44,148 nt of DNA from Acidobacteriota bacterium. Lineage in GTDB: Bacteria > Acidobacteriota > Terriglobia > Terriglobales > Acidobacteriaceae. Where the stretch lies: positions 1 to 44,148 of the forward strand of contig JAJZIJ010000021.1 in NCBI GenBank assembly GCA_021810625.1, in the 5' to 3' direction. The notes under the pieces were generated by a model. The model did no database searches and had not been told where the DNA came from. It worked only from the letters and a program-made list of their open reading frames with translations. The position numbers and the translations under genes were made by a program. Positions 1 to 44,148 of the stretch are shown here, one piece after another (the stretch's first letter is position 1; the number at the start of each line of letters is the position of its first letter).

Positions 1-126
1 AAAGCATCGGGCGTATGCACTGGCTTTGCTTCATTCACTACACCCGTAACCGCCTTTGCGACCGAGCCTGGGTATCCGAACAGCGCTGTGGTCAGTGTGG
101 GTGTGAATACGCCTACGTATTACTGA
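1..126 (+). CDS. C-terminal end of an unknown protein (5' truncated)
   Basis: An open frame runs from the first base to a TGA at 124-126 and gives 41 residues ending in VGVNTPTYY. The residue mix (Thr, Ser, Val, Ala, Gly) looks like the end of a beta-rich secreted or surface protein. The stop lies 14 bases before the first beta-barrel gene on the same strand, so the two may be cotranscribed. The start and most of the protein lie outside the window. No function can be assigned, and the frame could be chance because it is so short. Confidence 0.45.
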   Translation, partial: KASGVCTGFASFTTPVTAFATEPGYPNSAVVSVGVNTPTYY

Positions 127-140
127 TGTGGAGGTTTTAT

Positions 141-794
141 ATGCGGACGCAACGGGCGTACGCGACGCTCTTTCTTATTTTCTTGCTATCGATGACGCGC
201 GCCTGCACTGCCCAGACGGATGTAGGTGCCAGTGTCTATGGAGCTTTTAGTGGAACGGTGAGGGGAAGTAGCAGCATCCACATCCAAGCCCCATCCAGCG
301 CTGTTGGCGGGTTGTTCGAGTTGCGCCACATTTTCAATCCATATCTGGGCTTTGAGGCCACCTATTCTTACAATCGCGCCAACCAGGTCTACACTTCCTA
401 CGGCTGCGGCGCTGTGCCCGTAGTATATTCACCATCAGGTTGTGCTTATCCTCTTCTTCCTCCGGTTTCCGTTTCCGCGAATGCCAACGAATTTACCGCC
501 GACTGGATTGTATCGAAAACAAAAGGCGCGCTGCGGCCCTTTGGAGTGCTGGGCGGCGGCGTTTTGATCGATGTGCCCAGCGGCGGCCAGAGCAACACCA
601 CCACAGTTACCGAGCCGGTCTTCGTCTATGGAGTAGGCATGGACTGGGCGCACTGGAAACGCTTCGGCCTGCGCGTTCAATACCGCGGCAACCTCTACGG
701 ATCGACGAGTATGAGTACTGTTTACAATGAACCGACGAATGCTCTGATGCTGACCAACGAGCCAATGGTCGGAGTCTACTTCCGCCTGCCGTAA
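141..794 (+). CDS. Outer-membrane beta-barrel protein, tandem copy 1
   Basis: A 217-residue exported protein. The start at 141 is chosen because GGAGG at 130-134 sits six bases upstream and because it yields a clean signal peptide (hydrophobic stretch around residues 8-20, likely signal peptidase I cut after C-T-A before QTDVGAS). The mature part alternates polar and hydrophobic residues and ends in VYFRLP, as expected for a small barrel of about eight strands. It is the first of three near-identical tandem copies. Copy 1 has the longest variable loop, with a Tyr/Cys/Pro-rich insert near residues 82-112. Likely an outer-membrane protein of unknown substrate; the barrel assignment is by pattern only. 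Confidence 0.75.
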   Translation: MRTQRAYATLFLIFLLSMTRACTAQTDVGASVYGAFSGTVRGSSSIHIQAPSSAVGGLFELRHIFNPYLGFEATYSYNRANQVYTSYGCGAVPVVYSPSGCAYPLLPPVSVSANANEFTADWIVSKTKGALRPFGVLGGGVLIDVPSGGQSNTTTVTEPVFVYGVGMDWAHWKRFGLRVQYRGNLYGSTSMSTVYNEPTNALMLTNEPMVGVYFRLP

Positions 795-847
795 AGCAGG
801 CTCCGCTTGAAATGACAGGGTGTTGAGAGAGGTCTGTGGCACAGTAG

Positions 848-1489
848 ATGTATATGCAGATACAACGGACAAACAAGGCGTTCATTTTTATTTTTGTGAT
901 GCTGGCTGCGCTCCATTGCACTGCCCAGACGGATGTAGGTGCCAGCGTCTATGGAGCTTTTAGCGGAACGGTGAGGGGAAGTAGCGGCATCCACATCCCA
1001 GCCCCATCCAGCGCCGTGGGCGGGTTGTTCGAGTTGCGCCACATTTTCAATCCAGTTTTAGGTTTTGAAGTCACCTATTCTTACAACCGCGCCAACCAGG
1101 TCTATTACGGTGGTGTGGGCACTATATGTGGTTTGGTGTGTTCTAATCTTCCCCCTCCAAGCTCCGTCTCTGCGAATGCCAACGAATTTACCGCCGACTG
1201 GATTCCATCGAAAACAAAAGGCGCGCTGCGGCCTTTTGGGGTACTTGGCGTGGGGGCGCTGCTGGATGTTCCCAGCGGAGGCCAGAGCAACACCACCACA
1301 GTTACCGAGCGGGTCTGCGTCTATGGAGTAGGCATGGACTGGGCGCACTGGAAACGCTTCGGCCTGCGCGTTCAATACCACGGCAACCTCTACAAATCGC
1401 CAAATGTGAGCACTGTTGACAATGGATCGACGAACGCTTTGATGCTGACCAACGAGCCAATGGTCGGAGTCTATTTCCGCCTGCCGTAA
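848..1489 (+). CDS. Outer-membrane beta-barrel protein, tandem copy 2
   Basis: A 213-residue paralogue of the preceding gene. Long stretches are almost identical at the DNA level (QTDVGASVYGAF, the FNPVLGFE segment, NEFTADWI, RPFGVLG, DVPSGGQSNTTTVTE, GMDWAHWKRFGLRVQY, ending VYFRLP). The signal peptide ends at the same CTA/QTDVG junction. Differences cluster in one loop at about residues 86-105 and in the last external loop near residues 184-195, consistent with surface-exposed variation. ATG 848 or ATG 854 could be the start; the purine-rich GAGAGAGG near 824-831 is far from both. The spacer before it is copied again before copy 3. Confidence 0.75.
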   Translation: MYMQIQRTNKAFIFIFVMLAALHCTAQTDVGASVYGAFSGTVRGSSGIHIPAPSSAVGGLFELRHIFNPVLGFEVTYSYNRANQVYYGGVGTICGLVCSNLPPPSSVSANANEFTADWIPSKTKGALRPFGVLGVGALLDVPSGGQSNTTTVTERVCVYGVGMDWAHWKRFGLRVQYHGNLYKSPNVSTVDNGSTNALMLTNEPMVGVYFRLP

Positions 1490-1542
1490 AGCAGGCTCCG
1501 CTTGGAATGGCAAGGTGTTGAGAGAGGTTCGCGGCATAGTAA

Positions 1543-2208
1543 ATGTATATGCGGATACAACGAGCAAACAAGGCGTTCGTTTTTATTTTTGTGATGCTGG
1601 CTGCGCTCCATTGCAGCGGCCAGACGGATGTAGGTGCCAGTGTCTACGGAGCCTTGAGCGCAACGACGAGCGGAGACAACTCCACAGAGAGTCCGTCCTA
1701 CGCTGCGGGCGGTTTGTTGGAGCTTCGCCACATTTTCAATCCAGTTCGAGGCTTTGAGGCTACCTACTCCTTCAATCCCGCCAAGCAAGTCTACACATAT
1801 ACTGGAGCTATCCCTGCTTCAGTAGTATGTGCTCCACCACCAGGGGGTTGTTTGCAGCTTCCTCCTACGGTTTCCGTCTCCGCGAATGCGCAGGAATTTA
1901 CTGCCGACTGGATTCCATCGAAAACAAAAGGCGCGCTGCGGCCCTTTGGAGTGCTGGGTGCTGGCGTACTGCTCGATGTGCCCAGCGGCGGCCAGAGCAA
2001 CACTACCACAGTTACCGAGCCAGTCTTCGTCTATGGAGTAGGAATGGACTGGGCGCGCTGGAAGCGCTTCGGCCTGCGCGTTCAATACCGCGGCAACCTC
2101 TACAAATCGCCGGATATGAGTCCGTCTTTTTATTCCGGTATGGTGCCAAACAGATCTCTGATGCTGACCAACGAGCCAATGGCCGGAGTCTACTTCCGCC
2201 TGCCGTAG
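1543..2208 (+). CDS. Outer-membrane beta-barrel protein, tandem copy 3
   Basis: The third paralogue, 221 residues, and the most diverged. The N-terminal loop differs (ALSATTSGDNST in place of the FSGTVRGSS type), the central loop carries a C-APPPGGC insert, and the last loop reads SFYSGMVPNRS. The core strands and the C-terminal MAGVYFRLP are kept. The signal peptide ends near H-C-S-G before QTDVGAS, so a lipobox is not convincing. Start ATG 1543 is conserved in position with copy 2. The protein is probably an outer-membrane barrel like its neighbours, exposing different loops. Confidence 0.75.
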   Translation: MYMRIQRANKAFVFIFVMLAALHCSGQTDVGASVYGALSATTSGDNSTESPSYAAGGLLELRHIFNPVRGFEATYSFNPAKQVYTYTGAIPASVVCAPPPGGCLQLPPTVSVSANAQEFTADWIPSKTKGALRPFGVLGAGVLLDVPSGGQSNTTTVTEPVFVYGVGMDWARWKRFGLRVQYRGNLYKSPDMSPSFYSGMVPNRSLMLTNEPMAGVYFRLP

Positions 2209-2265
2209 AGCAGGACTACAGGAGTACACTGGAGCCGCTTTAGGTGCAGCGGAGAATCCAAGGTG

Positions 2266-2285
2266 TTACATTGCCGTGAATGTAA
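2266..2285. promoter_or_regulatory. Candidate operator: TTACATT-N6-AATGTAA inverted repeat upstream of pstS
   Basis: A perfect 7-bp inverted repeat (arms 2266-2272 and 2279-2285, spacer GCCGTG) lies about 140 bases before the pstS start in the 218-base gap. The arm-spacer-arm layout is that of a dimeric repressor or activator site. It does not match the direct-repeat layout of classical Pho boxes, so its regulator is unknown. Confidence 0.35.
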
Positions 2286-2426
2286 GGACATGCTGAGCAT
2301 TTTTCCGGGAAATTTATTTTCTATTCACAGTGGGCTGGTACGCTGGAGATGAATTGCAGCCTGCTTTCCGCAGGTGGCAACGTAGTCAGGAACGTTGAGG
2401 ATGGCGCTTCGCCGCCCGGAGGAAAG

Positions 2427-3500
2427 ATGATTCGAAAAATTTTAATTGGTACCCTCGCAGCTTGCACGCTCCCGCTTGTGCTGCTCACCGCATGTAAGTC
2501 GAACGATGGCGGCGCGCAATCGAAGACCACATCTTTGTCTGGCGCGGGCAGCACGTTTGTGTTTCCAGCCATGTCGCACTGGACGGATGCCTACCAGCAG
2601 GCGCATCCGAACGTGAAAATTAACTACCAGTCGATTGGTTCCGGCGGCGGCATTCAACAGGTGCGTGCCGGGACGGTGGACTTTGGCGCGAGTGATGTAG
2701 CTCTGACGGACGATCAGTTGAAGACCATGCCCGCCGTGTTGCAGATTCCTGAAACTGCCGGGCCGGTCTGCATCACCTACAATCTGCCGGATGTGAAGCA
2801 GCCCTTGCAATTGACACCCGCAGCCATTGCGGGCATCTACATGGGAACCATCAAAACATGGCAAGACCCAGAGATTGTGAAATCCAATCCCGGAGTCAAG
2901 CTGCCGAAGACCGCCATTGTTGTGGTGCATCGCGCCGATGGCAGCGGCACGACGGGCATCTTTACCGAATATGTGAGCGCCGTCAGTCCAGAGTGGAAGA
3001 CCAAAGTTGGCTTTGGAACCTCCGTAAGCTGGCCAGTCGGTCTGGGTGGCAAGGGCAATGAGGGAGTTACCGGGCAGGTGAACAATGCGGTGGGTTCCAT
3101 CGGCTATGTGGAACTGGCCTACGCGGTGCAGAACAATCTGCCAGTGGCCTCTGTGGAGAATCTGGCGGGCAAGTTCATCCAGCCCAGCATCGCGAGTACC
3201 TCGGCGGCCATTGATGGGTCGAAGGACATCATCGCCGCTGATCCGCGCACGCCGATTGTCAATCCTCCGGCTTCGGCTCCCGGCGCGTATCCCATCTCCG
3301 GGCTGACCTTCCTGATTGTGCCCAAGGATGGAACGGATCACGCCAAACGAGCCGAGCTGAAGAAGTTCATCCAGTACATTGTTGGCGACGGTCAGGTGGT
3401 GGCTGGCTCTTTGAACTACGCTCCGCTGCCGGAGAGCGTGCAGCAATTCGATAAACAGCAGCTTGACCTGATGCTGGCGGGCGGTCAGCCGATCCAGTAG
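2427..3500 (+). CDS. pstS: Phosphate ABC transporter substrate-binding lipoprotein PstS
   Basis: A 357-residue periplasmic phosphate-binding protein. Start 2427 is set by GGAGGA at 2418-2423 and gives a lipoprotein signal peptide: MIRK, a hydrophobic run, then lipobox L-T-A-C with Cys at residue 23. Typical PstS motifs follow: GAGSTFVFPAM, the phosphate-contact segment SIGSGGGIQQ, DFGASD, and HRADGSGTTGIF. Length is normal for the family. No pstC, pstA, pstB or phoU follows; the next genes are on the other strand, so this is an orphan copy or the remaining transporter genes lie elsewhere. A hairpin terminator follows at 3579. Confidence 0.95.
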   Translation: MIRKILIGTLAACTLPLVLLTACKSNDGGAQSKTTSLSGAGSTFVFPAMSHWTDAYQQAHPNVKINYQSIGSGGGIQQVRAGTVDFGASDVALTDDQLKTMPAVLQIPETAGPVCITYNLPDVKQPLQLTPAAIAGIYMGTIKTWQDPEIVKSNPGVKLPKTAIVVVHRADGSGTTGIFTEYVSAVSPEWKTKVGFGTSVSWPVGLGGKGNEGVTGQVNNAVGSIGYVELAYAVQNNLPVASVENLAGKFIQPSIASTSAAIDGSKDIIAADPRTPIVNPPASAPGAYPISGLTFLIVPKDGTDHAKRAELKKFIQYIVGDGQVVAGSLNYAPLPESVQQFDKQQLDLMLAGGQPIQ

Positions 3501-3578
3501 GTCTTGCGATCCTACGCGGGTGGCAGGCGCGCCTGGCGAGAAAATAGGGCGCGAAAAATAAATCGTGGCAAGGCAGGG

Positions 3579-3603
3579 AAGGCGCGGCAACCACCGCGCC
3601 TTT
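3579..3603 (+). terminator. Rho-independent terminator after pstS
   Basis: A 9-bp stem (AAGGCGCGG / CCGCGCCTT) with a 6-base loop, followed by a short T run, about 80 bases after the pstS stop. The stem is also readable from the other strand (AAGGCGCGG then A residues), so it may terminate the minus-strand DUF2442 gene as well. Confidence 0.55.
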
Positions 3604-3664
3604 GTGCGCTGAGGGTGAAGAAGCTGGATGAGCAGGGGGAATTCTGCCGATGCGTTTGTGCAGC

Positions 3665-4096
3665 TTATGCTCCAATCGCAAGATGCCTTTTAGGCCTGCC
3701 GCCCTTCAATCCATTGGCGCGCGCGGCTTTCACTTTTGCCTGGCTGGTTGCAGCGCCACCGCGACGTCCAAGGGTGGCCATCCAACGTTTTGTTCCGTAT
3801 ACGTGACGCAATAATCCGGGCACGTAATGATCGACGTTGAGTTCCGGCCAATGAAGTCCTGTGCCATTTCCCAGCACTTCAACGTTGGCGAGCTGCCGCC
3901 GGGAGGCATCTTGCAAGCCTTCCAGCATTTCCCGTTGCAGCACGAGTCGTTCGCCGGTACTTATTTTCAGGATGAACAAATCCAGGCCTGCGCGGTAATC
4001 AACTTCGCGGACATGCGGTTCATCTATTCCTCGACTGGCACGCTGGAGCGCGTGGCCAATCTGGGCATCTGTCGTAATGACCTTATGTTTTGCCAT
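3665..4096 (-). CDS. DUF2442 domain protein with basic C-terminal tail (possible antitoxin)
   Basis: A 143-residue protein. Start 4096 follows GGGAGGG at good spacing, and the ATG lies inside the end of the DUF4160 gene (14-base overlap), implying translational coupling. The segment VREVDYRAGLDLFILKISTGER and the following ML-GLQDAS region match my memory of DUF2442, a small domain commonly encoded next to DUF4160. The last 40 residues are basic and Gly/Ala-rich (GRRGGAATSQAKVKAARANG, then GGRPK), a tail that could bind DNA. By analogy with two-gene toxin-antitoxin modules it may be the antitoxin and autorepressor; this is inference and no activity is known from sequence. Confidence 0.75.
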   Translation of the reverse strand: MAKHKVITTDAQIGHALQRASRGIDEPHVREVDYRAGLDLFILKISTGERLVLQREMLEGLQDASRRQLANVEVLGNGTGLHWPELNVDHYVPGLLRHVYGTKRWMATLGRRGGAATSQAKVKAARANGLKGGRPKRHLAIGA

Positions 4097-4343
4097 GAAT
4101 ACCCTCCCATAGGGTGATGAGTTCCTCAAAATGGCCCGCCGCTGTGTCGAGTACCCTTCGCACATCTGAGCGCTTTGCGTTGGCTGGACGGATAGCGTCG
4201 TTTCTGTCCGTCAAAGACACATTCCCATCGCAGCGCAGGTCGGCGACGACTGCAACGCCACCAAAGAAGCCGTGAACATGGCGCGGCGGATGGTCGTTGG
4301 AATACACAACAAACAGAACGCCATCGAAACGAAGAGAACCCAC
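4083..4343 (-). CDS. DUF4160 domain protein (possible toxin partner)
   Basis: An 86-residue protein containing the DUF4160 hallmark FVVYSNDHPPRHVHGFFGG (DHxPxHxH), followed by a conserved acidic end (HFEELITLWEGI). The proposed start is a GTG at 4343, which places the start where family members begin (V-GSLRFDGVLF) and leaves the palindrome at 4355-4374 outside the gene. An upstream ATG at 4427 would instead overlap the dinB-like gene and read through the palindrome. It overlaps the DUF2442 gene by 14 bases. The pair is usually described as a putative toxin-antitoxin module; which partner is toxic cannot be told here. Confidence 0.7.
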   Translation of the reverse strand: MGSLRFDGVLFVVYSNDHPPRHVHGFFGGVAVVADLRCDGNVSLTDRNDAIRPANAKRSDVRRVLDTAAGHFEELITLWEGIHGKT

Positions 4344-4354
4344 GAATGCAGTAT

Positions 4355-4374
4355 AACCCAAGCACGCTTGGGTT
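4355..4374. promoter_or_regulatory. 20-bp palindrome, probable operator of the DUF4160/DUF2442 pair
   Basis: AACCCAAGCACGCTTGGGTT is a 9-bp perfect inverted repeat with a 2-base centre, 11 bases upstream of the proposed GTG start. There is no T run on the side that would make it a terminator for the upstream dinB-like gene, and tight palindromes next to the start are typical of autoregulated toxin-antitoxin operons. Confidence 0.5.
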
Positions 4375-4404
4375 AGAGAAATTATTGTCAAATCGCCAAA
4401 ATAT

Positions 4405-4902
4405 CTACCGCATCGCCTCAGAGGCAAAAAAATCCTTGGCCCAGTCGGTGGCGTAGCCGTGCGTGCGCAGGTGCGTGGCCATCTGCGCCCAGTGACGGAT
4501 TGAGTGCAACATCACATGCACAAATAATTTGCGCCGCGAGCCATGCAGCGTTCCGGCAGAGATGGTCTGAACCGTGATCTCTTCGCCAAGCGTGGCATCG
4601 CTGGAGCGCGCAAGAAACTCACCCAAATTACCAATGGCCTGGGTGTGAATGGCGAAGAGGTCGTTGAGCGAACCCAGGGGCATCGCCTCATACGCTGTTA
4701 CTTCCCGGCCCAGGAGTCGCTGCGAGTGGCGCAGTTCAACCGCAAAAATGTGCCGCAGAAATCCGCGTACATTGCCGCTGTTGTAAATGTCGCAGGGCGC
4801 GTCGATCGCCGTTGGATTGGCCGCAAACCACGCCTGCCATTTTGCCGTGGACGCTTCGTTGTCGGCGAGAAGTTCCGCGAGAGTGATGCCAGCGTAGCTC
4901 AT
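4405..4902 (-). CDS. DinB-family (DinB/YfiT four-helix bundle) protein
   Basis: A 165-residue protein with the DinB-like metal-binding pattern: a His in the second helix (FLRHIFAVELRHSQ) and a later HVMLHSIRHWAQMATHLR helix that supplies two more His ligands. Such proteins are thiol-dependent or metal-dependent enzymes of mostly unknown reaction. The start ATG overlaps the purD stop in the arrangement ATGA at 4899-4902, so the two genes are translationally coupled on the minus strand. Whether it has a role linked to purine synthesis is unknown; the coupling may reflect genome compaction only. Confidence 0.8.
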   Translation of the reverse strand: MSYAGITLAELLADNEASTAKWQAWFAANPTAIDAPCDIYNSGNVRGFLRHIFAVELRHSQRLLGREVTAYEAMPLGSLNDLFAIHTQAIGNLGEFLARSSDATLGEEITVQTISAGTLHGSRRKLFVHVMLHSIRHWAQMATHLRTHGYATDWAKDFFASEAMR

Positions 4903-6191
4903 ATCTTTTTCGCTCCGTCTTTTTTTTGCAAGGCGCGATGCGCGATGTCGCGGCGATAATACATGCCGTCAAAATGGATTTTTTCGAGCGCCGTGTAGGC
5001 GCGGTTGCAGGCGGCCTGTACGGTATCGGCCAGCGCGGTCACGGCCAGCACACGTCCGCCCGCAGTCACCAGCGCGCCATTTTTTTGCGTCGTGCCGGAG
5101 TGATAAACCTCCACGCCATCCACGGCTGTGGCTTCCGCGAGACCCGTGATTTTCTTATCGCTGGAAAAACTTCCAGGGTAGCCGCCCGATGCGGCCACTA
5201 CGCAGACGGAAGGCTGTTGGTTCCATCTGAGCGAAATCTGATCCAATCTGCCATCAATGGCTGCTTCCAGCGCATTGACCAGATCGCTTTGCAGACGCGG
5301 CAGCACGGCCTGCGTCTCTGGATCGCCGAAGCGCGCATTGAACTCCAGCACCATTGGGCCGCGCGCGGTCATCATCATGCCGCAATACAAAACTCCGGTG
5401 AAGGGAGCCTCCTCGCGGGCCATGCCGTCGATTACAGGCTGGGCCACATGCGCGATCAGCCAGTCGCGCATCTTTGCATCGACCAGCGCGTCAGTGGAGT
5501 AGGCTCCCATGCCGCCAGTGTTCGGGCCAGTGTCGCCGTCGCCGATGCGTTTGTGATCCTGCGCGGCCACCAGCGGCAGCGTGTGCGCGCCGTCAGCAAG
5601 CACGAGAAAGGATGTCTCCTCGCCCTCAAGAAATTCTTCCAGCACGACGCGCGTTTCCGGCGTGCCCAGCAGTGTGCCGTCAAACATCTGGAGCACAGTT
5701 GCGTGCGCCTCTTCCTTGCTTGGACAGATCACAACGCCTTTGCCAGCGGCCAATCCATCGGCTTTGACCACAATCGGCGCGTGGAAGTGCGCTAGCGCCT
5801 CGGTCAACTCCGCAGCGGAGTGGCAGACGGCGTAATGCGCCGTGGGAATCTGATGGCGCTGCATAAATTCCTTGGCGAATGCCTTGCTGCTTTCAAGCTG
5901 CGCCGCGCGCTGTGTTGGGCCAAAGACGCGCAACTTGCGCTGCTGCATGGCATCGACCAGTCCCAGGCTTAGCGGCAGCTCTGGGCCAACCACGGTCAGG
6001 TCAGGTTGCTCGGCCATTACTACGCGCATCAGATCGGCCAGGTTTTTTTGATTGACGGGAACGCAGCGGGCTGTTGCAGCGATGCCGCCATTGCCCGGAG
6101 CGCAGACGATCTCCGTAACGCGCGCGGATTTGCCGAGAGCGCTGACCAGTGCGTGTTCGCGGCCACCGCCGCCGATAACGAGAATCTTCAT
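4899..6191 (-). CDS. purD: Phosphoribosylamine--glycine ligase (GARS)
   Basis: A 430-residue ATP-grasp enzyme, the usual PurD length, joining glycine to 5-phosphoribosylamine in de novo purine synthesis. Visible hallmarks: N-terminal MKILVIGGGGREHAL, the PELPLSLGLVDAM segment, VVKADGLAAGKGV (ATP-binding), GEETSFLVLADG, and the family signature FNARFGDPETQAVL. The gene is monocistronic upstream and coupled by a 4-base overlap to the dinB-like gene downstream. The upstream gap of 141 bases is shared with divergent mntH. Confidence 0.97.
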   Translation of the reverse strand: MKILVIGGGGREHALVSALGKSARVTEIVCAPGNGGIAATARCVPVNQKNLADLMRVVMAEQPDLTVVGPELPLSLGLVDAMQQRKLRVFGPTQRAAQLESSKAFAKEFMQRHQIPTAHYAVCHSAAELTEALAHFHAPIVVKADGLAAGKGVVICPSKEEAHATVLQMFDGTLLGTPETRVVLEEFLEGEETSFLVLADGAHTLPLVAAQDHKRIGDGDTGPNTGGMGAYSTDALVDAKMRDWLIAHVAQPVIDGMAREEAPFTGVLYCGMMMTARGPMVLEFNARFGDPETQAVLPRLQSDLVNALEAAIDGRLDQISLRWNQQPSVCVVAASGGYPGSFSSDKKITGLAEATAVDGVEVYHSGTTQKNGALVTAGGRVLAVTALADTVQAACNRAYTALEKIHFDGMYYRRDIAHRALQKKDGAKKI

Positions 6192-6332
6192 GCTGAGACA
6201 ACTCCAGGAAGGCCAGTTATCAGGCTAGGGAAAGGAGAGCAGGGAAGTCAACCGCGCATTGCAATTCCTGCGTCTGCAAGGGGATTTGTCGCGCGCGCCT
6301 TATACTTATATTTCGCGCTCCGTGTTTTATTT

Positions 6333-7688
6333 ATGGCTATTCCCCCTCCAGCAAGCCTCGAAGAGTCGAACCATGCCGCGTTACCGCCGCGTTTTCGCTG
6401 GCTGCCGGAGCTGCGTCGTGGCCAGATGTGGAGCTACTTCGGGCCAGCCTTCGTTGCCAGCATCGCTTACATTGATCCGGGAAACTTCGCCACCAACATT
6501 CAGGGTGGCTCGGAGTTTGGCTACAAGCTTCTCTGGGTGCTGCTGTGGTCGAACCTAATGGCGATTTTGATTCAATATCTCTCCGCCAAGTTGGGCATTG
6601 CCACCGGGCGCACGCTGCCGCAGAACTGCCGCGATCAATTTTCGCGTCGTGCCACGATTGGCCTCTGGATCGCGGCGGAGATCTCCGCCGTAGCCACAGA
6701 TATGGCGGAGTTTCTCGGCGCGGCGCTCGGCTTCTATCTGCTCTTTGGTCAGCACTGGATGGCCGCCGGATGGTCGAAGACCAGCGTCATGCTGGCCGCC
6801 GCCGTGCTCACTTCGATCTGCGTCTTTGCTATTCTCGCGCTGGAACTCTACGGCTTTCGCGCACTGGAAATCGCCATCATGGGATTCGTTTTTGTCATCG
6901 GTATCTGCTATGCCTTTGAAGTTTTTCTGGTACATGTGGATTGGAAGGCCGCCGTATATTACACGCTCGTGCCTTCGGTAAGCCACTCCAGCATTTATGT
7001 CGCGGTCGGCATGTTGGGCGCAACGGTGATGCCGCATGTCGTTTATCTGCACTCCGGGCTGGTGCAGCCGCGCGTGCGAGCGAGCATTGCGCGCGAGGAG
7101 CAGGAGGCGCTGGTTGAACCCAAGGGGAATCCTCAACATCATCGGCTGCGCCTGTTGCAATTCGAGTTGGTCGATGTCTTCGCCGCCATGAATGGCGCAT
7201 GGCTCATCAACTCCGCAATGGTGATTGTGGCCGCCGCCGCGTTTGTGCATCTGGGGCATCCGGTGGATAGCATCGAAGAGGCGCATCACACGCTTGGCCC
7301 GTTGCTGGGGCCGCTCTCTGCGCTGGCCTTCGCCGTTGCCTTGCTCTTCTCCGGCCTGTCGTCTTCCACTGTGGGCACAATGGCCGGGCAGATGATACTC
7401 GAAGGGTTTCTGGATATAAAATTCAGCGTCTTTCTGCGTCGCCTGATTACGCTGATTCCAGCGCTGGTGGTGATTGCCGTGGGTCTGGATCCACTGCGAA
7501 TTCTCATTTTTTCGCAGGTGCTCCTGAGCTTCACGCTGCCTTTCGCGTTGGTGCCGCTGCTTATCCTGACCGGACGCAGCAGCCTGATGCAACAATTCGT
7601 CAACGGTCGCTGGACGGCATGGCTTGGATGGTTTACCGTCGCCGTGATCCTGGCCTTGAACGGTTTGCTGATCGCGCAGATGATGTAG
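6333..7688 (+). CDS. mntH: NRAMP-family divalent metal (Mn/Fe) transporter
   Basis: A 451-residue inner-membrane protein with about 11 hydrophobic segments. The metal-coordinating motif of TM1 is present (AYIDPGNFATNIQGG) and TM6 carries the MPH motif (GATVMPHVVYLHS), both diagnostic for proton-coupled manganese/iron importers. Start 6333 is chosen because the hydrophobic core begins 35 residues later; longer readings run through the purD promoter region. TM6 is followed by a charged cytoplasmic loop with a His pair (PQHHRLRLLQFE). No MntR box was recognised in the upstream gap. Confidence 0.93.
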   Translation: MAIPPPASLEESNHAALPPRFRWLPELRRGQMWSYFGPAFVASIAYIDPGNFATNIQGGSEFGYKLLWVLLWSNLMAILIQYLSAKLGIATGRTLPQNCRDQFSRRATIGLWIAAEISAVATDMAEFLGAALGFYLLFGQHWMAAGWSKTSVMLAAAVLTSICVFAILALELYGFRALEIAIMGFVFVIGICYAFEVFLVHVDWKAAVYYTLVPSVSHSSIYVAVGMLGATVMPHVVYLHSGLVQPRVRASIAREEQEALVEPKGNPQHHRLRLLQFELVDVFAAMNGAWLINSAMVIVAAAAFVHLGHPVDSIEEAHHTLGPLLGPLSALAFAVALLFSGLSSSTVGTMAGQMILEGFLDIKFSVFLRRLITLIPALVVIAVGLDPLRILIFSQVLLSFTLPFALVPLLILTGRSSLMQQFVNGRWTAWLGWFTVAVILALNGLLIAQMM

Positions 7689-7726
7689 GTCAGATGGAAT
7701 TATTTTGAGTAAGAGACAGGAGCATT

Positions 7727-8419
7727 ATGGCACTGTGGAAGTCCGATGACGAGTTATTTGCGATTGCGGAACGCGAACTGTTTACATGCGTCGTGGGAGA
7801 CGTAATGGATAAGCTCAAGCTCGTCCACCAATTCTTGCCGCCGCAGATACAACCACTCCACAAAGATATGGTCTTGCTGGGAAGGGCAATGACGGTTCTT
7901 TCTGGAGATGTGTTTGAAGAATCGGTTAGCGCAAGCGCGAACTCGTTAAGCGCGAAGCCCTTCGGGTTGATGTTGGAAGCCTTGGACGACCTGAGACACA
8001 ATGAAATCTACGTCAACACCGGGTCATCTCCCCGCAACGCCATGTGGGGAGAAATGATGAGTACACGCGCTCGCATTTTAGGAGCGCGGGGCGCAGTGGT
8101 CAACGGGTATGTTCGTGACACGCGGGCAATTTTAGGTTTGAATTTTCCAACATTCTGCTTTGGATCCTACGGGCAGGATTCCGCTCCACGCTATAAGGTT
8201 TACGACTTTCGCGTTCCTGTTGAGATCGGCAGTGTCCGCATTCGCTCTGGCGACATTTTGTTTGGAGATATTGATGGCGTCCTTGTCGTACCGCGGGAGG
8301 CAGAGGTCGAAGTATTTATGCTGGCGCTGGAGAAGGCACGCGGAGAAAAAACGGTAAAGAGGGAACTGGAAGCAGGCTCTACGGCGGTCGCCGCGTTTGC
8401 AAAGCACGGAATCATGTGA
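7727..8419 (+). CDS. RraA-family protein (HMG/CHA aldolase-like)
   Basis: A 230-residue protein of the RraA / 4-hydroxy-4-methyl-2-oxoglutarate aldolase fold. Marks are VVGDVMDKL near the N-terminus, the core GARGAVVNGYVRDTR (the Arg-Asp that bind pyruvate and metal), and GDILFGDIDGVLVVP. True RraA inhibitors of RNase E are about 160 residues; this longer form fits the aldolase/decarboxylase branch better. It follows mntH by 38 bases with its own AGGAG-type ribosome site (GACAGGAG at 7715-7722). The substrate cannot be read from sequence. Confidence 0.85.
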   Translation: MALWKSDDELFAIAERELFTCVVGDVMDKLKLVHQFLPPQIQPLHKDMVLLGRAMTVLSGDVFEESVSASANSLSAKPFGLMLEALDDLRHNEIYVNTGSSPRNAMWGEMMSTRARILGARGAVVNGYVRDTRAILGLNFPTFCFGSYGQDSAPRYKVYDFRVPVEIGSVRIRSGDILFGDIDGVLVVPREAEVEVFMLALEKARGEKTVKRELEAGSTAVAAFAKHGIM

Positions 8420-8444
8420 GGACTGCGGAATGGGCCTACACCTT

Positions 8445-8474
8445 CAAACGGCGGCGCTCACACGCCGCCGTTTG
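8445..8474. terminator. Bidirectional terminator hairpin between convergent genes
   Basis: A perfect 12-bp stem CAAACGGCGGCG / CGCCGCCGTTTG with a 6-base loop lies between the stops of the RraA-family gene (8419) and the giant secreted protein gene (8485, opposite strand). AAAs on one side and TTTs on the other make it usable in both directions. Confidence 0.8.
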
Positions 8475-8484
8475 ACTTGGCTGT

Positions 8485-11400
8485 CTATGTGATGGTGACA
8501 GTGATGGACACGCTCTGGCTCGCTCCCGATGTTGGGGTTGCCGTGACGGTCATTGTCTTGGTGCCTGCTGGAGTGACATACGCGGCGTTGCTGGAGTTAT
8601 AGCCGCCGCAGCCGGAGATGCCCGCCGCCAGCGCTCCTGTCATCAACACCAGCAGGCAGAGTTGCAACATCCGCTGCTGCGTCTTCGAGATGCCACGCTT
8701 ACGTCCAAAGGCCGCCAGCCCGGCCATGCTTCCCGGCCACCAGAAGGCCAGCGCCGGAAGAATCGGACTCAGTGGGCTTTGTTGCGGCCCGAACGGGCTG
8801 GGCATCGCCCGCATCGCCGCCACGTTGGTGTCGACGGTCAGCGTGACATTCACCGGTCCACTGCCGCTCAGCGTCACGACATTGTTCGTTGCTCCGCTCT
8901 GCGTGAAGACGCAACTCGTATAGAGAGGCTGGCCAGCGCAACTCAGCGTTACCGTGCCGCTGTAACCTCCGGTTGGAGTGAGGGTCAGCGTGGTGTTGCC
9001 GGTTTGCCCCGGAGCAATGCTTACAGTGGTCGAGCTGGTCGTAAAGGTAAAGTTCGGCGCTGCTGCGCTCACCGTGATCGTCACCGTCGAGCTGGTCGAG
9101 GTCGTGTAGCTGCTGTTCCCGATGTAGGTGGCGGTGATGTTGTCGCTACCTGTTGGCAGCGTGGTGGTGGTGAAGGTCGCCACGCCATAGGCGTTTAGCG
9201 TGATCGGGGTGGAATTGAGAAGCGTGCTCCCGTTGTAGAAGTTCACCGTCCCGCTTGTCACCGCAGTGCTGCCTGCCTGGACTGTCGCAGTGAGCGTTAC
9301 GCTGCTGCCTGCGGTGATACTGCTGGCCGAAGAAGTTAGCGTCGTTGTTGTCGGCGTCGTTGTTGGCGCTGTGTAAGTAAATGGCTCCACGCCGCTGGTA
9401 CCCCCTGGCGTTGTCACCGTGACGCCTACAACACCGCTGCCTGTGGGTGCGGTCGCTGTGATACTGGTTGCCGTGTTGGTGGTGATCGTGCCCGGATTGC
9501 TGGGGCCAAAGTCAACCGCCGTCGCGCCGCTCAGATTCGTTCCTGTCAGCGTCACTGGGGTGCCAACCGGGCCGCTTGTTGGATTGATGCCAGTCAACGC
9601 TGGCGTTGCCGTGGTATAGGTAAACGATTCGCCATTACTGGTGCCGCCTGGTGTCGTTACGGTGACGCTCACCGTACCGCTGCCCGCAGGAGCCGCTGCC
9701 ACGACACTCGTCGAGCTATTGGAGGTGGGCGTAACCGAGGTCGTGCCAAAGTTAACCGCCGTCGCGCCGTTCAGATTTGTCCCTGTCAGCGTCACTGAGG
9801 TGCTACTTATGCCGCTTGTCGGAGCGATGCCAGTTAGCGTTGGAGTCGCCGCGCCATAGGTGAACGTCTCCGCGTTGCTGGTGCCATACTGAGTGGTCAC
9901 GGTGACGTTCACTGCGGCCAAACTGGCACCCGGTGGCGAGACTGCCGTGATCTGGGTTCCCGTCGAGTTGATGGAAACCCCTGTGGCCGGATTGCCGGGG
10001 CCAAAGTCAACTGCTGTTGCGCCAGTGAGGTTCGCCCCCGTGAGGGTTACGGAAGTTCCACCCGCTGCCGGGCCGGTTGTCGGACTGAAAGCTGTTAGCG
10101 CTGGTGCCGGTTCATAGGTGAATTGATCGCTGGTGGTATACGCGCTGGTACCGCTCGACGTGGTCACGGTTACATTCACCGTGCTTACCGAGTCTACGCC
10201 CGACCCCTGCTCCGGGTACGCCGGCGCAGTCGCCGTGATCTGCGTTCCCGCCGAGTTAACTTTCACATTGGTGGCCGCAATCCCGCCAAAGTCAACCGCT
10301 GTCGCTCCAGTGAACCCTGTTCCGGTGATGGTCACTGAGGTTCCGCCCTGACTTGTGCCAGAAATTGGGCTGATCGCCGTTATCGTCGATGCGTCGTAGG
10401 TATACTGACTGCCATTGGTGGGCGCGCTATTGCCGCTTGGCGTGAAGACCTGCACATCCACGGTATTGATGCCCGCTGGCGCAGTCACGGTGATGCTTGT
10501 TCCCGTGTTGTTGGTGAGATTGGTGGCATCAACCCCGCCGAATTGCACCTCTGTGGCTCCGGTGAGGTTTGTTCCAGTAATGGTCACTGACGTGCTGCCC
10601 GCAGTGGAGCCGTTGGGCGGACTCAGGCTGGATACAGTGGGCGCAGCATTCGTCGTCCATCCGAGATCGTATGCCAGCAACGCGCGCGCGGCGGCGTACC
10701 GATCCGGGTTGTTCGTCCACTCTCCCGGACAGGTGATGCCGTCGTACGAGCCAGATGCCCCCGTGGGGCCATTCGGGAGGCCATTCGGGAGGCCACCCGC
10801 TCCCACGCTGCTGTCGGTGCATGAAGAAATGTTCGACTGGCCGTTGGGATTCATACTGGCCAGGGGCCAAACGCCCGATATAAATCCTGGGTCTACCTCC
10901 TCCCAGTTCAATGCCTGCCATGACGGCATCGGCCCGCTTGCTCCGGGGCCACCGGATGTCATGCCGCCGCCGCCCATCGAATCCACAACCGTCTCGGCAG
11001 CCGATCTGCCATTCAACTTGCCTTCAAGGTAAAGGTACTCATAATCCTCATATCCGCGACGCCACTGCGCCATGCGCATGGATGCCACCGGGCCGCTGAT
11101 GCCGTTGCCGTTGGGTTTAAGGTTGACTCCGGGGAGAATGCTGGCTCCAAGGGCCCCCGAAGCGTTGTAGCAATCCAGTTGACCTCCAGGGTAGAAGAAG
11201 AAGGAGCCGGAGTTGGAGTAGGGGGTTCCGTTGCAATTGCCAGGACTCCCGTTCCAGAAGTCGTCGGTCCAATCCCACGCTCCGCCGGGAACAGGGTAGG
11301 CGGGGCTTGGATCGCCAGCGCTGGGAAGGGTCATGTCAAACCCATACTTGTACATAATCCAGAAATTGGCGCGAAGACCCACGCTGGAACCCGAAATCTG

Positions 11401-13395
11401 ATCCGTGCTGATGTTTGGCTCGCCGCCTTGGTAAAACCACTGCGAAATTGGGGCCGGAGCCGTGGATTTCGCCTGCACTCCCTGCGTTGTGTCGAAGGTG
11501 TACTTGTAGCCGCTCCCAGCCATGATTGTCGTTACGGTAGGGTCTCCAGGCACATCACAATCCCAGTACGATATGCCAGGCCCCGGTTGGCCCGGATCGT
11601 GGATGCCTGCGTTGGCGCTCCAATCCATTACCCAGGTATTTGCGGCAGTGCTGCCCGTCCAGCCACTTGGGTATGTGCTGGGGTTGGGATACGAGAGATT
11701 CTCGTGATCCGTGCAGACCTGATTATCGTAGTTCCCTTTCATGCTGTCGTTTTCCGTTTGGCAGGCAGGCTCATCCGTTATAAAACTGCGGATGGGGTTG
11801 GTGTTGGCTGCCCACGTTGAGGAGAGCTTCGTATTGGCCTGATTCATGGCCTGCTCGAACAAAGCAATATCTTGGTAGACCAAAGTTGTGCCAGCCAACA
11901 CGTACCAGTAGGGTTCATCCCAGGTATAGGCGATCAGCTCTGGATGTCCCCACGGTTTGGTTGTGCCACAGGCCGCGCCCGTGGACTGACAGGCTGTGAA
12001 GTGCATGGAGATCTGCTCGGAATAGTTTGCATACAATTGCAGCAACCCCGCCGGAGGCAGGCCGTCGCCCGCGCCCCACATCCAGTTATAGCCCTGGCCC
12101 CAAGTCCATGCGCCGTTGTTGCCAGCAGGGCCTCCCGTAAATGGCGTGTCGAAGACCCTCATGCTGGTGCCGTCAGAAAAAAGTCCGCCGGGGGTCAGCG
12201 CTGGCCCGACTTCCGCGTCATAGGCCGTCCAGTTGATCGTGCTGGTAGTGCCCGTGGCTCCGGGGCCAGAGGGGGTGCTTGTCGTAAAGGATTGGGGATC
12301 TGTTGACGGATAGCCAGCGGTGGAAGACAGCAGGGGAGTCGTCAGCGTAGGCACCGCGTCGAACCAGGTGTCGAGACTGTAGTCATGCGCCATCACCTGA
12401 TATTTTTGCAGGAGCGTTACTTCCGCCGAGGTCCCACCGCTAACGCCCTCGCCCCCGTCAAATGTTCCCTCGCATGTGACGATCCACGACTGCAACATAT
12501 CTCCATATTGGGAATTGACAGAACCAGCATCGAAGCCCGGCAGGCTGCCGCCCCACACGGTTAGGTTGACGGGAATCGTTGCGCTGACGCCGTTGCCGGA
12601 GACCGTCACGGTTCCTGTGTACGTACCAGCGGTCTCATTCGCAGGGATGGAGACATCAACCCACACGGCCTGTGTCGTTGCCGGCTGCACGCTAAAGGAT
12701 GCTCCTATCGCCGGATTCCCCGAATCATAGGGATCGTAAAAGGGAATCAATATATCGGGCATGCCGCCGCTGATTTGCATGGATGCGGGACTGCCTGCTC
12801 CCCCCGACGTGTAGGGGATATAGCCCTCCAGATAGCGGTTAACATTGGATATCTGCGTACAGTTGGGGTTGACGGTAGAGGTATCGGCGCAATTGGTGTT
12901 GGTCGAGGTCAGCGTTGTTCCCGGCCCGGCCAGGGGAGTGACGGCAACCGAGACGCCGCTGAGTGCCGCGTTCGTGCCCAGGCCCGCAGTGATGAAGACC
13001 TGAAAGGAAACGGTTTCGCGTCCCGCGCCCTGTAGCGCAATCGTGGGCGTGCCTCCGGGGCAGGAGTAAACAGGATTCAGCTCGGTTATCGGCTGCGGAT
13101 GCTGCTGATAACCCCACGGACTGAAGTTGCCGTCGTCCAGGTAAGTGGGGATGCTGGGCTGATTCGTTGTCGCCTGATTATTCAGCATCACCTTGATGCT
13201 GCCCTCGGCGGCCCACACGTTGGCAGTGCTGGCCGTCCAGTTCTGGGCCGGACAAGGCAGATTCTGGCCCACAGCGGAACGGGCACCTGCCGCCAGCAGC
13301 AACATGGCGGCCAGAGTTGCGAACACCGAAGAAGCAACTTTCGAGGCGAGCCTCCGATTTTTCTCCGAATTCCTATCCATTCGACTCCTAATCAT
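8485..13395 (-). CDS. Giant secreted protein: DUF4091 (GH-like) core, five TIG domains, Ig-like repeats
   Basis: 1,636 residues. Order: signal peptide (residues about 18-43, cut near GARSAVGQ); beta-sandwich region to about 285; DUF4091-type domain to about 800, ending in the WRRGYEDYEYLYLEGKL signature near residue 775; five TIG/IPT repeats from about 915 to 1345 (each with a SVTLTGTNL and ATAVDFG core); one Big_3-type Ig domain (TVNFYNGSTLLNSTPI); one more beta domain; then a C-terminal tail with two hydrophobic stretches around a basic GRKRG and a Gly-Cys-Gly-Gly motif. DUF4091 is related to GH123-type glycosidases, so polysaccharide binding or cleavage is plausible but inferred. ATG 13380, preceded by AGGAG, is an alternative start. 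Internal Gly-Leu-Pro-Asn repeat near 10770-10800. Confidence 0.85.
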   Translation of the reverse strand: MIRSRMDRNSEKNRRLASKVASSVFATLAAMLLLAAGARSAVGQNLPCPAQNWTASTANVWAAEGSIKVMLNNQATTNQPSIPTYLDDGNFSPWGYQQHPQPITELNPVYSCPGGTPTIALQGAGRETVSFQVFITAGLGTNAALSGVSVAVTPLAGPGTTLTSTNTNCADTSTVNPNCTQISNVNRYLEGYIPYTSGGAGSPASMQISGGMPDILIPFYDPYDSGNPAIGASFSVQPATTQAVWVDVSIPANETAGTYTGTVTVSGNGVSATIPVNLTVWGGSLPGFDAGSVNSQYGDMLQSWIVTCEGTFDGGEGVSGGTSAEVTLLQKYQVMAHDYSLDTWFDAVPTLTTPLLSSTAGYPSTDPQSFTTSTPSGPGATGTTSTINWTAYDAEVGPALTPGGLFSDGTSMRVFDTPFTGGPAGNNGAWTWGQGYNWMWGAGDGLPPAGLLQLYANYSEQISMHFTACQSTGAACGTTKPWGHPELIAYTWDEPYWYVLAGTTLVYQDIALFEQAMNQANTKLSSTWAANTNPIRSFITDEPACQTENDSMKGNYDNQVCTDHENLSYPNPSTYPSGWTGSTAANTWVMDWSANAGIHDPGQPGPGISYWDCDVPGDPTVTTIMAGSGYKYTFDTTQGVQAKSTAPAPISQWFYQGGEPNISTDQISGSSVGLRANFWIMYKYGFDMTLPSAGDPSPAYPVPGGAWDWTDDFWNGSPGNCNGTPYSNSGSFFFYPGGQLDCYNASGALGASILPGVNLKPNGNGISGPVASMRMAQWRRGYEDYEYLYLEGKLNGRSAAETVVDSMGGGGMTSGGPGASGPMPSWQALNWEEVDPGFISGVWPLASMNPNGQSNISSCTDSSVGAGGLPNGLPNGPTGASGSYDGITCPGEWTNNPDRYAAARALLAYDLGWTTNAAPTVSSLSPPNGSTAGSTSVTITGTNLTGATEVQFGGVDATNLTNNTGTSITVTAPAGINTVDVQVFTPSGNSAPTNGSQYTYDASTITAISPISGTSQGGTSVTITGTGFTGATAVDFGGIAATNVKVNSAGTQITATAPAYPEQGSGVDSVSTVNVTVTTSSGTSAYTTSDQFTYEPAPALTAFSPTTGPAAGGTSVTLTGANLTGATAVDFGPGNPATGVSINSTGTQITAVSPPGASLAAVNVTVTTQYGTSNAETFTYGAATPTLTGIAPTSGISSTSVTLTGTNLNGATAVNFGTTSVTPTSNSSTSVVAAAPAGSGTVSVTVTTPGGTSNGESFTYTTATPALTGINPTSGPVGTPVTLTGTNLSGATAVDFGPSNPGTITTNTATSITATAPTGSGVVGVTVTTPGGTSGVEPFTYTAPTTTPTTTTLTSSASSITAGSSVTLTATVQAGSTAVTSGTVNFYNGSTLLNSTPITLNAYGVATFTTTTLPTGSDNITATYIGNSSYTTSTSSTVTITVSAAAPNFTFTTSSTTVSIAPGQTGNTTLTLTPTGGYSGTVTLSCAGQPLYTSCVFTQSGATNNVVTLSGSGPVNVTLTVDTNVAAMRAMPSPFGPQQSPLSPILPALAFWWPGSMAGLAAFGRKRGISKTQQRMLQLCLLVLMTGALAAGISGCGGYNSSNAAYVTPAGTKTMTVTATPTSGASQSVSITVTIT

Positions 13396-14079
13396 TGGTC
13401 TTTTCCTCTCGCCGATCCGAATTTGTATTCAATTTTGCATCTTCATCAAGCCCAAAGCTGGAGACCTTCGCTGCGCCTATCGTCGTAACACTGGCTCTTG
13501 GGGCAGCCGTTCCATAGCCACCGATCTGCTTACCACGAACAAACACTCCCACGTCCGATGTGGACTACGGGCAACATCACCTAGCCAAGATGCTCGACGT
13601 GATCCGCATCCGCTTCCATGCCACGAACCCAACCTGAAAATCCACCGTGCAACCGCCGTCGATCCACATCACGCAGAGCGGACACCCAGAATACGAACAC
13701 CCTGGGGCGATATCCCGATTGGGCGATTTCCCCGGAAGATTCAATCTCTGCGAATTTTGAGGTAATTGTGATCCTCGAACATTCCCCCTGTCAAGGTGTA
13801 TTTCGTTTTATTTCAAAAAACGCGCCCAAGGAAGCCGTGTACGCGGCAGTATTTCCAAGCCATACTCTCCGTTGATATATGAGTATGCTTTTTATTTTGT
13901 TGCGCTTAGGTCGTAGTCAAGGCCGCGCCATTTTCGGCAGTCCCGACGTATGCCGTACTTCCCCAATGGCAGCGATTCGTTCGGCAAAGCATTTCCGTGA
14001 TGACCGTCACTCTGCTCCGTAGGCAGGATCACTGGCAGGTTTTTTGCATCCTTCTAGCATTGCGCATGGGGGTTCGCGT
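13396..14079. other. 684-base non-coding gap between divergent genes
   Basis: No convincing gene is seen: open frames here lack ribosome sites and recognisable composition. On the minus strand TTGACA (13789-13794) and CACAAT (13765-13770) with an 18-base spacer form a possible sigma-70 promoter about 370 bases before the giant secreted gene. An inverted repeat CATACTC / GAGTATG (13861-13867, 13881-13887) lies about 190 bases before the Usp gene. A long untranslated leader for the giant gene would follow if that promoter is real. Confidence 0.4.
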
Positions 14080-14982
14080 ATGCATATCGGAGCCAATTTC
14101 GGGAAAGGCCCCATCCTTGTGGGGACGGATTTTTCTGCGGCGTCGCGCGTTGTCGTGGAGTACGCCGCCGAACTGGCTCGTATAGAGTCGAAACCTTTGT
14201 ATCTGGCTCATGTCATGCCCGTTGTGCCGGAGGATCCCGCTCCATTGCTGGATATGCAAGAGGAAGAACTTCGGCTGCGCGTGGAAAAGGCCGCCCAGAC
14301 GCTGAGCGGCAGCGGGATAACGGTGAAAGGCCTGTTTTCTGTGGGAAGCGTGGCGCACAATCTCGTCCACATTGTGGACAAGCTGGATGCCGCCTGCATT
14401 GTTGTGGGCACGGAGGGACTGCGCGGATTCGACCGATTTTTACTGGGATCGGTCGCTGAGACTGTGATTCGGAAATCCAATCGTCCAGTTATTGTCGTCG
14501 GCCCCCAGGCGGTACAAGGAACGGCAAAGACGCTTCCCTGGAAACATCTGATGCTGGCATGTAATACGGCGCATGGCGTTACAGAAGCTGCGCATCTGGC
14601 AGGAAATATCGCTTTGAGCCACCATGCCCGCCTGACCGTCTTCAACGTAAAAGAAAGCGGCCTCAGAAACCTTTCGGAAGATGAATTCGCGGCGATGGAG
14701 CAGATGATGAGTCCAGAGGCGTGGCGGACGGTAAAGCCTCAATGTCTGATCCGCGCAGGCGATCCAGCCAGGGAAATTGTCCGCATGGTCGAGGATAGTC
14801 ATGCGGATTTGCTGCTGATGAGTGTCCAGGAGGGAGGCGAGATGCTTACGCATTTCCGCCGGGGAATTCTCGCGAAGGTTCTGCGTATGTCCGGTTGTCC
14901 AGTTATGATTCTGCGTGATCCATCCACTGCGCATAATGGCCCGAATCGACAGATGGCAGGGCGTCACATGACAGTCGCCTGA
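14080..14982 (+). CDS. Universal stress protein with two Usp domains
   Basis: A 300-residue tandem UspA-type protein. Domain 1 (residues about 10-155) begins ILVGTDFSAAS and ends with the nucleotide-binding pattern G-x2-G-x9-G-S (GTEGLRGFDRFLLGS) followed by SNRPVIVV. Domain 2 (about 165-290) keeps the fold (HADLLLMSV, CPVMILRD) but its loop reads VQEGGEMLTHFRRGI, lacking the first Gly, so ATP binding by this half is doubtful. Start 14080 sits behind GGGGG at good spacing; an upstream ATG at 14044 lacks a ribosome site. It converges on ftsK with only 25 bases between stops. Confidence 0.9.
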   Translation: MHIGANFGKGPILVGTDFSAASRVVVEYAAELARIESKPLYLAHVMPVVPEDPAPLLDMQEEELRLRVEKAAQTLSGSGITVKGLFSVGSVAHNLVHIVDKLDAACIVVGTEGLRGFDRFLLGSVAETVIRKSNRPVIVVGPQAVQGTAKTLPWKHLMLACNTAHGVTEAAHLAGNIALSHHARLTVFNVKESGLRNLSEDEFAAMEQMMSPEAWRTVKPQCLIRAGDPAREIVRMVEDSHADLLLMSVQEGGEMLTHFRRGILAKVLRMSGCPVMILRDPSTAHNGPNRQMAGRHMTVA

Positions 14983-15007
14983 AGAACGGGATATCGGCTG
15001 GTTGGCG

Positions 15008-17497
15008 TTATCGCAGAGAAGTTTCCACTTCCTGGAGCCAGTCGGGAGATTTCAGAATTTCGCGCGGCTTGGAGCCATCGGCAGGGCCGACAATTCCATC
15101 TCGCTCCATCATGTCGATCAGATGCGCGGCACGGCCATAGCCAATACGCAGCCGCCGTTGCAGCAGGGAAGTGGAGGCTTTGCCAAACTCCAGCACCAGC
15201 CGAATGGCATCTTCAAACATCGCGTCCTGCGCGTCGTCGCCGTCAGGATCGCCGTCCAGTTCGCGGCCCTTTTCATCGCGGGGAGATTCCAGAAATCCCT
15301 GTTGGTACTCCGCCGTGCCCTGCGCCTTCCAGAAGTCCACGACGGCAGCGATTTCCTTCTCTGTAACAAACGGCGCGTGGACGCGCTGGAGTCGCGAGGT
15401 TCCCGGCGGCAAAAAGAGCATGTCGCCGCGACCCAACAGCGATTCCGCTCCATTGGCGTCGAGAATGGTGCGCGAATCCACCTTGGTGGCCAGGCGGAAG
15501 GAGATGCGCGTGGGCACGTTGGCCTTGATGAGTCCCGTGATGACATCGACCGAGGGCCGCTGCGTGGCCAGCACCAGATGAATGCCCACGGCGCGAGCCA
15601 TTTGCGCCAGTCGCGTGATGGATTCCTCCACGTTGGCCTTGTCGAGCATCATCAGGTCAGCCAACTCGTCGATGATGATGACGATGAAGGGAAGGGGCTT
15701 TTCTTCCTCGCCGCTGACCTCATCAAAGAGGCTGGGCGTTTTGTTCTCAAACAACTTGTTGTACTGGTCGATGTTGCGCACGCTGCGCGAGGCCAGCAGC
15801 TTGAGCCGCCGCTCCATCTCGCGCACGGCATTGCGCAGCGCGTTGGCCGCAAGTTTTGGCTCCGTGATGATCGGGGTAAAGAGATGCGGAATGCCCTCAT
15901 ACATGCCCAGTTCCACGCGCTTGGGATCGACAAGAATCAGCCGCACCTGATCGGGCGTGGCCTTGTACAGCACAGACATAATCATGGCGTTGATGGCTAC
16001 GGATTTCCCGCTGCCGGTCGAGCCTGCAATCAAAACGTGCGGCATGGTCGCCAGATCGGTGTGAACGATGCGGCCATTGATGTCCTTGCCCATCGCCAGC
16101 GTCAGCTTGGATTTGCTGTTGGCGAAGTTTTCCGATTCGACGACATCGCGCAGCCAGATGGTCTCGCGCTCGGTGTTCGGCACCTGGATGCCGACCGTGC
16201 TCTTGCCCGCCATGCGCTCAATCAAAATGCTCTCGGCGCGCATGGCCAGGCACAGATCGTCGGAGAGGCCGGTGACGCGGCTGTACTTCACGCCCGCGTC
16301 GGGGCGAAATTCAAAGGTGGTGACGACGGGGCCGGGATTGATCTGTACCACCTGACCATTCACGTCGAACTCGGCATATTTCTCCACGAGCGTTTTGGCC
16401 TCTGTACGCAGTACGTCCTCGCGGATTACAGAATGATCCTCGCTGCGGTGGAGCAGGGAACTGGGCGGCAGCCGGAAGCCATGTACATTTTTCGGCGTAA
16501 CGGTCACGGTCTTTAGGGAAGCATCGGCGCGTTCGCCAATGGTCAGGGGTTCGGCCACAGCGCTGGGCATCGGCGCGGGAGCGGCGAAGCTCTCGGAGTC
16601 TGTGAAGGATTGAGCGGCGGCGCTCATCTTTGCTTTGGGTGTTTCCGCTTTGGATGGTTCTCTCGCTTCGGGCTTCTCTGCAAAATCGAAGGAGGCGGGC
16701 ACGCCATGCTCCTGTGCGCGTCGCGCCACGGCAGCCGCAGATTGCGTCTCCCAGACATCCGGCAATTTCTGTACCCGCGTGGGCGTGTATAGATCGCTGT
16801 CGTCGGACACGGAAGCGGCTTCCTCGGCCTTTCGCTGTTTTGCGGCCTGCTTTTCCAGCAGATTGGCCTGACGGCGCTCGGCGCGGTCGCGTTTCCAGTT
16901 ACGAAAGCGGTCGCGCCCTGCCAGCACAAAGGCAAAGCGAATGGCCGCCCAGTTTCTCATGTTGCTCAGGGAAAATGTGGTCGTCAGATAGATGGACGCA
17001 GCCACCAGCGCCAGCGTCAGAATGCACGCGCCGGGAAGGTTCAGATAGTGGAGCATGGCATCGGCCATTACTCGACCCACCAGCCCTTCCAACGGAATGG
17101 AGTGCATCCAAAGCGCGTGCAGCGGCAACAGGCCAAACAGCGCGGGAGCAAAGAGCAGCCCAAGGCAAGCTCCGCTGATCTTGGAAATGGGCGAGAGCGC
17201 AGGCCGGGAACGCAGCCAGACCCATCCCAGGCCAGCAAAGAGAATGGGCAGTAGAAACGCCGCCAGACCTTCGGACTGCAACAGCAGGTCGCTGATGCCC
17301 GCGCCCATCAGTCCAGCCCAGTTGTGCGCGGGGCGTCCTGACAGATAGCCGCCCGCCGTGTTCAGGGAGGGGTCTGTTGGCGTGTACGAGAGTAAAGCAA
17401 GGAGCAAAAGGAGGCTCGCGACCAGCAGCAGCAGGCCGACCAACTCATTCACCCGGCGATTGCGCGTCGGGGAAAAAGCAACGTGTAGAACATTCAT
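15008..17497 (-). CDS. ftsK: DNA translocase FtsK/SpoIIIE
   Basis: 829 residues. The first 180 or so hold four membrane segments; residues about 180-340 are a charged, low-complexity linker; then the alpha/beta motor with Walker A (AGSTGSGKSVA, near residue 490) and Walker B (VIIIDELADLMM, near 607); the last 60 or so residues are the winged-helix gamma domain that reads chromosome orientation sites (FGKASTSLLQRRLRIGYGRA). It pumps chromosome ends through the division septum. Length and order are standard for a short-linker FtsK. No strong Shine-Dalgarno is seen before ATG 17497. No partner genes of division lie next to it here. Confidence 0.97.
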   Translation of the reverse strand: MNVLHVAFSPTRNRRVNELVGLLLLVASLLLLLALLSYTPTDPSLNTAGGYLSGRPAHNWAGLMGAGISDLLLQSEGLAAFLLPILFAGLGWVWLRSRPALSPISKISGACLGLLFAPALFGLLPLHALWMHSIPLEGLVGRVMADAMLHYLNLPGACILTLALVAASIYLTTTFSLSNMRNWAAIRFAFVLAGRDRFRNWKRDRAERRQANLLEKQAAKQRKAEEAASVSDDSDLYTPTRVQKLPDVWETQSAAAVARRAQEHGVPASFDFAEKPEAREPSKAETPKAKMSAAAQSFTDSESFAAPAPMPSAVAEPLTIGERADASLKTVTVTPKNVHGFRLPPSSLLHRSEDHSVIREDVLRTEAKTLVEKYAEFDVNGQVVQINPGPVVTTFEFRPDAGVKYSRVTGLSDDLCLAMRAESILIERMAGKSTVGIQVPNTERETIWLRDVVESENFANSKSKLTLAMGKDINGRIVHTDLATMPHVLIAGSTGSGKSVAINAMIMSVLYKATPDQVRLILVDPKRVELGMYEGIPHLFTPIITEPKLAANALRNAVREMERRLKLLASRSVRNIDQYNKLFENKTPSLFDEVSGEEEKPLPFIVIIIDELADLMMLDKANVEESITRLAQMARAVGIHLVLATQRPSVDVITGLIKANVPTRISFRLATKVDSRTILDANGAESLLGRGDMLFLPPGTSRLQRVHAPFVTEKEIAAVVDFWKAQGTAEYQQGFLESPRDEKGRELDGDPDGDDAQDAMFEDAIRLVLEFGKASTSLLQRRLRIGYGRAAHLIDMMERDGIVGPADGSKPREILKSPDWLQEVETSLR

Positions 17498-17533
17498 AGG
17501 GGCGTTTGAGCAAGCAAACCAAGCAAATGTTTT

Positions 17534-17594
17534 TTGCCGGGAGCGCGTGCCGGAGTCGCCAGAGCAACTCCATTATCGCAAAATCTCCCGGCAA
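17534..17594. repeat. 10-bp inverted repeat with 41-base spacer in the ftsK upstream gap
   Basis: TTGCCGGGAG at 17534-17543 is mirrored exactly by CTCCCGGCAA at 17585-17594. It sits 37 bases upstream of ftsK. It could fold as a long-loop leader hairpin in the ftsK mRNA or be a two-site operator. Nearby, CTGCCAACCCT occurs twice in tandem at about 17637-17660. Confidence 0.4.
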
Positions 17595-17763
17595 CGAGCA
17601 GAAAAATTCGACAGATTGGCCGCCGGGTATCCGCCCTGCCAACCCTCCTGCCAACCCTGTCAAATTCAGGTCGGAGAGCGGGTGCGAGTGCCCTATTCAG
17701 GCCTGCTTTGTGCTGAACGGCCACATTACACGGGGCGGAACGACTATTCTGTAAAGAAATCGT

Positions 17764-18411
17764 ATGCCTGAATTGTTTCAGATTCGCTCACCACTTCCTG
17801 AAGCTCAGATGTGTGCCCCCGTTCGCCAAGCCGCCACTGCGGTCTTCTGGCTGCAAGGGATTACGCTGGGATGGATGCTGGTGGAGACCGCAGTCTCACT
17901 CTACGCCGCAGTGGAAGCACGTAGTCCGACAATGCTTGCCTTCGGCTCCGACAGCATTGTTGAGTTGTTTTCTGCAAGTGTTGTGCTCTTGCAGTTTGAA
18001 CCGCGAGTCTCGATTTCGGAACGGATGGCTGGCCGTATTGCTGGGGCATTCCTCTTTCTTCTTGCAATGGTCGTATTGCTGATTGCATCTCTATCGCTGG
18101 CTCTGCATCTACGACCTGAGACGAGTCGAGCAGGAATCGGCATTGCCATCGCCGCTCTCTTCGCAATGCCAATCCTGGCGGGACTGAAGCGCCGGGAAGC
18201 GCGGCGAAGAAACAACCCAGCCTTGGCAGCCGATGCCGCGCAATCGGCTACGTGTGCATATCTAGCCTTAATTGCCTTGGTTGGACTCTCGCTCAACGCC
18301 ATCTTTCATATCGCATGGTTTGATTCCATCGCAGCATTGGCCGCCATCCCATTCCTGCTCAAAGAGGGCCAAGCAGCTTGGCGGGGAAATCCTTGCGGGT
18401 GCTGCTTATAA
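17764..18411 (+). CDS. CDF/TMEM163-like cation transporter family membrane protein
   Basis: A 215-residue protein with six hydrophobic segments. The second contains AFGSDSIVELFSASVVLL and the fifth is preceded by AADAAQSATC, an arrangement like the metal-site helices TM2 and TM5 of cation diffusion facilitators, and of the shorter TMEM163-type relatives. It lacks the C-terminal cytoplasmic domain of full CDF proteins and ends in a Cys-rich GNPCGCCL, which may bind metal. Divergent from ftsK. Substrate unknown; zinc or another divalent ion is the family expectation. Confidence 0.65.
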   Translation: MPELFQIRSPLPEAQMCAPVRQAATAVFWLQGITLGWMLVETAVSLYAAVEARSPTMLAFGSDSIVELFSASVVLLQFEPRVSISERMAGRIAGAFLFLLAMVVLLIASLSLALHLRPETSRAGIGIAIAALFAMPILAGLKRREARRRNNPALAADAAQSATCAYLALIALVGLSLNAIFHIAWFDSIAALAAIPFLLKEGQAAWRGNPCGCCL

Positions 18412-18482
18412 TTTCCTACCCCTTAAAAAACTAGAAATGCTCTGGGGAACCTCGGCACAAGTTTCTATTTCAGGACAAACTG

Positions 18483-18578
18483 CCCTCAGGGGCTGAAGCC
18501 CGTGTTGATCTGATTCCATTGACGGCGCGGCTAAAGCCGCGCCCCTTCAAAAGGCCGACCTGTGCAGGGTTTTCTTAG
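18483..18578 (-). repeat. Stop-adjacent palindromic repeat, copy A
   Basis: Reading on the minus strand from the sufT-like TAA (18577-18575): CCTGCACAGGTCGGC, TTTGAAGGGGCGCGG, a hairpin GCGCGGCTTTAGCCGCGC, a spacer, then GGGCTTCAGCCCCTGAGGG. The same elements in the same order occur after coaBC (copy B) and after the DsbD-like gene (copy C). It has two GC-rich hairpins with a TTTAG or TTCAG centre, like REP/BIME elements. Confidence 0.8.
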
Positions 18579-18910
18579 CCGTCGATGCCCAACTGCTTGC
18601 GAGCGTCGGCGCTTAGGCGTTCAGGATTCCAGGCTGGTTCCCAGACCAGATTTACCGACGACTGGCTTAGGCCGGGAATGCCCGCCAGACGATTGCGCAT
18701 GGTTTCGATAATGAAGTTATGCGAGGGGCATCCGGGTGAGGTCATCGAGACGTCAATCTCCACGCGCTGCTTTGGCTCCATGCCCGGCGCGCCAGCATCC
18801 TCGAAGAGATCAATGCGGTAGACCAGGCCGAGATCGACAATGTTGACCGGAATTTCCGGGTCGTACACATCCTTGAGCGCGGTGCGGATGTCTTCTACGG
18901 TGAGTGGCAT
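18575..18910 (-). CDS. SufT/MIP18-family (DUF59) Fe-S assembly protein
   Basis: A 111-residue single-domain protein with the DUF59 marks DPEIPVNIVDLGLVY and MTSPGCPSHNFI; the Cys in the latter is the conserved residue of SufT/PaaD-like proteins that help mature iron-sulphur clusters. Standard length. The start follows the ispA stop by 21 bases, so it is the last gene of the GT39-ispA-sufT run. No suf genes are adjacent. Immediately after its TAA begins palindromic repeat copy A. Confidence 0.9.
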   Translation of the reverse strand: MPLTVEDIRTALKDVYDPEIPVNIVDLGLVYRIDLFEDAGAPGMEPKQRVEIDVSMTSPGCPSHNFIIETMRNRLAGIPGLSQSSVNLVWEPAWNPERLSADARKQLGIDG

Positions 18911-18931
18911 GGATGCGACCTTTCTGGATTC

Positions 18932-19852
18932 CTAGTGTTTGCGTTCGACCAAATAGCGGGCAACGGCCTTCAACGGCTCTGCCGACGCGCCGAATCCTTC
19001 CATCTCGGCAAAGGCGGCTGTGATCAAATTGGCGGCATCGGCGAGGGATTTTTCAATCCCATAAACAGCGGGCCAGGTAGCCTTGACGGTAGCCGTATCT
19101 TTGCCTGCGGTCTTGCCCAATTGCTCGGAGCTTTGCGTGACATCGAGAACGTCATCAATGATCTGGAAGGCGAGGCCGGCCTTTTTTCCAAAGACGCGCA
19201 GATGCTCGACCCTATCCGGCGACGCGCCTGCATAGATGCCGCCGCAGACCAGGCTGGTGGTGATGAGCGCGCCCGTCTTGGCGCGGTGAATGGCCTCGAC
19301 CATCGCAGCGGTGGGCGCCTGTCGCTCGCCTTCAATATCGAGCACCTGGCCGCCGATCATGCCCTCAACAGTGCCCGTCGCGATGGAAATTTCGCGCACA
19401 ATGGAGACAATGGCGGGCGCGGGGCAGCGCAGGTTGGAGAGCACTTCGTAGGCCTGCGTCTGGAGCGCGTCTCCGGCAAGAATGGCGATAGCCTCGCCAA
19501 AGACAACGTGGCAGGTGGGCTTGCCGCGTCGCAGATCGTCGTTGTCGAGCGCGGGCAGGTCGTCATGCACCAGCGAGTAGGTATGCAGCATCTCAATGGC
19601 GGAGCCAAGCTCTTCCACGCCGTCGGGATAGCTTGCGGCGCTGTTTTTGTGATGGGCGACCATGCGCGCGGCCTCCATGCAGAGAATGGGGCGCAGCCGC
19701 TTGCCGCCAGCAAAGACGGTATGGCGCAGGGCGCGGTGGATGGAGTGCGGGATCGTGTCAGGCGCGGGAAGCAGGCGCTCCAATGTTTGATCGATTCGCT
19801 CCGAACCAGAGTGGAGAATGTGCTGAACGTCAACGGGCATCCTCTCCATCAT
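18932..19852 (-). CDS. ispA: Polyprenyl (farnesyl/geranylgeranyl) diphosphate synthase
   Basis: A 306-residue trans-isoprenyl diphosphate synthase. Visible: GGKRLRP (substrate binding), the first Asp-rich motif DDLPALDNDDLRRGKP with a two-residue insert typical of bacterial FPPS, and the second motif IIDDVLD. The chain-length-determining residues before the first motif are MLHTYSLVHDD; this bacterial pattern usually gives C15 or C20 products. ATG 19852 and ATG 19840 are both possible starts. Supplies prenyl chains for quinones and carriers. Follows the GT39 gene by 45 bases. Confidence 0.93.
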   Translation of the reverse strand: MMERMPVDVQHILHSGSERIDQTLERLLPAPDTIPHSIHRALRHTVFAGGKRLRPILCMEAARMVAHHKNSAASYPDGVEELGSAIEMLHTYSLVHDDLPALDNDDLRRGKPTCHVVFGEAIAILAGDALQTQAYEVLSNLRCPAPAIVSIVREISIATGTVEGMIGGQVLDIEGERQAPTAAMVEAIHRAKTGALITTSLVCGGIYAGASPDRVEHLRVFGKKAGLAFQIIDDVLDVTQSSEQLGKTAGKDTATVKATWPAVYGIEKSLADAANLITAAFAEMEGFGASAEPLKAVARYLVERKH

Positions 19853-19897
19853 ACCGAAAGGCGAGGCTGGTCGGAGGACGAATCCTGGCGCAGATGG

Positions 19898-21253
19898 TCA
19901 AGGCAAACGGCAAACGGACGCATTGCGGCGCGCAGGAGCGCGCTTTTCCGCAGACTGGAAGAGATAGACCCCCAGGATCGCAATCAGCGGCTCCAATGGA
20001 TGACGAAAGCGCGCGTGTACGGTGACAAAGTAATACACCAGCGGAACCGACAGGAAGGCCCAGACAAACAGCGCTACTCCGGGAACGCGCCGCTTGCACG
20101 CCAGCGCCAATCCCAGTAATCCAGCCACGCTGACAAAGCCAAAGTTGGCTACGCGACCCACCTCCACATACCAGGCATCATCGGCAGGGTGGGGCACGCT
20201 GATCCAGAAAAAATAAAAGCGCTTGACGGTGTCGCGCACAAAGAGCCAGGGATCGGCGTGGACATTGGCCCAGGCCAGCCGTCCGCGCATTTTGGCGTAG
20301 GCTACTTCGCCCATTTCCCGGTAGAGCCGCAATTGTTCCGGCGATTGGAAAGGATGGTCAAACTCCATTAGAAATCCATTGGCTCCGGGGCCATTGCCGA
20401 GGCAGAACTCCGCGCCGAAATTGGCGCGCATGGGGATGAATTGATGAAAGGCTCGCTCATTGCGCGCGATCCACGGCGTAATGCAGAGCAGAAAGATTCC
20501 CGTCGAGGCTGCGGCGTAGGCAATCTGGCGGCGCAGATTTTTTGTCCCCAACAAAATCCAAATCCCGTTGGCGGGAAGAAATAAAAGCAGCGAGGGATTG
20601 CTGAGCGCAATCATTCCCCAGAGAAATCCAAAGAGCAGCCAGCGGGGTAGCGTGCGCGTTTCGCGGGCTGCATCTTGCTCGCCGACATGGCGCATCCGCA
20701 GCGCCACTACGATGACCAGCGTAAAGAGCCAGGCGCTTAGCGTCATCTCCCAAACCCAGCGGACTGCATACTGCATGGCGGCGGGATAGAGTGCCCATAT
20801 CCACGCCGACCAGACGGCGATGCGCCGATTGAAGCAGCGTGCTGCAATCTCGTAGGTGGTGCGCGTGGTGAGCGCGGAAAAAAAACAGTTGATCGTAAGA
20901 ATGACCCACGCAGATTTCAGCGTGAAGACGCCAAAGATGCGAAACACTCCAGCCAGCAGCAGCGGGTAGAGCGGCGCGACCCAGGCTGTTGGCCCCGTAT
21001 GGCCGGAGAATGGGTCAGCGTAGCCGTAGCCTGTGACCAGCGCGCGCGCGATGCGGCCCATCTCCCAGCCAAACTGGAAGTGGTCGCCATAGGGTCGAAA
21101 GCGATAGGTGTGCGCCAGCGTCATGTAGGCGACGCGCACCAGAAATGCAGCCCAGAAGACGGCCCATGTCGGCAGAAATGTCGGCAGAAATTTTGCGGGC
21201 GTGTGTGCGTCAACGCTGGTGGTGGTGCGGTTTGGCTCGGATGTCGTCGTCAA
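19898..21253 (-). CDS. GT39-type (ArnT/PMT-like) membrane glycosyltransferase
   Basis: A 451-residue polytopic inner-membrane protein with about ten hydrophobic segments. The first periplasmic loop carries the acidic residue expected for polyprenyl-phosphate-dependent enzymes (RPYGDHFQFGWEMGRIARAL), and the block APLYPLLLAGVFRIFG is common in this superfamily. It probably moves a sugar from an undecaprenyl-phosphate donor to a protein or lipid on the periplasmic side. Acceptor unknown. First gene of the minus-strand run with ispA, whose polyprenyl product is upstream of the carrier lipid; the link is suggestive only. Divergent from rpmB. Confidence 0.8.
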   Translation of the reverse strand: MTTTSEPNRTTTSVDAHTPAKFLPTFLPTWAVFWAAFLVRVAYMTLAHTYRFRPYGDHFQFGWEMGRIARALVTGYGYADPFSGHTGPTAWVAPLYPLLLAGVFRIFGVFTLKSAWVILTINCFFSALTTRTTYEIAARCFNRRIAVWSAWIWALYPAAMQYAVRWVWEMTLSAWLFTLVIVVALRMRHVGEQDAARETRTLPRWLLFGFLWGMIALSNPSLLLFLPANGIWILLGTKNLRRQIAYAAASTGIFLLCITPWIARNERAFHQFIPMRANFGAEFCLGNGPGANGFLMEFDHPFQSPEQLRLYREMGEVAYAKMRGRLAWANVHADPWLFVRDTVKRFYFFWISVPHPADDAWYVEVGRVANFGFVSVAGLLGLALACKRRVPGVALFVWAFLSVPLVYYFVTVHARFRHPLEPLIAILGVYLFQSAEKRAPARRNASVCRLP

Positions 21254-21326
21254 GGTTGGAAGCCGCGCGATACGTCAGCAATTCAAATTTTGTGTGCGTT
21301 CCAGATAAGTTTATGCTCAAAGGGAA

Positions 21327-21355
21327 TTGATTCCCAGCCCAGACTTCGCTACACT
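21327..21355 (+). promoter_or_regulatory. Sigma-70-type promoter of rpmB
   Basis: TTGATT at 21327-21332 and TACACT at 21350-21355 with a 17-base spacer, about 90 bases before the rpmB start. The same -10 hexamer is seen in the dcd promoter. Confidence 0.5.
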
Positions 21356-21444
21356 TAGAAATTGGTGCTGGTGTCTGGTTTTTTCGCTGGATGGCGTGCT
21401 GGACCTGTACCGCTTCAATCATCGAGAGACAGGAACCTTACGTC

Positions 21445-21633
21445 ATGGCACAGATTTGTGAAGTTTGCGGCAAGAAGCCGCAGTTCGGCAACAACATTTC
21501 CCACGCGCACAACGTCACTCGTCGGCGCTGGAACGTCAACCTGCACACGGTCAAAGCCAAGGTGGAGAGCGGCAACAAGCGCGTCCGGGTCTGCACTGGC
21601 TGCATCAAGTCCGGCAAAGTCGTCAAGGCGTAG
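21445..21633 (+). CDS. rpmB: 50S ribosomal protein L28
   Basis: A 62-residue ribosomal protein. It opens MAQICEVCGKKPQFGNNISHAHN and has RRRWNVNLHTV and later VCTGCIKSGKV, so both Cys pairs (CEVC and CTGC) of the zinc-binding form are present. The start 21445 is set by homology and an AGGAA a few bases upstream. Followed by a long repeat-filled region with no gene. Confidence 0.97.
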   Translation: MAQICEVCGKKPQFGNNISHAHNVTRRRWNVNLHTVKAKVESGNKRVRVCTGCIKSGKVVKA

Positions 21634-22436
21634 TGCAAGCCTGACCCGCGCCAGAGTTGGCGGGGTGAAGTATCCAAGAAAAAATCCGGGTGGCCCATTC
21701 AAGCCTTCTTTTGGCTTGAGTGGGAGGATAGAACCCTTTGCGCTTTTGCGAAAGATGCAAATCAAACTTGGCGCGAACCCTACCGCCCGCTCCTGTCAAA
21801 GGAGTCATTCTGAACGAGCGCAGCGGAGTGAAGAATCCAGAGAATATCGGCTCGGCCAGCATCATGCTTGCACTACAAACACTGTCATCCCGACCGGAGT
21901 CCGCATCGCGGACGCAGTGGAGGGACCTGCGTTTTCTTTCCCGCAATCAAAAGCCAACCGCAGGTTTCTCGACTCGCATCCTGCGGCTGCTCGCTCGAAA
22001 TGACAATGATTTCAATGCGGAAATAGCTTCACGCAGCGGCACTTTGAGGATCATCCCACTCAAGCCAAAAGAAGGCTTGAATGGGCCACCCGGCCTGAAA
22101 ACCTGTCATCCCGACCGGAGTCCGCGTAGCGGACGTAGTGGAGGGACCTGCGTTTCTTTTCCGCAATCAAAAGCCAACCGCAGGTTTCTCGACTCGCATC
22201 CTGCGGCTGCTCGCTCGAAATGACAATGATTTCAATGTGGAAATAGCTTCACGCAGCGGCACTTTGAGGATCATCCCACTCAAGCCAAAAAAAGGCTTGA
22301 ACCGGGCACCCGGCTGTCAAGCCATATTTTAATCAAGGTGATTCACTTGACGAAGGGAGTGCCAAGTGATTTTATTGAAGTCCAAGATGCCTGCCTATTT
22401 CAAGAATGCAGTTGAGCGGCGGCTGAGGAGTAGCTC
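21634..22436. repeat. 800-base non-coding mosaic of dispersed repeats
   Basis: Contains, in order: a hairpin block CCGGGTGGCCCATTC... at 21686-21725; a GAGCGCAGCGGAGTGAAGAA unit near 21818-21850; and two tandem copies of a 212-base unit (21882-22094 and 22103-22314) starting CTGTCATCCCGACCGGAG. Both tandem units end in the reverse complement of the first block: 22054-22093 is a perfect 40-base inverted copy of 21686-21725, while the third (22264-22314) is diverged. Open frames across it are low-complexity and differ between copies, so no protein is called. Confidence 0.85.
22343..22375 (+). promoter_or_regulatory. Promoter and dyad operator of the Ntn-hydrolase gene
   Basis: TTGACG (22347-22352) and TTTTAT (22370-22375) with a 17-base spacer resemble a sigma-70 promoter about 60 bases before the TTG start. 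A 7-bp inverted repeat TCACTTG (22343-22349) / CAAGTGA (22363-22369) overlaps the -35 and spacer, and a third related half-site CAAGGTGA lies at 22334-22341. Such placement suggests repression by a dimeric regulator. Confidence 0.45.
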
Positions 22437-23324
22437 TTGACCATTGCCGCTGGATTCCTGTGTTCGGACGGGATTGTGCTTTGCGCTGATACGCAAGAGA
22501 CCGTGATCGGCTATACGAAGAACAACACTGAAAAAATTAGGGTGTGGCAAGATATGGGGCTGAACATCGCAATCACCGGAGCCGGAAATGCGGAGTTGAT
22601 TGAAACAATCGGAGGTCTCATCCAGTCCGATCTCGCAGGCAACTATTTTAAATCTGGGCGTGGGTACGATCCACGCAGCGTTAGAGAGAGGATTCAACGC
22701 ATAGTTCTTGAGTCCTTTGAACGATTCGTTGTTCCGTACGCTAATTTCCCAGCGGAAGACCGCCCATTCTTTGAGCTGCTGATAGTTGTTCACATTAGGA
22801 GCGAGATTTGGCATTATCAGTGTCTATTTAAGGTTTCTGGCACAACTATTCGCGAAATCGAGTGGGGATATGATTGCATCGGCACCGGCTTGATTATGGC
22901 CAAGAGTCTATCGGAGAGATTTTTTAGCCCCGGCATGGAACTGGATGAATTAGTGTTGGCAGTCTGTTACATCATGTTTCAAACAAAGAAATGGGTAGAT
23001 GGATGCGGCGGCAACACGGATTTAATTATTTCCTCCCCGGGAAAGCACTTTTTTGGAGGCATCGCGAGCTGTGATATTGAACTGCTCGAACGACAATTCG
23101 AGGCCAGTGACTCAGTCAATTCCTTACTCTTGAATTTACTCAATCCAAATCGAGATGATAAGAGAATTGAGTTGCTGATTTCACACGCTAAGGGGTTTAG
23201 GCAGGTTGCAACAAAGGCGCTGTATCCGGAAGGGAGCCGACTGCTCGAAACACTCAAGAAACTTGCTCCAAGCAAGCCGACCCACATTCCTACGCCGTCA
23301 GATTCTCAAACGTCAACGGATTAG
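22437..23324 (+). CDS. Proteasome-fold Ntn hydrolase (HslV/20S-beta-like) of unknown role
   Basis: 295 residues. The start must be TTG 22437: GAGGAG (22425-22430) is six bases upstream and an in-frame TAG lies two codons before. The product opens M-T-IAAGF, so removal of Met exposes Thr1. Counting from Thr1, Asp17 falls in IVLCADTQ, Lys32 in EKIR (proteasomes use Lys33) and Gly47 in ITGAGNAE, the proteasome/HslV catalytic pattern. Later, CIGTGLIMAKSL and GGNTDLII match the second half of the fold. A C-terminal extension of about 60 residues is Ser/Thr/Pro-rich at its end. No ATPase partner (HslU, Mpa) is adjacent. It is visibly more AT-rich than its neighbours and follows a repeat island, suggesting transfer. 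No propeptide. Confidence 0.75.
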   Translation: MTIAAGFLCSDGIVLCADTQETVIGYTKNNTEKIRVWQDMGLNIAITGAGNAELIETIGGLIQSDLAGNYFKSGRGYDPRSVRERIQRIVLESFERFVVPYANFPAEDRPFFELLIVVHIRSEIWHYQCLFKVSGTTIREIEWGYDCIGTGLIMAKSLSERFFSPGMELDELVLAVCYIMFQTKKWVDGCGGNTDLIISSPGKHFFGGIASCDIELLERQFEASDSVNSLLLNLLNPNRDDKRIELLISHAKGFRQVATKALYPEGSRLLETLKKLAPSKPTHIPTPSDSQTSTD

Positions 23325-23402
23325 CCGTGACCATGTGGCGGAAACGATGGCATGTCTGGTAGTGATCCGACACAACTTCAGAAACGATGCTCGCGCCAAA
23401 CG

Positions 23403-24278
23403 CTAGCTTTTTGTTTTTGGCGGTGGTTTTAGTCCTAAAAATTTCATGGCAAGCTGTAAATCCTTCCATGCCTCTGGCTTCTGGCGAGGGTCGCGCAGCA
23501 GATACGCCGGATGGTAGGTCACGACCAGCTTTGTGCCGCGACAATCGTGGATGCGCCCGCGCAGCGAAGAGAGAGAACTTTTCATTCCCAGCAGATACGT
23601 TGCTGCCGTTGCGCCCAGCGCGACCAGCAGGCGCGGACGGATCACATCAATTTGCCGAAAGAGAAAAGGCGTGCAGGTGGTAGCCTCGTCAAACTCCGGC
23701 ACGCGATTTTCCGGCGGCCTGCATTTGACGATGTTGGCAATGTAGACCTGCTCGCGACTCAAGCCCATTGCGACAATCATGTTGTTCAGCAACTGGCCGC
23801 CCCGGCCAACAAAGGGAAGTCCCTGCTCGTCCTCGTCCGCGCCCGGCCCTTCGCCAACAAACATCAGCTCGGCATTGGGATCGCCATCGCCAAAGACAAT
23901 TTTGTTGCGCTGCTCGCAGAGTGTGCAGCGCGTGCAGTCGCCAATCTCCTCGCGAATGGATTGCAGGGCTGCTGGCTTTTGCGCAGGCAGCAGCGCGGGG
24001 GTGTTTGCAATTGCGACGTTGGGAGGATAGGGATTTGCAGTTTTACGAGCCATGTCGAGCGTGTCTTCCTGGGTGCTGGGGGCAAGGTGTACGACCGGAG
24101 GCTCCGGCGCTGTTGCAGCAAGCGCCTCCAATGGAGAGGCGATGGAATCAGGCGATGCAAGGGTATCCACTTGCGGATCGTTTTGCAGATCATTTTTTCC
24201 GCGATAGAAATCGGTCAGGCCCAGTTCGCGGCAAAACTCCAGCAGCGTGTGCGCGTGTTGGCGCGACTCGGTATCCAT
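23403..24278 (-). CDS. Family 4/5-type uracil-DNA glycosylase (Fe-S)
   Basis: A 291-residue enzyme from ATG 24278 (AGGAA ten bases upstream); an ATG at 24305 would add nine residues but has no ribosome site. A Pro/Ala-rich extension of about 110 residues precedes the catalytic part. That part has the cluster Cys pair CTRCTLC, the uracil pocket FVGEGPGADEDEQGLPFVGRGG, NIVKCRPPENR with a further Cys, and VVTYHPAYLLR with the active-site His. It removes uracil from DNA. The N-terminal extension is long for the family and is likely a disordered linker. Last gene of the yicC-gmk-rpoZ-coaBC run. Confidence 0.9.
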   Translation of the reverse strand: MDTESRQHAHTLLEFCRELGLTDFYRGKNDLQNDPQVDTLASPDSIASPLEALAATAPEPPVVHLAPSTQEDTLDMARKTANPYPPNVAIANTPALLPAQKPAALQSIREEIGDCTRCTLCEQRNKIVFGDGDPNAELMFVGEGPGADEDEQGLPFVGRGGQLLNNMIVAMGLSREQVYIANIVKCRPPENRVPEFDEATTCTPFLFRQIDVIRPRLLVALGATAATYLLGMKSSLSSLRGRIHDCRGTKLVVTYHPAYLLRDPRQKPEAWKDLQLAMKFLGLKPPPKTKS

Positions 24279-24344
24279 TGGCTCGGTGTTCCTCGGAGGC
24301 GGCATGTTGATTAGAGAATACGTCCTTACTGGGAGGCCACATTC

Positions 24345-24460
24345 CCCTCAGGGGCTGAAGCCCGCGTTTATTTTGCATGAGCTATGGACGGGCTGAAGCC
24401 CGTCCCCTTCAAAACTGAAGCCCTGCCCCCTCAAATGCTGACCTGTGTAGAGGCTCCTTA
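24345..24460 (-). repeat. Stop-adjacent palindromic repeat, copy B
   Basis: Begins directly at the coaBC TAA (24460-24458) and runs through CCTCTACACAGGTCAGC, TTTGAGGGGGC, two nested GGGCTTCAGCCC-type hairpins and ends CAGCCCCTGAGGGG. It holds one extra internal GAAGGGGACGGGCTTCAGCC compared with copies A and C. It lies between coaBC and the glycosylase gene, inside an apparent operon. Confidence 0.8.
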
Positions 24461-25717
24461 GTGGCGATGGGCTGGGGTGTGCGAGGTGGCAGCGTTGGCC
24501 GCGACCTCGGAGAGTACATTTCGGGGATGGCGCAGCATGAGCGCCTCATCCAAAATGCGGTCAGCCAGCGCGCGCTTGCTCATCTCCGGCAGGTCAATGG
24601 CCGTCGATGGAGTCAAAAACGTAACGGCATTGCGGTCGGATTCAAAGCCAATGCCCTCGCGGGATACATCATTCAGCACAATGGCGTCAGCGCCTTTGCG
24701 TTCCAGCTTGCCGCGCCCATGTTTAAGCGGCTGGTTGGTCTCGGCGGCAAATCCAATCACCAGCGTGCCGGGATTGCGGCGCTGGACAACTTCGGCCAGA
24801 ATGTCCTGGGTGGGTTCCAACTCCAATGTAAGCGGCCCTGAGCGTTTGATCTTCTGGTCTGCCTGGATGCGTGGACGAAAGTCGGCGACCGCAGCCGCTT
24901 TGATGACCAGCGTGGCCTGCGACAGATGATGGAGGACGGCAGCGCGCATCTCGTCTGCGGTCATCACGGGGATCATTTCGCATCCGGCAGGCGGTTGCAG
25001 TTGGGTTGGCGCGCTGATGAGCAGGACGCGAGCGCCGCGTTGCCGCGCAGCTTCCGCCAGCGCGTAGCCCATCTTGCCGCTGGAACGATTGCCAATGTAG
25101 CGCACCGGATCAATGGGTTCCCGCGTGCCTCCGGCGGTCACCAGAACTGTTTCCTGCGCCAGATCGTGACGACGATGCAGCGCTTCCAGCACGGCGCGGA
25201 CAATCGGATCGCTCTCGGCCAGCCGTCCGCTGCCTGTCATGCCACAGGCGAGGTAGCCGCTTTCTGGCGGGACAAGGCGAACGCCCCGCGCTTGCAGCGT
25301 GGCGATATTGGTCTGCGTGGCCGGATGCTCCCACATCTGCACATTCATGGCAGGGGCGACGATGACGGGAGCCGCTGTCGCCAGATACATGGTGGTAAGA
25401 AAATCGTCGGCGATGCCGTGCGCCATTTTGGCGAGAATATCTGCCGTGGCTGGCGCGATGAGCAGCGCGTCGCAGGATTGCGCCTCCGCGATGTGCTCGA
25501 TGGAAGAAGCGGCGTTGGGTGTTGCGCCGTCGCTATCCCAAAGCCCGGTAATCACGCGATGCCCCGTAAGCGCGGCGAAGGTAAGAGGGCGCACAAATTG
25601 CTGTGCCGCCTGCGTCATGGCTACATGCACGTCCAGCGCCTGCTGTTGCAGCGCGCGCACCAGTTCGGCAGCCTTGTAGGCGGCAACTCCGCCAGAGACA
25701 CCCACCGTGACCTTCAT
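24458..25717 (-). CDS. coaBC: Phosphopantothenoylcysteine decarboxylase / phosphopantothenate-cysteine ligase
   Basis: A 419-residue bifunctional coenzyme A enzyme from ATG 25717 (MKVTVGVSGGVAAYKA). CoaC half: flavoprotein fold with GGVAAYKA, APAMNVQMW (active-site Asn) and the flap Cys in GYLACGMTGSGR. CoaB half: TAGGTREPIDPVRYIGNRSS (nucleotide and dimer motif), the KIKRSG lysines and VIGFAAET. It makes 4'-phosphopantetheine in two steps. An upstream ATG at 25759 would add a His-rich 14 residues that are not part of the family. Follows rpoZ by 57 bases. Confidence 0.95.
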   Translation of the reverse strand: MKVTVGVSGGVAAYKAAELVRALQQQALDVHVAMTQAAQQFVRPLTFAALTGHRVITGLWDSDGATPNAASSIEHIAEAQSCDALLIAPATADILAKMAHGIADDFLTTMYLATAAPVIVAPAMNVQMWEHPATQTNIATLQARGVRLVPPESGYLACGMTGSGRLAESDPIVRAVLEALHRRHDLAQETVLVTAGGTREPIDPVRYIGNRSSGKMGYALAEAARQRGARVLLISAPTQLQPPAGCEMIPVMTADEMRAAVLHHLSQATLVIKAAAVADFRPRIQADQKIKRSGPLTLELEPTQDILAEVVQRRNPGTLVIGFAAETNQPLKHGRGKLERKGADAIVLNDVSREGIGFESDRNAVTFLTPSTAIDLPEMSKRALADRILDEALMLRHPRNVLSEVAANAATSHTPAHRH

Positions 25718-25774
25718 GCTCGCGTGACCCTCATGCCCATGATTGTACTTGGCTTCCAACCTCCGCGTCGCGCT

Positions 25775-26008
25775 TTAACCGTGCAGGATCGGCGTATAGC
25801 CAGTTGGCAAATCCAGTTCCTTGGGCGCGGGGTCTTCAGGAATCACATAGTCCACCTTTCCGGCGCGCAACTCATCCTGCGCCACCTTGCAGGCTTTTCT
25901 GGAACGTGGCTGAACCAATGGAATGGCTCCCGCCTGTAACTGACGCGCGCGCCGCGCTGCCACATGCACCGTGCGATATTTGCTCTCGATAAAAGGATCG
26001 TGTTCCAT
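25775..26008 (-). CDS. rpoZ: RNA polymerase omega subunit
   Basis: A 77-residue omega subunit that helps assemble RNA polymerase. Start 26008 is chosen for GGAG eight bases before it and for MEHDPFIESKYRTVHVAARRARQL, where YRTVHVAARRARQL is the conserved omega core; the following KACKVAQDEL helix also fits. It sits between gmk and coaBC, the usual order in many bacteria, which strongly supports the call for so short a protein. A longer frame extending into gmk is rejected. Confidence 0.9.
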   Translation of the reverse strand: MEHDPFIESKYRTVHVAARRARQLQAGAIPLVQPRSRKACKVAQDELRAGKVDYVIPEDPAPKELDLPTGYTPILHG

Positions 26009-26088
26009 AAAATCGTCTCCCTGTACAGATATCGGCTCGAACGCGGATATCGACAGAGAACACTGGGGGGATGGAAGGTTTCGATGCG

Positions 26089-26784
26089 CTACGATGGAAA
26101 ACCAAAGGAGGCGAGCACGGGTCGCAGGCGCTCCTTTACGTTGGTTCGCAGGCAGGGTTGCGCAATGGAAATCCAGCGCTGCGTTTCGCTGTCCACGGGT
26201 TGATCGGGATGTGCCCATGCCCGCTCGGCATGAACAATGGCAATCAGTTCCTCGACGGCCTGATCCAGTACATCGTTGATGACAATGTAGCGATACTCGC
26301 GATAATTTTCGATTTCTTCGCGGGCCTTGGCCAGCCGACGCAGCACAGTTTCTTCCGAGACTCCCCCTTCGGCGCGACTGCGATTGCGGAGGCGCATCTC
26401 CAGAATCTGCGGATTGGGTGGCAGGATAAAGATGCTGATGGCTTCGGGCATTCTCTGGCGCACCTGCGTGGCTCCTTGCACGTCAATGTCGAGCAGCACG
26501 TCGCAGTCTCGATCCGCAGCCTCCTGCAGTGAGCTACGGGTCGTGCCATAGTGGTTGCCGAAGACCTCGGCATGTTCCAGAAACTCATCGGCCTCCAGCA
26601 TCCGCTTGAAGGTCTCGCGGTTGGAGAAGTGATATTCGCGTCCATCCTGCTCGGAGCCGCGTGGCGCGCGCGTGGTCCAGGAGACGGAGAACGAAAGCCT
26701 GTCCACCATTGAGCGCAACTGCCCCACCAGCGTCGATTTGCCGGAGCCGGACGGTGCCGAAAGTATGAACAACAATCCTGCCAT
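26089..26784 (-). CDS. gmk: Guanylate kinase
   Basis: A 231-residue P-loop kinase phosphorylating GMP to GDP. LFILSAPSGSGKSTL is the P-loop at residues 5-19; SVSWTTRAPRGSEQDGREYHF is the GMP-binding stretch; LLDIDVQGATQVR is the Walker-B-like segment; RLAKAREEIENYREYRYIVIND closes the lid and core. About 20 C-terminal residues exceed the E. coli protein. It is third in the msbA-like/yicC/gmk/rpoZ/coaBC/udg run. Confidence 0.97.
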   Translation of the reverse strand: MAGLLFILSAPSGSGKSTLVGQLRSMVDRLSFSVSWTTRAPRGSEQDGREYHFSNRETFKRMLEADEFLEHAEVFGNHYGTTRSSLQEAADRDCDVLLDIDVQGATQVRQRMPEAISIFILPPNPQILEMRLRNRSRAEGGVSEETVLRRLAKAREEIENYREYRYIVINDVLDQAVEELIAIVHAERAWAHPDQPVDSETQRWISIAQPCLRTNVKERLRPVLASFGFPS

Positions 26785-26831
26785 GTGCAGGGAACTCCAT
26801 GCGAAGAAATGTTTCTCGGATTAACTGTAGC

Positions 26832-27734
26832 TTACTCGATGTTTTGAATTTGCTCGCGTGCTCGTTCGATTTCGGATTTCATAGCCAGTCCCAATTCGGT
26901 CAGGCGCAGGGTTTTTCCGGCGATGCCGCTGGTTTTTGAGAGCAGGGTATTGGCCTCGCGATTCATCTCCTGCAAAAGAAAATCGAGCTTCTTGCCCACC
27001 TCGCCGCCCTGACGCAGCAGGTCGAGAAAGTGCTGGATGTGCCCGCGCAGGCGGGCCAGTTCCTCTTCGACATCGCTGCGGTCGGCCAGCAGGGCGGCCT
27101 CCTGCACAATGCGGTCGCGGTCGAGCGGCCCGGTGAGCAGCTCGGAGATGCGCTGCTCCAAACGCAGCCGATATGCCTGCTGGATGCCTGCGCGCAACTC
27201 GGACATCTCGGCAACTCCGGCATCAAGCGCGCGCATCGTCGCTTCCAGCACAGCGGCCAGCGCCTGCCCTTCTTGCAGGCGCATGGTGTCCAGGCTTGCG
27301 AGGAGAGTCGGCATGGCCTGGGCAGCGACGGATTCAGCAGCGGCGCGTTCCTCTTCGCTCCAGTGGTTGTTTTCGGCGCTCCAAACGCCGGGCATCTGGA
27401 AGGCGATGTTCAGATCGGGCTGCGCGGTCAGATCGTTCTCCGCAGCGGCAGCGCGAAATGACTCCAGATAGGCGCGAATGGCCGCAGCATCGTAGCGAGG
27501 TGTGGCGGCAGCGGCAGCGCGATCAAAAAAAAGACGCACCTCGACATGGCCGCGCGCAATGTGCTGCTTCAGCAGCGCGCGCCACTGCATCTCCAGCGCG
27601 TCCATGCCGGAGGGCAGATGGAATTGCAGATCGAGAAAGCGGTGGTTGACGCTTTTCAGGCTCAGCGCGAAGGCCGTGCCCGCGGGCATCGTGCCTGCGA
27701 TACGCGCAAACCCCGTCATGGATTTCACAGACAT
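26832..27734 (-). CDS. YicC/YloC-family endoribonuclease
   Basis: About 300 residues. The N-terminus MSVKSMTGFARI and the segment LKSVNHRFLDLQFHLP are family signatures; the C-terminal DUF1732 part has GKKLDFLLQEMNREANTLLSK and LGLAMKSEIERAREQIQNIE. YicC of E. coli is an RNase that acts in small-RNA turnover. ATG 27734 gives the canonical start; ATG 27791 overlaps the upstream ABC-transporter stop as ATGA and would add a polar 19-residue extension, so translation may begin there. Next to gmk, a common pairing. Confidence 0.93.
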   Translation of the reverse strand: MSVKSMTGFARIAGTMPAGTAFALSLKSVNHRFLDLQFHLPSGMDALEMQWRALLKQHIARGHVEVRLFFDRAAAAATPRYDAAAIRAYLESFRAAAAENDLTAQPDLNIAFQMPGVWSAENNHWSEEERAAAESVAAQAMPTLLASLDTMRLQEGQALAAVLEATMRALDAGVAEMSELRAGIQQAYRLRLEQRISELLTGPLDRDRIVQEAALLADRSDVEEELARLRGHIQHFLDLLRQGGEVGKKLDFLLQEMNREANTLLSKTSGIAGKTLRLTELGLAMKSEIERAREQIQNIE

Positions 27735-27787
27735 GGACTTTACCTGTTTTCCGGGCGAGGAAGATTCGTGTTTGGGAGATGGTTTTG

Positions 27788-29641
27788 TCATAGAGGTGTG
27801 GGCGTTGCCGGAACTGTCTCCGACGCATCAGCAAACTGCAATTGATACAGACGTTGATAAGTGCCGGAGCGCTGCACCAGTTCCTCGTGCGTGCCGCAGT
27901 CGGAGATGCGTCCGTTTTCCAGAACATAAATGCGCGTGGCGCGGCGCACGGTGGAGAGCCGATGCGCGATGACAAAGACGGTGCGATTCTGCATCAGGTT
28001 GGCCAGAGCGGTCTGCACCAGCGCTTCACTTTCGGAATCGAGCGACGAGGTGGCCTCGTCCAGAATTAGAATGGGCGCATTCTTCAAAATGGCGCGGGCA
28101 ATGGCCATGCGCTGGCGCTCGCCACCGGAGAGTCGAAATCCCTTTTCGCCGATGATGGTGTCGTAACCGTCGGGCAGTTTCTCAATAAATCCATGCGCCA
28201 GGGCGGCCTTGGCGGCATTGACGATGCGATGCAGCGGAACATCGGGCTGGCCGTAGGCGATGTTGTTGCGCACCGTGTCGTTGAAGAGAATGGTCTCCTG
28301 CGTCACCTTCGCAATCTGTTGGCGCAGGGAGTTGAGGCTCAGGTCGCGCAGGTCGTGGCCATCCATTGTGATGCGTCCTTCAGTCACGTCAAAGAAGCGC
28401 GGAATCAGATTGACCAGCGAAGTTTTCCCCGCGCCGCTGGGGCCGACGAAGGCCGCCACTTCGCCGCGCTGTACGGTCAGATGGATACCATGCAGCACAG
28501 GCGTGTTGCCCTCTTCGTCGGCATAGTGGAAGCCGACATTTTCAAAGCAGATGCGGTCGTGAAAGGCTTTGATATGCGTGGGGCGAGCCTTTTCCTGGAC
28601 TTCATCCTGGCTGTCCATAAAGCCAAAGATGGAGGAAGAAGCTCCGAGCGCCTGCTGAAAATTGTTGTAGAAGAGCGCGAATTTTCGCACCGGATCGTAG
28701 AGCTTGAAGACGGCGATCAAAAAGGCGATAAAGCTGCCCTCGGTGAGCCAGCCATGATGGATGCGATCCCGCCCGATCAGCAGCAGCAGCGCAATGGCAA
28801 CAACACCAATGAGATCCATCAATGGAGAGCTGATGGCCTGCGCCCGCACCGTGCGCAGGTTCGCGCGAAAGAGACGTTTGGCCGCCGTGCGGAAACGAAC
28901 CAACTCCCACAGCTCCATATTGAAGGCTTTTACGATGCGATTGCCCGTGACCGTCTCATGCAGAATGTTTTGGATTTCAGCCAGCTTGTCCTGTCCAGTG
29001 CGCGTCGTTGCGCGCACGCGCCTGCCAATGCGTCGCGCCGAGGAGATCACCACGGGCACAAACAGCAGCAGTACCCAGGCCAGCTTGCCGCCATACAGAA
29101 TAACCACGGCGATCAGGAAAAGCAGCGTGAAGAATTGCTGCAAAAACTCCGACATGACCGACGACAGGGCAAACTGCACCTGCTCGACATCGTTGATGAG
29201 CGTGGAAAGAATGGTACCAGTGGTATGTTTCTGGAAAAAGGATACCGAACGCCGCAGGATGCTTTCATACAGATCATTGCGCAGATCGGTAATCATGCCG
29301 TAGCCAGCGTAGTTGGTCAGATAGGTGCCCAGATAATCGCACAGGCTTTTGATGATGGTGGAGGCGACCAGCGCGAAGGCCACCATCGTCCAGGGATTGC
29401 GAAAGTGATGGGGCACCAACTGTCCAAGTCCCACCTCAAAATGCAGATTGCGAATGTGGATGTTAATCATCTGCACATTGCGCACAGTGTCGGAAGGGTT
29501 CAACACTTTGTCGAAGATGGGCTTGACGAGCAGGACGCGAAAGGCATCCATCAGGCCGACAATGGCCATTAGTAGCACGGAGGCCAGGGCTTGCAGCAGG
29601 TAAGGGCGGCCATACCAGAGCAGGCGCAGCAGACGCTTCAT
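27788..29641 (-). CDS. MsbA-like lipid ABC exporter (fused membrane and ATPase domains)
   Basis: 617 residues. Six membrane segments fill residues about 15-320. The ATPase domain has Walker A GPSGAGKTSL (near 400), the signature LSGGERQRMAIARAI (near 505), Walker B LILDEATSSLD (near 525) and the switch His in VIAHRLSTV. This layout is that of homodimeric type IV exporters such as MsbA, which flips lipid A core across the inner membrane. Lipid A as substrate is inferred; acidobacteria have lipopolysaccharide. First gene of the long minus-strand run and 189 bases downstream of hup. Confidence 0.88.
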   Translation of the reverse strand: MKRLLRLLWYGRPYLLQALASVLLMAIVGLMDAFRVLLVKPIFDKVLNPSDTVRNVQMINIHIRNLHFEVGLGQLVPHHFRNPWTMVAFALVASTIIKSLCDYLGTYLTNYAGYGMITDLRNDLYESILRRSVSFFQKHTTGTILSTLINDVEQVQFALSSVMSEFLQQFFTLLFLIAVVILYGGKLAWVLLLFVPVVISSARRIGRRVRATTRTGQDKLAEIQNILHETVTGNRIVKAFNMELWELVRFRTAAKRLFRANLRTVRAQAISSPLMDLIGVVAIALLLLIGRDRIHHGWLTEGSFIAFLIAVFKLYDPVRKFALFYNNFQQALGASSSIFGFMDSQDEVQEKARPTHIKAFHDRICFENVGFHYADEEGNTPVLHGIHLTVQRGEVAAFVGPSGAGKTSLVNLIPRFFDVTEGRITMDGHDLRDLSLNSLRQQIAKVTQETILFNDTVRNNIAYGQPDVPLHRIVNAAKAALAHGFIEKLPDGYDTIIGEKGFRLSGGERQRMAIARAILKNAPILILDEATSSLDSESEALVQTALANLMQNRTVFVIAHRLSTVRRATRIYVLENGRISDCGTHEELVQRSGTYQRLYQLQFADASETVPATPTPL

Positions 29642-29830
29642 GCGATTCTTCCCCGCTGTTCAGGATTTACATGCGTGGGATGCGTGCATCGGGAATATGG
29701 GGTCATCGTTGGATGCTGGCTCCGCGCCGGAGGCTGGCTTCGCCGATTGCAGGCTCGCTGGGACACGCCCTTATTGTAGAGGCCAGCCGCATCGTTGGCA
29801 CAACGCTGCGCGGAGCATTCGGAGTGGCGG

Positions 29831-30100
29831 CTAATCGAGAACGTGCAGTTCCTTGCCGGGCTTGAAGCGCACGGCGCGGCCCGGAGTGATGGCGACTTCT
29901 GCCCCAGTGCGGGGATTGCGACCAATTCCGGTCTTGCGCGGGCGAACGCTGAAGACACCAAAGCCGCGCAGCTCGATGCGATCTCCGCCAGCCAGAGCCT
30001 TTTTCATCCGGTCGAAGATGGTGTCAATGGCGGCCTCTGCCTTTACGCGGGGCAGCCCTGTGTGTTCGGCGACGAAATGGATAAGGTCCTGTTTAATCAT
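29831..30100 (-). CDS. hup: HU/IHF-family nucleoid protein
   Basis: An 89-residue histone-like protein that bends and compacts DNA. MIKQDLIHFVAE opens the helical part; GDRIELRGFGVFSVRPRKTG and IGRNPRTGAEVAITPGRAVRFKPG are the DNA-binding arms with the conserved RNPRTG and the intercalating Pro. Start 30100 follows GGAGGG at seven bases. A longer frame up to 30277 crosses the promoter and is rejected. Confidence 0.96.
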   Translation of the reverse strand: MIKQDLIHFVAEHTGLPRVKAEAAIDTIFDRMKKALAGGDRIELRGFGVFSVRPRKTGIGRNPRTGAEVAITPGRAVRFKPGKELHVLD

Positions 30101-30207
30101 GGCGAAGCCCTCCGGTGATTGCAGATTGCAGCGACATGCTCCGGGCAGGCTCCAGACAATTTCATACAATTCTGGGGCAAGTTCGGAACAACGCCACTCT
30201 TGCTCTG

Positions 30208-30259
30208 ATGCTAGGGGTGAGCTTTCCCAATTGTCAATGAATGCGCCCTCCCGTACACT
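30208..30259. promoter_or_regulatory. Overlapping divergent promoters of hup (minus) and dcd (plus)
   Basis: Plus strand: TTGTCA (30231-30236), 17-base spacer, TACACT (30254-30259), giving a dcd leader of about 95 bases. Minus strand: TTGACA (30237-30232), 18-base spacer, TAGCAT (30213-30208), giving a hup leader of about 100 bases. The two -35 boxes overlap by five bases, so the same polymerase site would be used in only one direction at a time. Confidence 0.5.
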
Positions 30260-30363
30260 CACGATGGAAGCCCGCATTGAGCCATCGCTCCGCCGCAGCA
30301 GATGAATCCCGTCTGTAGCGATCCGGTTCGGTGCCTATTTCTACATTTTTAACGGGGAGTTAC

Positions 30364-30918
30364 ATGTCCATCAAAAGTGACCGCTGGATTCGGGAGCAAG
30401 CGCTCCAACACGGCATGATTCAACCCTTCAGCGAAAAACAGGTTCGCGGAGGCGTCATCTCCTATGGGGTCTCCTCGTATGGATATGACCTGCGCGTTTC
30501 CGATGAATTCAAAATCTTCACCAACGTCAACACCACGGTCATCGACCCAAAGAATTTTGACGAGCGCTCCTTCGTCACCGTGCAGGCGGATTCCGTTATT
30601 GTTCCGCCGAACTCCTTTGCGCTGGCCCGCTCGGTGGAGCGCTTCAAGATTCCGCGCGATGTGCTGACCCTCTGTGTCGGCAAGTCCACATACGCGCGCT
30701 GCGGCATCATCGTAAACGTGACGCCCTTTGAGCCGGAGTGGGAGGGATTTGTGACATTGGAGATTTCCAACACAACTCCGCTGCCTGCGAAAATCTACGC
30801 CAACGAGGGGCTTTGCCAGATTCTCTTCTTCCAATCCGATGAAGCCTGCGAGGTCAGCTACGCGGATCGCAAGGGGAAATATCAAGGGCAGCAGGGCATC
30901 GTTCTGCCGAAGCTGTAA
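30364..30918 (+). CDS. dcd: dCTP deaminase
   Basis: A 184-residue trimeric enzyme converting dCTP to dUTP, feeding dTTP synthesis. Start 30364 follows GGGGAG. Motifs include [40 protein letters not shown] (active-site Arg and the catalytic Glu in TLEISN) and the C-terminal [14 protein letters not shown] that closes over the nucleotide. It has a Gln-rich end (KYQGQQG) like mono-functional deaminases. It shares a divergent promoter region with hup. Confidence 0.96.
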
Positions 30919-30999
30919 CTCTGGAAGTGTGCCGCGCTGCACGACGCATCGGCGTGCATTGCAGGGAGCTTACGATTGAAGCCAGCCGGAGATGCAGCG

Positions 31000-31704
31000 A
31001 TGATGGATGCACAAACGACGCACATGCCAAAGACACCCCTTTCAAAGGCTGTCTCTGCCGATGCGCGCATCCGCGTGGGAGTTGCGGGCATGGCACCAAT
31101 GTTCGCCATTGGGCTTGCATCGCTGCTCCACGACAGCCCGAAGGTCGAGATTGTCCAGGCGGATATTCTGGAGATGCTGCGTGATCCTACCCTCTGCGTC
31201 ATCATGCTGGGCGCGCATTCCGATGCAGCGTTGTTGCAACTCATGACAACCGTCCGCGTCTATCGCGAAGATGTTCGCATGATCGTCCTCTCCGCGGCAT
31301 CGACGGAAGAATCCATCCTAAAGGTGATTGCCGCCGGAGCCAAAGGGCACGTCCATGAGGCCGCCACGATTGCGGAGGTTGAGCAGGCCATTCAGATTGT
31401 GGCCTCCGGCTCGGTCTGGGCACCTCGGCGGGTTTTGTCGATGTTGATTGAGCAGCTTACCTATGCTTCTCCCACCAGCGGGAGCATCCGCGCCGCGCTG
31501 ACCAAACGAGAGCGCGAAGTGCTGGAACTCCTGATTGCCGGTCATCCCAACAAGGCGATTGCCCAAGCCCTGGGTATCGGCGAACAGACGGTGAAGGCAT
31601 ACGTCAGCAAGCTGATGCGCAAGGTGGGCGTTCAGAGCCGAACGGCGCTCACCATGCGCGCCGTGGAGCACGCCTGGCTGGATACATCGCGTTCATCATT
31701 TTGA
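31000..31704 (+). CDS. NarL/FixJ-type regulator with degenerate receiver domain
   Basis: 234 residues from ATG 31000 (GGAG eight bases upstream); a TTG at 30976 is a weaker choice. Residues about 24-140 keep the receiver shape (IRVGVAGMAPMFAIGLASLL; VIAAGAKGHV) but the acidic pair is A-G, the phosphorylation Asp is Gly (VIMLGAHSD) and the conserved Lys region reads HVHEAAT. So it should not be phosphorylated. Residues about 165-225 form a normal LuxR HTH (LTKREREVLELLIAGHPNKA, IGEQTVKAYVSKLMRKVGV). A strong terminator follows. Target genes are unknown; no sensor kinase is adjacent. Confidence 0.85.
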   Translation: MMDAQTTHMPKTPLSKAVSADARIRVGVAGMAPMFAIGLASLLHDSPKVEIVQADILEMLRDPTLCVIMLGAHSDAALLQLMTTVRVYREDVRMIVLSAASTEESILKVIAAGAKGHVHEAATIAEVEQAIQIVASGSVWAPRRVLSMLIEQLTYASPTSGSIRAALTKREREVLELLIAGHPNKAIAQALGIGEQTVKAYVSKLMRKVGVQSRTALTMRAVEHAWLDTSRSSF

Positions 31705-31802
31705 ATCTATCGGTTACGAAAGTTGCATTCACCTCCGTACCGTTGCGCATTGTTGATGTTCCGGCTCTAATGAGGTCTACCGATCATGGATTTGGGAGAT
31801 TA

Positions 31803-31843
31803 GGGTTGCATGTGCAAGAAATTGCCATGCAACCCATTTTTTT
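31803..31843 (+). terminator. Strong intrinsic terminator
   Basis: GGGTTGCATG (31803-31812) pairs with CATGCAACCC (31826-31835), with an inner GCAA/TTGC extension and GAAA tetraloop, followed by ATTTTTTT. It ends the LuxR-type regulator transcript about 100 bases after its stop. Confidence 0.85.
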
Positions 31844-31961
31844 GTTGCACAGGCTTACTTTTCTGGACAAAAGGCATCCAAGTAAAAGCAGCAGATTGTT
31901 TGGTATAACTCAAAATAGGCATTCGGCCATCTAGGTTGAATGCTGGAGGATACAAGGAAAG

Positions 31962-32702
31962 ATGAAACGACTCACAATACTTCTCAGCGCATGTGCGCTC
32001 CTGGCGACATCGGCGTTCGCGGATTCCCGCAAAGATAAACTGGACGGTCGGCTCAAAAGCGCGGCGACGGTCTTGGAGCAGGTTATGGCCACGCCGGACA
32101 AATCGATTCCGAGCGGTATTTTGTCGGATGCAACGTGCGTTGCTGTCGTTCCGGCATACAAAAAAGCTGCATTCATCCTGGGCGGGCAGTACGGCCAGGG
32201 GGTCGTTACCTGCCGCACGGGAAATGGCTGGAGCGCGCCTGCCTTCATCCAGTTTGCGGGGGGCAGCTTCGGCTGGCAAATTGGCGGCCAATCGACGGAT
32301 CTAATTTTGATTGCTGTCAATCAGAAGGGATTTCAGGATTTGCTCCACAGCAAGATCAAGCTTGGAGCCGATGCTTCTGTCGCGGCTGGCCCGGTAGGAC
32401 GGAGCGCACAGGCGGCAACCAACCTGACGATGCACTCAGAGCTGCTCTCATACTCGCGGAATCGCGGCGTTTTTGCTGGAATTGATCTAGGCGGCACCAC
32501 GGTCACCCAAAACACAGATGACACGCGCACGTTCTATGGGACAAACATCCCGTTTTCTGCCATCCTGAAGGGCAGTACCGCGACTCCAGCCGACGCGCAG
32601 CCGTTTGTTCGTACCGTGGCCAAGTATTTCGTACAGTCCAAGCAACCAGCCAAAAAGCCAGCTCCTAAAGCATCTCAGTCATCCAAACAGCCCAGCCACT
32701 AA
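31962..32702 (+). CDS. SYLF-domain (YSC84-like lipid-binding) exported protein
   Basis: 246 residues with a signal peptide (MKRLTILLSACALLATSAFA, cut after AFA). The SYLF domain covers residues about 30-220: VAVVPAYKKAAFILGGQYGQGVV, APAFIQFAGGSFGWQIGGQSTD, and SELLSYSRNRGVFAGIDLGG. In eukaryotes the domain binds phosphoinositides and actin; in bacteria its role is unclear, perhaps membrane-associated. The last 25 residues are Lys/Pro/Ser-rich, a likely flexible tail. ATG follows AAGGAAAG at close spacing. Convergent with the prepilin peptidase gene. Confidence 0.92.
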   Translation: MKRLTILLSACALLATSAFADSRKDKLDGRLKSAATVLEQVMATPDKSIPSGILSDATCVAVVPAYKKAAFILGGQYGQGVVTCRTGNGWSAPAFIQFAGGSFGWQIGGQSTDLILIAVNQKGFQDLLHSKIKLGADASVAAGPVGRSAQAATNLTMHSELLSYSRNRGVFAGIDLGGTTVTQNTDDTRTFYGTNIPFSAILKGSTATPADAQPFVRTVAKYFVQSKQPAKKPAPKASQSSKQPSH

Positions 32703-32714
32703 AACAGCTTGGAG

Positions 32715-32744
32715 CCAGGGGTTGATCGTAGCAGCAGCCCCTGG
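32715..32744. terminator. Weak hairpin between convergent genes
   Basis: CCAGGGG (32715-32721) / CCCCTGG (32738-32744), 16-base loop, in the gap between the SYLF and prepilin peptidase stops. There is no clear T run, so termination is only likely. Confidence 0.35.
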
Positions 32745-32772
32745 TTGCAGGTCTGGGGATTTCCCTGCGGCG

Positions 32773-33588
32773 CTACGGGAAGAAGCCAGCATACCAGTGC
32801 AGCAGTGGCCTGCCGATGAAGACAGCCGCAATTCCTGAAGCTGCGAGAAAACTTCCAAAAGGAAGCATCGTCTTGGCGTGTGCGCGGCCTCGAACAAGCT
32901 GCGCGATGGAGATGCCCGCTGCGGCGAGTACGGCAAGAAACAGTGTGAGCAGCGCCAGCGGCAATCCCAGGAAAGCGGCGATCATGGCCAGCAACTTTAC
33001 GTCGCCAAGGCCCATGCCGTCGTGCTTGCGCAGCCAACGGTAGAGCCATCGCGTCAGCAGAAGGAGCAGCGCAGCGGCCATTGCCGCCAGCGCGGTATGC
33101 TCCGCCACAGAGATGCGTTGCGACAGGGAAGAGATGCGTTGCGACAGGGAGGGCTGGAGCACGCGCAGCGCAATGGCTGCTCCCAGTCCACCGAGCGTGA
33201 AGGCATCGGGAAGCAGAAACGTCCGGGCATCCATCACCGCAAGGCCAAGCAGAAGAAAGATCATCGTCGCGTCCAGAAGCGTTTGCCAGTGGAGTCCTGT
33301 GTGCCATACGCAGGCGGCAAAGAGCGCTCCCGTGGCCGCTTCCACCAGCGGATATTGCCGGGAAATCTCTTGCCCGCAGTGGCGGCAACGTCCGCGAAGA
33401 ATCAGCCAGCTCAAGACGGGGATATTGTCGAAGGCGGGAATGGCGCGTCGGCAATGGCGGCAACGTGAGCGCGGAGTCAGGATCGATTCTCCGGCAGGCA
33501 GGCGAAGAATGCAGACATTCAGGAAGCTGCCGCAGAGTAGCCCCACGATGCAGGAAAAAAATACGGCGACGCTTTCTGGAATCATCAT
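32773..33588 (-). CDS. Type IV prepilin peptidase / leader methylase (A24)
   Basis: A 271-residue inner-membrane aspartyl protease that cuts and methylates prepilins or pseudopilins. Start 33588 follows GAGGAG. The cytoplasmic zinc loop has two Cys pairs (CRHCRRAI and CRHCGQE); the catalytic Asp residues are in GLAVMDARTFLLPD and GLGDVKLL (the GxGD motif). About seven membrane segments. An in-frame 21-base duplication gives SLSQRIS twice in the loop after the first Asp. No pilin genes are next to it. Confidence 0.93.
   Translation of the reverse strand: MMIPESVAVFFSCIVGLLCGSFLNVCILRLPAGESILTPRSRCRHCRRAIPAFDNIPVLSWLILRGRCRHCGQEISRQYPLVEAATGALFAACVWHTGLHWQTLLDATMIFLLLGLAVMDARTFLLPDAFTLGGLGAAIALRVLQPSLSQRISSLSQRISVAEHTALAAMAAALLLLLTRWLYRWLRKHDGMGLGDVKLLAMIAAFLGLPLALLTLFLAVLAAAGISIAQLVRGRAHAKTMLPFGSFLAASGIAAVFIGRPLLHWYAGFFP
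33110..33150. repeat. In-frame 21-base tandem duplication within the prepilin peptidase gene
   Basis: GAGATGCGTTGCGACAGGGA occurs at 33110-33129 and again at 33131-33150. It encodes SLSQRIS twice in a loop between membrane segments and keeps the frame. A recent slippage event is likely. Confidence 0.85.
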
Positions 33589-33631
33589 GGCTGCTCCTCG
33601 CAGTATACGAACTCCAGCTAAGATGAGGATT

Positions 33632-34468
33632 ATGAACCCTACGACACCGGAAGCCGAAGCGTTGCAGGCAGCTTTTATGGAGGCGGTGTTCATCATGGCC
33701 CGACTGCGCGCTCCGGGTGGGTGCCCGTGGGATCGTGAGCAGACCTTTGCCTCCATCCAGCGCCATACGCTGGAGGAAACGTATGAGGTGCTGGATGCCA
33801 TTGATCGCGAAAACTGGCCGGATGTAAAGGACGAACTGGGAGACCTGCTGTTGCAGGTTCTTTTCTACGCGGAGATGGCGCAGGAAGCCGACTACTTTAC
33901 GCTGCGTGATGTTCTGGAAAATTTGAATGCGAAGCTCATTCGCCGACACCCGCATGTTTTTGGAGATATGCAGGGAGTAGAGAAGGCGGAGACGGTTCTG
34001 GCCAATTGGGAGATCATCAAGCAAACGGAAAAAGCGTCGCGCGCAAACAATCGGGAGGATGCGTCCCTGCTGGATGAGGTTCCGCGAACATTTCCAGCAT
34101 TGATGGAGGCCGAGAAGCTGGGGAAAAAAGCAGCCAGCGTGGGTTTTGATTGGGCCAGCGCGGAAGATGTGCTGCAAAAACTCGAAGAGGAAATCGCCGA
34201 GTTGCGCGTTGCGATGACATCCCAGGATCGGCGCGCGCAGGAGGAAGAACTCGGCGATGTTCTCTTTACCGTGGTGAATCTTTCCAGAAAGTTGAAGATT
34301 GCCGCAGAATTTTCTTTGCGCGCAGGCAATGCAAAATTTCGTCGCAGATTTCATCGGGCGGAACAATTGGCTGCGGGGGGAAAACCGCTTGCGGAGCATT
34401 CTCTGGATGAATTGGAACTTCTTTGGAATCAGGCAAAAAAGGAAGAGCGGTATCCAACGACGCCATAG
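33632..34468 (+). CDS. mazG: MazG nucleoside triphosphate pyrophosphohydrolase
   Basis: A 278-residue tandem MazG protein. Domain 1 has LRAPGGCPWDREQTFASI, the metal-binding LEETYEVLDAI and DELGDLLLQVLFYAEMA; domain 2 has LEEEIAELRVA and EEELGDVLFTVVN. It hydrolyses NTPs and dNTPs to monophosphates, cleaning damaged nucleotides; E. coli MazG also lowers ppGpp, though here no mazEF is adjacent. Start 33632 with GAGG close upstream. Divergent from the prepilin peptidase gene by 43 bases. Confidence 0.95.
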   Translation: MNPTTPEAEALQAAFMEAVFIMARLRAPGGCPWDREQTFASIQRHTLEETYEVLDAIDRENWPDVKDELGDLLLQVLFYAEMAQEADYFTLRDVLENLNAKLIRRHPHVFGDMQGVEKAETVLANWEIIKQTEKASRANNREDASLLDEVPRTFPALMEAEKLGKKAASVGFDWASAEDVLQKLEEEIAELRVAMTSQDRRAQEEELGDVLFTVVNLSRKLKIAAEFSLRAGNAKFRRRFHRAEQLAAGGKPLAEHSLDELELLWNQAKKEERYPTTP

Positions 34469-34646
34469 TTTTCATCCGATTACCACGCAGGATTCGATTT
34501 TGTTTCGTCTATTTTCTCCGTGCTGGCCCAAGGGCGGAAGAGTGGAGAGGCGCGTGTTTACTGATTCAGGATGGACTTTAGTGATACCCTTAGCTACACC
34601 GCAGGGAAGCCACTGGTTGGGTACGCTTCTTTCATGTCGTTCGTAT

Positions 34647-34667
34647 ATGTAACAGACATTGTTACAT
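34647..34667. promoter_or_regulatory. Palindromic operator candidate in front of menC
   Basis: ATGTAACA (34647-34654) and TGTTACAT (34660-34667) form a perfect 8-bp inverted repeat with a 5-base centre GACAT, ending a few bases before the ribosome site GAGGAG. This layout fits a GntR- or similar dimeric repressor blocking transcription or initiation. Regulator unknown. Confidence 0.5.
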
Positions 34668-34684
34668 GTTTGAGGAGTCGCTGT

Positions 34685-35812
34685 ATGAAGATTGATGCTG
34701 TTGTGGTGCGGGAAATTTCCATGCCGCTGGTGCGTCCGTTTGAAACAAGTTTTGGACGGACGCAAGATCGTCGCATTCTGCTTGTCGAGGTGCAGTCGGA
34801 GGGAATTTCCGGCTGGGGAGAATGCACGGCGGGCGAACATCCTTCCTTCAGCGAAGAATCGACCAGTACCGCGTGGGCTGTGATTACAGAGGAGTTGCTT
34901 CCGCTCCTGATGCAGGCGGAGATTCCCAACAGTGGCGCATGTCCAAAGATTTTTAGCGAAGTGCGTGGCAACAGAATGGCCAAAGCGGCGCTGGAAAATG
35001 CGATATGGGACTTGGAAAGTCAACAAAAGGGAGTTCCCCTTGCGGACTTGCTGGGAGGAACGCGGACGACGATTCCATGCGGAGTTTCCCTGGGCATTCA
35101 GAGTTCGATTGAGGCGCTTCTTGGCATCGTGGAGACGGAACTGGCTGCCGGATACCAACGCATAAAATTGAAATGTAAGATGGGCTGGGATATCGAGGTT
35201 TTTGAGGCGGTGCGCAAGCGCTGGCCGGATATCCTGCTGAGTTGCGATGCAAATGCCGCCTATCGTTGGCGGGATGCGGATTATCTGAAGCAGTTCGATG
35301 CCTTTCAACTATTGATGATCGAACAACCACTCTGGTACGACGATTTCTATTACCATTCCATGTTGCAGCGTCAGCTTGAGACGGCAATTTGCCTGGATGA
35401 ATCCATCCACAATCGTCGCGACGCGCTTGCCGCCATCGAGATGGAATCCTGTCGTATTCTGAACATCAAGCTGGGCCGCGTTGGTGGATTTAGCGAGGCG
35501 ATCCGCGTGCATAACGTCGCAGCGGAGCGCAGCATTCCCGTATGGTGCGGGGGCATGTTGGAAACAGGCATTGGACGCTCCCACAACATTGCGCTGGCAT
35601 CGTTGCCGAACTTCAGTCTTCCGGGAGATATTTCAGCCTCCCAGCGATATTGGGCAGAGGACATCATCGAGCCGGAGATTACCGTGTCCGCGCAGGGAGA
35701 GATTTTGATTCCAGACGTGCCGGGCCGAGGCTTTGCTGTTCGCCTGGATCGCATTGAGCGTTGCACAGTCCGCCGGGAGCGCACCACGGAATACGCGCGC
35801 GTCTACTGCTGA
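34685..35812 (+). CDS. menC: o-Succinylbenzoate synthase-type enolase superfamily protein
   Basis: 375 residues from ATG 34685, behind GAGGAG; longer readings cross the palindrome. Enolase-superfamily barrel with the acid-base Lys pair in RIKLKCKMG, metal ligands Asp in SCDANAAYRW, Glu in MIEQPL and Asp in CLDESI, and the opposing Lys in LNIKLGRVGG. CGGMLETGIGRSHN and LPGDIS are typical of the MenC/NSAR branch. It should dehydrate SHCHC to o-succinylbenzoate for menaquinone, but N-acylamino-acid racemase activity cannot be excluded from sequence. No other men gene is near. Its stop overlaps the convergent lipoprotein gene by 10 bases. Confidence 0.85.
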   Translation: MKIDAVVVREISMPLVRPFETSFGRTQDRRILLVEVQSEGISGWGECTAGEHPSFSEESTSTAWAVITEELLPLLMQAEIPNSGACPKIFSEVRGNRMAKAALENAIWDLESQQKGVPLADLLGGTRTTIPCGVSLGIQSSIEALLGIVETELAAGYQRIKLKCKMGWDIEVFEAVRKRWPDILLSCDANAAYRWRDADYLKQFDAFQLLMIEQPLWYDDFYYHSMLQRQLETAICLDESIHNRRDALAAIEMESCRILNIKLGRVGGFSEAIRVHNVAAERSIPVWCGGMLETGIGRSHNIALASLPNFSLPGDISASQRYWAEDIIEPEITVSAQGEILIPDVPGRGFAVRLDRIERCTVRRERTTEYARVYC

Positions 35813-36735
35813 TTGGATTGTGGATGAGCGCTACACGCATTCCGTAGCAGCAGATCAACGGCCTGTGGGTAATGGAAAATGTTGGCGACAGGCTGATACT
35901 CTGTTGCGCTTTCCTCGATGTCAAAATGCAAGGGCTTCACCAACAGCGCGCGCCCGGTCAGCGAGAGGCGCATGTTTGTCAGCGTCCATACTGAAGGTAT
36001 CACCTGCGACTGCTGGATTTGTACGCTGCCGCCTTTGTTCAGATACCCAAGAATGCCCCATCCAAAATTCACAGACTGAAATAAATGCGCTCTAAAGTAG
36101 AGAATGCGTTTTTGCCGCGCATCAATCCAGAGTTCTCCACTCATTCCTCGCAGGGAGCGAGTTTCATAGTCTTTCGGTTTGTAGTCTGGGTTCGGTTGAA
36201 AGGTTAGCCGAATCGCCGGGCCGTTGGGCATGGAAAGTATGCCCGCGAATTGGACTTGAAAGGCGTCTGGTAGTGCGCGAAGCAATTCTTCAAATCGCCG
36301 GGTATCTTCCTGCTCTCGACGATTTCTATGCGCCTGCAACTCTGGATGTGCGCGCAGTGCCAGCAGTCGAGCGCGCTCCGATTGCCATGCGTCGGCAGAC
36401 AGAGGATGCCCGTTAATCGCCACCAGACAGGCAACATCGCCATCCGGGGTCTCTACAATTTCCTTGGTGTTGTTCGCGTGTTCTGTTACTTTGTGCAGAC
36501 GATAGCGCAGGAAGGGGCGCTTCCCATAACCCGTGGCGAGTTCTTTCTGCACGGCGCTGCGCAGCAACGCCTGGGGGTTATTTTTGGCCTCTTGCAGCGT
36601 AGGATTCAGGCTGGATGGGATTGCCGCTGTCCATCCAGAAGGACAAGCCAACAGAAACAAAAAAACCAACATCAAACACAGAGGGCGCAGCGCATATATC
36701 CATTGTTCGATAGAAGAGTTCCAAAGACGGTACAC
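35803..36735 (-). CDS. Hypothetical exported lipoprotein, LolA-like shape possible
   Basis: About 310 residues if the GTG at 36735 (after AAAGGAT) is used; other starts (36795, 36783, 36672) are possible, so the N-terminus is uncertain. A hydrophobic run MLVFLFLLAC with lipobox L-L-A-C is followed by a soluble domain. The middle has DGDVACLVAINGHPLSADAW and a charged helical section (RNRREQEDTRRFEELL); the rest is beta-rich (GMSGELWIDARQKRILYFRA, QQSQVIPSVWTLTNMRLSL), reminiscent of outer-membrane lipoprotein carrier folds. I do not recognise the family; function unknown. Confidence 0.65.
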   Translation of the reverse strand: MYRLWNSSIEQWIYALRPLCLMLVFLFLLACPSGWTAAIPSSLNPTLQEAKNNPQALLRSAVQKELATGYGKRPFLRYRLHKVTEHANNTKEIVETPDGDVACLVAINGHPLSADAWQSERARLLALRAHPELQAHRNRREQEDTRRFEELLRALPDAFQVQFAGILSMPNGPAIRLTFQPNPDYKPKDYETRSLRGMSGELWIDARQKRILYFRAHLFQSVNFGWGILGYLNKGGSVQIQQSQVIPSVWTLTNMRLSLTGRALLVKPLHFDIEESATEYQPVANIFHYPQAVDLLLRNACSAHPQSNQQ

Positions 36736-36964
36736 ACTATCCTTTGTAAAAAGAATCCACAGGGAATGCAAGGAAGGCGGCATGGATTGAGGCATGGATT
36801 GATGTCGGGATGTGTCGCTGGATTGGGATCGAGTGCGCGTTGCGCTGCAAGGCGGAGTACAGACGCGGTAGGATGTTAATATACTGCGCGGCAATGCGAT
36901 GGAGCATACGGAGGCAGGGGTGTAGATTCTGGATGGATTCCAAGGAGATAGGAAGGGTTTGTCT

Positions 36965-37621
36965 GTGCTAAGTCGCATTTTTCGGCGCTCCGAAATGCCC
37001 GTCGAACACGATGGCAATGGGCAGCCATTGCCCAGGAAGAGAATTTCCCGGCACTCCAGTGGCTGGAGTAAGGCCAGAGCGCGCCTGAAAGCGCAGGAGG
37101 GGTTGAGTATTCTGGACATTGGGCCAACGTCGCACAGCAATATCAACTACCTTACCAGTCTCGGCCATAGTGTTTTTATGGCGGATTTAGTGGAGGAATC
37201 CGCGCGCCCGGAGTGGTTGAAGCAATCGACGGATGGCTCGCCAGATGTGTATGACGTGGAAGCCTTCATCGAAAAACACATGAACTTTGGACATCGCATG
37301 TTCCACGTTATTCTGCTTTGGGATGCGCTGGATTACATGCCAGGCCCGTTTGTGGATGCTGTTGTGCGCCGCCTCCACGCAAGCATGGTAGAGGAAGGCG
37401 AAATGCTGGGATTGTTTCATGCACACGCGCGCGGACAGGAGACGGCATTCTGTCGCTATCACATTACCGACGGAGAAAATGTTGAGATGCAGGAGTGCGC
37501 GTCATATCCATTGCTGCACGTATATCCCAATCGGACGATTGAAAAGATATTTTCTGGGTTTAGATCTTGCCGATTTTTTCTGGCAAAGGACAATCTTTGT
37601 GAAGTGATTGTTGTGCGCTGA
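36965..37621 (+). CDS. SAM methyltransferase-like hypothetical protein
   Basis: 218 residues from GTG 36965, seven bases after AGGAAGGG; TTG 36959 would add two residues. The core resembles a class I methyltransferase: LSILDIGPTSHSNINYLTSLG (motif I, but with GPTSHS in place of the Gly-rich GxGxG), a following acidic strand end FMADLVEES, and VILLWDALDYM in the position of motif IV. The degenerate motif I makes SAM binding uncertain. A basic N-terminal 35 residues precede it. Divergent from the lipoprotein gene. Substrate unknown. Confidence 0.6.
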   Translation: MLSRIFRRSEMPVEHDGNGQPLPRKRISRHSSGWSKARARLKAQEGLSILDIGPTSHSNINYLTSLGHSVFMADLVEESARPEWLKQSTDGSPDVYDVEAFIEKHMNFGHRMFHVILLWDALDYMPGPFVDAVVRRLHASMVEEGEMLGLFHAHARGQETAFCRYHITDGENVEMQECASYPLLHVYPNRTIEKIFSGFRSCRFFLAKDNLCEVIVVR

Positions 37622-37704
37622 ATTCCAGACTCCAGATAGAGCGCGTCTGTTGGCTTTCTGTGAGAGTGGGTGCGCGTGGCGGCGCGGACAGGACAGGCAC
37701 AAAA

Positions 37705-37745
37705 CCCAGGCGAGATACCTTCAACACACTCAACGCTCACCTGGG
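37705..37745. terminator. Imperfect hairpin between convergent genes
   Basis: CCCAGGCGAG pairs with CTCACCTGGG with one mismatch and a long loop, between the methyltransferase-like gene and the AT-hook gene. Possible terminator; no T run. Confidence 0.3.
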
Positions 37746-37763
37746 CTTGCCTGGTTGTATAGA

Positions 37764-38003
37764 CTACTTGGCGCCCTGTTGCTTGCGGCGCTCGGCCCAA
37801 CGCTTCCGCATGGCATCCGCAATGCGCTTGCGTCCTTCCGCGCTTAAACGGCGCTTCCGCTTGACGGCCTTCTTGGGGCCAGCCGCTGGCCTGCCCACAT
37901 GGTTCTTCTTCAATGTGCTGACGCCCCCAAGTAACAAGGAGCGAGCCTGCTGCAAACGTGTAATCTCAGCATCAATTTCTTGAATAATACGGTTGACTTG
38001 CAC
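37764..38003 (-). CDS. Small basic coiled-coil/AT-hook-like DNA-binding protein
   Basis: 79 residues. The start is a GTG at 38003 because AGGAGG lies just upstream and gives a natural N-terminus (VQVNRIIQEIDAEITRLQQA). Residues 1-30 form a heptad helix; then an AT-hook-like core HVGRPAAGPKKA (Gly-Arg-Pro) and a strongly basic end RRLSAEGRKRIADAMRKRWA. Small proteins of this type appear in acidobacterial genomes and may be nucleoid-associated or antitoxin-like regulators; this is inference. The codon choice of GTG and the strong ribosome site support a real gene. Confidence 0.7.
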   Translation of the reverse strand: MQVNRIIQEIDAEITRLQQARSLLLGGVSTLKKNHVGRPAAGPKKAVKRKRRLSAEGRKRIADAMRKRWAERRKQQGAK

Positions 38004-38344
38004 ATTTCCTCCTGATTGGTTTGTTGATGTAAGGTTTCTTGCTGCGCCCTGACTCATGTGTGCATCCAGCAACACAACACGAGTTATACCACACAACCTC
38101 CAGAGCGCAACCCAACACATTTCACAATACAGCAGGTGGTTACTTTTTCGCAAATATATCTACAGGATAGCCATAGCATTTTCTCTATCAAGTGGGGGCC
38201 ATGTCTGCGCGCTAAGATTGCCTGAAGTTATATATAGGAGACAGGTGGGCTGCCATAAGGCAAAAAAGCAGGGGAATAATTCCTGATTTCCATCTGTATT
38301 TTCGTAGTTCCAGATCGGGGCAGGATGGTAGACTGCATTTTGCC
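38004..38344. other. 341-base divergent non-coding gap
   Basis: Lies between the AT-hook gene (minus) and lnt (plus) and must hold both promoters. It is AT-richer than surrounding DNA (TTATATATAGG at about 38227-38238). A palindrome GGAATAATTCC sits at 38273-38283. No gene, tRNA or clear hexamer pair with correct spacing was recognised. Confidence 0.4.
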
Positions 38345-40012
38345 ATGCAAAGCACCCGGACTTTCGCTTATCTACTGGCATCCCTGAGCGCTCTTCTGTT
38401 GACGCTGCCATTCCCAATGGCTGGCCCCACACCTGCATGGCATGTGATTGCCGCATGGTTTGCGCTTGTGCCGTTGATAATCGCGCTGTTGATGCGAAGT
38501 CGCGCAACGGGATGGCGCTGGATCGCGCGCAATCTTTCTCTGGGCTATCTCTGCGGCATTCTTTGGTACGGCGGAACCTGTTACTGGGTCTACCAGACGA
38601 TGTATCTCTATGGAAATCTGCCGCGTTCCGTTTCCATCATGCTTCTTGTTGCGTTCTGCTTCTATCTTGGCCTGTATCATGCGTTCTTCGCGCTGCTGGT
38701 CACGCTGACGCATCGCGCCACGGGAAAGATTGGTTGGACACTCTTCTTCACTCCCTTTCTCTGGGTTGCGATGGAACTGGCGTGCGCGCGCATCACGAGC
38801 TTCCCCTGGGATCAACTTGGTGTTTCGCAGATCGACAACCTGCTCTTGAGTCGAGTGGCGACCGTGGCGGGGGCGTATGGAATTTCATTCCTGATCGTAG
38901 TCGTTAATTGCTTGCTTGTCGGAGCGATTCTGCTGCGTGGCTGGCGCGCGCGCATTTCTTGCCTTGTAACGGGCATCGTTCTTGCTGCCTGCTTGCAGGC
39001 GGGCACGCGATGGAAGCCCGCTCCTGAACCGGCTCCGGCGACGGCCATGTTGTTGCAGCCAAACTTAAATGTGAATGGAAATGATAACTGGTCGGGCGAT
39101 GCCTTCGACTTAAACATGCAACATTTTGCCGCGCTCAGCGAGAACAAATGCAATCCATACATGGCTGGAATGCCAGAGACGGGAGCGGCGTGGCAGCATC
39201 CCGATTGCTCCGCGCGCGCAAGCGTGGCGGCTGCGCGCGATGTCGCCAACATGATCGTATGGCCGGAGTCTCCCGCGCCCTTTCGCGAGAGCGACCCGCG
39301 CTTCCAGCATTGGATCTCCGCCCTGGCGCAGGATGCGCACGCGCCCATCATTGTTGGGGATATTGCGTTCACGCGTGATCCCGCGCAGCCATCGAATGTA
39401 GATATTTATAACTCGGCTTCCTTCGTTTCCCAGGGAGGCGCGTTTGTTGGCCGCTATGACAAGATGCACCTGGTTCCGTTTGGGGAGTACATTCCGTTCC
39501 AGGACTGGCTCTGGTTTGCGCATAGTCTGACGGCGCAGGTGGGGATGATGACGCATGGCGCGCAGCGCAAAGTCTTTTCGACCAATGGACATGCCTATGG
39601 AGTCTTCATTTGTTACGAATCGGTCTTTGCCGTCGAGGTGCGCCAGTTTGCGTTGCTGGGGGCCGATGTGCTGGTCAATGTCTCCGACGATGGATGGTAT
39701 GGCGACACCAGCGCGCCCTGGCAACACCTCAACATGGCGCGCATGAGAGCCGTCGAGAATCATCGCTGGTTGCTGCGCGATACCAACAGTGGAGTTACGG
39801 CGGCCATAGACCCTTACGGCAGAGTTGTTCAAAGCCTGCCCCGGCACACGCAAAGTTCGCTGGAGGCGCACTTCGGTTACGAAAACGATCTAACCTTTTA
39901 CACGCTGCATGGGGATCTTTTTGCGTGGCTCTGTGCCATAATTGCCATAGTGCTCGCTGTGGATGGGTGCATTCAGCATCCGCAAATGGAGAGCGAATCC
40001 AGTTCCACGTAA
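38345..40012 (+). CDS. lnt: Apolipoprotein N-acyltransferase
   Basis: A 555-residue inner-membrane enzyme adding the third acyl chain to lipoproteins. The N-terminal half has about six membrane segments; the nitrilase-like domain carries the catalytic triad Glu308 (IVWPESPAPF), Lys373 (YDKMHLVPFGEYIPF) and Cys423 (FICYESVF); one C-terminal membrane segment follows (WLCAIIAIVLAVDG). It has an unusually long insertion between the last membrane segments and the Glu motif (residues about 240-300, with NKCNPY and PDCSA). Its presence fits the lipoproteins in this window. prfB follows by 18 bases. Confidence 0.95.
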   Translation: MQSTRTFAYLLASLSALLLTLPFPMAGPTPAWHVIAAWFALVPLIIALLMRSRATGWRWIARNLSLGYLCGILWYGGTCYWVYQTMYLYGNLPRSVSIMLLVAFCFYLGLYHAFFALLVTLTHRATGKIGWTLFFTPFLWVAMELACARITSFPWDQLGVSQIDNLLLSRVATVAGAYGISFLIVVVNCLLVGAILLRGWRARISCLVTGIVLAACLQAGTRWKPAPEPAPATAMLLQPNLNVNGNDNWSGDAFDLNMQHFAALSENKCNPYMAGMPETGAAWQHPDCSARASVAAARDVANMIVWPESPAPFRESDPRFQHWISALAQDAHAPIIVGDIAFTRDPAQPSNVDIYNSASFVSQGGAFVGRYDKMHLVPFGEYIPFQDWLWFAHSLTAQVGMMTHGAQRKVFSTNGHAYGVFICYESVFAVEVRQFALLGADVLVNVSDDGWYGDTSAPWQHLNMARMRAVENHRWLLRDTNSGVTAAIDPYGRVVQSLPRHTQSSLEAHFGYENDLTFYTLHGDLFAWLCAIIAIVLAVDGCIQHPQMESESSST

Positions 40013-40030
40013 AGTCAGGTTCCCTTCGGT

Positions 40031-41159
40031 ATGCTGAACGATCTTGAGTTTGCTTACGCTCCCGTCCAGGAAAAAGTTCGTGACCTGCGGGAGTATCTTT
40101 GACGCAGAACGTCTGCGCAAAGAACTTGCTTCCATTGAGATAAAAATCTCCGATCCAAAGCTCTGGTCAAATCCTGCCGTATCGCAGCCGTTGATGCGCG
40201 AGCGCAAGCGGCTGGAGACCCTACTGGCGGACGATAAGGAACTGGGCCGTCGCACGGACGACATTGCCGCCTACTTTGAACTGGCCCGCGAGGGCGAGAG
40301 CGTCGAGGCCGATCTGAAGCGTGAAGTGGAAAGCCTGCAAACATTTGTGGAAGCGCTGGAGGAGCGAACCATGCTCTCTGGCGAGACCGATCCGCTCCAC
40401 GCTATTGTTACGGTTCATCCCGGCGCGGGCGGTACTGAGTCTCAGGACTGGGCAGAAATGCTGATGCGCATGTATCTGCGCTGGGCCGAGAAGCAGGGCT
40501 TTCCCACCGAGGTGAACGATTATCAATCTGGCGAAGAGGCTGGGGTCAAATCTGCTACTTTCACCATTGCTGGCGAGTATGCGTATGGCCTGCTGAGCGG
40601 AGAAACGGGCGTGCATCGGCTGGTGCGAATTTCTCCCTTCGACCAGGCCAAGCGCCGTCATACTTCCTTTGCCAGCGTCTATGTTTCGCCGGAGATCGAC
40701 GATTCGATTGAGATCGACATTAAACCCGAAGATTTGCGCGTGGATACTTACCGCTCCGGCGGCAAGGGCGGCCAGCACGTTAACACGACAGACTCCGCCG
40801 TGCGCATGACCCACCTTTCGACAGGGATTGTTGTCGCCTGCCAGAATGAGCGCTCGCAGCACAAGAATCGCGAGAAGGCGATGAAGATGCTGCGTTCCCG
40901 ACTCTACGAATATGAGTTGGAAAAGAAGCGTCAGGTAACCAGGAAAATTGAAGATTCCAAGCTGGAGATCAATTTCGGGTCGCAGATTCGTTCGTATGTG
41001 CTCCAACCCTATCGCATGGTGAAGGACTTACGTACTCGCGTCGAAACGGGCGATGTGGATCGCGTGCTTGACGGCGATTTGGAGATGTTTATTCGGGGCT
41101 ATCTGCGCGTGCGGCGCGATGGAACCTTGACCTCAACCTCAATGGAAGACCTGGAGTAA
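40031..41159 (+). CDS. prfB: Peptide chain release factor 2, programmed +1 frameshift
   Basis: Release factor 2 for UAA and UGA, 375 residues after frameshifting: frame 1 from ATG 40031 to CTT 40097-40099, then one base skipped (T40100) and reading continues from GAC 40101. The zero frame meets TGA at 40100-40102 right after REYL; the joined product reads ...REYL-DAERLRKEL..., the normal RF2 start. RISPFDQ is the RF2 codon-recognition SPF motif and GGKGGQHVNTTDSAVRM carries GGQ. Autoregulated by its own level at the internal TGA. Followed by a CoA-binding gene. Confidence 0.96.
40089..40103 (+). promoter_or_regulatory. prfB: RF2 recoding site (Shine-Dalgarno-like, CTT TGA C)
   Basis: GGGAG (40089-40093), three bases TAT, then slippery CTT, TGA and C: the spacing and CUU-UGA-C sequence equal those of the E. 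coli prfB frameshift site. Low RF2 lets ribosomes pause at TGA and slip one base forward. Confidence 0.93.
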
Positions 41160-41165
41160 AAGACT

Positions 41166-41594
41166 ATGGACGAAATCAAGCAAACCGAAACGATCAACAC
41201 GATTTTGGCGCAGGCAAAGACCATTGCCATCGTCGGGCTTTCTGACAAACCGGATCGCGCCAGCCACGGCGTTGCCGCGCAGATGCAGCGACGCGGCTAT
41301 CGCATCATTCCGGTAAATCCAGCCGTGGAGAGCGTGCTGGGTGAAATCAGTTATGGCTCTGTGCGCGAGATTCCTTTTCCTGTTGATGTTGTGAATGTCT
41401 TCCGCGCGCCGGAGTTTATTCCTGCCATCGTTGAGGACACCATCGCCATTGGCGCGCCGTACCTGTGGCTACAGGAGGGAATTACGCACCCGGAAGCTAC
41501 GGCCAAAGCCGAGGCGCAGGGGATTCGCGTGGTTGCGGATAAGTGTATTTTTAAGGAGCATCTGCGCTGGTCGGCGGATCAGGCTGCAAAATAG
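41166..41594 (+). CDS. CoA-binding (YccU-like) Rossmann-fold protein
   Basis: A 142-residue single-domain protein of the CoA-binding fold found in succinyl-CoA synthetase alpha subunits. KTIAIVGLSDKPDRASHGVA is the nucleotide loop; IIPVNPAVESVLGE and WLQEGI are family blocks; the Cys in VVADKCIFKEH is conserved. Role in the cell is unknown; possible CoA or acyl-CoA sensor. It is six bases after prfB and is followed closely by the DsbD-like gene. Confidence 0.9.
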   Translation: MDEIKQTETINTILAQAKTIAIVGLSDKPDRASHGVAAQMQRRGYRIIPVNPAVESVLGEISYGSVREIPFPVDVVNVFRAPEFIPAIVEDTIAIGAPYLWLQEGITHPEATAKAEAQGIRVVADKCIFKEHLRWSADQAAK

Positions 41595-41618
41595 CGCGGA
41601 TGCAACGGGGGATTGGCT

Positions 41619-43778
41619 ATGCTCAGGTTTCCTCTTGCCAGACTTCGGATTTTCTCGATGCTGCGCGGGTTCGCTGCGGCCTTCGCTCTGTTGCTTCTGG
41701 CACAGGCGACTTACTCCGATGCGCAGAGGATTTTCGCCAAGTCACTTGAGGCAGATCATTTGCAGGTGGAGTTGCTCGCAGACACCACAGCGGTCAATCT
41801 TGCCGGACAAGACTTTCAGCTTGGGCTGCATTTTCATCTCGAACCGGGCTGGCATATTTATTGGGTGAACGCAGGAGATTCCGGCCAGTCGCCGAGCGTG
41901 CAGTGGAGCTTGCCTGCATGGATGCCCGCCGACAGCATCGGGCCAATGCAGTTTCCTGTGCCGCAGCGGTTGCCGCTTGGCCCGTTGATGGACTTTGGCT
42001 ACGAAGGCGATGTGCTTTTTCCCTTCGCGGCGCATTTTCATCCGACGGGCGCGGCGGGCAGCGCAGTCGCAGGCTCTACGCTGCCGATTACAGCCAGCCT
42101 GCACTGGCTGGTTTGCAGTCGAGTTTGCATTCCCGGCAAGGGAACGATTGCGCTCACGCTGCCCATGCGCGCAACTTCCGGCCAGCCGAACGCGCAAACC
42201 GCGCCGCTCTTCCAGCACGCGCTGGCAACGCTGCCCAAGCCTTTGCCCAGGGGAGCCAGCATTACAGCGGCGCAGAGCGCGCGTCAATTGATTTTGACCG
42301 CGCATCTGGGGCATCGCGTGGCGAGCGCGGAGTTTTATCCCTTCGATCAAAATCTCATCGTCAACGCCGCTCCACAAAAAGTAGAGCCGCTCCCCGACGG
42401 CTTCCGTATTTTTCTACAGAAAGATTCCAGCGGCGTGCCCATGCAGTCGCCGCTACATGGCCTGATCGTGTTGCCGGATGGCACGGGGTACGAATTCACC
42501 GCGCCGATAGGCGCTGTCGCGCCCGCGCATTCAGCGGCGAAGGCGAAGCGGGGAATCCTGCGCGTTGCGCTGCTGGCCTTTCTCGGTGGCATTCTTCTGA
42601 ATCTGATGCCGTGCGTTTTCCCTGTGCTTTTTATCAAGGGATTGGCGCTGGTGCAATCCGCGACGGAAGAACGCAAACGCCTGCGCGCGCGCGGCCTGAT
42701 GTACACACTGGGGATTCTTGTCTCCTTTTGGAGTATCGTTGCGGCGCTGTTGTTGCTGCGGGCGGGAGGCAGTCACATTGGTTGGGGATTTCAGTTTCAA
42801 TCGCCGAGCTTTGTTTCCTGTATCGCGCTGCTGCTGTTTTTTCTTGGGTTGAGCTTGGCAGGGCAGTTTGAGATTGGGCTTTCGCTGACCAGCGCGGGAG
42901 GCGCATTGGCGCAGAAGTCTGGGTATGCTGGCAGCTTCTTTACCGGCGTTCTGGCCACGGTGGTTGCGACGCCCTGCACGGCTCCGTTGATGGGTGTTGC
43001 GATTGGTTATGCGTTGGCGCAGCCTGCGGTTGTTACCTTCATCATTTTTACGGCGCTGGCTCTGGGACTGGCGCTGCCCTATGTGCTGCTGACGCTGCAA
43101 CCAGCGTGGACGCGCATTTTGCCCCGGCCAGGGCCGTGGATGGAGATTCTGAAACAGGCGACCGCGATTCCGATTTTTGGCACGGTGATCTGGCTGGTCT
43201 GGGTCTTCGCGCAGGCGGCGGGCGGGAATGCGGTCATCTTTTTGTTGATGGGATTTTTGCTGGCCGCCATTGCAGGTTGGGCGCTGGGGCGCTGGCCAGC
43301 CAGAACAGCATCGACCATTGTTGCCATTCTGCTTTTCATCGCGGCGCTCTGGTTGCCCATTGCGGCTGCCCGACGCTTCCGTGCTGCGCCCAGCGCGACG
43401 AATGCGCGTGTGGCGGGCAGCTTGCCGTGGGAACCGTACAACGCGCAGATGCTCGCCGAGGATCGCGCGCAGGGCAAAGCTGTTTTTGTTGACTTTACCG
43501 CCGCGTGGTGTCTGAGCTGTCAGGTGAACGAGCGCGTGGTGCTTGACCGCGCTGACGTGCAAACAGCTTTCCGCAAGAGCGGCGTTATTTTGATGCGCGC
43601 CGACTGGACACGCCATGACGATGCCATTACGGAAGCGCTGGCGCAGTTGGGCCGCAGCGGCGTTCCTGCCTACGCGCTCTACGATGGCGAGCAGGCTCCG
43701 CGTTTGCTGCCAGAGGTGTTGACGCCGAGCATTGTGATAGACGCGCTGCGTTCAGTGGATGTACACGCGAAAAAATAG
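41619..43778 (+). CDS. DsbD-like thiol:disulfide interchange protein
   Basis: 719 residues. A signal peptide (through FALLLLAQATYSDA) leads to an N-terminal DsbD-alpha-type beta domain (residues about 40-300, GWHIYWVNAGDSGQSP, with a Cys pair in WLVCSRVCIPG). About eight membrane segments follow (from LLAFLGGILLNLMPCVFPVLF; TPCTAPLMGVAIGYAL), holding the two core Cys of DsbD-beta. The C-terminal thioredoxin-like domain has DFTAAWCLSCQVNE, Cys631 and Cys634. So all three redox Cys pairs for electron transfer from cytoplasmic thioredoxin to the periplasm are present. ATG 41619 (GGGGGA upstream) is preferred to TTG 41613. A palindromic repeat starts just after the stop. Confidence 0.9.
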   Translation: MLRFPLARLRIFSMLRGFAAAFALLLLAQATYSDAQRIFAKSLEADHLQVELLADTTAVNLAGQDFQLGLHFHLEPGWHIYWVNAGDSGQSPSVQWSLPAWMPADSIGPMQFPVPQRLPLGPLMDFGYEGDVLFPFAAHFHPTGAAGSAVAGSTLPITASLHWLVCSRVCIPGKGTIALTLPMRATSGQPNAQTAPLFQHALATLPKPLPRGASITAAQSARQLILTAHLGHRVASAEFYPFDQNLIVNAAPQKVEPLPDGFRIFLQKDSSGVPMQSPLHGLIVLPDGTGYEFTAPIGAVAPAHSAAKAKRGILRVALLAFLGGILLNLMPCVFPVLFIKGLALVQSATEERKRLRARGLMYTLGILVSFWSIVAALLLLRAGGSHIGWGFQFQSPSFVSCIALLLFFLGLSLAGQFEIGLSLTSAGGALAQKSGYAGSFFTGVLATVVATPCTAPLMGVAIGYALAQPAVVTFIIFTALALGLALPYVLLTLQPAWTRILPRPGPWMEILKQATAIPIFGTVIWLVWVFAQAAGGNAVIFLLMGFLLAAIAGWALGRWPARTASTIVAILLFIAALWLPIAAARRFRAAPSATNARVAGSLPWEPYNAQMLAEDRAQGKAVFVDFTAAWCLSCQVNERVVLDRADVQTAFRKSGVILMRADWTRHDDAITEALAQLGRSGVPAYALYDGEQAPRLLPEVLTPSIVIDALRSVDVHAKK

Positions 43779-44117
43779 CGCGAGTCATTCTGAGGAAGCT
43801 CTGCACAAGTCGGAACTTTGAAGGGGCGGGACTTTAGTCCCGCCGTAAGTATCTAAAATGAGGACGGGCTTTAGCCCCTGAGGGACAGCCGTGGAACTTG
43901 ATCAGAGCTTCCCTGAGCGAAGGTCGCCGCAGCGGACGCAGCGAAGAATCCAGAGAATCTAGGCGCAACTTTTGCGCCTCTCTGGGGGAGCGTGCTGTAT
44001 CCCAGGTCTCCGAAAATCGAGACCTGGGGCACCTGTGATCTTTCAAGAGGTTGTCCATTCGAACTGAACCGGAGAAGCTGATTGTGACGAGCAATCTGTT
44101 TCAAAGGAGAAGATCGA
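43779..44117. other. 339-base non-coding region with hairpin repeats and insertion-sequence end
   Basis: Holds palindromic repeat copy C (43791-43890), a GCGAAGAATCCAGAGAAT unit (about 43941-43958) shared with the rpmB downstream mosaic, the hairpin AGGCGCAACTTTTGCGCCT (43961-43979), the hairpin CCCAGGTCTC / GAGACCTGGG (44001-44028, 8-base loop), and from 44034 the left end of an IS481-like element. No gene seen before the transposase start. Confidence 0.75.
43791..43890 (+). repeat. Stop-adjacent palindromic repeat, copy C
   Basis: Starts 13 bases after the DsbD-like stop, in the same gene-relative orientation as copies A and B: GCTCTGCACAAGTCGG, TTTGAAGGGGCGGG, hairpin GGCGGGACTTTAGTCCCGCC, a spacer, then GACGGGCTTTAGCCCCTGAGG. 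The two hairpins keep a TTTAG centre. Confidence 0.8.
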
Positions 44118-44148
44118 ATGGACATTCATAAGAATGCCCGACTTAGCT
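44034..44148 (+). mobile_element. Left end of an IS481-like insertion sequence (truncated by window)
   Basis: TGTGATCTTTCAAGAGGTTG starting at 44034 has the TGT-type terminus of IS481-group elements, and the transposase N-terminus begins 84 bases later. The element runs off the window end, so the right inverted repeat and target duplication are not visible. Confidence 0.55.
44118..44148 (+). CDS. IS481-type transposase, N-terminal fragment
   Basis: ATG 44118 after AAAGGAGA encodes MDIHKNARLS before the window ends. That N-terminus is how IS481-family transposases commonly begin (HKNARLT-type, ahead of the HTH). Only ten residues are visible, so the family call rests on this short match and on the upstream terminus-like sequence. 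Confidence 0.6.
   Translation, partial: MDIHKNARLS

Follow-up and report, generated by a model that had tools for sequence, protein, structure and literature searches.

How did a gene for a proteasome-type protein come to stand alone in this bacterial contig, and what would such a protein do there? The window considered here is the whole stretch of 44,148 nucleotides from an Acidobacteriota bacterium. The initial annotation of the gene proposed a stand-alone Thr hydrolase acquired by transfer, self-compartmentalised or related to defence. In our reading, an IS1595-type insertion sequence, of which a remnant persists, brought the gene as its passenger, and the product of the gene is a Thr1 hydrolase. 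We assign these two statements, taken together and leaving the role aside, a probability of about 80%. The features on which the discussion rests are as follows.

22337 to 22355, plus strand: left terminal inverted repeat of the IS1595 type, motif GATTATTCACTTGACAAAG with 3 mismatches (motif search).
22366 to 22440, plus strand: short ORF with a GTG start, in a different frame and ending on the TTG start of the passenger gene (three-frame translation).
22425 to 22430, plus strand: GAGGAG, ribosome-binding site; a Shine-Dalgarno match also precedes the start in 38 of 46 relatives.
22437 to 23324, plus strand: passenger gene for a predicted proteasome-beta-type Thr hydrolase of 295 aa (Pfam, model, profile).
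23290 to 23343, minus strand: IS1595 transposase stub, the last 17 codons plus stop (tblastn, E 9e-7).

The coordinates bear out how the start had been read. GAGGAG at 22425-22430 is followed by TAGCTC and then by the TTG start at 22437-22439, which places it six bases ahead of the start, and the in-frame TAG two codons upstream, at 22431-22433, limits the start as had been stated. The reading frame comprises 295 codons, with the stop codon ending at 23324, and the product reads (M)TIAAGFLCSDGIVLCADTQETV, Thr standing directly after TTG. The GC content of the gene is 47.5%, against 57.9-61.5% in three neighbouring genes and 57.2% in the window, in agreement with the lower value first remarked. 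As for an adjacent unfoldase gene, none of the HslU, Mpa or ARC type was seen by eye in the ORF list for 17-29 kb. Only two PF00227 loci were found in the host genome, the window gene and the genome's own HslV, which lies on contig C15 (284.5 bits with the NCBIfam HslV model) with a neighbour that looks HslU-like by eye.

A profile search, which the initial annotation had asked for, matched the window protein to the Pfam family Proteasome (PF00227) with an E-value of 8.3e-7 and 29.3 bits, above the curated cut-off of 22.4. The NCBIfam models that match it all score far under their cut-offs; the 20S beta equivalog TIGR03634 gave 20.4 bits against a cut-off of 224, and no HslV model was among the matches to E 10. 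An AlphaFold2 model of the single chain, built from nine sequences, has a mean pLDDT of 77.4 and a pTM of 0.77; from residue 265 onwards, in the tail, its confidence is low. The model is the predicted Ntn sandwich rather than another fold. In the proposed comparison with HslV, Anbu and 20S beta, the 20S beta subunits came closest (6bdf_1: Z 24.0, rmsd 2.3, 198 residues), with Anbu near. Model residue 2 superposes on residue 1 (Thr1) of 20S beta, and when the profile of 42 relatives was compared with yeast beta2 (2.2e-17), position 2 likewise fell on chain residue 1, Thr1; the same profile matched Anbu 5nyj_A at 9.4e-14. The assignment of Lys32 and Gly47 to catalytic positions is consistent with the phmmer alignments, in which Lys32 pairs with the Lys of the EKI/SKI motif of the proteasome and Gly47 with the proteasome's GAG, the catalytic Lys being numbered Lys33 in the proteasome (PMC8665760). 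As modelled, the window product is a single-chain proteasome-beta homologue. The 60-residue C-terminal extension described earlier stood in part: a tail exists and is helical in the model, whereas its residues 265-295 have a pLDDT below 50, and the end of the extension is encoded opposite the 3' end of the transposase stub.

Relatives of the window protein were sought among genomes and contigs. A match at E 0.001 or better was present in 44 of 300 genomes of the same taxonomic family, covering 23 of 79 genera. In a phylum-wide profile search, 16 of 297 genomes gave a match at 1e-6; eight of the 16 lie outside that taxonomic family and have weaker scores. A first scan of genome contigs returned 69 stretches, none of which was confirmed, and a second one with alignment A2 gave nine loci, from Acidobacteriaceae, Acidobacteriales, Terriglobia or Acidobacteria metagenome assemblies. 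None of 23 pattern stretches in viral contigs was confirmed, and tblastn of the window protein against plasmid and phage records gave no match. Alignment A1 holds 42 relatives, after four short or interrupted proteins out of 46 were left out, and these are 16-31% identical to the window protein. In the numbering from Thr1, Asp17, Lys32, Gly11 and Gly148 are invariant in all 42, and 41 relatives have Thr at position 1 while the remaining one has Ser. Homologues lacking Thr1, Asp17 or Lys had been named as evidence against the assignment; the relatives keep Thr or Ser at position 1 together with Asp17 and Lys. The column of Gly47 holds Gly in 27 of 42 relatives as aligned, so this residue, present in the window protein, varies to some extent within the family. 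The position that corresponds to Ser169 of the proteasome, as judged by eye, is Gly in 41 of 42, and both columns weigh against our reading. Two relatives, L061 and L127, had no PF00227 match at 0.01 and 0.1 in the Pfam scans. A family member at L070:7683-8582 has Ser replacing Thr1 and is otherwise typical.

The start of translation was compared across 46 loci, excluding three of the 49 (L021, L085 and L087) in which the match stopped short of the start. The codon ahead of Thr or Ser is a start codon in every case (ATG 30, GTG 15, TTG 1), and the residue that follows is Thr in 45 loci and Ser in one. The 38 loci with a Shine-Dalgarno match before the start compare with a mean of 9.4 and a largest value of 17 after shuffling. 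All 15 Val codons preceding Thr or Ser are GTG. An internal Val or Met residue would predict other Val codons as well, and since only GTG is seen, we argue that translation begins there. Removal of the initiator Met would expose residue 2; translation starting directly ahead of the catalytic Thr would then free Thr1 without propeptide processing.

On the other hand, the statement that there is no propeptide applies to the window copy and less well to the family. Among 45 relatives, 36 keep the reading frame open through the 60 nt ahead of the start, more than expected by chance (22.9 on average after shuffling and at most 31 in 300 rounds), and Pro, Lys and Arg are abundant in many of these leaders. 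In the sole pair whose leaders align readily, L068 and L069, the majority of changes appear by eye to be non-synonymous, which speaks against a translated leader peptide. Between -93 and -78, 19 of 45 relatives show a further Shine-Dalgarno peak, which may derive from the terminal repeat. Judging by the open frames, it is possible that relatives make a second, longer form that bears the leader. The short ORF at 22366-22440 of the window resembles, in three-frame translation, the Pro/Lys/Arg-rich in-frame leader of the relatives. A hairpin in the leader that would hide the ribosome-binding site was also considered and rejected: the mean z is -0.29 over 45 leaders, with 16% below -1, which gives no sign of one.

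The neighbourhoods of homologues, another check that had been called for, reveal the company that the gene keeps. Clustering of neighbouring ORFs brought out two recurring partner genes, and Pfam identified the sampled partners as DDE_Tnp_IS1595 with a zinc ribbon and as DDE_Tnp_IS1. A transposase is adjacent in 31 of 49 loci, 17 of the IS1595 type and 14 of the IS1 type, some of these transposases being fragments at contig ends. The IS1 count includes L021, with a transposase fragment of 69 aa and a weak gene match (E 0.002); L018 has no callable gene. The remaining 18 loci comprise seven with the terminal-repeat motif only and 11 with neither transposase nor motif, and we count these 11 against the passenger reading. 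One motif-only locus, L075, matches only when 3 mismatches in 12 positions are allowed, a level at which the probability of a chance match is not negligible. The 31 transposase genes lie mostly downstream and convergent (26), three being downstream on the same strand (L066, L073, L076) and two upstream (L068, L069).

Forty-two loci were tested for repeats and duplications. Perfect 8-bp target duplications were found at 12 of 28 loci with a transposase, compared with 0 of 14 without; one further transposase locus has a 7-bp duplication, and L076 has an 8-bp duplication when the element boundaries are drawn separately. For example, L013 and L081 combine the marks of IS1595 elements, namely the transposase with its zinc ribbon, inverted repeats and 8-bp duplications, and not all loci show all three. 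According to a passage in PMC8101967, IS1595 members usually make 8-bp duplications. Among the IS1-type relatives, DDE_Tnp_IS1 was found by Pfam in L049, L067 and L076, and inverted repeats with 8-bp duplications are present in L049, L055 and L019. Acquisition by transfer is supported, with an insertion sequence as the vehicle, which the initial annotation had not foreseen. A family of small Lys/Gly/Ala-rich proteins, represented by L076:8714-9022 and present in 10 loci, recurs next to the IS1-type transposase and Ntn genes or in between them and has no Pfam match.

In the window itself, the copy is a remnant: what is kept of an IS1595 element is its left repeat and 17 codons of its transposase. 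The motif GATTATTCACTTGACAAAG is the outer repeat of intact relatives, and it has one match in the window and none in 100 shuffles. The stub is identical to the L056 transposase in 15 of 17 residues and overlaps the 3' end of the passenger gene. The search for a right repeat in the window gave none, and no target duplication is left, two gaps that weigh against the passenger reading. The site without the element can be seen in a sister species (G001), in which the same two host genes, one L28-like as recognised by eye and the other a uracil-DNA glycosylase by Pfam, stand 239 bp apart compared with 1,769 bp in the window. We propose that an IS1595-type insertion sequence with its passenger gene would have inserted between the ribosomal protein L28 and uracil-DNA glycosylase genes, and would afterwards have lost its right end and most of its transposase. 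The window also holds, at 21686-22314, a duplicated unit of some 220 bp, whose copies agree at 96% over 162 nt and at 89% over 65 nt and which carries 44-bp inverted repeats. The duplication accounts for part of the difference between 1,769 and 239 bp and does not belong to the element: the sister species has a copy of the 39-bp core in the corresponding position, and so the unit is a host repeat beside the element.

With its right end and transposase lost, and with the leader frame broken, the window copy could be a dead remnant whose reading frame stays open by chance. We consider this somewhat unlikely, because 295 codons are open and the catalytic residues and the ribosome-binding site are retained. 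Among relatives, the two closest pairs show purifying selection, with dN 0.12 at dS 1.16 and dN 0.15 at dS 1.6 (dN/dS about 0.1). The 14 pairs that are further apart have dN values of 0.33-0.56, with dS at 3.4 or saturated.

The reading as a passenger gene for a Thr1 hydrolase may be set against known systems. With the 20S beta subunits (archaeal beta; yeast beta2), the window protein shares the fold, the Thr1 register, Asp17 and Lys; it differs in that the window copy has no propeptide, the element holds no proteasome partner, the tail is helical and the gene is carried by an insertion sequence. Anbu is among the best fold matches (5nyw_H with a Foldseek E-value of 3.5e-11; 5nyw_L with Z 22.5) and also has a long C-terminal helix, whereas it is only about 16% identical to the window protein in the fold alignments and occurs in a different context. 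HslV is likewise a Thr1 Ntn peptidase, unlike which the window gene has neither HslU alongside nor an NCBIfam HslV match at E 10. The PPH and AAH families are proteasome homologues spread by mobile DNA as well, but they are borne by phages and not by insertion sequences, and PPH has about 140 residues (PMC8665760). The survey by Fuchs (2021) covers 22 bacterial proteasome homologue families and reports phage-borne homologues and no genomic context that suggests a function, and its main text contains no word beginning with "transpos-" (PMC8665760).

Insertion sequences with passenger genes are already known as a kind, and those of IS1595 elements were reportedly described by Siguier and colleagues in 2009. 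The present elements resemble them in DDE_Tnp_IS1595 with zinc ribbon or DDE_Tnp_IS1 and in the 8-bp duplications, and differ in that the passenger is a proteasome homologue. In the open-access literature searched, no description of a proteasome-type passenger was found and no paper mentions both "IS1595" and "proteasome". If our reading is right, insertion sequences would join phages among the carriers of proteases of the proteasome type. For many proteasome homologues of bacteria no function is known, and one family now has a clear context, as the cargo of small transposons, which makes its function testable with small cloned elements.

How firmly the gene belongs to its element was also viewed from the transposase side, in a search of 100 genomes with a transposase of 325 residues. 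Fourteen matches, one of them the query's own locus, reach 62% identity or more over at least 290 of the 325 residues. Twelve of these carry a gene of the present family by BLAST or HMM, and seven of the 14 loci were already known through that gene. The other two (L129 and L133) have ORFs that look Ntn-like by eye, L129 with a weak profile match at a probability of 14%. Among the fetched IS1595 transposases at 41-61% identity, no gene was detected for 27 of 28, five of the 28 having less than 900 bp of sequence on the gene side, and L136 provided a weak candidate (E 0.0028); a proteasome-like gene was found in none of four transposases at 36-41% identity. Most of the more distant IS1595 transposases (36-61% identity) have other ORFs alongside. 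Ten cargo proteins, some of them Ntn-like, gave by Pfam one DUF3800, one DUF4145 and one sub-threshold Proteasome match. Since related transposases have different ORFs alongside, we take the slot to be a replaceable cargo site.

Several of the other cargo genes deserve mention. Divergent Ntn-like cargo stands beside IS1595 transposases at L128:1861-2859, L129:2140-3060, L132:2212-3081 and L136:4374-5201, with Thr or Ser right after the start codon and mostly under the Pfam thresholds. A DUF3800 protein (E 7.6e-7) stands beside an IS1595 transposase at L163:4220-5041, and L166 has an ORF that looks similar by eye. Beside related IS1595 transposases, L147:4048-4890 resembles PADLOC PDC-S42 (8.7e-13) and L161:4025-4918 resembles PADLOC PD-T7-4 (3.2e-4).

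A quick tree of 43 proteins, without three of fewer than 200 aa, was used to compare the gene with its two transposase partners. The IS1595 labels are unclustered (15 changes against a shuffled mean of 14.5), while the IS1 labels are clustered (6 against 11.2). The starred branches force at least three IS1-label changes, and the fewest changes over the labelled rows are seven. The resolution of the tree is weak, with 20 of 40 inner branches open and several rows long. The mixing of transposase types on the gene tree is suggestive of an exchange of the proteasome-like gene between the IS1595 and IS1 element families.

For the protein itself, Asp17, Lys32 and Gly47 would complete the predicted active site, and the product would probably be an ATP-independent Thr peptidase working in a small oligomer or ring. 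Its putative substrates are small or unfolded proteins, no dedicated unfoldase having been seen. Because the module accompanies transposases of two families, and its place in sister IS1595 elements is taken by other ORFs, retention or a benefit to the host may be likelier than a part in the chemistry of transposition, a preference that we hold at even odds. More tentatively, and at less than even odds, two insertion-sequence families would share a portable module. This would be a Thr protease of the proteasome type that needs no more than its own start codon to be ready, perhaps with a second, leader-bearing form in many members, and its selectable function for the element or its host could be defence, selfish retention or transposition control. 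No earlier proteasome homologue would then be known as the cargo of an insertion sequence.

As defence cargo, the protease would be an effector against phages or plasmids, and the element would gain since hosts retain the protease. The patchy spread (the 44 of 300 genomes above), the low GC of the window gene and the replaceable slot agree with such a role, and 2 of the 10 cargo proteins of related IS1595 elements resemble PADLOC candidates. However, the defence-related role raised by the initial annotation found no specific support, the window protein matching no PADLOC family at E 10. The surroundings of the element-free copies also speak against it. Sixty neighbour proteins of at least 150 aa, within 5 kb, were taken from seven of the 11 element-free loci (L071, L082, L085 and L087 were left out). 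These neighbours are mostly housekeeping-like, as judged from 25 of their 76 Pfam families, and nine PADLOC models each appeared in one of the 60 proteins (E 1e-10). We regard defence as unlikely.

If the protease instead trimmed or removed the transposase or a host factor, it would set the rate of transposition. The tight convergent pairing with the transposase, the ends of the two genes often overlapping, would fit this. Against it, one protease family accompanies both IS1595 and IS1 transposases, and the 27 of 28 IS1595 transposases at 41-61% identity lack a detected gene, with the limit on flanking sequence given above for five. Transposition control is in our view quite improbable.

A peptide ligase like the connectase of archaea, which is monomeric, homologous to the proteasome and able to join proteins, is very improbable: the stand-alone gene, the C-terminal extension and the absent unfoldase are features in its favour, whereas in connectase two helices are inserted between strands 3 and 4 and the first pair of helices is missing (PMC8665760), and the window model is the opposite, with no insertion between strands 3 and 4, no H3/H4 insertion of the kind in PMI-2 to PMI-6, and the first pair present as helices 52-67 and 79-97.
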